NCBI RefSeq assembly: GCF_910592395.1
Contig: NC_088315.1
Location: forward strand, 2,234,501 to 2,298,500
Reading direction: 5' to 3'
DNA: 64,000 nucleotides
From: Lineus longissimus
Lineage: Eukaryota > Nemertea > Pilidiophora > Heteronemertea > Lineidae
Shown here in pieces: positions 1 through 64,000 of the stretch. How positions within the stretch are numbered: the stretch's first letter is position 1; the number at the start of each line of letters is the position of its first letter. The notes under the pieces are model-generated. The model saw nothing but the letters and a program-made list of their open reading frames with translations. It was not told the DNA's origin and did no database searches. The position numbers and the translations under genes are program-made.

Positions 1-3000
1 TTCCTATTCATGATTGTGATAGTAGAACCAGCGAAACAATTTCCTCTTAGCGTGTTTATTTTGTTAGGACAATACAATATCCATGCTAAATGTGGTGGTG
101 ATGAACCTAAAACAATCAGGTCGGCGACCAAATCAATGACTTTATCGATGATCAGTGTGATAGAGGAATAATTGTTGGGAAGATAAACGGGGGCGTGGTG
201 GTTAGAACAAGAGAATAAAGTTGTGGTAGCTGTGAGAATAAAGAGGCTGGGTGAGAATCTTGGAGGCAAAGATTTGAAATTGAATCCCCACCAGTCCTCA
301 AGCAAGACACTTGATATGATATTGTATTGGTTCTGGTAATAAGTCTGAAGACCTGCCAGATCCATCAAAGGAGTGAAAACCAATCAAATCCTGTCCCTCA
401 CATCGCTACAGACGGATCAACTCGGACCAGGAGAGATGCGCCATCACCCGGATTAGCCGCAGGGGAAATATCCCAGAAATTCAATATGAAGTGCGAAATT
501 CTACATATTAGAAATATCAAATCTGGCCCAAGGGTCTAAAAATCAATACCTTGACATTATTTATGTCATGGTTCGTTTCACCCTGTAAGTTTCACCTCAT
601 TACACCCTCTTTTACGCAGTGGGTTGTACATTACAGTACAGCTCATTTTCGTATTCTCAGACTGGAACTACCAACATCATCAACCTCCCATTTATTAGCA
701 CTCATATGGAAAAGGGGGTGTCGCCGGGATCGGTGAAATAAAAACAGCCCGGAGTATCCCATGTTTGATAAATTCGGTTTGAAGTTGAATTCCAGCTCAT
801 TTGGGGCTATCGACTTGGATAGATTGATTCAAGGGTATTAATATCAAAGGCAATTTCCACGGCATCTTAACTCTTGATTGGGGATTTTTGAGACTTCAGA
901 AAGTGAAAAAGTTCCCTTCATCGACTCAGTGATGCGGCACACTGTACCGTTAGAAAATAAAATCAGTCTGCAGAAAGCTAGCTTGGGGAGTATTACAATA
1001 AAATAAGGCATTGGATTTCACATGGTCCCGGTGGCGATCTTATTTCTAGCATCCTAAACCGGGCTAATTTTTCGTAAATACATCGGCCAGCAGCGTCGAG
1101 AGAATTGCCAATCTCTGATTTATTCAAATTGGATATGATTTATTGATTTGTGACTGATCTTCCATCAATCACCGCTGAGATGTTGTTGATACTGTCACAT
1201 CTGGCTTCCGGAGTCTGTCTGTCTTATCACATCGGAACATGGAAAGTTTTAGTGGGCGACAGACTATTTGAACCTCCATTAAAAGAACCAGACGTTTCAC
1301 CAAATAACTGAAATAAACACCTTAGAGGAGGGAAGCCTGCCGTTTTATAATTGCCTGGGTCAGTACCCTTCCCCTCCTCCCCAATTTCTATTGCCAAATA
1401 AACATCGAGCAGTAACAACTTTTTGTTCTACTGTCATCTCGTATGTCTGCTACATCGATCTTCAATCAAAATCCTAATTCAGAAGATGCCACCTAGTGGA
1501 AGAGAATCGAACTGAAATTTTCAACCATAGCAACAGGATTTCCAGAAAAGCTAACTGCAGTGCCATCAATCATTTTTCAATCTGAGAAGCTGGCTGGAAA
1601 AACAGGTTCCAAAATCAGCCACCAGATGGAAGCACTAAAGTTCAGAGGATTTCCAGAAAAGCTACTGCAGTGCCATCTACCAGTAGTGCCATCTATCATT
1701 TCTCAATCTGAGAAGCTGGCTGGAAAAACAGGTCTATAATCAGCCACCAGATGGAAGCACTGAAGTTCAGCAGAATTCTTACAGGATGATGAAGCGAAAT
1801 ACCCTGTAACAGACAATCAATATCGATTATTCTCTTCACTCAAAGTACCCAACATTACAAAATGAGCTCTGTTGTAGAAAATACTTGAATTATTCATCGA
1901 GCTACAATTGATACGAAAATAGACTAGTGTACACAACTCTTTAAATGTAAATGCCACACTATCGAACCATAGCTTTTAACTGATACAATTTGATATCATT
2001 TGTATTCAACACAAAGAGATTTTACTCAGATTTTATATTGATTTTGTTCACTGAAATCCCTGAGTAGGTGTGGTACCCCAGGGATGCAACCTTTTCGTTT
2101 TATTTGTTGGGTGGAAATGGAGCTAAAATCATTGTTTTAAAACATGTTCAGTAGTTTATGATGGGAATCTTATTTTTCGAAACCCTGGGAGTACGACTGT
2201 TTCATCGACAGTAGAGTTGGGCGGATCTAGGAAGAGTGCTGTTGCAGCGGCAGTGACAAAAGCGGCAAACTGCTCAAGTGGAAAGGGGCCTTTCAATAAT
2301 TGGTACTCACCAGAGTTGTAGTTCCTCATCCATTTCTAACGCGTTATTAATCCAAATTTCAATAAGATTTCGAACCAGGAAACGTTACCTCCAGTCAATC
2401 CTAACATAACAATCCTAATATAAGGATTCTCATCTCGAGATGCTGCATGATATTGGCTTGTTCATACCCGAGAAAGTGACAGAATCAGAGAATATGGTAT
2501 TGAGCTAGCTCCCTCTTTACATATATTTTCCCTTTGATAAAGGTTTTTCTTCTTACCACTTGACGTCAGTACTTTACTAATATTAGCCCTTTCTTTCCCC
2601 ATATCATTTGTCTTTGTGCCCAAACGACAATACACATCTTTCTTGAAGATGGATGAGTAAATAAAGTATGAGAAGATCAAAGGGGTGGCGTACCATTTGA
2701 GAGGACAAAGGGAGCTTGGTTTAATCCATCAGTACCAGAGAGAAGCTTTACTCGAGGAGCCAACCTCGTCCACAGAGGCAGAGCAGTTTGTGCACAGAGA
2801 CGCAATGACTTCAGAAGGCTCTCAGCACTCACCGGTTTTTAATGCTTAAGGCTTGTGGTCTGAAGCAAAAGCAAATGATTAATTCTCATTGACTCTTAAC
2901 TCTTTCGTAACGTGACTGCCAAAGCAGCTAGCTATTGGATCCGCTATCCTTCAATCTGCTTGGAGAATGTAGTTTTCATGACAGAAAGGTCAATCATAAT

Positions 3001-4544
3001 TACCTAAGACTGAGCATTGAGAATACGGATGACAATTACGGCCAAGCCGCCAGTCAATCTCACCAGATCTTTAAATCAATACAAGCAGACCATCACTTGA
3101 GAAATCATTTGTGCATCTGACTGCATGTCAGGCTGTGCTGGTTGTGCAATGATTGGTTTGATGTAGTGAGGCAGGCAGGATGTGGACAATAATGTTCTCA
3201 TCATATCCATTTAAACCTTTACATGTAGCTGCAAAAGTCATGTATGCTCACAAAAAACATGTTTTTCACCACATGTCTTGTTGTCAAATATGATCCTCAT
3301 TAGGCGAGGCTATTGGCAACCCTAAGGACCAGCTGTGACAGGACCCAGCCCCTCACTGAGAGGGATCATCGGGTCCTATTGTCTCATACTAGATCTGAGA
3401 CAGATGGCCTGGTGTCCAGTCTTTGTGACAGGTCAAGGCATGAAGACCATACAGGCACAACTAGAAGATGATAAATATAGAATGTGCCAGGCTGCTGGAG
3501 AGTTTAGCTGTCCCTGTCTGCATTCAGGGACGCAATCAGTGGAGACTTTGTCGAGTTCAGCTGAGACATTGGGGTGAACGCTCAGCAGAATGTGGGGCTA
3601 ACTTAGTTATAGTGCGAGCATGTTTTCTTTGGCTGAATACCATAATGGTTGCTGGTTCAACCCCATGTTTGCAGAGTGCAGAAATAATCCAAAACTCGAA
3701 GCTGAGGCTCTGAATGTGGGCAAGATAATGGCAACTCTTAATACATGTAGTTTGTATTCAATTGATAGCAGGGTAGCCTAAAGTTATCGAAGCACATTAC
3801 AGGTCATCAAGACCCCCTAGCATACTGATAAGGAACTAATCTGGTCTTTACCACTCTTCATCACTCTCCGCAAACACATCCCATGTTGTGATCAGCAATA
3901 TGCATCCCGACAACTCCGCCATAAATGCGAAAATTTACGACCATATGCAAATGAGGAAAAAGATTGATTTGTGCGATAATTGGTCAAAATTGTCAGTTTT
4001 GAATCTGGAATAATTAGATTCCATAACGGCATGGCGGAAATTAGCCGAACTGTGGAGAATAAAAAAGCAATGTGGTGAAAAATAAGACTGGCTGAAAAGA
4101 GGTAGATTAGAAAATCGCCATGTGAGTATGATACAATGGATCGACAGGCAAACCATCTTTACATACACTTACAGTGCTCTCAGAATGAGAAACAAGATTT
4201 TCATGGAAAGAAGCTCAGGGACAAGCAATCCTGGCAACTCATCTCAACTCTAAGCGGTAGTGAGACTGATCTGATAAACCTATGGAAAGCCTTCTCAAAT
4301 ACAAAATGAAAGATTAGATTTTTCCCTCTGTTGATCCCAAGGGGAACATTCATTTCACGCCTCTGACAAATCTTAATTGAACGACTCGGATGGGTAACTC
4401 GAGTATAATTCGCGTTGGGGAGCTGACATCTGGACCATACAACCAGGTCATTTTCACCCTGCGCCGGTAAGGTTTTGGTTTTTTGTGAAAAAGGAAGGAC
4501 TTGTTATAACTTGGAATGTAAAAGTAACAAGAATCATAACATAC
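1..4544. other. Left-edge non-coding stretch (probably LNX intron 1 of the coding part)
   Basis: No open frame here has convincing splice sites or recognisable protein similarity on either strand. Because the LNX RING exon at 4545-4930 ends in a good donor on the minus strand, this stretch is most simply an intron leading towards PDZ exons beyond the left edge. It contains one 111-bp tandem duplication, annotated separately. Confidence 0.5.
1535..1770. repeat. Two-copy tandem repeat, about 111-bp unit
   Basis: A block beginning AGGATTTCCAGAAAAGCT at 1535 recurs at 1646. Both copies end in a stretch reading CCACCAGATGGAAGCACT followed by AAGTTCAG. The second copy carries a small internal insertion (a repeated 'agtgccatct') and a few substitutions. 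No coding potential is visible. Confidence 0.85.
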
Positions 4545-4930
4545 CTTCTAACCATGATGCTAGCCAGCATACAATCCTGTAACGTCAATGGCTGCCGGTC
4601 TATTGGGCACATCTTCTGTATATGGAGGTAGTTCTTCAAACACCTTGAACAGAACGTGTGGCCACATTTCGTGTCCAATGGATCTACTAACGGCTGTAAA
4701 CAAATATGGCATAATAAATCCTCATCGACTTGCTGGGAGTAGTCGTAAAGATGTGTTCCCTCAATCTCATGGAATTGCCCACAGTTGTGGCATAAGATTG
4801 CCTCGCTGGGCTTACGAGGGAGGGTTCCATCACGCTTCTTAGTGCTGTGTGTAGGAGTACTGGCAGAAGATGCCGTCTCGTGTGGGAGCGTTTTTACGCC
4901 AAAATCACGATCCACCTGTTTATAATCCAT
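4545..4930 (-). CDS. LNX: LNX-family E3 ubiquitin ligase, RING-containing first coding exon (partial gene)
   Basis: This exon encodes 129 residues of a Ligand-of-Numb-X-type ubiquitin ligase. Known LNX proteins ubiquitinate Numb and other cargo bound by their PDZ domains. In the translation a basic N-terminus is followed by a CHNCG zinc-knuckle at about residues 47-51, then a RING at 74-111 (CHIC, CGHTFC, SRC, CPIDR; the last ligand is Asp, as is usual for LNX), then the downstream Cys of the second zinc motif. The spacing CHNCG...HLY...VDEDLLCHICLQPL...DPLDT is typical of LNX1/LNX2. The exon runs 4949-4545: an acceptor (TTTCAG) lies just before it, the first ATG in good context (CCAATGG) is at 4930, and the donor GTATGT follows LASIMVRR. 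An acceptor before the ATG means at least one upstream 5' UTR exon. PDZ exons are not in the window. Confidence 0.85.
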
Positions 4931-4949
4931 TGGACATTATCTTTAAAAC

Positions 4950-5606
4950 CTGAAAAGACAAAGAGGGAATCTCAATTAGTCATTTTCTTTTTGATTTCCC
5001 TGTATTTTGATATCAGATACGAGCCAATTTGATCTATGTCCACATAGACTATTTGAACCCTCATTCCTGAACAAGGAGATCATTGTGCTGTAAACAGAAG
5101 TGGGGGGACATACTGAGCTTACTGCATGATGAATAAATAATCACAAAAACAATGGAAGAAATGCAAGTACATGTTCGTACTCCGACCATGTTGCTAGGGA
5201 CATAATAACATCATTTGCCTTAGTGACAGTGGTCTTGGCTACAGAAGTCCTCTGAGATCTGCACAAATTATCCTAAATAAATAATTTCTCATGCTATTCC
5301 GCAGGAAGTCAATACCGGGCTCCATCGGGAAGGCAGAGTTTTATTCTGGATTATGTAGCATGAGCTAACCGATTGGGCAATGTAAGGCACACGTTTATAG
5401 ATGGGTTAATGGTATGATAGGCAATCACTAAATAGATCTGGTTTATAAATGGATGCTCTGGTTTTCATGTTCACCAGAAGAAGCTCTCTGCGAAATTGAT
5501 TACATTTCTGGTGATGGAAAAGATAGGAAGGTATCTCAACCATCAATTCTCTAAATTCGAAAGCTAGCGTTCTCTTTTCACTGTCACAATCACATCTCCA
5601 GAAGCA
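4950..5606. other. Spacer between LNX RING exon and the Cys-rich gene
   Basis: I see no coding exon here. It could be intergenic, or part of the LNX 5' UTR intron, in which case the Cys-rich gene is nested within LNX. Confidence 0.5.
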
Positions 5607-8600
5607 CTAGACATCAAAATAGGATTCTGAAGGACATGTTTTTTCCATATCACCACAACCACAATGGAAAGGTTTTGCAGAGCAGTGAGGAACACAGAAA
5701 TTCATCCTCATGCAAAACTGTTCCAAATCCCCGTCAAATGCAAATCGGAAACCCATAAAAATACAGAAACGAGAACATTTGTAATCTACTCTTCCATGGT
5801 TGTTTGTGCAAGGCATGCACACCGAGGTGATATCTAGTCGATTGAACGGCACTGATGAGCAGGCATGGCCGGCAGCTGAAGATATTGACAATCAGACGCT
5901 GACTTGATTACGCCATTGTAGCACAGCGCTGTTTCATTGGTTGTTTGCGTGAGAAGTGTTCTGCCGCAATTTTCGTTTTGTTGTGGGGGGTTAATGTCGT
6001 AAGGGCGGATGGTACATCCTAATATGACTAGTTAAATCGTTAACCTTTGAATTAAATGTAGATCCATTAAACAATATCGACAGTAGCCTCTTTAGGACAA
6101 GTGGTGGGATGAAATCCCTCCAGCAAAACTTTCTAAAGGCTGATATGATAGTATAACACACCTACAGGCATACTGAATATATGCAATTTTGAGTTGAAGA
6201 CCAACAGGGGTTAGGAAATGCCAAAAAATGATGATGAAAACACTTGATCGGTGAAGAGCATTAGCTGAGGGAAAGGACACTTCTCAACCAAACATGGTTA
6301 CAAAAAGGGTTCGAAAATCCCAAGTACCCAAACGACAGACCACAGATGCTTCTCAAAGTGAATGTGTCACATTTCATTACCAGAATATTTCGCATCAGGT
6401 GCAAGTATTTTCTCTCTGCGCCCTGGAATTGCCTGGGGATGAATATCTAATGAAGCACGGTACCATCAAGGAGAGCCGTACTGTCATGGATGGCCAGGAG
6501 AACATAGTCGTGTTTATATGATAACAGCACACTCTCCATCTTGCTCGACAACAGGTGGCACAGTCACAGATCATGTTGAGTCTGGCCGGGCAACTTCCTC
6601 CAAACGATTTGGCCAAAAAAAGTGCTCCTCCACACAGTTTTTCTGAAATGTTATAAATCTGTCTCATCGAACCCATGTTGGTAACCAACTTCATATTCAC
6701 TCTACATCTTTACTCTAGTGGACTGATGCCCAACCTCCCTTCAATCCACACTTTTCAATCAAACGAATTGTCATTCATGGCCAAACCGCAGGCTGTAGAC
6801 AACACAAGAAAATCATCAGGTCACTGCCCAGAGATGTACAATATGATCCTCGAATCAATACCAAAGCTTGCTTCAAAGCTTGTCGAGAACATAAACTGTG
6901 ACGATAACTTACAGGCGAGCAAAGACAGAGGGTTGAGACACATAAGTGATAATGTCTGAGGCAAGGAGCGTTGGGAGTGATCAATGGAATATCAGCCAAC
7001 TTCCGCGGCATTGATTAAAGTTTGAACGTGAAGTGATTACAGCTCATCAGCTCACAAGAATTATCTATTTCTCATGGTAGAGGGCTTGGGGTTTGATTAT
7101 TTCAATGCCCCACCAAAAGATTCCCTTCTAACACAGCCTGATTTTCCACATATTCTGCGGCACTTAAAAACATCACTGCGCAGAGAAGGCACACTCGGGA
7201 AAACCACCAATGAAAACATTTCTCTCCCTGCAATCTGAGAAAGTGGCGATCGATAAACACTCTTAGGCGGACAAATGTTCCGTGACATTGATTAAAGTTT
7301 GAACCTAAGTGATGCAACTAATGACTACCAGATCAAAGGGGGCATTAACCCTCGCAAGTCTCCAGCATTTCAGAAACCGGAACAAATGTTGCATATCATA
7401 AGGATATTGGTTGCTTGAGCAGAACCAAGTGGTGTCTCTCTCAATACTAAGTAACTTGTCAAAATGACATCAGACTCGAAGTCCACTCAAGCTACATGAG
7501 GCTGGCATCACCATTCTCACCAAATCAGAAGCTACGTCTCATATTTACTGATATCATCTCGAGGATCATCAGAGTTGAGACAACAGATGTGATGCAGAAC
7601 CAAAGTAACTTGTCTCTTGATGGCCAGTAACCCTCAGTCTATGATGGAGTGGCCCGAAACCACCCCAGGTTTCCCAACTCTAAACCAAGCAATAAAACTA
7701 CACCCACTTGGTAGGACACACACGCCATCCAGCACGGTTCTCACGGCAGCATATCTCTCCATCTCGTACAGAGGGTCGATGCCTCAGCCATCTCTTTGAT
7801 ACTTTGTTGACCTCTCGTTTTATCTTATCTAAATATTAGGCACCTTCTCGCATAGCACAGATTCCTGCTCGGAGAATGCATCCAAACCACATCAACTTGG
7901 AAGCAAGAAGGAAACCTTAAGTCTAACGATTTAAAATACCCTAGAACAATGAATTTCCGACATTGCAGGTTCTTGCAAGATCGAAATCCATGTGGAAAAT
8001 CGAAAAATACAGAAGTCGCACATTTCCATAATACACGCCTTCAAAGCTTTCAGAATCCACCACACCAAGCATTATCAGGACAACGATTTTGTTGCAGCAG
8101 CTCTGATCTAAATTACACCTCCCTGAATCATAAACTATACCTACCAAGCGTAAAATCAAATGTGAAAATATGCGTGGACATGCAACATTGATTTTCAAGA
8201 CAAAAGAAGGTGTCACAGAAAAAAGACTTAACTAGCCCAGGCAAAAGTGATATGAATATGACCATGGATATGTTTTGTATGATATTAGTCACGTTCTATT
8301 GCTGCCTTGGTATTGATTTTCTCTGATCGCCTCTGGGTCCTTGAGACATGATTCAAGAATGTTTGGGTTGGCGTTATTGCTGTTTTACAACAACAGTTGT
8401 CGATGTACTTCAAACAGTGTTCTGATGTCTTTAGTCAGACTGTCCTGATCCACCAACAAGGAGCAGAGCTTCATCTGTTGCTCTATCCCTGCTGAGCAAA
8501 ACTGAGCAACTCTGAATTGAGGTTTGGCACAGTGATGTCCCAAAGACCTCAGTGACACAAATGTACGCCAAATAGTGAAGGGGAAGAAATAGACAAGACT

Positions 8601-11019
8601 CGACAATCCTTGACATCAGGCCCCTCAATGTGGCATGCTTTCCAAATAACGGCCAAAAATGACACAAGAGTCATCACAAAATCATGCACGCTTTCTTCGA
8701 CCCTGAATGAGTCTCGTAGGAAATGAAGGAAGTAATTCGTGCTCATCTGAATTCCCCGATGCTCTATGCAATCGTCCTCACTCATCCATCATTATGCCTA
8801 CTTCCATGAAAAGGCTGACACAAGCAGATGGCAAAAAATGATTGAATGATAAAAACTAAATATGAGTGGACTCCAATCCTTCAAACATGTATGTTGTGCA
8901 GTGACATTTAGTCAATGTTCACGGAGACTATTCTTAGCCATTTTTGGGATATAATTTCGTCAAAATCTTACCATGACTTCATCACAAGACAAGATTGCGC
9001 TCACCAGAAATGGGGTCCAGACGATGGTAACACCCCAGACCACTGACAATTTGGGAGATCGCGTATTACAAGATGACATTAACAGTTTTGATGAAAGCAA
9101 CCTTTGAGCAGGCCTCGGCTACTTGAATTGGATTAAAGATATGCTTCGGAGCAAAGTCCTCTGATCAATAAATTATGTCTTCTGCCTTCAGGCAAACACA
9201 CGCAAATTCTCCTGACAGATATTGACGTATTTGCTTCAACCAGAGACTAACCCCATGTGCACATCACTATCTTCCTTGTACATGAAGTATACCGTCTAAT
9301 GGGCAGCACAGGGTGAAATTTATCAGATCCTTCACATAGACGAGTGTTAGAAAGCTTTAGGTGTTGATGGTAACACTGCCAACAGAAGTTTCCACTGCCC
9401 AGTACTCTACATGTACAGACTTTTGCCAATGGAGCGAATTAGGCAGAATTTCAGATAAATCAGGAAAGTTTTCACCTAAGACTATCAGGTTATTCTAAAC
9501 GACCAGGTGGCCGGGGGGGGGGGGGGGCATAATCAGCTTACTGATAAAACACAGAAAATTCTCACTGCAAGAGAAAATGGACACCAATGCCTGTGATTAA
9601 ATGCCTTTATCGCAGTTACCAGTATCAACTGCTCCACAGAGAGCTGCACAAGTAGTCAACCGAAATCAAGAATTGGTGCTACTAGAGGCTTCCGATTGGT
9701 GAATGTTATGGCACTGATTGACCAATCACAGTACTTGTCTTGCCATTTTGGTAATTTTCGGACGGAAATCTAGAAATTGAGACAAATCAAAAAGTTGAAA
9801 TACCTTAGCACAGTCCTCGAAGGGTGAACTATTTTAACATTCCACTTTTGATTTTCAACCTTAGAGCATACTCTAATCACATCAAAACACTCCTTCAAAA
9901 CACTGAATCAAAAGCAGTCATCCTTTATCTACAGCTACCCACTGCAAGAATTCCGATAAAAGTTGTCTGAAGATATCATAGACCATTATTAACTCTTTCA
10001 GTGCCAAGGACGTACATGTACGTCCTAAATATTAAGGTATTTTAGTTCCTCCAGACGACACCAGATGTCCCCAGCTACTCAAATGTGGTTCATATGGTTT
10101 CTCTGGCCTGGGGCGTCCAAATTGAATAATTTTTTCGACTGAGAGGGTGGGGTGGGGTTTGCCACCCCTCATTTTAGGTGAAAAATGGTGAAAATCGGCC
10201 AAAAATACCACTCCCTCAAAAAAAATTTGAACATAATCCTAGTATGCCCCTACTTATTACTGCTGTTTTATTGAAACAGGAGGTAAAGACAAAGGTTTTG
10301 AAGAATTTTGATGAGTGTATCTCAATTATTTTTGTGAGATTTTGGGTAGTGACAATGCCCAAAAATGCCCAAATCCTGGGCACTGAAAGAGTTAATGAGA
10401 TTCTAAAGGAAGGAAGAATGTTATAAATTCAACCGGTGTATGTTTAGATAGGCATGCCAATGAGCATCTTCCACTGCTACCTTGCAAGAAAACAGTAAAT
10501 CTAACCCAGTAAATTTATTCCAGACAATAAATGAGATTCTGAGAAGCAGACGACAAAAAAATTTCACTGTCAGACAAGATAGGAAATGATCTTGTTCAAT
10601 CTGTTTCAAAATCACAAAATCATTGAGGAGCAAATAAAAACATTTAATCTGAAAGATGCTTCCAAAAACATTCAACATAAATGAGATGTTTGACAAATTT
10701 TTGCGAGACAAGTGACAATTGCTTAAGATCTTAAAGCTAAGGATTTGCTGAGAAAACAATTTTATAGAAGATCGTCTTGAATATGCTATTGCTATTCAAA
10801 ATGGAATTCCCTTGCAAAACCGAAATCGACTCGTTAGGATAGATGAAATTGACATCATAACATTTGAATAGTGAGAAGACTATTACCTGCATTTATAGAA
10901 ATCCCAATTGAGACAGATCACAGTGGCACGTGCATCCTCTAGACAGCCAAGAAATTCACAACTGGCAGGGTCATGGTCATCACAACCACTGTTGTCATGG
11001 CAACATGCCTCTGACAAGT
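5607..11019 (-). CDS. Cysteine-rich protein of unknown family, last three exons (5' end not identified)
   Basis: Three minus-strand exons join with compatible phases: 11019-10887 (phase 1 in, 2 out), 9394-9252 (phase 2 in, 1 out) and 5875-5607 (phase 1 in, stop TAG). Acceptors are GACTCAG, GGGCAG and TATCTTCAG; donors are GTAATA and GTTAGT. Together they encode about 180 residues with about 23 cysteines, including the motifs ACCHDNSGC, SCEFLGC, GNFCWQC and FHCGCG. Such density suggests disulfide bonding in a secreted or extracellular protein, but no signal peptide exon was found and I recognise no named domain. A possible further upstream exon lies near 11870-11700 (SKPTCQSHLAVY ... PDGTPILCCDN), but no donor of matching phase was clear. 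The gene lies upstream of, or nested inside the 5' part of, LNX on the same strand. Introns are long (1.5 and 3.4 kb). Confidence 0.5.
9513..9527. repeat. Poly-G tract (15 G)
   Basis: An uninterrupted G15 run. Similar runs occur at 16156-16170 (G15), 29970-29982 (C13) and 45468-45481 (C14 followed by A9). All lie outside coding exons. Confidence 0.9.
9993..10391. mobile_element. piggyBac-like MITE with TTAA target duplications
   Basis: The element is flanked by TTAA at 9989-9992 and 10392-10395. Its ends are inverted repeats: left CTCTTTCAGTGCCAAGGA, right (reverse complement) CTCTTTCAGTGCCCAGGA, giving 17 of 18 matches. TTAA duplication with termini starting C-Y-C-T-T-T is typical of the piggyBac superfamily. 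At 399 bp with no transposase frame it is non-autonomous. Just inside the left end is an 18-bp perfect palindrome centred on ACATGT (10007-10024). It sits in the intron between the first two identified exons of the Cys-rich gene. Confidence 0.8.
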
Positions 11020-14000
11020 CTGAGTCAACAGCAAAATAATTACCAGCGAGTGTCGGAAGGCGGTGCATGATATTGCTACCTTACAAGGTGGCCACAATAA
11101 ACTCAATATATCGCAGTGTGCATAGAATTTTTACGGAATTGCTGCAGAATGGGGAAGTTGAGGGCGGATTAGGCGCAGATAATGAAAGCGTCTGCTATCC
11201 CAAAGTGAAACAAAAGGCACACTGTGTAGTTGTCATGGGTAGATTTGTAGGGTCCTTCAGTATGATGGATAAATTATTGATGAAAGGGGGTGTTTATGAT
11301 GATTGTCTTTGTGTAGGAGAGATATTAGGATCATCAATCTTTCGTTGGGGAAAAGGTTTCAGACAGCCTGGCGAGGGATATTGGATTTGGACCACCAAAG
11401 AATCCCATTATTACCCACTCTAATCAGTCTCATATAAACTGGATCCAACAAGAAATCGAACCAGAACAGGTGGCAGTCATGCGATATTGACATTTGTGCC
11501 ACTTTTTGCCAACCTTTGATGGGTATTACAATGAACCATTAGATTAAAGCATACCATGAACGATCGAAATGCTCACCCATTGGCATTTGAACAAGCTGAT
11601 TATGGTCAGGGAAACAATCAGCGCAAGAACGAGGAACCTTGCCTCGTTCCGTGGTATAGTTCACAAGTTGTGAAGTATAAACATGGACTACAGGACATCA
11701 TTGTCACAACATAAGATTGGAGTTCCATCAGGAACAACACCATTCCAACCAGTTGAATAGATCTGGGATGGTGTGCCAACTCCTTTCTGGGAGAGACCCT
11801 GATAAACGGCAAGATGAGACTGGCATGTAGGCTTGGAGACTGCATCATACGACACTGTTGTCCAGGGCAACCACTAGATACATACAGTGATATCGCCAAA
11901 GCAACAATACACCTGACAAAACAGGAAGCCTGAGGGGGATAACCAACAAATTCAGCTAAGTCAGCCCTCATTAGCATCAAACAAACCAAAAATGAAAATG
12001 GTTGTCGATTTTGAAAATTACTGAAAAAATGGGGTAAGAACCTGCCTTATGAGGTCACACTGAGCAAAAGCAAGTGATTCAGTATTAGACTGAAAACAAT
12101 CAATCAATACATCAATCAAGTAACCTGTGGATCAATATAGAAATCAATCAGAGCGAGAAACTGAACCCTTACCAAATACGTATATACCCGTATAACTATC
12201 ACATCTCTTGGATCTTGGAATATCCGCAACACTATCAAGCACAAATCCTCAATCCATACCAACTGAACTGTGCCACTAGCGCAAGAACTGCACACATCAC
12301 GGTCAAGGCTGCCAAAAACAATGTCTTTATGGTAATTTGTCTTCGATAAAAGATGATGACTCAGCACATAAGGCGCTGGGGATGGCTCAGAATGCTGGTG
12401 TACAGCGTGCATGCATGAGGGAACAGTATTAACCACTCAACAACGAGACACTTGCAGAGAAAATGGCGGAAGAACGATGAGATGAGTTTTTTTTATAATT
12501 TGTGGTTGATTTATGTTGATTCACTCGAATCCGATGCACCCGAGTGTTAGTTGAGATAGCGGGCCATACTAAAATGGTTAACATTCAAATCAGCCTTAGG
12601 AATTACAAATAGGGAGCAAATGACCAAATCAGGTTGTGAGAGACAATGAATTGACGAAGATGGAACAACCAGTTCCTTACATCAAATCACTTCATGAATT
12701 ATTTGACAGTTCACGCAAAACGAAACATATAATACATCCAAGTAAAATGAGACCCAGAAGACCTGACACCACAAGAAATTCAATCACCAGTTCCACGCAC
12801 GCAGGGACGGTGATGTCACATCATAAAAACAGAATAACTGCTCTTAGGAGAATAAGTGCACGCCAGCGAAAGCCATTACTTGAAGCAAGGATAAGACGAG
12901 ATGGAAGGCCAGCTATAGTTTTATTGACCTTGCACATATATATTTTATGTTCCCCGATATCTATATTTTGCTACACTATACCAGGAGAGCTCGCATAACA
13001 GAGAAATCGATAGCAGCAAAGACTATTCGAAGTCTGTCCTGTTTTAATAAGGAAGAAGAAATCCTCAAACATCGGCACAGCGCCAGCAAATCCATTCGCA
13101 TAATTCCCCCGACCGTCTGCTATGCAATATTGATATACCAGAGCAAAGTTCTGATTGCAACATAGAAATTAATGCCAAATTCAGATATTCTCAACCCAAA
13201 ATATATGTGAAATCCATTATTGATGTGTGTGGCATTTCGTGTAGATTTTTTCAGTAATGTTGCCACTTGCCTGAAGTAAATGGGATATGAATACCATCAA
13301 GTATAGATTAGTCCATACTTGATACAATGTAGTGTCATATTTTTAAATATATTTCAACACCTTTTATGTCGCCAATGATTTGCACAAATTTTGGGAAAAC
13401 TAAACAGTAAATTTTCATTTTGCCATGTGGCATATATTTTTCATCTCCAATTCTCAAACAATGATTCCAAACCTGGCAGCACATCAAACTTCACATTCAG
13501 ATATTTTCTACAAAGATTACATTCTGGCGGCATCACAGACACCAAACACATGGTGTGGGATCCTCCACTAATAACACACACTTCCCTCAACATTTTTCTC
13601 TCTCAAGTACTTACAGATAGCATTCTAACTCAAAGTACATATGAAATTTTAATGCACTGCTTTGTCCTGAAATAAGCTTTTAACCAGTTAATATGACGAA
13701 TGAACTAATGGTTTGAAACATTTGAGTTTCTGCTTTTGTTCTGAATAATGAAACATTTGAAATTAAGAGGGATGAGTCCATAAAATAGTTCTCGTTAAAA
13801 TCCTAAGTATTTGGCCTGATATGCAAAACCTTTACCTAATTCTGGCTAAACTCTGAATTGAATTTGAAATTCTATGATTTATTCTACAATTTGTCAAACT
13901 GAGGACGCTTCGGGTGCATTTAATGGTAGTTCAGATTTAATGCTAACTCCTGGCTTGACTGGCTCTGAGAGCAGCTCAGGCTTTCTCTGAAAGTAGGTTT

Positions 14001-15769
14001 GGCTGTGATTTCAAATGCTGCTTAAATGCTGTAGTCAAAGAAAGAAAAGAATGAAAAGTCTAATTATTATTTGTACCGGCCAATTTCTTTGAGTTCTGTG
14101 TATCATCGGTCTTCTAAATGGAAACTGGACATCATAAACGTTTTAACAAATTATCAATTCAATTCAAGGACATAATAGACATCCCTAGGCATAGAAGTTA
14201 CGCAAGTGAATGGACCTACTAAGACGGCCAACTTTGTGACTGTTACTTTCATAGCTTGGGGTAACCAATATTGACCAAAAACGAGAAAAACAGAAACTTT
14301 CAACAAGTCTTGTCGAATGTCAGCTGGTCTGGTGCCATGCCACTCCATTAAAATCAACGGTAACAGTGCTTTAATGAACATAACTGGAATTCTGCCAGAT
14401 TATCTTTCCTACAGAGGTTTTATAGGGATTCACCTCATTCGAGAATGTAATGATCGCCAGTATGCTTGCCAATAGTCGTATCAGAGCAGAAAACCTTTCA
14501 CTGGAAGTAAGCCAAGTCTTTTTACCTTGCAGTTTATCATGATATTTGCACTGACTGGATTCAATTCAAACACCACCAATCTGAGCGGTTTGTTATCAGC
14601 GAGTGCAAGTCATTAGTTGTTTACAGGTTTGGAAATGGTTCACTGAAAAAATGCAGTGTCACGACATAAGTGTTTAGGATATATCAAGAAAGATTAGTCT
14701 TCTTGGTTAAATCAATACAATGTACATTATAAGTGTTGGGAATAGTCTTGTCAATGACTACATGTCATAGCATACAGTCAACTAGACTGTCCAGTGATAA
14801 TGCCAAATTGGTACCAATAGAATTTTTAACATAATATGACATTTTCAACACCTACTTTCGACATTACCCAAAGAAGACCTACGTTTTAGAAGTAAATCAC
14901 AACAACATAATAATAAACCATACATTGATCGAATCTCATCACCTCTCCTATTCTTTCATATCACACCCACATCATGAACTTGGACCTGAAGCCGGAATGA
15001 ACCGTATTTTTACCACAATTACAATATCATCTTGGAAGTTTCAAGAATGCACGCAATTCCAATGGGAGCGTACTGAAACTACTGTGCAAACTCAAGTTTG
15101 TGGGAAAAGAGAGACTAATTAAATTATGTAAAATGATGTATAGTAAATGTTGCAGCCGCATAACAAAAGGTGCACTTGGCATTTGCTCAAGACTCAGGAC
15201 CTGGCTCATACCTAATGATTATTTTATCTGCCAGAAACAGCCACCACTGAAGCCGGCTGGCTCTGCGTTGTATCAATATCTTCTCATACAACAGGTACAC
15301 AGTGTTTCTATCACGGTGAACACTCCCCCACCATAAATAATTTATCAAACCGGCCCGATGTATTCCTGGCCATAGTCCATTCAATGACTCCCAATCTCGG
15401 TACAATGTACGCCAAGTCAATATGTATGTGTACACAGCCAAATGCTGAGTATATTTGAATAATCTGACTATTCTGACAGCTGCAATTTGGCTACCCTTTA
15501 AAACTACCAATGATGTCCACGGACAAGGAATAAGACAAAATACCATCCATCCAATGGTCTTGTAGTGTTTCAATTAAGGCTCAAACCACAAGTTTTAGAA
15601 ACTCTCTACTCAGACTGACAAAGCTGCCCTTATTTGATCAAGCTCTGTAAATAAGTAACTTTTCAAAAATATATATATAGTAATAATTAGTAGACAGGCA
15701 AAGGAGGGTATATATCAGTTTCAATGGTTTCCTGTGCCATTCACTAATTAAAAGTAATGAATAGTTGAG

Positions 15770-15902
15770 CACTGCTGGCTAACTCTCTAGTCTAAGGCAT
15801 ACTCAGTCAGTTACACTGCTGGCTCACTCTCTAGTCTAAGGCATACTCAGTCAGTTACACTGCTGGCTTACTCTCTAGTCTAAGGCATACTCAGTCAGTT
15901 AC
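15770..15902. repeat. Three-copy tandem repeat, 44-bp unit
   Basis: Copies start at 15770, 15814 and 15858, each beginning CACTGCTGGCT and ending TCAGTCAGTTA. They differ only at single positions (aact/cact/tact after GGCT), so the array is young. Confidence 0.9.
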
Positions 15903-17887
15903 AACATTATTACACAATACGTCAATTATAGTCTGACTATTACTAACTATAATAGTATTACTCAATACCTAACCTTTGATGAATGAGGCGAGCCTTGTTA
16001 GTTACACACAGTCAATAAGTCACATGATTGAGCTTCCATCACCAATCTGTTTTAATTTGTGTGTTGATTAATTGCTACCTAGGCCTAATCGAATCAAGTG
16101 AATTCAATAGTATCGTTCTTCTGAGATACTGTCAGATAATGTAACTGAACTGTCTGGGGGGGGGGGGGGGCAAGAATTTCACAGAGGTCTCTACCTTGAT
16201 CCCTTCCTGACCCTTGATTAAGTGGCCCGAGTCAGCTTCTGTATGTGTAAGACAACAGTGTACACGATATACCTATCATCCATACATTGTTATCAATATC
16301 ATATAAACTGTTAGTGTTAGTCATATCTGAATAACACCAACACTCCCATAAAAAGGTTATTGAAATTAAAGGAAAATAACATTGAGACGCAACTAATGAT
16401 ACATACCGAAATGCAAATAATGTCCAAGTTGTAGAGTTATGGGATGAGTACTTAGGCTTGAAATCTGCCTTTTAACGACGGCAAAATATCAATCTCAAAA
16501 TCCGTTCAATGGGGGAATCCCAAACCAATATGGCGTTATTGAAACAGGTGACGTCATAGCGCGAAATCCTCCGACATAAATAGAACGATGAAAGCATCAG
16601 TTACGCAGCGGTCAATTACAACTCTGAACCCCCCATTTCAGGGGTCGACACACTGATGCGACGCCGCATCTGCGTCAGGCTGTAACCTAATTGCCACAAT
16701 GATAGTCAGGCTACAACACAATAATATCGGGAAGGTGGGAGACAGTTGCCAATAAACACAAGAATCTTTCAAACACACAAGACTCAATCTGAATATCGAA
16801 GACATACATTTATTATAACTGTCTTCTCTGTAGCAGGGTCGAGGTGTTGTGTCAGATCTACATTGCACGATTCTGGGATGAGACGGAGAATTCGATCGAC
16901 CATGTTCTTATATTGAGTGTTGACTGGTTCAATATATCAGATCCTACTTGCTGACTTGAGCTGGTAATCTGTGGGTCAGTCTCCGGTGATGTAATGATGA
17001 AGCAAAATACAATTTGTAGTGTCTCCTCCAGGGTTGTGACTGTCTTCGGAGAGTGTATGACTTACAGACGTAAGTTGGTCAATTAGACACATAAAACTCT
17101 CCGATATCATGATCAAGACCCCAGCAGCGTTGCCCCCACCCGCTTGATGAGATGCACTATTAGTGTCTCATTGACTGAAGTCATTTCTGAAGGACACGCC
17201 GGTACGTCCTCCAAGCTGATATGGCCGTACGACAGTCATCTTCTCTGGTGCTGCCATCTGAGCTAAGAAAATGGAACTAGGCAATTACTAAAAATTAAAA
17301 ATATCGCCCGTTTTTAGGGCGGGGGACGATTTACAGCTAAAACCCCTAAACCAGCTCCCTCAGATACGTCATTCATCAAGTCAAAGCAAGCATGAACCTG
17401 GTTTAATCTGTGGTTTATCTTATTAATATACATTAATATACTACCAAACGAGACCCTTATATACTGTGCAAATTCTCTCAGGCATTACATCCATGGTGTT
17501 AACCCACTTGTGTAGGAGTTGTCTATGCTGCCACTCCTTAGTGAGGACAATAACTAGTAGTCTCGGCAGCGATTTTTTTCCCTGAACCTTTCGGGCAGTA
17601 CAGTGTACATTTGTTCACAGGTTCTCAGCCAATCAGAATCCGATAAATCTGAAGAAAGCACCACATTTCAGTCTTGAAAAAACACTTGCACGAAATGATA
17701 AATTTTGACTACTGTATGCAAAACAGCAGGGATGGCTATTCTACTTGTGTCATTTGAACCGATTTTGCTTGTATAGTTTTGTTTGTATTTTATACTGTGT
17801 AGTAGAACTTGCCATTATATCAATAGATATTTCTGTAAAATGATGCTTCAAATAACGCTGTTCTCAGCATATACAGTATCAAAATAT

Positions 17888-17979
17888 ACTGGAGGAAGAC
17901 CATACACATGAGGCAGTATCGAAAGACAAGTCTCATTGCAGAGAAACATATTCATACTGGAGGAAGACCATTCACATGA
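17888..17979 (+). pseudogene. Relic of a C2H2 zinc-finger array
   Basis: Reading from 17914 gives 21 codons ending HIHTGGRPFT and then TGA at 17977. Its fit to a C2H2 finger plus TG-x-[KR]-P linker (S-L-x3-x4-H-TG-x-RPFT) is clear, but the first zinc His is Glu and the Cys after RPFT has become a stop. An upstream partial linker copy (17888-17911, TGGRPYT then TGA) is in a different frame. There is no intact gene; this is probably debris from a zinc-finger gene or a captured fragment. Confidence 0.55.
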
Positions 17980-18164
17980 GACAAGTCTCATTGAATATTC
18001 ATACTCAATATGATATCTGAAGGACTATCCCTTGGATCTTGGAGATGGGCTATTGTTATTGTCCTTTCTGTAGATACCTGTGTTGCAGGCAGCATAAGGG
18101 AAAAGAAACACATTATAAAAATAAAATACACATGTATAAAGTAAAAAGAAAAAGAAAAATGTTG

Positions 18165-18250
18165 TCCACAACCGGATTCGAACTCGCGACCTTTGGATCG
18201 AACACCGTATTCTGCCATTTCTGACGAGCGCTCCACCAACTGCTCTAAAG
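18165..18250 (-). mobile_element. tRNA-derived SINE head (minus strand)
   Basis: On the minus strand there is an A-box-like AGTTGGTGGAGCGC (18243-18227 region) and a strong B-box GAGTTCGAATCC (18172-18190 region). The distance between them is longer than in a normal tRNA and no cloverleaf closes, so this is a tRNA-related retroposon head and not a tRNA gene. A T-rich tract follows the B-box on the minus strand. Confidence 0.55.
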
Positions 18251-19387
18251 TTTCTAAGACTTCTGACGTCATGTATTTGTCAAATTCTGATTGGCTGAAA
18301 CTCCTTGTACAAATGTACACTATAGTGCCCCAAAGGGTCAGGAGAAAATTCGCGGTCGGTCGGCAGCAGTCTGATGCAGCTGACCAATCACAGATGGCGT
18401 GGTGACTCCAAACAGTCAACAGAATTTTGGCAGGCGTTTTCAAAATAACAATGATATGAAGTGAAAAAATACAACTTGGCCTCTAAAAAACAGCCATAGC
18501 AAGCTGATGGATGCTTGACTAAATAGAACGGGTGATTTTAGATCTTGTAATATGACTTTGTCATACATGTACGAACTAACAAAGTCCCAAGTGAAAGTAC
18601 CGGGTAGCACGTGTTGTTGAGACGACCCCCTTTAAACTTCTATCCAATCCACTGCAAGATCAAAACCACGTGACGACAACTTGAGGAATCCCAAGAATTG
18701 TCAAAATCAACAGGTAGAACGATTGACCCCGTAAAAAGTATCAAATATCGTGCCGATTTCCAAACCGAGACCCTTGTTTGTAACGTTATGATAGATAGTG
18801 CTTACGACTTCTAATTTTGGCTAGAGGTGATATTTTTTATGATATATCTATCTGCTGTAGAAGTGGGGAAACCCCTCCCTATTCATACTGTGAGCTACCT
18901 ACTCCACATACTATGACATACATTGTAGTCCATTTTACCAACCATGTATATGCTGACGGGGTTTGTTTGTATTGTAATATCTAATGCTGTTATGGATGAT
19001 TTCGTATGGACTGTATGTGTTGAGACTTTATGTGAATGCTGAGAAGATTATGTCTGGGAACCTATTACTATATTGTATGATTTGCTGGCCAACTCCAGGC
19101 TGGCCAGGCCCAGCCCGGCCAGGCCCAGCCCCTGTGTTAGCTGCACTCTAGGGAACGAGTTTACAATCCCCGATCACACCCCAAAAAAAGGTCATCGGTT
19201 GACTGACCAAGCACCACTGTTCAATGGATTAATAGTTGAATGCGATCAAACTACGTCATTTCCGATCGGGGATTCTAAAGTTTAGCCCACTCTAGTACTG
19301 TATTTTCGATGTTGTTCTTTATAATTAGACTATCACAATCTAAAGCTCTTTTATCATCTTTCTTTTGTATTTCAGCATAAAATCAAA

Positions 19388-22300
19388 ATGGATTCCGAAG
19401 TGGAGAGGACAACGAAATTGGATGATGAACTTGAAAGGACGAAAAAAATGATGTGAGCATGTTTGATTTCTCTATGGTTTTACTGATTATCTCTGTATCT
19501 GACGGCTAAATGCCATGGGCCTACCAATGTTATCTATAGACACATGGGTATGGCGAGGATGCATCAGCTGGGAGTTTTCTCCCACACCTATTTTGTTAAT
19601 GACACAGCGAAATGTTTTTAAGAATACTGTAGAATATAGATTTATTTGATAAGCTGTGAAATGGATATAAAAACAGTATTTAGCTACTGATAACTGACAG
19701 CACACATGTCTTTTTTTTCAGGAGAAGCCAGAACGGAGGTGTGGCTTCAATAAGAGACCAATGGAGTAAAAAGTAAGGAAAGGTTGCGACTTGGAGTTTG
19801 TTTTTTGGATTCTTGATAATCCTTTTGAATAAACTTATGAAGAGCAGATAACGTGTTCATTATGTTATTCATATTGCAATGACAAGATCAGAGTGTCATA
19901 CACAAGGCGAATATTCTCCTGGCAGCATAGGTACTGCAGTTCTCCATTACAAATCTTCTCTGCTGTTTTATATGTGACCCATCACAGCAAAACCAGGCGC
20001 ATGTCGCACAGAAGATGAGCCTAAATGACACCAGGAGATAATGGAAGAAATTGATGTGCTCATATTTCACAATATGCAGACAATAGAGAAATGAACAAAC
20101 AGTCCGTCTCAACCTGCCAAGCTCAGAGCGACATGCGCCTGCTTTTGCTGTGACGGGTCACATATAGGGTTTTTAAAATGATGTAATGATGAGGACATAT
20201 TTTAACTTTTTCTAGAGGGAGTACATCGGATGATGGCGAGACACCTAAACCAAGTGGTACTGGCAGAAGGTAAGATTATCACAGTAGCATTCTCTGGAGA
20301 TCTGTTCAGCACAATGACCATTGGCTGGATTAGTTCAGCAAACCTAATGTTGCAAATCAATTCTATTGAGTCAATCAATTCATTTCATTCTTGCTTTGTT
20401 TTGTTGTTTCAGACCACTTGACGTTAACATTGCGCTGAATGCCAGCTCTGGATCTGTGCGAGATCGTTGGAAAAAGTTAGTATGGATGATACGTCCATCT
20501 GAAGTCGCAATTTTTGCATGTACATGTTATGATTGTGTTCTACGCGTTTTCACATCACTTTGACTTTCCTGCATTGCCTATGGAGAGTCATGTTGAACAC
20601 CAGGGTAAAAGCAACATTTTATGATCTGTAGAGATGATTCCCATGACGTATTGGAGGAAAGTGGTAGCATCAAACACAGAGATGGGTCCTAAGCCGGTGG
20701 CCCAACCATGACATCAGACAGGAGATGTTTCTAGTCAAAATTAGCAACCCAGGTCAAATCACCATGGCAACAAAACAATTGGCAGTTGGCCCGTGCCAGG
20801 CATCATGTATAAAAATGTCTGTAAGTGTTATTTCCTTGTCTTTTAGGATGGCCAACACAAATGAGAGTGAATCAACTGCTGCGCCATCAGAGAAACCGAG
20901 GAGAAAGAAGTAGGTGTTTTGCTGGGCCATTTCAGACAGTGTCAAAAAGAGTTTAATTCACCCTACGGATGATGTAATCTGAAAGTGTTTTACTGGTTTT
21001 TCAAATTAAAATTTGCTACCAACACTGGCGTAAACGACCGTTGGGGTTATCATCAAGGCCTAGATGTCTTCCAAGAACTATTATGAGTGAGGATATTGCT
21101 TCCTTAAAGTCTATGATGGTTCATGCAGGGATATGTGTGAAATTAGTGTTTGATAGGCCTGCTGTTTTATACAGTACATGTATCTCACGTTATGTCAGAC
21201 CTCATTCTAACTGCTCTAAAAAGTTGTTTCTTGTTTTAATTTTTCAGACAGGATGATGATTTTCAGAGTGTTTTGAGGAGGTGGGTATGACTCGGTTGGT
21301 GAGGCCATTGGGGCAAGTTGTCTTTACACATGTACCACATCTGCAATAGTGTTCAGAATTGCAATGAGCGTGATGACAAATTTTATAGTGAAAGCATGCA
21401 CAGGGAATTTCTACCACGGCCATATTTGTCATTTATGCATTGCATAGACAGACTGGGCACACTGAGTTGCCACACATTTGGCTGTAACTGGTCAAGTGCG
21501 CATCATGCATTTTGGCCGTAGCCACATCCTTGTTTTGCTCAGGTCTTATTGATGGTGTTTCTTATATTCTTCACATTTAAACATACGGTACATGTATGTT
21601 CATTCTCTGAATGATATGTCAAATTGTACCAGATCAATGTTTGGTTATGTTGATATTGTTAAATCATTATGTGATTCAGGATCCAACATACTGACGCAGA
21701 TGTACCAAGGTCAGTTTTTGTGATATATTGCGCTTTTAAGTATCGAGGAACTTTTCATATCACTCTCATTTTAAATGTTTCTCTGTGAACTTTATCAAAT
21801 CTGCCTCAAATGAGTCGGTACATCCTGTCCTAGTCTTTCAACCCATTTAAAAATTCACTCCTGCCACATTATTCTTGGTGTTAGGCAGCCTCAAGGCAGT
21901 CTGTTGAAATTTTTAAAGATTGTGGTCGTGGTCTAAGTGAAGTTTTGAATGGATTCAAATGGTTGTACAGGATGTAAAGATTCATATGAGGTAAGTAGGC
22001 TACACTAACTTGCAGTTCCCACTTTGTATATTTTGCTGGCAATACCCCTTTTCTTCTAAGTCATCCAAATCTAAATAAACCATTCTAAAGGTCTGCACTG
22101 AAACTCTCTGAAGTGAGTTCATTCATTCACTTTGGTTTGTGGTCGGAATTTAAAAATTGTGACTTTCAATCACTAGTCGAGGGGACTAGATCAAAAGATT
22201 CTGGAACATTGAGAATTTCAGAAGTTCCTCATCTGATAGTTTCGGTGCATATTCTTTTATGCCATTTAATTTATCAACTCATATATATTCATTATCTACA

Positions 22301-25300
22301 CTAATTATCACTTGCATGAGGCGTATACCCTATAGGACACTTACTAATACTCTGCTGACTCCATCATTCTTGTTACAACTGGGTAATGGAAGTTAATGGG
22401 TTAATTCATTATCCAAAGACACACCAGCATCTAAACAAATTATTAGTACCCTTTTACCACGTTGGGCGCCAAATGTAACAGAGGAAAAACATCAAGGTCC
22501 AACCGGGGATTGAACCCGGGACCTCTCGCTTATAAGGCCATCACTCTACCGACTGAGCTAAAGGGAATTTCCCTCTAGCCTGGGCTAGTAGGAATGATGC
22601 CACCACTACATACTCCCCCTGTTGGACCTTGATGTTTTTCCTCTGTTACAGAAGCAAAGTATGTCTTGTTTTTGACGTGTCTTTCTTTAATAGCAGTTTG
22701 AGAGTGCATCTGTTTCACTAATATTTACCAAAAACCTGGGAAAGAGAACTTCACTGATAGTCATCCTACATGTCCCCAGTAAAGTGCTTTTCCGACTCGG
22801 AAGCAAAAACAAAAAACACTAAATTTTGAGTCTTTTACAGTGACCTTTAAATTTCGGCCGCAATTACGACATGCTGTCCACCACTAATTGAAAACTTAAA
22901 TGATCTCATTCGCCAACTGCAAGCTTCGCAAACAAATCACGGTTTCAATAGCCGTCTTTCTAACATGATGGATCACCTTATCCGAGCCCAAGAATTTTAT
23001 TTGAAAAGACAAAAGTCTCCATTTAGAATCACTTCGGAAATGTAATGGCAATGTAACTAACTCGCCTGTACATGTAATATCATCTTTAACTTATGTTCTA
23101 GGTTCAACACAAATTTCAGCTTAGATAAGAACGGGAAGGAAAGTAAGACACCAGAAAAGGTATGAAGTATTGATTCTTGAACGATTGTTATGGCCTTACT
23201 GTTATTGCATCCGCCTTACAAGAGACAGGTCCTTGTTTCGATGCCTGGGCAAATCAGTTCAAAACCCTGACGTATACGAATTCTTAACCATGGTCTGTTG
23301 TATTTGGCGTGTACGCCAGGGCAACTCAAAGACATCGTAGAGTTGAAGTAACAGAACGATTATTATGGCCTTACTGTTATTGCATCCGCATTACAAGAGA
23401 CAGGTCCTTGTTTCGATGCCTGGGCAAATCAGTTCAAAACCCTGACGTATACGAATTCTTAACCATGGTCTGTTGTATTTGGCGTGTACGCCAGGGCAAC
23501 TCAAAGACATCGTAGAGTTGAAGTAACAGAACGATTATTATGGCCTTACTGTTATTGCATCCGCATTACAAGAGACAGGTCCTTGTTTCGATGCCTGGGC
23601 AAATCAGTTCAAAACCCTGACGTATACGAATTCTTAACCATGGTCTGTTGTATTTGGCGTGTACGCCAGGGTAACTCAAAGACATCGTAGAGTTGAAGTA
23701 ACAGACTTGTCTGGCATCTCATTGTTTGTTTGTAAATTCGGTTGAGATTCTTTCGCTCTAAATCTCAGACTTGATGTATTTACAGATAATGATCGACCCA
23801 TTCGCTCGATTTGAGGACCTTGAAATTGATAAAGAGAAAATGAGGAAAGAACTTGATGAAGATGAGAAGAAGAGGGTAATAATGTCTAGCACTTGTGTTC
23901 GATTCACATTGGATTCTACTCACAATCTCTATTAACCTGGGGAGCATCACTGTCTGGCTACCTAATGGTGCTAAGACTCAACATTCATATTTTCTGTCAA
24001 TTTCAGCCCAATGTCTTCATGCCTAATGACTTAAATCGTGCACCTTCAGACATGATGTTGTTGTAAAGTTTATTCATAAAATTCTCTTAATTTTTCTCTT
24101 CCTCTTCTCTCATCAACATAGGAGGAGAGAAAGAAGGAAAGGGAGGCGTTGCTGAAGAAGATCGAGGAGGACAGCGAGAAGAGACGAAAAGCTGAACAGG
24201 TATATTAATGAACCTTTTGAAACCCATATTGGATGGAATCCTAAATTGAACGTTGAAGGTCTGGTGCCCGTGACTATGAAACACTGCTCTTGATCCTGGG
24301 CCAAGTCACTTTCATTGACATGTCACTTGAATGAGATGAAACATTTCAGAGTCGTGTAGGGCCTACTGACCCAATCAAGAAACATGAGTAGCTTAATTGG
24401 CACCGGGGAATGGGATCTAAAAGGTTTGACGAATTATCAGCGTGATGTGTGTTTCACCTGAACTTGTTTTCGTTCTGTTCTAACGTCAGTATTTATAAAC
24501 GTACAAACTTCAGGAAGAGACTCGTAAACGTCTCGAGGCTGACAAAAAGCGTCGAGAAATGGCACGAAAGAAGCGCGAAGAGGAAGCTACGATGAATGCT
24601 GTTAACGGGGAGCCGAAGAGAAACTTTGTTATACCGAAGAGATCACATGATCAGGTAGGGGTCTCCAAAGATTCTGGCGTATGCACATGTCAGTGTGATA
24701 ACTTTCCTAGTTTTTCCTGGTCAGGTGTTCCCTTTTCTTTTGAGAACACTGCATGGGGAGGCCGACATATCTTTGTACATCGCCAACAATCAAGGGATGC
24801 TGCTAGGTGCTGATAAGTAAGGTTGGCTTCCAACACTGTCACGTTATTGCCAGCTGGCAATAGTGCTACTCCAGTGAATCTGGCTTGGATTCTCCTTTCA
24901 GACTGCAACATTTTCTTGTTTGAGCTTAGTTATTTATTTCAATTGTAGGTCAGCAATATCATGAAAGCTAAGGAAGAAAATAACAAGACCAAAGGAGAGT
25001 TGATACTCGATAAGAAAGCTGTGTTGGCAAAGAGGATCCAACCGTTGGACATTGAGGGGTTCACGCATGAGGAACTGCTTGAAAAAGCCAAAGAACTTTA
25101 CGATGCAATCTACGAACTCGAGTCGGAGAAAATCGATTTTGAGAAGAGTGTTGAGAGGCAGCAATATGACGTAAGTCATTGGTGGTAGTTTGGGCAATTT
25201 GGTGAAGGGCTGTTCAGAATAATGTAGATATCATCTTTGGTTAAAAAGGAATTGATACAGAAATGGACGTATTGATTGTCTTCAAATACTGCGAGGTCGG

Positions 25301-26843
25301 CACCTAGATAATCAGGTCATCCACTGGTGAATGTAGATACTAATTTTGTCATATTTCAGATAATGGAACTAAAGGAAAGAGCCAATCAGATGCAAGTCAG
25401 GTGAGTATTTTAGATGGGGCTGGACTCCTTGAAGATACATACGTAGCCTATTTCTATAGGCCCTGTTTCAAGCCTTGCTCACAGGCACTTATCTTTGAGT
25501 GTCACCAGATGCTGTCTCACCAGGCTTGTCGGTCTCGGGGATTTTCTCACATGGCATGTCCCTCTCGGTGGTGCCTGGCTTAAAGTTACCAGGAATTGGA
25601 AGAACTATTCCTTACAATGGACCATATGAAAATTTACTCCCAATTGCAGACTTAAAAGGATAGCGATTCGGTTGACCTTATCCACTGCTTCACTTTCAGT
25701 ACAACACCGTCCCCCAAACCCGTAGCTCTTCCACTGAAGACAGGATTAGGGTAAGCACTCAAATACATGTATGAGACAGTCAGAAACATCACATACGAGA
25801 AAAAGAGGGAGAGGTGGTCTTAATTTTACTACAGAAAGACTATATGAGCACATTGATGGTGACTCTCTCCTTACATTTTTCTGAGATCAAGTTGTAGCTG
25901 GGAAAACAACTGTAAATCATTTTTTTCATTCAAAGTTTTCCGCTTTTGCCATCAGTCCAGTTGAAAATGTTACTTTCCATTTCTAATTCCAGAGTTGGTA
26001 AACTTTCTGAGAGATTTTCATCCAGTGCACCTGTAAGTATGATCTAAAACAGTTTCAATCACATTGCTCATGCTCTGATTTACACTTCCTCATAACAATA
26101 CATCTGTTACTGTGCCTGTCCATCTACAATATCTGATCTGGTAAAGAAGAAAAGGTTTCAAAGGCCATGGATTTGATTTGGTTTCAAAGGCCATGGCTTC
26201 TGACTGCTCATTCCCACTCCGGCGAAATCAGTCTTTTATGTTGGCTTACCGAGAGCTTTCCACTGGTAATATGATTCTGTTGTCGGTGGAGAAAGTCGGA
26301 GTGATTATAGTTGTACCATGTGGGTATGTCAAGTCATAACATCATCTTAATGACACTCTATAGTACTGATCCCTAACTCTGTGTTTCAGCCCAAAGTCCA
26401 GGTATCGAGTCCACACCAGAATGGCCCATACACACGGCTTAATAACGATGGGAAGTCATTCACGGACAAGTTTAAAATGTTCGAAACAGTAAGTTTTAAT
26501 GCATTGTTGTATTTCGATCTTTATCCAGACACATTGAGGCAACACAGAAATGGGATACCAAGACAACAATCCACTTTAATTAGACAGATCTTTATGTTAC
26601 ATGTCAAACGCTCTGGTTTCTACCACAATACCAATTGTGAGATTGATGTCACTATCAGATAATTGTACTCGCAGCATGAATTTAATTGATTTTAACATAC
26701 TTTTAACTGTTGATATGATCTGAAAAGACAGCAATTAAAATTTTGACCATTCTGTTTAAGTTCTTGATGACCGAAAACAATGCTGTACTTGTTGGATCAG
26801 AGTGTAATCTCATCAGTTTCTTTTTCAGATGGCCAAAAAATAG
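19388..26843 (+). CDS. Troponin T-like protein (troponin superfamily), 17 coding exons, 397 aa
   Basis: Exons: 19388-19452, 19722-19772, 20216-20269, 20413-20475, 20847-20909, 21248-21280, 21680-21709, 23102-23159, 23786-23875, 24122-24199, 24514-24654, 24949-25170, 25360-25400, 25700-25750, 25993-26032, 26390-26488, 26829-26843. All phases agree. Troponin T anchors the troponin complex to tropomyosin on the thin filament and relays calcium control of contraction. Residues about 150-240 are a charged Lys/Glu coiled coil. Residues 243-329 hold the family signature (EKAKELYDAIYELESEK, then RQQYDIMELKERANQM). The C-terminus (PPKVQVSS ... FTDKFKMFET, then MAKK) resembles the PPK-I-QV tail of arthropod TnT. 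The usual acidic N-terminus is replaced by short exons, two of which encode SIRDQWSKK and SVRDRWKK. An acceptor at 19375 implies a non-coding first exon. A caldesmon-like non-muscle role is possible. Confidence 0.8.
19969..20166. mobile_element. MITE with 39-bp terminal inverted repeats
   Basis: Left end 19969-20007 starts TATATGTGACCC. The right end, 20128-20166, reads as its reverse complement with two mismatches over 39 bases (CATCACAG versus CGTCACAG; AACCAGG versus AAGCAGG). The element is about 198 bp, has no transposase frame, and TA-rich ends fit a Tc1/mariner-type element. It lies in an intron of the troponin-like gene. Confidence 0.75.
22474..22650 (-). mobile_element. tRNA-like sequence inside a perfect 30-bp inverted repeat
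   Basis: Arms 22474-22503 and 22621-22650 are perfect inverted repeats (30 of 30), starting TGTAACAGAGG. Between them, on the minus strand, lies a tRNA-like body with a good A-box (TAGCTCAGTCGGTAGAG), a loop CTTATAA that would read UAU (Ile), and a good B-box (GGTTCAATCCC). The anticodon stem is imperfect. The 3' acceptor half GTTGGACC pairs not with the adjacent 5' sequence but with the distant arm (GGTCCAAC), so a standard tRNA does not close. It is best viewed as a foldback element or SINE. It lies in an intron of the troponin-like gene. Confidence 0.6.
23179..23703. repeat. Three-copy tandem repeat, 175-bp unit, tRNA-like
   Basis: Copies start at 23179, 23354 and 23529. The second and third are almost identical and the first differs by a few bases. 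Each unit contains a sequence resembling the 3' half of a tRNA (CTTACAAGAGACAGGTCC followed by GTTTCGATGCC as a B-box). The array lies in the intron between exons 8 and 9 of the troponin-like gene. Two identical 68-codon open frames across it are a by-product of the repetition. Confidence 0.9.
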
Positions 26844-27775
26844 CAATTGACATTGAAATGGTATACGTGGTGTGTCTTCTTGGAATTATTTTCACTAAAC
26901 TAAGACTTTTAATGACATTTAATTTGGAGCACAGCTGAAGCAGGACATTTCCTGAGGATTTCTACAAATGCCAGTGGATCAAGTTGAGGGATGTTTCATT
27001 TTACATGTATTTTTAGTGTTAGGAGGAAATGTGGTTTGACAAATTCAGGACTCTGATCTGACCATGTCACCGTTTGACGGTATTTTGAATGGACAAGTTC
27101 CCCTCAAAACCATAGAATCTCTCGACCATTTCATTGGTTTCTTGCTTATCATTGGAGAGAAAAACCAAGGTAAATGTCTCTGATTGATGCCCTCTGAGAC
27201 ATTCCAAAGTATTCCCTTGGAGAGCAATCTTGGGCTAAAACACCATGTGGAAAGCTCAATTGTAGAAAGGTGTCAATTGTGAATTGCTGATATTCTTAAT
27301 TTGTCAAATCGTAGAGGGGTCGGCAGTTGGTCAGATTAGACATGTATGTATTATGCTCACAATTCTGAAAATTTTAGAACAGTTAATCAAAATTTTGATG
27401 TGATTTTACCACTTTATACTATTGTACATTCCAATATACATATTGTCTTGCAATATTTGTAATCGGTTAACCACTAATCTACTTTAATTGTATACAATGA
27501 CTTTTATTGTATTTCTGTCCAATTCATACTACTATTCCATTGTAGTTAGTGATAATAACAAGTATTGAGAACTATATTTTGCATGTACATGTACATGTTC
27601 ACTGACTGCTGCTAATTGCCCAGTTGATAACCCAAGAGTTTTCAGTTTTATCTTGACATAAGTAGCTGCACAGGACTACCGGTACATGATTTTGTATCTT
27701 TTAAAGTGTGTTCTTTACTTTTGAAACTATAACATTGAGCATTTTCTGTTCGAAATATTTACACCAGATCTATGT

Positions 27776-27781
27776 AATAAA
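27776..27781 (+). terminator. Polyadenylation signal of the troponin-like gene
   Basis: AATAAA about 930 bases after the stop codon, followed by a T-rich stretch. It is the first canonical signal I noticed downstream; real use is inferred. Confidence 0.5.
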
Positions 27782-28807
27782 TCCCAATCTTCTTTGAAAT
27801 CATTTTGTCTTTCATCATTTCGTTTGAACTGGTCGGTATTGGTAATCTAACATTCATTGAGGGAAATCTGTATGACGTCATCCACCTTGTGGCGGCCATG
27901 TTTGTATGATGTCATGTTTGAGGTATGACTGGGGGACATCCAAGACTATGGTAAGCTTGGTTAGCAAGATTACCTTCATTCCCATATGACTGAGAACCTG
28001 AGGCGATGCAAAATGTTTCTCACCAACACTAAAACTTTTTGTTTTTGATGGGTTCTAATTGAAGTTCTAACCTGCATAGGAATAGCCTGTTCACAATCCT
28101 ATTTGAGGGGTCTATTTGATGTATTGCTACCCAAGTGGACAGGGAGAAGTTTGGCCTTGTGTTGCAAGGACTTGGCATGGATATTTACATTAATTGCCTT
28201 GTCTGCGATGCGCTGACAATAACCTTTACTTGTGATATTGTCTTCTTAAAAAAGGAATTGTCTCACTATTAAAACATGACCATTGTGCTCAGCTATAGAC
28301 ACAAAGTAGTTTGTTTCATTTTCACTGCCCACAAAAACTCTGGCGAAATATTGTTAATTGTGGTTGGGGTGAGGGGGTGGGTTATAGACCCTTGATCCAT
28401 TGTCATATACTTGATAAGACTGTTGGTGGTGGGTATTTATCCAATCGTTCCCCCATTCAATGGGTGCTATTGTTCTATTTAAAGGGGGTCTACAGGCAGC
28501 AGCCAGGTAGGCAAAATTATGTTCCTATCTCACAGTATCTCAAAACTGTTCACGCCTTTTACTAGATATGTTTCGTTTTTTTCATTAAATTAAAACGTTT
28601 GCATATGAGACACATGACGTCACGGTGAGACCACCAATTTGACCCCCTAGCTCCTGTCTATAGTCCCCCTTTAAGCATCACATTAGTAGGATGGCATACT
28701 GGTATACCGGTATAGGGTGTATCCATCCATTGATGCCGCCGAGAACAATACACCTCTGCCTCTGCCTCACTGATGTATGCATCAGCGTCTTATTAAAAAT
28801 AATATTG

Positions 28808-28836
28808 ATAATAATAATAATAATAATAATAATAAT
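28808..28836. repeat. ATA/AAT microsatellite
   Basis: About ten tandem copies of a TAA-class trinucleotide, between the troponin-like and DD-TIR genes. Confidence 0.95.
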
Positions 28837-29689
28837 GTATTCATTAAAGTTACCCCTTATAAAGGAGTGACGGAAACAAACATACTATAGCCCTACTTTA
28901 AAAAATTCACAATATAATAAGATCAAAAAAGGTGAGAGCAATGATTTTAAAATCTTATGTTGTTGAATGTTGCAGCTTCCAGATGGAGGGCCTTCATAAT
29001 TCTGTGAAAAAAATCCTTTCAACTGGTAGTGATTCCACTTTTGAAACTTACAACGGATCCTGACGGATTTACAGTACTGCGCCGTACACGTGTCAGAACT
29101 TTAGTTTCATGGTTTCCCGCAAGAATAATGAGGAGGTCACCTGACAAGGGTAATCTTAAATCTTGACACTAGAGGCGCTGACTTCGTTCCTTAATTTCGG
29201 CACTGGGGCGAGTTTGCTTTTCTTTTAGCCACTCAGAGCTAGCAATAAGTAATCAGCCTTCAAATTGTACTATAGTAAACTCACACCGACAAAATAAAAT
29301 CCCAGGATACATGATCTCGTCAATATAAATGAAATAATGAGCTGATAGCATTATGTGGACTTACAAGTACCAAAAAGTTGGATTACGAAAATGCAGGAGT
29401 AGATCGTCGGTCATATCTTTTGATTGTGGGAAATCCCCACTTGCATTTTCTCATTTCCTGGTTGCTGCCTGTGAATATCGTTTCAACGAAATCTGAAACA
29501 TTTTAGACTTCCTGTATTAACTTTATCTTGCCTCCCTTGCTGCTCCCTAGAGTCCCTTATACCCAAGGTCAGCGAGTGGGCTAGTGCCAGACAGACGTGG
29601 TGCCAGAGGTGGCTAATGTCCTGATTCTTCATGTTTCTTTCCACCTCATTCTTTGCAGCAAATAATAACAGATAGTTTATAAAGAAGTT

Positions 29690-32600
29690 ATGGCATCAAC
29701 CGCCTCATTTGATTGGTCTGAGTTAAACGAGAGCCTTGAATCCAAGTTCAAAGAATACAATAGAAAGTTTAATTCTAAGGTAAGGAGTTTATCAAATAGG
29801 CCCCTATGCCTATGGAATCTTGAATTTTTAGTCTTATTTTTTACTTTTTCTATGCCTTTGTGTTAACTTGTCTCATGATGACGCCCTGCTGGAAGAAAGG
29901 ATCAGGGGTAAAATTACCCATTATCAGGTCAACATTCAACATGTCGACAATTTCCAAAATAGGCAGTTGCCCCCCCCCCCCCAGACAGTGCCGAAAATCA
30001 TGTTTCAGAGAGCCTCCTGTCCCCCCGGACCAAAAAGTTAGATATGGTCATGGTAGGAGTTTGAGCCCAACAGTTTACCACTGCTGTGTAGCTCACAATC
30101 GAAGAAGCCGAAGTCCATGTGCTCAATCTTGGGCCCATTTTGTAGTCTGATAGTGATACGTTGACACAGTAAAACCTGTACGTTGCCATTAGAGACCATA
30201 CTGAGATGCAGGATTACAGTCTTAGAATAGTCCTGTACCTGCTGTTTTCTTCCAGGTTGGAGCAGAACATATGACTTTCTCTTCATGGAAACACTTCACA
30301 GGAAACATTTGCTTCAATCACATCAACCGTTGTGATATCTATGAAGCACTTCATGATTGTGGTAAAGGCCGAGAAGGGTATGTTGGAAGTTTTATGAAAA
30401 CTTGACAAGAATTTGTTAAATCTGTTAAAATCAGACAGTCAGAAAGTGTGAGTCGAGTATAACATGAGCACCAGTACTGTAGAATCTCTCTCCAAGCATC
30501 TAAGATGCTCTTTGGGCTGTCAAATACTGTCCTTGCTAGGGATGCGATGACAGAGATCAAATGGTATCACTGGGTATAGAGTGGGAAACCTGCTTAGAAG
30601 TGTCCTTTATTAAGAGACCTTGCAAAATTACAAAATTCTTGTTCAATTGCAGATGTGAAACATTACAATTCCAACCATTCAAAAAGGCACTCGAGAAATT
30701 ATTTGGCCAAGAGAGGAGCCGCCAGGATGCCAGTTGTCCTTCAGAAGTTTCTGAGAAGGTCCTCCTATCAGAGGTCATTGATAGTCCAATCAGGGTATTT
30801 TCATTTTCCCATGTAAGTATTCTTGGAAGAACATACCAGTAATATTTGCCTGAAAGTATTGGAAATAAGTTGTCAAATTGGACAGTCAAGGCAACATATC
30901 TTGCTTTAGAAGCCTTCCACTGTCTTATTTCTGAATGGAGTATCCGAACTGTTAAGTTGGGTTGATGTACCATATACTTAATAATGTTAAGACGAATAAA
31001 AACAAAACATTTTCTAAGTCTGGTACAAAAAATGTAAAAGCTAATCATAATATTTTTGCATAAGCACAATAAAGATGTTTTTCTGTAATGGCCGGCAGAT
31101 ATCAAGAAATACAAAATGCTGCCAACCAAGCGGGGTTGCCAATTCCACAATTTCAGACACTGGTGACCCATCACCCATCCAGCATCAGGGGCTACCTGTT
31201 TACTCAAAAGTACATGAAACTATATTGAAATTGCTTCTATTCATTGGTGTATGTTCTTATCTTCAGTTCCTCAAGTTCCTCCTAGCAGGTACATCCGCAA
31301 ATGAATCAAATATCTCGAAGTACGCAAGTGAATCGGGTGCAACTCTCAAAGCCATGGCAAAAACTTCGATAAATGAACTAACCGATATTGGTGTTGGTGT
31401 TGGATGGATAGGGCCTGTTGCTGCTTTGTTGAAGAAAATATGGGAACATTTGAAGGCCTACCGAGATATACCAGTTGTCCTAAAACATTTTGCAGAGATG
31501 TTGGTATACCTTACTGATGTATTAGACTTCATTAAGAGAAACGAACTATACGAAGTGGAAATGACACGAAGGAGACTAAATGGTCTTGAAGAGATTCTGA
31601 AGGAGTCTAAGCTTCTTTTTGAAAAGGCCTCAAAAAAGTCTGCAAAAAAAGTTAGCAAGTTCTTTGAAGCACCAGAAAATATAGAGATATTAAAAGATCA
31701 GGAAAATAAAATTGTCAATTGGATGCAGTCAGTATACTTTATGCAGCTGACTGAGAATCAACAATTGAATAAAGAGATGCATAAAGATATAAAGGAAGTG
31801 CTTCAAGGTAGGGTTAATCTCTAGTTTTACTGTGAAATAGAATGTTCAAATGCTCTGTGAAAGCATAACTAGTTCGAATCTCATCACGTACTCAGTATAT
31901 TTTAGTCCTTAGATTGTCAAAAATGGTGTAGTGCGTTGTATTTCCCCAGAGAAGACATGGATGACACAAGTGGAAAAACGATTTTCAAGTTGATGATAAA
32001 AATCTTCCTGAAATTTGATTGAGTAATCGAATATTTTTTTTAGTTTTGCGCTATGGTAATCTTTTTTGAGGACTTCAGACCACAACCGGTAGACTTCATA
32101 TACCTGGGTAGAATCTTTAGTTTGCCCTGGTATAGGCGCTTCCGTACAAGGAATGTTGGCTATGTCTCATTCAAAGGACGGTGAAGAGCGCCTGTACATC
32201 TACAAGGAAATTGACTGGGACTAAAATGCCCAACCGAACAATGTAAGTTTTCTTATTCAAAGAAATAATTCTTGATTTCAACACCTCTTCCAGCTGTGGT
32301 GCAATCAAAAACAAAACGTGATGTCATAGGTGAAATGTTTGTTACGTTTCTGTGTGGTAAGTAAAGTGGTGCGACCGGCGACAAAGTCGTGACAACATTG
32401 ATATGAAGACTGTGGTTGGAATGCGGCTGCCGATTAGTTTCATAACCATCACTTGCAATGTTAGTATTGTTAATATCTCTCACTTGCAAAGCGCTCAAAA
32501 CCCATGTAAAGGTTCTTCGTTCAGTAGACAGTTATTGCCTATTCAAGACCTGGATCTGAATACTGTGGTAGTCTATATCAGCAAGAATAATAAACATATG

Positions 32601-35600
32601 AACTCCTGAATATGGAAAATGGTCAAAATATTGAGTTATTATTTGAAATTGTTTTTCAAGGAATTTACCGTCGGGGATTTGATGAGGATGGCTTCAAGAA
32701 AACGGTGGAGGAGATATTCAGGCGCTTCGACATCAGTAAGTTATCTCTTGCATCTTCACAGTTCATACACGTTAAGTTTTTAATCTTACAGACACACCAA
32801 TGTGTTATACAATCCTAAAAATGTTAGAATTGGTTTCAGGTATAGTTATGTCCTTCACATGTTTAGCAGTATTTCTACAAGACAGAAGATTGCTAGGAAA
32901 TGCAAGGGACATTTTGTACATCCACCTTTTATGACACAAAATTAAGAGTTATAAGTGAGCCACGGCAGGGGAAGTTACATATTGCCAATATTGAACCAAG
33001 TTTATGTTTCAACAGGTCCCCCAGATGAAGGTGTCAGTGTCCCAGGAAGGGGCTTCCCATCACAAGTGCAACCAGGCGAGGGAATTCAAGCATTGAGCCA
33101 AGGCAACTCTGGTCCGATTCAAGCTGCAGATGATGAAGCTAGTGGTCCTGTCTCCTATTCCATTGGTGAAATAAGCATGTCAGCGCCACCTGTTGGTCCT
33201 ACACGTAAGATTGAACTGTTGTGTTTCAACACCTACAATATTACACTGGTTTGTTGATCTGGTAAGGAGGTGAAATCCAGCTTTCTGTTTCACAGGAGAA
33301 CTTTCAATTCGATAATTTACCGAACAGTGATTTGGTAGTGTTTAAAGGGGTACACCGATTTTATTTACTGGTGGCTGTGAAAGCAGAAAGATTGCTATGG
33401 TAAACTGATTGCAGTTGAATCAGGATTTTATGCTAAAGCATTGAATTCCATTGACTGGAATATTTTCAGAATTTGATGGATTCAGATTTTGGCAGGAAAT
33501 GAGTGTTTTTTGGTGAATTTTTATTTCCTCCTTCGATGAATTATTTTATAACTTTGCACTTTTTTCCACCACAGTCCAAATGACCCATCGGAAAAGACAG
33601 CCCGACTCCCCTTCATCAAGGCCCAGCCAGACACATGGACATGGACCATCAGACAGTGTTTCCCCATCTACTTCGAGAAAAGGAAATTTCACAGACACGC
33701 AGCCTCGCAGTGGCAGTCAAATCGAACCAGAAGTGCCAGTCATTCCATCGGCTCCTCCAGAAAGTATACCACCTGGTCAAAATCAGTATAATATGCCACC
33801 TTCAGAAAATCAGGCCTCCTCTACCACTCCAACACCTAGGGGTGAAGGTCATATCCATGGAAACCCAGTCAGGCCTAAAGCCCCTCCAGTTGAAAGACAT
33901 CAAAGGCCACTGCCAAGTAATACATCAGCAACTGAACTCATTTTGAAAGAGGGTAAGTCAACTGCATGAGAGGAAAATATATAGGTTTTTGTATTTTCAT
34001 AATTTTCTGTCCCTCGAGATGCAAAAATCTGCTCCTAAATGCCTGGTAGGCTCCTACTTTTTCTGGTTACTACCAGAACTTTTGAACCCCCTGTTTAACC
34101 ACTTGCCCTCAAGCAGATTAGGATCCACCCTTGAAAGTATTTTTTATCTATTGGCTTTACTTTAATTAATTTTGCTACAGCCCCTAACATTATGATAAAG
34201 AACTTAATTCATCCTATAAAAACAAAATCAGATATATTAAGCAAACAAAGTCAGAGTCTGACGAAGTCAACAACAGTAATAAGACAGGTCTGGTGTGACT
34301 TTTGAATGTGAAAAACATTGATAATTCCTAGATCCGATCTTTCAGTGTCTGTAAACTCCTTTTTCAGGTGAAGATATAAGTGATGTGCTGCTTTGGGTTA
34401 GTGACCATTTTGGAAATAGTGGGTTCTTAAATTTTGCCCGCTCTTTGCCAGGTAAGTACTCCCTTAGAAAATTGGAGGAGCTGTCATTTCTCCCGAAACC
34501 TTGGCTGTCACCTCAGTTTTGGTTGACATTTTAGCTCCACCCTTGCAGTGTTCGGTTAGGCAACCAATACCTCCAATTCGTTATCAATTCCTTTAACTCT
34601 GGTGTAAAGGCTTGGCAAGTATAGCTTGGAAGTTTAGTTATATAACTTGATGTTAAGCGTTTTGCAGATTTGGTAGGTCACTATACAGGGTACTTCCATC
34701 CCAAGCATACTTAACTATCTAACAATAAAGGTTCATACTTATTCCAGGTCCAGAGCGTCTGAACACACCAGATATCCACGCTGCAGAATACGAACTTGAC
34801 AGACATCACTCTCTTCCCGAAAGAAACATGGCCGTAAGTTTATGCTAGAATGAGTATTGCATTGGTGAAGGGATTAATCCCTTCCTGCAGAGGCACGAGT
34901 TTGAATGTTGTGTGAATAAATTTAAAGCTGCTCCCTAACATCCTCTGGACGTGTCCGGGTTGCTGAACTGATCAGGATCGGAATAGTCCAATATGAATGA
35001 CTAGCAATTGATCGACCTACTCCGAGAGCTGACAGGTTTCTAAAAAGGTTAATTATTTCAGAATACATTGAAAAGGGTGCCATTCTTTCCCTGCTTGATG
35101 ATTTCTTTCGATGTGTTTATTCTTTTCAGGTCCTTGAATACTGGCATCAGAGAAATCCTGCTCAGTGCACTGTCAACACCATGTACCAAATGCTGAAGAA
35201 GATTGGTAAAAATGAAATGGCCAAGAATTTGAAGGAACGTTGGTGTCATTCTGGTAAGTGCAAGAGAGTCCACACCAGATACATGTATATTGAAAAACAT
35301 GGGGCACTATATTTTCCATCACATTTAATTGTAGACTTTGCAAGTAAGGTCAGCCTGCCCGCCTGATGTTTGGAGACAAATTGCATTAGTTGTGGAAAAT
35401 TAAAAATTAAAATAGTATTTGTAAATACATAGTCTGGAAAATAATCATGATTAGATATCACGTCTGCTCAATTTCAGGGACAACAAGACCTTTAGGTAAT
35501 ACAATGAGTGGTGGTAGAAGTCACAATGTGACGAATCACTGAGTGTCTGATACTAAAATTCAAGCGTGCAACTACTAAGCATGAGACAAAACCTAAATGA

Positions 35601-36742
35601 TCTGCGACAACCCTCTTCATTCCCTATTACTTGAAAGCAAGATAGCAAACTTATAAAAATAGCTATTGTTTCAATAGAACTGAAGGAAAATAGTTTATGT
35701 AAAATCTATAAACTTTGTCATGAAAGTAATGTGCCACCTCCTTGTTTCCAGTTTCACCAAGTCCTAGGGCTGCAGTTGTCACTGCCAGTGGCGGGCCAAA
35801 CATTGACAGCGCTAATCTGGCAACTCCACTAGATAACTCAACCTCAAGGGCAGGTACGTACTTTTTTAGAACAATAGGAAAATAGTTTATGTAAAATCTA
35901 TAAACTTTGTCATGAAAGTAATGTGCCACCTCCTTGTTTCCAGTTTCACCAAGTCCTAGGGCTGCTGTTGTCACTGCCAGTGGCAGGCCAAACATTGACA
36001 GCGCTAATCCGGCAACTCCACTAGATAACTCAACCTCAAGGGCAGGTACGTACTTTTTTAGAACAGAAATTGGTACTTCACTGTCGTTTTGGTTGTCTCA
36101 TCAAACATCCCTATGGTGGTTATATCATTTTAACTCCATCCTCACAGTTTTGGGTGACACAACCAATTCCAACAGTGATATATGAATTCCTTAAGTCAAA
36201 AAGTAGAGAGTTAAACAATAATTGAACGTTCTTTTTCCCATTCAGGGGATGTTGTTGACGTAGTGAGTTACCCCGAGTATGACTTCCTAATTTTGCATGA
36301 AGAAGAAGACCTGGAAGATGTAACTGCCCTGAAGGAATTGTTCATGAAAAATCTGAACGGAGCAGAAGTTGCCATCCTTGCAGACTTCCACACAGAAGGA
36401 TCTCGCCCAGATCCTCTCAAAGTCGGTCTTGAAAAAACAACACTAGTTGCATTTTATATCTCAAAGAATACTGCCAATAAGAATCGTGAAAACAGCATTA
36501 TTGCTAAGTTGAACTTTGAACTTGTAATTGAGAGTGGATTAAAATTTTTTATCATTTATAAGAATGATGGTGCAGGGGTTACAGAATTGTTGAAAGGTGA
36601 CATGTCATACCTGAAGGCATTTGCTAGTGCATCAATGACCTACGATGTCACAGAACAGAATTTCATGAAAAGGATGAATGATTGGTTTACAAGAAACAAA
36701 CATCGCACAGAGGAGAGGAGAAAGAAATGTTTGTCTCCTTGA
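29690..36742 (+). CDS. Multidomain cell-death/immune protein: MLKL-like helical bundle, Death domain and TIR domain (855 aa)
   Basis: Exons: 29690-29779, 30256-30377, 30653-30812, 31267-31807, 32661-32735, 33016-33204, 33575-33952, 34368-34451, 34748-34833, 35130-35253, 35478-35495, 35752-35853, 35944-36045, 36246-36742. Phases agree throughout. Residues 1-124 look helical, perhaps DED-like (CDIYEALHDCGKG ... FKKALEKLF). Residues 125-305, one exon, are amphipathic helices resembling the four-helix bundle of MLKL and HeLo/RPW8-type domains, which permeabilise membranes in those families. Residues 330-518 are Pro/Ser-rich. Residues 520-612 are a Death domain (VLEYWHQRNPAQCTVNTMY, then LKKIGKNEMAKNL). 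Residues 623-690 are two copies of a 34-residue linker. Residues 697-855 are a TIR domain (YDFLILHEEEDLEDV; BB-loop-like ADFHTEGSRPD), closest in look to TICAM-type TIRs. I infer an adaptor or executioner in innate-immune cell death. The domain order is unlike MyD88, which lacks the bundle. Confidence 0.82.
35685..36066 (+). repeat. 192-bp tandem duplication containing a whole exon of the DD-TIR gene
   Basis: The first unit starts at 35685 (GGAAAATAGTTTATG) and the second at 35877. Each carries intron sequence, an acceptor (TTTCCAG), a 102-bp exon and a donor (GTACGT). The copies differ at about three positions over the unit. Because the exon is phase 1 at both ends, the duplication keeps the reading frame and adds 34 residues (VSPSPRAAVVTASG ...) before the TIR domain. 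Confidence 0.93.
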
Positions 36743-37058
36743 AGATGTTTCGGAGACAATAAGGTCACTTTTTTGTTGTCGGTTATGTCTGTTACCATGA
36801 TTACATTGCATTACTAAAATCTAAGTGAAATTCTTCTGACATCAAGATAAGTAGCCAGAGTTGGTTCAAAAAAGTTCCAAGTTCTTGTATAGAGTGTTTT
36901 CACGGTCAGCCATTTTGGAGGGCAGAACAATGATTTGTTGCACCAAATGCTGTCATGGTCATTTGGGTTTGCTTACTTTTGTCTGACCCTCTGCATGGCA
37001 GGTGATGACGTCACGTGAAACCACTCTATAGAGGACACTGCAGATGTACATTGAAAAC

Positions 37059-37064
37059 AATAAA
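37059..37064 (+). terminator. Polyadenylation signal of the DD-TIR gene
   Basis: AATAAA 317 bases after the stop codon of the DD-TIR gene. It is the first canonical signal noticed downstream. Confidence 0.5.
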
Positions 37065-38328
37065 ATACTCTTGGTAGGACATCTGTAGACATGATTCATC
37101 CACTGACACATTCTGATCAAGAACTATGTAGTGTGCATGACACAAGCTTTCAATTTGCATGCTACCCTTCCCGGTCTCTCCATGCTTTGCTTCAGCAGTG
37201 GGAAGTTTACCCTGTAATTTACTACATGTCTATAAGTTGAATAAGGAATTATATCAAATGATACTATGTATGAATTGTTTGATTAAAGGACTGCTAGTTT
37301 ACAATCGAAGTCTTGCTGTCATTTATTGAAAGCAGTGGGAAACGATCACTCTTTTAACTGGAACAGGATGTTCGAACTTGTTATTGTCCTCATGGAGAAG
37401 GCATCAAAGTAAACACAGTAGGCTTGTCAGGTGAGAATTCACTTTAACTCGATGAGGAATGTTCCCTGCAGGCTCAAGACTTCCACTGAAAAGCCTCAAT
37501 TACATGTACCAAACAGTTCACATGACTTTCTGCAGAGCCGCTATTCCTATATTCTACCTTCTCCCATGTGGGACAGTGGAAGTAGGACTGACTTGCGATT
37601 GGAAAGCCATGGACTTGAGGCTTGACCATTGCCACTTGGTATTTTTAACTGGCCTGACATGGCCTAGTGTAGTGCGGTATGTGCACTTTGGTTTCTACAG
37701 ATATTTGGCTTGGGAATGCTGTACAGTTCTTTGAGACTACACAGTATAAAGCGCATTACCGACACTTCAAGCCATTTCCCCTATAGGGCATAGCCATGTT
37801 GAATTCTCTTCATGGCTGTGACGTCTTGCATGGTTCAGTTGTGAAAGCTGTCCATGAACTTCAATTGTATTTAAAAGATGCAGGCACCAACCTTAATCCA
37901 AAAGGTTCCACTGATTAATAACGTCAGTCAGTGCCACCAAGTTTCAAATGAATACGATGTCATAATGGCAGTCACAACAAGTTTGGATTTGGAGAGAATG
38001 ACCTTTGGGCCTGCAACACCAAGACAAGGACAGTCAACCACATCAGAACAAAGTGCCCAGAACTTGCAGCCCTCAAGGACCAGCTTTACAGTGACCATGA
38101 GGAATTCGACAGACTGTCCATCTAAATAGAGAATGCAAAGGAAGAAAGAATATGAGCTTCTCTGTCATGTCAAGTACTGCTGGCTCCACTTGATGTACAC
38201 TCTTGTTTCCACCATTAAATCTGAAACCATCGGCAACGGACGCACTTCAGACATCACAGAGGCACAATGACGATATCGCAGAATATAGAAACGAAAACTA
38301 AAATACTACTATTTGTTACATGTAGTTC

Positions 38329-38334
38329 TTTATT
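38329..38334 (-). terminator. Polyadenylation signal of UFSP2
   Basis: AATAAA on the minus strand (TTTATT on plus), about 355 bases after the UFSP2 stop codon. Further AT-rich near-copies lie just upstream in the transcript. Confidence 0.5.
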
Positions 38335-38687
38335 ATTGCCTGAATAAATAAATATCATCAAATAAATGTATTTTATACACATAGATGTAAATAAAATGTT
38401 CCACTTTCACCTCTTTTGCACCTAGTCGACTCAAGGTACACGATCACTTTATCCATTGCAGTTGCGTCATTTTCGGACAGATCACAAAGTGGTACAACTA
38501 TAAAATAGCCCTGATCATGTAGAAAACAGCTGACAGTGGACAAAAATGCACACAAAGGCTAATTGTACTAGGGCTATTATTGTACCCACCTCACCTTACC
38601 ATATTACCTTTATTACATTTGGAAGTTTAAGAATCAGTCCAAAGAAAAGTTGTACAGAAATTCAGCTTTATAGCACACTGAGAGTCA

Positions 38688-41600
38688 TCATAACATAACA
38701 GGCCGCTGTGGCATACACAGATTATAAAATGCCTGTTGATTCCAGAAATCTGGCCCTTTCCATCCACACCATCCCTTGTCCTGTATCACCTTTATGTCTT
38801 CTCCACCGGTGTAATGTGGATCTAGGATAAGGAACTTCAAGTCTCCGGTCACGTCATTGAAGTCCACGCCTAGTATTGTGTGTGCAAGGACACCACCACC
38901 TAAAAGATCAAGGTGAAAAGGAATCAGTGGAATGTGGCTTTTAGACAGTCATACATTGTGTAAAGTGTGATAGAAAACATCTGAAGAATAAGCGTGCGAG
39001 TACTGACTTTGTCAGAGCGTCTCCATAAGAGAGTCGTAACCAAACTGAATCGAACCTGGCAACAAAACCTCAAAGTTTATGATTTGGCCTGACTGTGGCA
39101 ACCCACTCCACACATTTTTGTGCATTCAGTATCGTCACTTTCACCAATGGCAAGCTGGTGCAGAAGACAATCATGCTGGTCACAAGTCTTCTGTCACCTA
39201 CCTATCATAATAGGAGTTCCCTGGCTTTCAAAATGCATGGCTAGTTCTCTCCCTTTCACAGCCAACTCGGCACCGGAGCTCACAAACATGAACTTGGAGG
39301 TCACCTGCAACAAATAAAAAATAACTGTCAAAAAGTCATTTTGAGAAACTGCAGATGTATTGTGAACTATATGACATCACTTTATCCAAATGTCGTAGGC
39401 TAGCACTCAATTATGCTGGCTCCCGCGCAGTGGGGCCCGCGTTCCGTTTCCAGGGAGAATCCAGAATTGTATTCATGGATGACTTACCCCAAGAAGATGA
39501 TCCAGACAATAGCCAACTTCAGTTGACCCAATCCACTTTCTACTGCCAACAAACGATGTTTGTTTATCACCAACATCAACCAAGACCTGTTGTATCTGTC
39601 TATGTGAAGGTACAGGGACTTCTGTGTAACCTTGGTGTCGGAACCAGGAGACTATAGTCTGCAGTGACCTGTACGCACAGCCCCAGCCGTTGTCATCAAA
39701 CTTGTCCTGCATGTAATGATGGTAGGCATACGTGCCATCAACAATATATGTCTTGCTCCCTTTAACTGAAACAAACCAACAAAAACCTGGTAGAATACGT
39801 TCACAAGGTTGCAAAATTCAACATAGAATGTAGAGTGATTCTCTCAAGCAAAACTCAGACATGTCTATATCAGCAAAGTTACCAAATATGGCTACATGTT
39901 CACTCCAGATGAACAGAAACATCCTCACCTCCTGCTCTAGAGAGTCCAACATGAGTGTTTCTAAGGTAACTGTCACCGTAGCCTTCATCAGGGAAGACAT
40001 GTCGGCAGCAACACCGCAATGTCGGTCGGGTCAGTGGCAGCATCAGTTTCTGGGACAGATCACGTCGGTATGATTCTGAAACGTACAATAGTTGTGACGA
40101 TGATGATGATCCCGACTTGCGTGCTTGGCTGATTTATTGAAATTGCTGAATGAGCTTTAGAATTGTCTCAATGTGGAACACCATGTATAAGTTGTTTCAG
40201 CTTGAGGGCAGAATCCCCAAAAAATGCTTCTAGAAGGGGCAAGGGCTTGCCATAGATCCTTTGGCAGTGATGACCTTTTTTTGAATTTGTCAGGATTCTA
40301 CAAATGAGCTCTTTAACCTACCCAGATCACTCTCAGACCAGCCTGTTGGTTGAAGAAGTGTTACCAGATGACCTATAACATCTGGCTTGTAATGATAAGG
40401 TTTGGGTTTACATAACCGGTTATCCTGCAGAGAGAAAATTGTCATTGCACTTTTAAACCACATTCTCTTGCACTGTGTGGAAGTTGATTCCAGAGTGTCA
40501 GGACTACAGCGGAGAAAGAGGTCACTACTCCTTCGTACCATCCAAAGAGGAATTTGAACTGCAGCTACCATCTTCTGTAGACATGACAGGAGAATGAGGC
40601 ATTCACTTGAGCATAAGCTAGGGACAACTAAACAGCGATAAGATAGAATTTAACTGTTGCACTTGGATGTGATTATGTAAGCATGCCCTAAAGAGAAAAA
40701 GACCAAGACGTGCCAAAGCCTCACCTTGTAAAATTGGCACATCGTTCGCCCCATACATGTGAGTTGGTTGACGAGACCTTGAAGGAAGATTTGAGGCAGA
40801 TTCCCGACAGGTTCATCGGGACTGACAAGACCGATCACATCAAGAGGTAAAGTAGTCGTCATATACTTCACACATTCTGGAATTGAGACATACCGGTACT
40901 TGTAAGAATTCGTGCCATAAAACTTATAACGAGATTTATGGTAACACACAAACTTGAGAATGTTTTCTCACCACAACACAGCCACGCAGTAACCATAGGG
41001 CTTTATTCATTTTCAATCATTAATGACACTCTTAATGAAAGAGTCCTTCCCATTATCAGTGGTTACCATTGTATCCTTATTCTCAACTGAAGAGCTAGGG
41101 CTGAAGATGAAAACAGTGTACAGACCTTGATTTTGTACGATATATGGTGAACAGTCTGGAACTTTTTCGAATGGTATGGGTCCTGCAATCTGTTTCATCA
41201 CGTTCACATGGACAACCTCCTGGAAACATATTATGATATTCAAGTTATTTTCTGAAATGTTTGTACATTTTTAATTCCTCCATCCACTTGCTTGAGTCAT
41301 TGCCAAGTGATGCCGTCTCGAGGTATGACACTACCTAGACAGTGCCAAAGACAGACAGATGAAACTAAAGTGGTCTGTGCACATGAAGGACCCAAAACGA
41401 AGAATAAAACATGCATACCTTGCTGATTTCCTTTAGTTTAACCTTCCTCTTCTTCCCCATTGCCTCCTCCTCTTCTTTCTCAATGTACTGGAATAAGTCA
41501 CGACATAGCGTGTCGTCTGTGAGCACATCTGTCCGTGCGTATGGTGGGTCGTCGAGGAACATGACGATGTGACTGTGCTTTATATGGAAGGCAGTTTGAT

Positions 41601-42177
41601 TCGACTTCAGTTGTTGGATTTGATTCCCCAATTCTTTGGCAATGTTTTGGATAACTTTGTCTGAAAGAAATATGGAAAATACTAAAATATGTTTGTCACA
41701 TGTACCTAACATGGAATTCTAAGAAGGCCGAGTTAAAAGTTGTTCAAGTTAAGATTTACTTCTTATTCTGCTAATATCTCAATACTTCGTAATGGCCCCT
41801 ACCTTTTTTTTTGTCATGACGTACAACAAACTTGACACTTCCGTGCAAGCGAAACACAACACACTCGTCAAGAATTTGGTTGGTGTCTGTGAATTTGGCA
41901 TCTGCCTCGGATACATCACGTCCATCAGCATGGTACCAGAAAGTTGACTGTAGGTGTTTGCCATTATCACCTCCTCTAAACACAGCCATAACTAAATGAT
42001 CACCACTACATTGGTCCTGCAAAGAAAAGCAGCCAGAACAATTTAGTGCTTGTTTGCACAGTTCTGGTTTTGCAATCGACCATGACAGCTCAGGAATCTG
42101 CTTCCGCAGCCACTTGAAGATGAAGATCACTGTTCCTTATACGGAAACAGGCTCAAATCTGGACCATGAAGTTCCAA

Positions 42178-42218
<41 letters not shown>

Positions 42219-43697
42219 ATACCTTGAATCTCCTTGTTGCAGTCATTCTTATTTCTCTCATTACTTTATCATCGCCATCACTCTTTGGGTAGAAACCAAA
42301 TAAGCCACAAACCCCAGTCCCTGAAAATATCAATGCTTCTCAATGCTAGTCATCAATAACAAACCATTAACCACACAGATAAGTGATAAAACTGACAGAG
42401 GGTAAAAGGCTTCCCCCACATACATTTCATGAAGAGATCCTGCACAGGATCATAAATTTTCCATCCCCGATATTAATATATTTGATTGTCACTTTAGAAC
42501 TGCTACCAGTCAAGCAGGATTAAGTCAGATACCAAAGAAGACACAGAAACATTTGAACTTCACACTGACCTAAAGGAATCTGACCACTCGCTTCCTTTAA
42601 GCAATGTCCAACATCTTCGATATCCTCTGATGGACACCTGTAACAACCGAATATATGAAGCGTGTCCTCCATCCACTTCCCGAGAAGAAAACCTAACGTT
42701 GTGGTCGTCGCGTTTTGTAAGTTTTCTTCTATTCGCTGAAAGTAAAATAAAATACTTTTTGTGACGATTGTTCAGAGACTAAGAGAATAAGCAACAAATT
42801 CAAACCACTAACATCGACCACCTGCACTTACTTTCTGAACACTGTGAGGGAATATAACTTTCGCCATCTTGGTTTGCTTCTTGTCTTCAGGATCTGAAAA
42901 AAACAATGATCGAGTTCAATAGGCCTTTTCGACGAAGTTAGTTTGGGCGCTGACCAGTCATGCATTTCACCAGAACAAAGGGTATGTGTATTCATTTGGT
43001 GGTTTTGTTTTGTTTTGGTTCACCGAGACAAAATTGACAAATGGTCCACGACGTTTGTCTCATCTCAAATTACTACCGTACCAGTACATATACTTTCCTG
43101 ATGACTGATGCTGATGTGATATCTGAGTCGTGCAATTCTTTATATGATAAAATGAGGCTTTTGATACATCATGTACAAATTAAAACGACATAGGGCTAGG
43201 GATAGACTTGTTGATGAAGGTTAAGCTCTTCGAAACACTGAAAAATCTAGCCCCAAGTGTAGGCTACTGAAACAGACCGAAACCATATATAATCACATCG
43301 ATGAAAGCTTCTTCTCGTCTAACTTGGGACCCGGCCCTATCAACATTGAAAACTTTGGCAAGTGAACTTGTCGAATTAATTTTGTCAGTTAGCGTCGATT
43401 GAAACGTTAATTGAGGAGTTAAAACTCACTACAACGTGTACAAATTGTGCGAAGAAGTAAACAGCGTCAATATTTTCCACATTTGCCGGGACTACTAGTT
43501 ATTACTCTCACTAATAGGTAGCAGCATAAACATTTGACCTGCAACGCACCTGAAACGTATGGGGTCAAACCCATGGGAGTAATGCCACGAGGAATAAAGA
43601 TAAACTGTGATCGGCGACGGTCGTCATCACCTTGTTTGGTGTTCATGGATTGACGCGTCCCCCGTTTCCCCACGACCAAGTAGTGGGGTAGTTCCAT
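38688..43697 (-). CDS. UFSP2: Ufm1-specific protease 2, 13 exons, 672 aa
   Basis: Exons in transcript order: 43697-43550, 42893-42832, 42735-42570, 42320-42223, 42016-41803, 41660-41419, 41219-41126, 40876-40725, 40424-40322, 40075-39929, 39765-39488, 39304-39202, 38899-38688. All phases agree. UFSP2 is a cysteine protease that matures UFM1 and removes it from targets such as ER-bound ribosomes. The C-terminal catalytic domain is unmistakable: [14 protein letters not shown] with nucleophile Cys505; [27 protein letters not shown]; and LDPHYTG with Asp629 and His631; it ends near [11 protein letters not shown] and NLCMPQRP. The region LPLDVIGLV...NQLTCMG matches the middle of vertebrate UFSP2. 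The protein is about 200 residues longer at the N-terminus than human UFSP2 (469 aa). That part ([20 protein letters not shown]) may be the MPN-like N-terminal domain of invertebrate UFSP2. The polyA signal is at 38334-38329. Confidence 0.93.
42178..42216. repeat. ATG microsatellite (13 units) beside a UFSP2 splice donor
   Basis: Thirteen perfect ATG units. On the minus strand it is a CAT array starting a few bases downstream of the donor of UFSP2 exon 4 (exon end 42223), so repeat-length change could affect splicing. It is intronic and not a coding poly-His tract. Confidence 0.95.
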
Positions 43698-44386
43698 TTC
43701 TTTAGCTCAGATGGCAGCACCTGCCAGCAGGTCCTGTCAAAATCATTTACCTGAGGCTGATGAGGTAGGCTAAATGAGGAAACTCACGAAACTTTACAGG
43801 GTGGCCCAGAAAGGTTTTCCCTTGCACAATAGAATTCTATTGTGTACCCATTGTCCACAGGCAAATTCATAACAATCTGAGAAGAAAGTATGTCGAGACA
43901 GGTTAAAAAAAACCCAACAGCGTCAAAAATAGTGGGCGCAGATAAACTGTTGAATAGTCCATTAAGTTCTTGACTTATATTCTTTTTACTCGTGAGAAAA
44001 CCCTCTGTCTGCAGTCCGCAATCGGCATGCATTTTCTGCCCGCCGTAATTTAGCCTTCATAAATTGTAATGTAGGATCTAAGCCTAGAGTAACCAGAGTC
44101 TATCAAATAACTCAGGAGTAACCAACCTAATGATATCTGAGGCCGATTAGTCAGTTAGTTGAAACATTGTATGCCATTCGAATCCCTTTGATGCGGCTTT
44201 CTTTTGATCCATACTGTATTCTTTGATAAAACTTTTAACCAATCAAAAAGCGTCGTCCACCTGTCAATCAATATCGCGCGCCTTGATAACTTGTGCACGC
44301 ATGCGTATCGATGGAACTGCGGTTATCTGATGGAGTGGTGTGAAGTTTGGACTTTTCTATCAAACTTGGTCAGATAATCCGCAAAA
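43698..44386. promoter_or_regulatory. Divergent promoter region between UFSP2 and the RBM gene
   Basis: The two start codons are 689 bp apart and point away from each other, so this stretch should contain both promoters. A CCAAT box lies at 44239-44243, about 145 bp before the RBM start. No TATA box is obvious. An 82-codon open frame on the minus strand (44032-43784) lies inside and may be a small upstream or alternative exon of UFSP2; no similarity was recognised. Confidence 0.5.
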
Positions 44387-47300
44387 ATGGACACTCGCAC
44401 TCAAGGCATCGAAGGGAAACCTAACGAAGAACATCTGCTCATACTAATGGAGAAGACCGGTTATTCAATGATTCAGGAGAATGGGCAAAGGAAGTACGGC
44501 GGCCCTCCGCCAAATTGGGAGGGGCCGGCTCCTCCAAAAGGATGCGAAATTTTCGTTGGCAAAATCCCGAGGGATATTTTCGAGGACGAACTTGTGCCGG
44601 TTTTTGAACAAGTGGGAAAAATTTATGAAATGAGATTAATGATGGACTTCTCTGGTACAAATAGGGGTTATGCTTTTGTTATGTATACGAACAGAAATGA
44701 CGCTTTGACCGCAGTTAAAGATCTCAATAATCATGAGGTTCGCAAGGACCGATATTTGGGCGTTTGCATGTCTGTGGACAACTGTCGCCTTTTTGTGGGC
44801 GGCATTCCGAAGACGGCCGCAAAAGAGGAAATTCTGAAGGAAATGCGAAAGGTTACTGATGGTGTTGTGGACGTTATTGTGTACCCAAGTGCCCCTGACA
44901 AATCAAAGAACAGAGGGTTTGCTTTCGTGGAATACGAGTCGCATAGAAGTGCCGCGATGGCCCGGCGAAAACTGATTCCCGGAAAGATTCACCTTTTCAA
45001 CAACCAGATTGCAGTTGATTGGGCAGAGCCGGAAAGAGAGGTCGAAGATGAAGTGATGGACAAGGTATCCTCTCTTGTTTTATTCTCTTGGAATGTTTCA
45101 TCAATCTGTATGTGTTTAAAGGGGGACTAGGCATCCATCAAATTTCCAACACCCCCAATTATAAGGCTTCCCAAAAATTGTCAATGAATTTCCCAGTTTC
45201 AGAATTTGGCCACTGGCACAGAGAATAGAGATGACCAGGGCTTCCCCTATGGCATGCCTATCGCCTATTCATCTTTGATTTATACCTTTGGCTTTGCCTT
45301 CTTCCATGACCATGACTTCTCTTCTCAATCATTCTTCATGACTTGATGCTTTCATTATCATCATCATCTCACTGGCACCATAATCCATAAATTATTACCG
45401 AAATTTCATTGGAAATAAGTAAATCAAAATAGCAAGCTATGTATGACAAATGTAACATTTTCAGACTCCCCCCCCCCCCCCAAAAAAAAAGCCTCCATAA
45501 AATATGAAAAAGGCAAATCAAGAACATTGTCTTTCTTTTAAAAATAATCCAGACTTACTCTATCTTTACAGTAGGCGTCGTAGTATTTAATAGTTTAAGT
45601 GTTTAGCATTGAATCGAGGATCATAAAAGTTTTAAAAGACGTGCCTTATTCTTTCAGGTTCGGATACTATACATGAGAAACCTGATGCTAACCACAACCG
45701 ATGAAACAATCCGTAAAGCTTGCAATCGAGTTCTCGCAAATGAAGATGCTGTTGAGAGAGTCAAGAAAATAAAGGATTATGCTTTTGTCCATTTCAAGGA
45801 CAGGAAGGATGCTTTGCAGGTGAAGGATGCTTTGAACAGTAAGTTTTTCTTTCGTTTTTTGCAGTTTGTTTTGAAACAATACCACTTCCTTGAGTTTCAG
45901 GTCCTTTCCTTTCCTAATCCTACACAACCCTACCTACTCCAATAATGAGACCAATTGGGCCTAATAAAGCTAAAATATTGCTAATCTCATTCCTATTCCT
46001 GAAAAAGTGTAATTATGCCATGAATGCCATGTGTCAATCAATTAAATGGCCTTTTACTTGTCTAATTTCTAAAATTGTCACTTTGGGTGTCTCGACTATT
46101 ACTAATTTAGCTAATGAATTCTGCTTGGAATCAGCCTGCCTTTGAACAATGTAATCTATTCTCTGGAGCTTGCTAACCGGCTTGCATACTACTTTCCAAT
46201 TTGTAGTGAAAACTTATATCTCATAACTGCATGAATGTGTTTTGAGTATTTCGAACCAACCTTTGTCATCCAAGTTAACATGCTTGCATCCTATTTTCTA
46301 ATCCTGATTAACCCCACCCTCTTTCTTTAATCTTACCCCTCCCGGGCTCAAAGTGAAAAAATATGCCAATATGCTATTTCAATTCCACCAAGTCGGAAGA
46401 AAAATACGTACCGTTTACGTTAAGAAATGAGAAAATGTTTAAATGAACTTTGAACCCTGCTCATTTTAACCCTCCCTTCCTCTTTCCTCCTATCAAGGAC
46501 GTTACGCCACAATTGATGGCTGTTTCGTCGAGGTAACTCTCGCCAAACCTGTTGATCGCCACGATTCTCTGCGGGAATATGACGAAGATGAATGGGAATG
46601 TAAGAAATAGTCTTTGATAGTAACCATTATTCTTAGTTTGATGTTTCATTTGTGTGTTCCTAACCATTTTCTTGTGTGTTGAAGTGAAGTGAGTCGCTTG
46701 CTTTCTTCCATTGTTTCATTCTCTTCACATACATTGTGATACTTTTGATTCTTTGTTTTTAAAAACAAAACTAAAGAGAGTCTTGGTCATTACTTTCATT
46801 GCACATAAGAAGATGGTTTTAAAATGTTTATTGACCACATTCTTTAGGGTTGGACAGTTTAGCGAGTAGAAGTTGAATCCAACTCACTTGAACCTCCAAA
46901 GCACGGAGATTGTTTTTATAGGGATAATTAGCAAAGTAAAACCTTGACATACATGTAACACTACTGCGTAGTCAATGATTTTGATAACTTTTTGATAATC
47001 TTTTCTTTTTTCTAGATACAGCGTTGGACAATTCAAATATTGAGGTGTCATTAGCCAAGCCAGTCGACAAGACGGATTGTCGCCACTCGCGAGCCATGGG
47101 GACACGCCCCAACATGCTGACTCAGGTAGCTGATATTAATGTATGCATATTGCGGCTTGCTTTTAAATCTGTCAAATGTCATTCTAGTAAAAAGGCCTTT
47201 TAAAGATCCATAGTCCACCAATGCAGAGAGTAATAACATTTTCCCTTGATTTGATAATTTTTTTTGTTTGTCTTGATTTGGTCGTTACTCGGAATTTACA

Positions 47301-50300
47301 TGTATCATGGGGTTATTCATTTTGACGTGCATGCATTTTCAGGAATACTACACCGCCCTGTACCACCAGCAACAGCAGTACAACATGTATGCGGGTGCTC
47401 CGTTCATGCCTCATCAACAGCAAGCAGCCATGACAGCTAACTCAGCTACTGCCGGATTCACACCAAGGTAGCCTAACATCTTGAGTGAACGAGTTCAGTA
47501 AATCAACAATACCTATATGACAAAAAGGATTAGAATCTACCCTTGATTTATACTGAGCCTTGATGTACCCAAGGACAGCTCTCTTGACTCAGGACAAGGT
47601 CTATGGAAGGGGGGGGGGTATTCTCGTTGTCTCCAGCCAACCTTTTTCAGTGAATGTGGGTAATGATTACTCTATATATTACAGAGGTGAAGGTGTTGGC
47701 CGTGGTGGATTTGTGCCACGCGGCGGGATGATGCAAAGAGGTCGAGGGCGTGGTGCAGCGGGCTCGAGGGCTGCGAGTGCCAGAGGTGCGTACAACTCTG
47801 GCTACATGCGAGGAGGATACAAAAAACCATCTGAGGTAATCTTTCATTTACATCATGAATGTTGTTTGCATGTGATTTTATTGTTGTTGTTTAGTTTTCT
47901 TATATGTGTTAGTTTTCTATGTTGTTTGTGCATGGTTTTTGTATTTCTGCTAACATTACTAATTGACATATATTCATATAGGTATGTTGGTATTCATAGG
48001 CGTGTTGATAAATATAGCACCTTAATTGGTTCAGTTGGTTTTGCTCAAAGCACATTTGGACCTTTTCAAAAGATTTTGGGAATCAACGATGAGACTTATC
48101 AAATGGTGGTTTACTCAATTACTGAGGAGACTAGGGTTAGGGAAAAACGATTACTGCCTGAAGAAATTATATTGAACTGGTCCAGAGATATGTCGTCTAA
48201 TATAACTTCATCCCCCCCCCACATGTTTCAAGCTTTTATTCAATCAAGGTTTACTGGAGGCAAGAATTAAGAAAGTCTAGTCTTTATTCATGCCTGTTAC
48301 CGGGCAAAGCTGGGTGATTAATTGACTTGAGTAATTCCAATAATTGCATGAAACTAAAATTGCAAATATTCAAAAATTGTCCATGCCTTGTTCTTGCTGT
48401 TACTAACACTTGTTGCTTGAGTTGTGTTTTGCTTGCATGTTGCCTATTTCTTCCTTGTAGGAACGTCTTTATGATCTTCAGCCTGGCATGGAGCTGACTC
48501 CTATTAACCCAATCACGCTCAAACCTCAGGCTAAATCTTCACCACAGGTAGTCTACAGAACTTACTAACAAGTTTTTAAAGGGTCGTGTGAATAGGACCA
48601 TAAAAATGCCTCACAAACAAGGGAATTTTGTGGCAGCAACCTGCAATTATTCTATCGCATGCAACAAAAATCTTGTTAGCAGATACCAATGCAGGTACCT
48701 GTGACAAGAATCAAACATTGCTGCACCCTACAAGTACAAATTACAATATTATCAAACCAGCGATAGCTAGCTTCTATTACCCGCGCACAACAGGTTGGTT
48801 TGTTGCTATTTCACTATCATTATTGCGGTTTGCAGCAACATAACTTTTGGTTGTGTGGCCCTTAAAGGTGTAGTCGCTCTATTTTTCTTGCGACAAACCC
48901 CCTTCCCCTTGACCATTGAACACGTGCAACCACTTCAAACTTGTGAATATTTGCTATAAAAAAAGGTGATATATACATGTATTCAAGTATGGATTAGAGA
49001 TTGAGGGGGATTTTTTCACCAAGATAACTGTCCCCCATTTCATTTCAGATCCTTGATGAGTGGTGTGCCACCAGGGGTCTAGGAGCCCCTATATTCCAGC
49101 TTCACTCGACCCTCTCTAGGGATTCCAGCAGTGGCGAGCAGGTGCAGCTCTTCCTATACAAGGTCAGTGTGCAGTATGTCTCAAGTCACAGTGTCATAAA
49201 ATTGCACCACTCTATTCAGTTCATATCATAAACTTCGCAGCAATGACAATAAAATATTCTATAGAGAGTAATGATGGGAGAATGGTCATTCTCTGGACGC
49301 TGGTTGAAACTATCCGTCCGGATTCGAGATGACGATGGTAGAACACGTGCTGCAGATTGGATTCAGCTTTGCTACATCACATGTTTCAGATGCCCAATGT
49401 CGGTGACATTGAATGTCAGCATATGCTTCAAGTCTGACTAATCAGTGCTGCAAACTTTGCCCTCTGGGATCTACCCTGCTTCTCCTCCTATTTCATTTCT
49501 TTAATAGTGCAATCAATTAAAATTACAGGTGTCAATCCCAGCGCTGATGAACCAGTACCCTCACCAGCCGTTCACACCAGGCAAACTGTCCAGATGTCCC
49601 GACGAGGCTAAGGTAATAGCCGCAGAGCATACCCTTGCCCAGCTCGGTGTACCTGTGGATAGTAAGTATTTTACCATTACTTAGTACCTTTACTTTTTTT
49701 TAACTGTCAATATTGGGTCAGTTCCTCATCCAGGTTGCTGCTCCACCTATGTCACATGGACAAATCATCGAGTTTCTTAGCCCTGTCTCTTCAAACGTTG
49801 GAGTGTATTGCTTTTATTCTCCTTATCTGCAAAATTTGTATAAGAGGCTAATTTTGATGCAGGTTGTGTGTATTACAATTAGAATAAGAGCCATCTTGAA
49901 CAAGGTAAGGTCTAGCAATCCTGGTCCCAACCTTGCTTTATAGCCCCTTGAACACCTGTCCTGGAGCCTCCTCTCATGGACTGGTCTTTGTGGAGTTGGA
50001 GTATTGAGATGGCCCACCGCTAGCTCTATTATGCTAAGATTGAATAACTCTGTAAGGGAATGGACAACCGAAAATGAAACTTGTGAACCTTTTCTTGTAA
50101 ATACCACCAAATGCTTATGAGTGTCTCCATCTCTTATCCTTCCTGCAGTGATGTCTCAAGCGATGTCCTCCTTGTCCGTGTCTGAGGTGACAGGTGCCCC
50201 CGCTCATCCCGCAGGACGGCCCGTCTACCCCGACACACACACCCATGAGTATGCCACGCTCACCACCTATGCCACGACCATTCCCACGGTAGCATCTACA

Positions 50301-52602
50301 GCTGGCACCTATGGAAAAGTACCAATACCCCAAAGTAAGATATCTTTGCTTTATTAGTGACCATTTGAGGACCAGGATGATGACTATTAACTGGATGGCC
50401 CTGACATCATGGCAGTTTTATCCACAAAAAGAACAGAAATGGATATAAATATAGAAATAAATCATCTATGGGATTGTACGCCTTGGTTGGGGGGGGGGTT
50501 AATAGACTAGATTTGTTACAGTCTCATTTTGGTCCTACTGCACTCGCACCTTTTAGCTGCACCACTACACCTTTGTTGCAATTTGAACTTTTGGTTGCTT
50601 GCTCATATCTTCTCTTCAACATCTCAAGGGAGGCTCATGAAAATGGGGGTTGGGTAGAGGGTTGTGCAGATAACTAAAAAAGAGCTCATTTTGGAAGTGT
50701 TCATAATTCGGCTTTGTAATTTTCAAGTTGGGGCAGACCAGGCCTAATGATAATATCTATCCCATTCATTATATTGCCTGAACTTGTAATCAGCTATGAT
50801 ACTAGACATATCATTTGCCTTTCAAAATCAACATGGAAACAAATATCAAATGTTATGAAGTGTATTTGATAATCAGATAACATGAGCAGATATGCTTTTG
50901 GTTGAACTTAATCTTTATAGAAGACATCAGCCAGGATATGAATCAGACAGTAAATGCAAACTTCCATGTGGCAATCCTAAGTTTGTTTCAGAACATGGGA
51001 CACCAAGTCTTCTGAAAAGAGACTTGCTGATTAATGTTGACAATAAAACATCCTTTTGTAAAATGTATAGGCATCCACTTGATGATAATACCACAGTAAC
51101 AACTTAGACACCTGTATAACAATTGCTATATTGACATTATTTACCACTGCAGGTAAATAAACACAGGTGTCAACTACACAATGAGCCTCTAATCAGCATA
51201 CAATGCAACAGCACACCTGACTGCCTTTATGGCTCTGACCCAATTAGTAGTGAAGTATCAGATTTTGTGTCTAATTATACATTCCTAATGAATACATTTT
51301 TGTCTAGAAATTCGAGTTTTACAGGGAAAAAAATTTAGTTTGAGAATATTATTCTGGTGTCCTTTTGTGGGGGAAAAATTGACCGGTCATGACATGAACC
51401 AAGATTAAGATGCTGGTTTCTTGAATTCTTTTGAAGTTTGCAATTATGAAATATAATCAAATTTCTTAAATTTCTAATTCTGTGTCACCCATATCCCAGA
51501 ATTTTGGTGCTACTGACACATTTTATAACAGATTTGATCAACCAGCTCTGGAGTGATTAGTCTCTCTCTGGTCACCAGACTGTTCATGTTATCAAACTTG
51601 ACCACAGAGATTATCAGCTTGACAATACATATAAAAACATTGTATGCTTATTCAGTCATATTGTGTGTTTGAATCTGTGATATATGGTATGTGCTTGCCC
51701 GCCTATAGCATTAGACCTTATCACCTGTAATCAGCCTATGTCAATCTTTGTTCTAGTATAATTTGACTTGTGCAGTGCATATTGGGGTTACTAGGCATTT
51801 TAACCCTTTTCGTGCAAATAAACACATCTTTGTTGCTTCCATAGGCTTTTCTGAAATAACTTTTCTTGCGGTGTGATCTATCACACTTTATATTACTCTG
51901 GACAAAGAGAAGCTGTATCACTATCACTATCAGCGAATGATTTGTTTTTAAACACACAGTTTCTTGCCTTCCGTTCAAATACATATTCTTCAAAATATTT
52001 GGCACAGTTTGAGATAAAGTTGATGAAGTAGGCCCAATATATATGACAGTTTGTTATCTGCACTTTCTTATTTCCATCGTGTTTTCGTTCATGATTTCTA
52101 CCTCTGATACCTCTACAATTCTGGAACTAATGTTGATTTTCAAGTGAGAACAAGAATATCTAAACCAAGCTTTGATGATGAGGTCAGCCGTCTTTTTAGT
52201 TTTTGGGGAAGACTGACATAAAAGCAGTGTGACTTGGAATTGGAAAAACTTTAATCAATTTCTGTGATGTTTGGAAACATTTCATGTAAGGCACTTGAAA
52301 GTCATCATTGAGCTCTTGAGGAAAATCAACTGATAACAGCTAACAATCTTCTTCTGTTCTCTAACTTACAATTTGAACTGTTCAGTTCAAGTGTGCTGGA
52401 GCACCTCTCTCTCTATCCATCTTATATATAACTAACAAGACGTTTCTTTCATTTTGTTTATAGCCGTTCCTTTTTATCTGTAGTGCCAGGAGAGGGGTTC
52501 CATCCGCAAAACTTTGCCGACCACCCACCGATGTTTTATGCAAGTCCGGTGCCATCTATGCACCCACACCAACATCAACATGAAACGTGGATCTCGGGAT
52601 AA
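44387..52602 (+). CDS. RBM47/RBM46/A1CF-family RNA-binding protein, 10 exons plus one cassette, 627 or 661 aa
   Basis: Constitutive exons: 44387-45064, 45658-45838, 47016-47125, 47343-47467, 47685-47835, 48461-48547, 49049-49162, 49529-49661, 50149-50334, 52484-52602; cassette 46498-46599. These proteins are the RNA-binding cofactors of APOBEC1 editing (A1CF, RBM47) or germ-cell regulators (RBM46, DND1) in vertebrates. The translation begins with the family signature ([16 protein letters not shown]), then RRM1 (54-133; [18 protein letters not shown]), RRM2 (134-218; [20 protein letters not shown]) and RRM3 (227-310; LYMRNLM, DYAFVHF). A Gln-rich and then RG-rich stretch follows (365-415), then a DND1-type dsRBD-like domain (about 424-526; [31 protein letters not shown]). 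All three RRMs look intact. The final exon uses the acceptor before TGCCAGGAG and ends [10 protein letters not shown]. The four vertebrate paralogues are roughly equidistant by eye, so no single symbol is given. Confidence 0.92.
46498..46599 (+). CDS. Cassette exon duplicating the last strand of RRM3 in the RBM gene
   Basis: This 102-bp exon (acceptor TATCAAG, donor GTAAGA) encodes [18 protein letters not shown], which corresponds closely to [17 protein letters not shown] in the next exon (47016-47125). Both match the same RRM3 end segment of RBM46/47/A1CF. It is phase 1 at both ends, so it can be skipped or included in frame. It cannot replace the next exon, since joining it straight to 47343 would break the frame. 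If its donor is not used, translation stops four codons into the intron (ECKK stop), giving a short three-RRM form. Confidence 0.7.
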
Positions 52603-55600
52603 ATATGGCAGCGTCTTCCGACTCCACGTACTATAAAACCTGGGGCCTCCCCATTTCCGTTGACTGGGAAATTTGTTGTACAGTTGTGTCCTCAAATTGG
52701 CACTTTTTGCCTGCCGAAAGTAACCAGAAGAAAAACTTTTTTTGCAGCTTAAATATCCCAGTTTACAGATACTATGGTCATTTCTGTGCTCATGCATAAT
52801 TTATTGTTCCTCAGTTTGTGTTTTTTGTGATGTGTTCCAACAAATGTGGTTTAAGTGGAATTTTTCCTCTGAATATGCAAATCCATTAAAATGTATCGTG
52901 TATCTAATACATTCCATATATGCAGCGGTGGCATCAATCCTACTGGCCCAGGATATGGAGGGAAGTTCCCTTTATCTGAGTCTGCAGAATGATCGCCTTG
53001 TAGGCCAGAGTTCCCTGATTCAATCCTTGGCAAGGCCTTGGTGTTTTCCTATGCTAACCCAATCAGTTTCCAAATGCAGACAGAAAATGGTGCTCTGTCA
53101 TCAGAGAGGATTTCTCTTGTATTGGCATGCTGTCAGGGGCCCAACTAGCTCAACTTCATTATGCATATTGTGTGGAATGAGATCTCATGAGATCGATCAA
53201 CAAATGTATGTATAGTTACTTATAACAATTATAATGGCTTCCGCTTAAACTGCAGAAGTTTTTTGTTGTTTTTGATGAATAAACTGCCAAAATTTGTGCC
53301 ATTTGTTCAAATGTAAGCTATTCTGAAATGTTTTGATACTTTCAAAGTTTAACATCGATCTCTTGACAGCCCTGAAAAATCAAAAAACATTGCCACGATT
53401 TTATTAGACCAAAAGGTGCCTCAAGAGTTAATATATTAGGGTAAGTCATGGCAATAAGTTTTGATACTATTTATTGGTTATGCAATAATATGTGAAACAG
53501 ATCAGGTGCTTTCAAGTAGTACAATAACATTTGTATACTCTTCACACACAGGTGATAAAACTTCACAGGAACAAATACCTCGACCAAGATAGATGCATGG
53601 GTATTTCTCAGCATTTACGAATATTTTTATTCAACTTTAACATAAGTGCTATAAACTGAAAACTGGTGCTCGCCAACGTAGCTAGTGCATGCTGTAAGAA
53701 TGATTCCAGTTTTAATTAGCAAAGACAATCAAAATTGAAGTTGTTGCAAGTCTTATAAGTTTGTGTCTTTTGTTTACAATTGATTACTCTTCCAGTCCTC
53801 TTTCTAATAATTTAGATTTTTTTGTTTAAATTAGAAAATAAAACTGGCCAAAGGTCTAATTAGTTTAATCTGTGTTGGATTCAATGCTAGATTTATGCGT
53901 CTTCTCTATTTTGGCTGAAGCTTTCCCAAAACTATAGCTGTATGCCTGGAGAGGTCCACTTAGAACTAAAAGAAGACTCTAGAAAACCATCTTGATCCCT
54001 GGTCCAGTCCTGATCTAGAGTTCCCCAAGTTGGATATTTAACCAACCCTGTCAGTGAGGATGGAACTTAAATTTTTCAAATAGATATAACCACAATTATA
54101 GCTAGTTTTGTGTAGTCTTAGACATTGGTTCTGTGCTCATTTTAGTGCATGTAGTAATTCATGTTTTTAATTCCATTCAAACATTCCATTTATGTAAATT
54201 TTGGTGTTGGGTTGAGTATTATATTTTATCACCAATTTTTTAAATTTTGTTTGTTGTGAGATGTGCAGAGACAGCTCTTCCAAATTAATTTTCTATTTTG
54301 TTGCCCAGTATCTGAAGGTAAGGCTTATTGATGCAGCAAACAACTGGTTTGTTTTAAAGGGATTTGGTCAGGGCACCATTTTCAAAACTTTAACTAGTGC
54401 TGCCATCTGTGTGTTGGAACTAGAAACACCACCTGTTGATCCTGAGTGGTCTTCAACAACTGCTTAGGGTTTGTTACTGATTATATTGAAGCAAAAACAA
54501 AAACTCGCATCTAAAAATGCTCAGTGATTCCAATTATTTGGGGTTTCTGATGTTTTGGGGCATTCTAATCCATTGCTAGGCAATGTTGCAAGCAAAATGT
54601 GAAAAACTTCTTTCTGAATGATCCGTCTGGCCATCCACAATATTGATATTGCTTTGTAATCATTCCATTTTTCATTGGATGCTATCATTGTTTTAGATCA
54701 CATATTATTCAAAAGTCTCTTCGGTAGAAAAGAGGACTTGGGTTGGTGTGGTTCTGATAGGTGGATACCTTGCCAGAAAGACCAAGAGAAAATATGTAGG
54801 GGAAAAATGCTCAGTCAAGCTGAATCATATTTTCATGGGTAATAACCTCTATAGGCATGGACAGTTTTGCAAAAATGAAGTCAACCCTGATATATCTTGA
54901 TCTCTGAGGCTTTCAATTAATCTATTTTGGTTGAACATTGGTTGAGAAGGGTGAACTGCCACTGTTGGCATTGGTGCATGTGGCGTAAAGGATTCCCCAA
55001 CCTTTCTCCTAATTTTTCTACCGAAGAGTCAAAAGTTTGTTTCTTCATATAATACTGTCATGTAGGTTTGTATGTTTGCTTGGTATAGTAATGTTTTATT
55101 TGTGATATATTTTAAACAGCATAGTATACTTGTGTTTAGCCTAAGCTGCATTTAGCTTGTATTTTGTGTCATGGTACCTGCTATATAACCTGTACATGTA
55201 GTTTTGGTGATATTGAAGCCTTGTTGCCGAGACACTTGGGTTCTTGGAAGTCGTATGGGTCAACATGTGGGGGTATAATCCTTAATTTCTAACACCAGTT
55301 TCTATTTGCATCTCAAGAGAAATTTAGATTGATATTTTGGCTTGTTTGTCGTGTATGAGCAAGTTCTTGCAAGAATGAGTAGTGTATCTGTTTCTATTTG
55401 TCTACCAAGTGTTAAAATCATATCTAACAAGTCGGATGACCGGTATGTGTCCTAACTTCAAAACTGGGAGCCTAGATAACAGACCTGGGCAAGGTTTGAA
55501 CCTACTGATTGAATGTTATCTGTTAAACTTCAAGGGTGTCGCAATCACAAGATTTATTTGACTTGATAGGGATATTTTGTGGTTTAATTATGGAAAGTAC

Positions 55601-58600
55601 ATTGTTGATTGTTGAACAAGAATATACCTGCTGGCTGATAAGAAACAATGCTATTATTAAAGGTCGAAAACATGGGTCGTGTGACTGGTCATAAGTTCGA
55701 AATGTAGAAGTTCATAACTATGCCCACGATTCTTAACCTCAAATTGACACTTCAGAGATGTGTCAACTTTTCAAATTATGACATAGAAAAGGGAGATAAT
55801 CACGATATATCTTGGACTACCCCAGCTATAGAGGTTGTGTAGTGACATTACTTTTGACTGGCAGTCCACCAAGCTGGCGTTGACAACGAAGTGGGCCACG
55901 TCATGGCACTTCACCATGACAACAAAGGTTGCCACATGAGGCAGTGATTTCTCTCTGTGGTGACGTCATCTGCACTGGCTCTAGTAAAATCATACTAAAT
56001 AGTTATCACCATAACACTTTGGCAGGTACTTATAATGTAAATGTATAATAAAATGTAGTTCATGGTTAGTGTAAGTGGGTACCAATATGGATCCCAGGTA
56101 TCCTTTGGATCCACCTTGGTCCCAGATTGAGTTTTCTTAGTCATTTGAGTTTGTTTATGTGTTTTATTTTAATATGTATGTGTTTATTTTATGCACTGAA
56201 ACCCTACCGAAATTGTTGTCAGAATATTTTGTGTAGGGATAACTGCTCAGGATTTTGTATGTGTTTTGCATCTGCTAAAAAACAAGCAATATTTTGCTCT
56301 CAGTGTTTGTTTTTTTGTTGCATGGTTTTTGTGTTAAAGGAAATTGACCACCTGGTAAAGTGGGTGGACGTGGATTTAAACTTTAATGCCCGTCATCCTG
56401 AGTCGTAAAGATCGGCAGATTCGATTCAAAAATGAGAAGTGTGCTGGGCATAAAGCTTGTCGTGTGATTGAGGCTGTATAAAAGAACGCAGGATAAACAC
56501 CTTGATTCCTCGGAAACTGATCACTTAAATGGCAAAAGATCATGTCAGTGTAATATTTAATCAACTCACTCTTATTTGAAAAGTACATGTATTCTGGACA
56601 TCGGAAGTGAAATAGATAGAATATAACTTTTACAGGGCTGCCAATTCATCAGTAGTTAAAGTCCTAAAATTTGTCAAAATTTGTAAAGTAGTTCTGAAAC
56701 TCATCAAAAAAATGCCTTCAATAATCGCTTTGTGATGCTGAAAAAGTGAAAGTTACTTGCAAAACTACTGAAAAGTATTTATATTTTTGCCAAAAACCCT
56801 GAAGAAAGGGAACTTTTTGGAAGCAGTTTGCTAATAGCCCTCTTGGAGGCTTGGCAGCTCTGTATCTAGTCCAGTACTGGCTCTTTTCAATTAAGGGTGG
56901 AATTGAGTGTGGTATCGGCCAATCCATTGTCCCAATCCACTGCCTCCAACTACAAGTATTGAAAGTTACAAGGTAGGAATAATTAGGTTTCAAGAAGTAA
57001 TCATTCTGATATAAAATACAATAAGTTTCAGATATCATGAAGAAATATCAATCTTCTTGTTCTAATCAGTTGACTGAATCATATTTCTGGATGTGATATA
57101 AAAACAACTTCTGTGATAAACTTGTTTGCGGGGACTTTACACCTCTTTTGTGTGTTACTAAATTAAACTAAAATCTAAATTTCAACTTGAGAATGGTAAA
57201 ATAATACAAAGTATCATGGTAGCTTGTCGTGGGGCTGAATCAAAATCAAAACGGCCTCATCAAATCTCTATAAAATCTCAAATTGTTTAATCATTTCTGG
57301 ACAATGGATTGGTTGATATTTTTGCTTTAATCAGAAAAGATTCTAACCCCTTCACCAGAATCACTCGTCGATTTGGCAATATCTTTTTTTCGGACTGTAT
57401 CCTAACTCAAGCATTTTGACCACTAAGTCCTATGAAGGGAGGTTATGACCTGAATGCTTCAAATTTTGAAACCTTCAAGGTTTAGGCCTTGTTTTGGGGT
57501 GTTAGTATTAGGTGGGCTGGTCTCATTTAGTCATGATATCTGGGTTGGTATATCTGTCTTGAAAAAGTTTCTAATCCAGTTGTCATTATCCACGAAACAG
57601 TGCACTCAAATTTGGATATAAAAAGAATACATTTTCCTTGTCATGTTGACGCATGTTGGGCTGGTGAATGAGTTAGAACAGAAGGTATGCATGTAAAGTT
57701 CCAAATAAGTTATAAGCCTGAGTGTTGGTAAAAGATTAAGGGAGAAAAGTGATGTCTTCACCGCGAGTTTCGAGCTGTGCCAATTTTCTTGGATTTTGGC
57801 CGGAGCGAATGTACATAGATTGCATGAAAAGATTATTGAATTACATTTTACAGCAGTTGTAATTAGGAATTGTCAGTTGGCACGAAGTGTTTCGAATTAA
57901 GTAATTTGGATGATATGGAGTTGGATTTGGATTTGTACAAAACGTGAGTTATTTATTGAAAGATTGTTTGACTCGCGGTGAAGTGTGAACATAGAAATAA
58001 AACATACAAAATCTGTATAAATATCATCATTAATGTTAGAGTTGTGTATTAACTATGAAAGCAATATCATTCAATATCATTTTAATCAATAAATTCTGTT
58101 AACAGAAGAAGATATGAGTTGTTTATTTCAAGCTTATGGGCTACCTGAATCTTGGATGACCACGCTATCTTATGCAATGAGGTCCTTGGACAAGCAAGTT
58201 GCTAAATGGACCAATCTACTTCTAGACATCGGCAAGTGGAAACCTAACCACTTGTTTTTTGGTTCACCCTGTATCACAAAAAAATCGGAAGTGAAATTGT
58301 CCAATCCAGCGGTTAAGCTGTGTCAACTGTGATAAAGGTCTCAAGCATGCGTTGATTAAACAAGTATTTGATTGATTTTTAGAGCCTTTGTTCCAATAGG
58401 AGAGCTGACGCAACCATTTTGTCATGACGTGTTAGTGAGGGGCCTTTAACTGGAGTACAAAGTCTTAAGGAATAACTAGGTCACTAGACTTGGGAATGAC
58501 AGACCTTGAGGCAAGCATACCTTCTCATGTAACAAGGACATTAAACGACCCAGTCATCTGATTGGAACAAGTTTTATCAATCAGCTGATTTGTGTATTGT

Positions 58601-64000: not shown

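Follow-up and report, generated by a model that had tools for sequence, protein, structure and literature searches.

In the window, a 64,000-nucleotide stretch of DNA from Lineus longissimus, the 14 exons of LOC135492573 lie at 29690-36742 of the forward strand and splice into a frame of 870 residues (Table 1). Each of the 13 introns has GT-AG ends, the phases are compatible, the sole stop codon stands at the end of the frame, and the translation matches the NCBI predicted protein (model P0001) at every letter. The gene model is sound, and the NCBI prediction supports the assignment of exons 1-14 to one gene. Thus, the 14-exon structure with closing phases proposed in a first-pass annotation of this DNA was upheld, and its protein length of 855 residues gives way to 870.

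Table 1. Coordinates of LOC135492573 and its features in the window.
Feature	Position	Strand	Description
Exons 1-3	29690-29779, 30256-30377, 30653-30812	+	Residues 1-124, without recognised domain (splice model)
Exon 4	31267-31807	+	Residues 125-304, block of helices patterned like the MLKL NTD
ELTD	31375-31386	+	Residues 161-164, just ahead of the glycine-rich start of the first core helix
First core helix	31408-31461	+	Residues 172-189 (IGPVAALLKKIWEHLKAY), AF2 model
Exons 5-6	32294-32356, 32661-32735	+	Residues 305-350 (splice model)
Exons 7-8	33016-33204, 33575-33952	+	Linker rich in Pro/Ser/Thr/Gly/Gln/Asn
Exons 9-11	34368-34451, 34748-34833, 35130-35253	+	Death domain, about residues 540-637
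Exons 12-13	35752-35853, 35944-36045	+	Ser/Pro-rich linker exons, tandem-duplicated
Direct repeat at exons 12-13	35675-35873 / 35867-36065		199 bp, identity 97.0%
Exon 14	36246-36742	+	Residues 707-870 and stop; divergent TIR-like domain
Candidate poly(A) signal	37059-37064	+	AATAAA/ATTAAA match, 317 bases 3' of the stop codon

A chimeric model, with exons 1-7 and 8-14 drawn from different genes, is very unlikely. Such a join would fit the low-complexity linker between the two halves (Pro, Ser, Thr, Gly, Gln and Asn make up 58% of residues 353-539), the poly(A)-like hexamers inside the gene and the failure of three protein searches to find a homologue of like architecture, and the evidence for the gene consists entirely of predictions. 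The splice sites and phases argue against it, as does the identical NCBI model, although the latter was possibly based on the same splice signals. Because AATAAA/ATTAAA matches occur 11 times within the gene, the hexamer downstream of the stop codon does not discriminate as a poly(A) signal.

A tandem immune cluster was considered and rejected, since four of the eight open reading frames scanned matched RING, peptidase C78 and RRM families; of the four without a family match, one lies inside LOC135492573. No second copy was found when the protein was compared with the window by tblastn (best match outside the gene, E of 2.1).

Exon 4 encodes 180 residues that were predicted to be all-helical by AF2 (pLDDT 70.2, pTM 0.63), which bears out the all-helical block of about 180 residues described earlier. 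Helices were placed at exon 4 residues 48-65, 69-91, 98-122, 126-134 (short) and 136-179, and the first core helix has a hydrophobic moment of 0.42 and a net charge of +2. Both AF2 models in this work are single-sequence, because no relatives were found from which an alignment could be built. The earlier proposal of an MLKL/HeLo-like bundle has to be weighed against an unrelated helical or coiled-coil segment, whose MLKL likeness would arise by chance from a K/E/L-rich amphipathic sequence. This alternative is unlikely, yet it draws on several results. When exon 4 was searched with Foldseek and VIA, the matches listed were different helical proteins, generic bundles in many cases, as chance likeness would predict. 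MLKL was absent among the 50 matches listed by each program, which does not exclude it. In a PDB sequence search with residues 125-351 (E of 5 or less), MLKL was likewise not among the matches, and the weak matches to PhoU (E of 5.3e-4) and ATP synthase b also favor chance.

The top Pfam family of exon 4 was MCAfunc (PF19584; E of 2.9e-4, 21 bits), below its cut-off of 35, and the third match of residues 125-351 was PUB2_N (PF25240; E of 0.02), also below cut-off. We take MCAfunc to be linked to the MLKL bundle and PUB2_N to be a relative of the MLKL-type bundle, both presumably being plant families. A term search of the MCA paper gave no mention of MLKL (PMC8049495). One of nine shuffled or reversed control sequences reached an E of 2.4e-4 with an unrelated family, a value as good as that of MCAfunc and thus a further point for chance; another control reached 2.3e-3. 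The Pfam MLKL_N family (PF22215) was silent on exon 4, yet it reported the human segment at an E of 1.4e-33. Neither HeLo nor RPW8 was among the Pfam matches listed at E of 10 or less, where filters drop weak matches. Residues 1-124 matched only DUF3074 in Pfam (E of 0.18). Searches against NCBIfam and PADLOC brought up no families (E of 1 or less).

The MLKL comparison itself was more favorable to a relationship. With a profile of the human and mouse MLKL NTD, exon 4 scored 12.1 bits, and reversed exon 4 scored 2.1 bits. The best of 881 overlapping windows from one bacterium, E. coli (21 to 174 of them helix-rich, by cut), reached 3.1 bits, which argues against chance. None of 2000 single-residue shuffles attained the exon 4 score. 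Block shuffles, 2000 for each block length, attained it in 0.35% (blocks of 7), 0.35% (11), and 0.65% (18) of cases, and these values (p of 0.0035-0.0065) likewise speak for a true likeness, as does the fact that the MLKL family had been named beforehand, from sequence alone. On the side of chance, one 7-residue block shuffle scored 23.7 bits, well over exon 4. Mouse MLKL alone was not significant in block shuffles (p of 0.059-0.13 local, 0.14-0.22 semi-global).

Human MLKL alone gave a block-shuffle p of 0.0105-0.0225 in local alignment (exon 4 residues 60-168 with MLKL 19-125), and one of the 881 E. coli windows reached the same local score. The semi-global test gave 0.0055-0.0075 for exon 4 residues 41-175, a segment picked after the local alignment was seen. 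With human MLKL 34-123, p was 0.007-0.013 under BLOSUM45 and 0.032-0.051 under BLOSUM62, and BLASTP returned no match at E of 100 or less. In general, the two-MLKL profile stands above chance and, with the human MLKL alignment and the subthreshold MCAfunc match, lends modest sequence support to an MLKL-related exon 4, which would then be homologous to the MLKL bundle; the fold-search matches listed did not confirm it.

If the fold is of the MLKL/MCAfunc type, it might still serve as a non-killing interaction module, and the protein would be a scaffold adaptor only. We give this reading a little less than an even chance. The MCAfunc and PUB2_N matches favor it, both being plant families, as does the mildly cationic charge of the first core helix. 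The bundle is also internal, with about 165 residues ahead of its glycine-rich start. In the unprocessed protein the first core helix starts only at about residue 172 of the 870, so there is no free helix at the extreme N terminus of the kind on which HeLo and RPW8 domains are said to depend (PMC12881547). Against a mere scaffold, the MLKL NTD profile itself gives exon 4 a good score, and cleavage or an internal start could expose the helix; for a transcript that starts within intron 3 or exon 4, the next Met would be residue 154. The ELTD motif is a possible site of such cleavage.

The Death domain had been called by eye, and Pfam confirmed it at sequence level. The cut-off of PF00531 is 22.6 bits; residues 532-642 scored 26.3 (match at 584-632), and the whole protein, at 21.8, fell just short. 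The best PDB sequence matches of the region were ankyrin-2 (E of 0.015) and ankyrin-1 (E of 0.19).

The TIR domain, called strong by eye at the outset, fared less well. Pfam TIR was absent from the whole protein (E of 1 or less) and from residues 706-870 (E of 10 or less), and TIR was not among the PDB sequence matches of residues 706-870 at E of 5 or less. The structure model of exon 14 was poor (pLDDT 50.5), and no TIR was among the 50 matches listed each by Foldseek and VIA, which again does not exclude one. Five TIR queries were tried in all. A TICAM1 and TICAM2 profile gave 4.5 bits, a score reached by none of the 881 natural windows (shuffle p of 0.003-0.0035), and TICAM2 alone gave 3.2 bits, above the shuffles and reached by two windows. 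TICAM1 alone (-1.0 bits, reached by 240 windows) and a TICAM1, TICAM2, and MyD88 profile (2.8 bits) were not separated from shuffles. The first box, FLILHEEED (residues 719-727), is of TICAM type, compared with FVILHAEDD of TICAM. A TICAM-like TIR is therefore a plausible assignment for exon 14, and we infer its TIR identity from this weak similarity.

A conventional MyD88-type adaptor, lengthened at its N terminus, and with it a MyD88 orthologue, was considered and is highly improbable. The Death domain does lie ahead of the TIR-like exon as in MyD88, in keeping with the proposed order, but the weak similarity of exon 14 is to TICAM rather than MyD88. For the human MyD88 TIR, no profile score was reported and local alignment gave p of 0.30-0.39, in a test that is insensitive, since two genuine TIRs, those of TICAM1 and MyD88, gave no more than 30 when compared with each other. 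In addition, Lineus ruber is described as possessing a MyD88 with Death and TIR domains (PMC9835746).

Homologue searches returned only the protein itself for residues 1-360 (E of 1e-3 or less, 4572 scored candidates), residues 120-355 (E of 10 or less, 2483 scored candidates), and residues 535-870 (E of 10 or less, 7991 scored candidates, with scoring limited to those sharing most words). Hence, the architecture was not recovered from other species, and it is undescribed among the literature matches listed (titles and abstract openings, mostly open-access).

Here, we slightly favor LOC135492573 as a Death/TIR-like adaptor that carries an MLKL-NTD-like bundle and is driven by oligomerization, so far in one species. 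The intracellular protein would run from an N-terminal part through the bundle, a biased linker, the Death domain, and a second linker to the TICAM-like TIR. The TIR part and Death domain may be drawn into a Toll-type or Death-domain complex upon its activation and then oligomerize; we infer both steps because such folds are known to behave in this way. Oligomerization would gather many bundles, which might act on membranes in the manner of MLKL, by insertion or disruption, or serve as an interaction platform. Membrane action, killing, and any immune role are thus putative, as is the function of a one-protein sensor-adaptor-executioner.

A more specific version, a kinase-free, one-protein necroptosis-like switch in a protostome, is improbable. 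In it, the TICAM-like TIR and Death domain would nucleate oligomers of the internal MLKL-type bundle, and proteolysis just after ELTD, or an internal start, would free the first helix with a glycine-rich, membrane-inserting N terminus. An echinoderm MLKL is reported to be regulated through cleavage instead of phosphorylation, and to contain an inflammatory-caspase motif (PMC11932488).

If the weak domain matches hold, the ribbon worm would have an unusual self-contained death switch. In mammalian necroptosis, adaptors, kinases, and executioner are separate proteins. An MLKL-like bundle joined directly to Death/TIR-like modules would shorten the path that leads from an immune signal to damaged membranes. 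It would also point to a greater age or mobility of the bundle among animals than is apparent from surveys of complete MLKL genes.

Among known systems, MLKL is approached in the profile score, in the alignment to human MLKL, and in the short extra helix that the exon 4 model has ahead of its last helix, a feature of the MLKL NTD. Unlike MLKL, whose bundle is N-terminal, the Lineus protein has an internal bundle and no C-terminal pseudokinase, no kinase family being among the whole-protein Pfam matches at E of 1 or less. A 2024 survey of 34 phyla reports protostome MLKL from bdelloid rotifers only (PMC11476962). The plant MCAfunc and PUB N-terminal bundles resemble exon 4 in their subthreshold Pfam matches but have other partner domains. 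MyD88 shares the domain order and lacks the long N-terminal extension with a bundle. TRIF and TRAM (TICAM1/2) are alike in the first box and pair profile, whereas the Lineus protein carries a Death domain. The RHIM core motif, [IV]Q[ILV]G, present in TRIF, has no match in the 870 residues. TRIF-like TIRs are reported from chordates only (PMC7075850). Lineage-specific expansions of TRADD-N adaptors described from marine invertebrates (PMC8195603) offer a parallel in their lineage-peculiar architectures, although no TRADD-N family was among the Pfam matches of the Lineus protein at E of 1 or less. Fungal "all-in-one" HeLo/HELL NLRs and plant CC-RPW8 NLRs are described as joining an executioner bundle and a signaling module in one chain (PMC12881547). 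Of the HeLo/RPW8 likeness originally proposed, the one-chain layout would be shared, and the unprocessed protein lacks the extreme N-terminal helix: those proteins are NLRs with N-terminal bundles, and LOC135492573 would combine an internal executioner-type bundle with Death/TIR-like modules.

Splicing of the window joined 14 exons across 13 GT-AG introns into an open frame of 870 residues, identical across 870/870 residues to LOC135492573, the protein predicted by NCBI for the nemertean Lineus longissimus. The first-pass annotation had the exon 4 borders right and the length, 855 residues, wrong. The first ATG is closely preceded by an in-frame stop. At the other end, 317 bases past the stop codon, there is a poly(A)-like hexamer, although 11 further such matches fall inside the gene. 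Protein database searches returned no match besides LOC135492573 itself.

Features of LOC135492573 and of other genes in the window
Feature	Position	Strand	Evidence or assignment
LOC135492573, 14 exons	29690-36742	+	
Exon 4, residues 125-304	31267-31807	+	predicted helical bundle
Tad4 match, residues 125-191	31267-31467	+	Pfam E 0.004
Tandem duplication (exons 12 and 13)	35675-35873 / 35867-36065	+	199 bp, 97.0% identical
Exon 14, residues 707-870	36246-36742	+	TIR-like part
RING-finger exon	4457-4936	-	zf-C3HC4 E 1.8e-8; presumably LNX-like
Peptidase C78 exon	39476-39817	-	Pfam E 5.7e-39; presumably UFM1 protease UFSP2
RRM-containing exons	44378-45127 and 45613-45942	+	RRM_1 E 5.8e-26 and 5.1e-7; presumably SYNCRIP/hnRNP R-type gene

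A Death domain was found at residues about 540-637 when residues 532-642 were scanned alone (PF00531, 26.3 bits, cut-off 22.6; 21.8 bits in the whole-protein Pfam scan), and its closest solved structures by sequence were ankyrins (E 0.015 and 0.19). It is flanked by linkers at residues 353-539 (58% P/S/T/G/Q/N) and 638-706 (54%). The second linker contains two exons duplicated in tandem; the duplication, which looks recent, copied an exon plus its borders and added 34 residues. For residues 1-124, Pfam gave no credible match.

Exon 4 was compared directly with the N-terminal four-helix bundle (NTD) of MLKL, using human and mouse sequences verified against PDB chains. With the two-sequence profile, exon 4 scored 12.1 bits and its reverse 2.1. 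This score was reached by 0/2000 single-residue shuffles. Among block shuffles, 2000 per block length, it was reached by 0.35% (7 residues), 0.35% (11), and 0.65% (18), with one 7-residue block shuffle scoring 23.7 bits. The best of 881 natural windows (180 residues, overlapping, from long ORFs within 250 kb of E. coli) scored 3.1 bits, and none in the helix-rich subsets (21 to 174 windows) reached 12.1 bits. With human MLKL alone, exon residues 60-168 aligned locally with MLKL 19-125 (block-shuffle p 0.0105-0.0225), a score reached by 1/881 natural windows. When exon residues 41-175, picked after the local alignment was known, were aligned semi-globally, the first helix was covered as well (p 0.0055-0.0075); MLKL 34-123 only gave p 0.007-0.013 with BLOSUM45 and 0.032-0.051 with BLOSUM62. 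The MLKL-like bundle of the first-pass annotation drew modest support from the profile and the human alignment; against it count BLASTP (no match to MLKL), Pfam MLKL_N (exon 4 not reported), mouse MLKL alone (not significant, block-shuffle p 0.059-0.13 local, 0.14-0.22 semi-global), and the natural window that reached the human local score. Judged from these comparisons, exon 4 is probably homologous to the MLKL NTD. In a PDB search with the mouse NTD, four RanBP2/Nup358 sequences, not from the window, matched at whole-sequence E 3.6e-9 to 4.1e-4, 3/4 without any single stretch passing alone.

The top Pfam family for exon 4 was MCAfunc (E 2.9e-4, 21 bits, below the cut-off of 35), which probably falls among the MLKL/Cbl-type N-terminal bundles; a term search of the single MCAfunc paper located showed no mention of MLKL. 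None of 9 reversed, block-shuffled, or shuffled controls matched MCAfunc, but two matched unrelated families at E 2.4e-4 and 2.3e-3, so the MCAfunc E-value by itself is no proof of relationship. For residues 125-351, Tad4, a family of type I Thoeris inhibitors, ranked second and PUB2_N third (E 0.02). The Tad4 match at the start of exon 4 falls within the chance range of the shuffled controls.

The TIR domain, previously called strong by eye, lacked tool backing: Pfam listed no TIR, and a PDB sequence search of the region gave none at E<=5. The single-sequence model was poor (pLDDT 50.5), and fold searches from it therefore carry little meaning. YDFLILHEEED in exon 14 resembles FVILHAEDD of TICAM2. 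Local alignment of exon 14 gave p 0.0055-0.021 for TICAM2, 0.029-0.048 for TICAM1, and 0.30-0.39 for MyD88, with a method that is insensitive, since TICAM1 and MyD88, both true TIRs, score just 30 against each other. With a combined TICAM1 and TICAM2 profile, exon 14 scored 4.5 bits, a level attained by 0/881 natural windows and 0.3-0.35% of shuffles, and with TICAM2 alone 3.2 bits (2/881 and 0.55-0.65%). TICAM1 alone gave -1.0 bits, reached by 240/881 natural windows; for MyD88 alone no score was reported with exon 14, and a three-sequence profile including MyD88 gave 2.8 bits, with many shuffles higher. A divergent, TICAM-like TIR is plausible. As TRIF-like TIRs and the TRIF/TRAM cascade are described as chordate-only in excerpts of PMC7075850 and PMC9334734, respectively, the likeness may reflect either convergence or a shared ancestral form.

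If the assignments hold, an activated receptor complex would be the assembly site of the Death and TIR-like parts, which would bring the bundles together. According to excerpts, the MLKL bundle disrupts membranes after release from its brace (PMC8433767), and the rotifer, echinoderm, urochordate, and cephalochordate versions of the MLKL NTD reportedly kill human cells (PMC11476962). The bundle of LOC135492573 is internal, whereas HeLo and RPW8 bundles are described, in part of PMC12881547, as dependent on the extreme N-terminal helix. Either the bundle would be a scaffold (an MLKL-type fold serving as a non-killing interaction module), or its first helix would be freed. For the latter, inspection alone suggests ELTD (residues 161-164, immediately followed by IGVGVGWIGPVAALLKKIWEHLKAY) as a candidate cleavage point, though tetrapeptides of this kind often arise by chance, and methionine 154 could be an internal start. 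We lean slightly toward a Death/TIR-like adaptor with an MLKL-NTD-like bundle; this confidence overlaps with that in the scaffold, because both would be true of an MLKL-like but non-killing bundle.

The architecture is a good lead, not a result, because it comes from one species, with no orthologue, and two of the three domain calls are weak. As far as the excerpted sources go, Lineus ruber MyD88 has Death and TIR (PMC9835746), lineage-specific adaptor expansions are known in marine invertebrates (PMC8195603), and fungi and plants already provide examples of all-in-one chains that include a killer bundle (PMC12881547). If true, the novelty would be the combination, in a phylum of protostomes, among which the excerpted survey lists no MLKL outside rotifers (PMC11476962).
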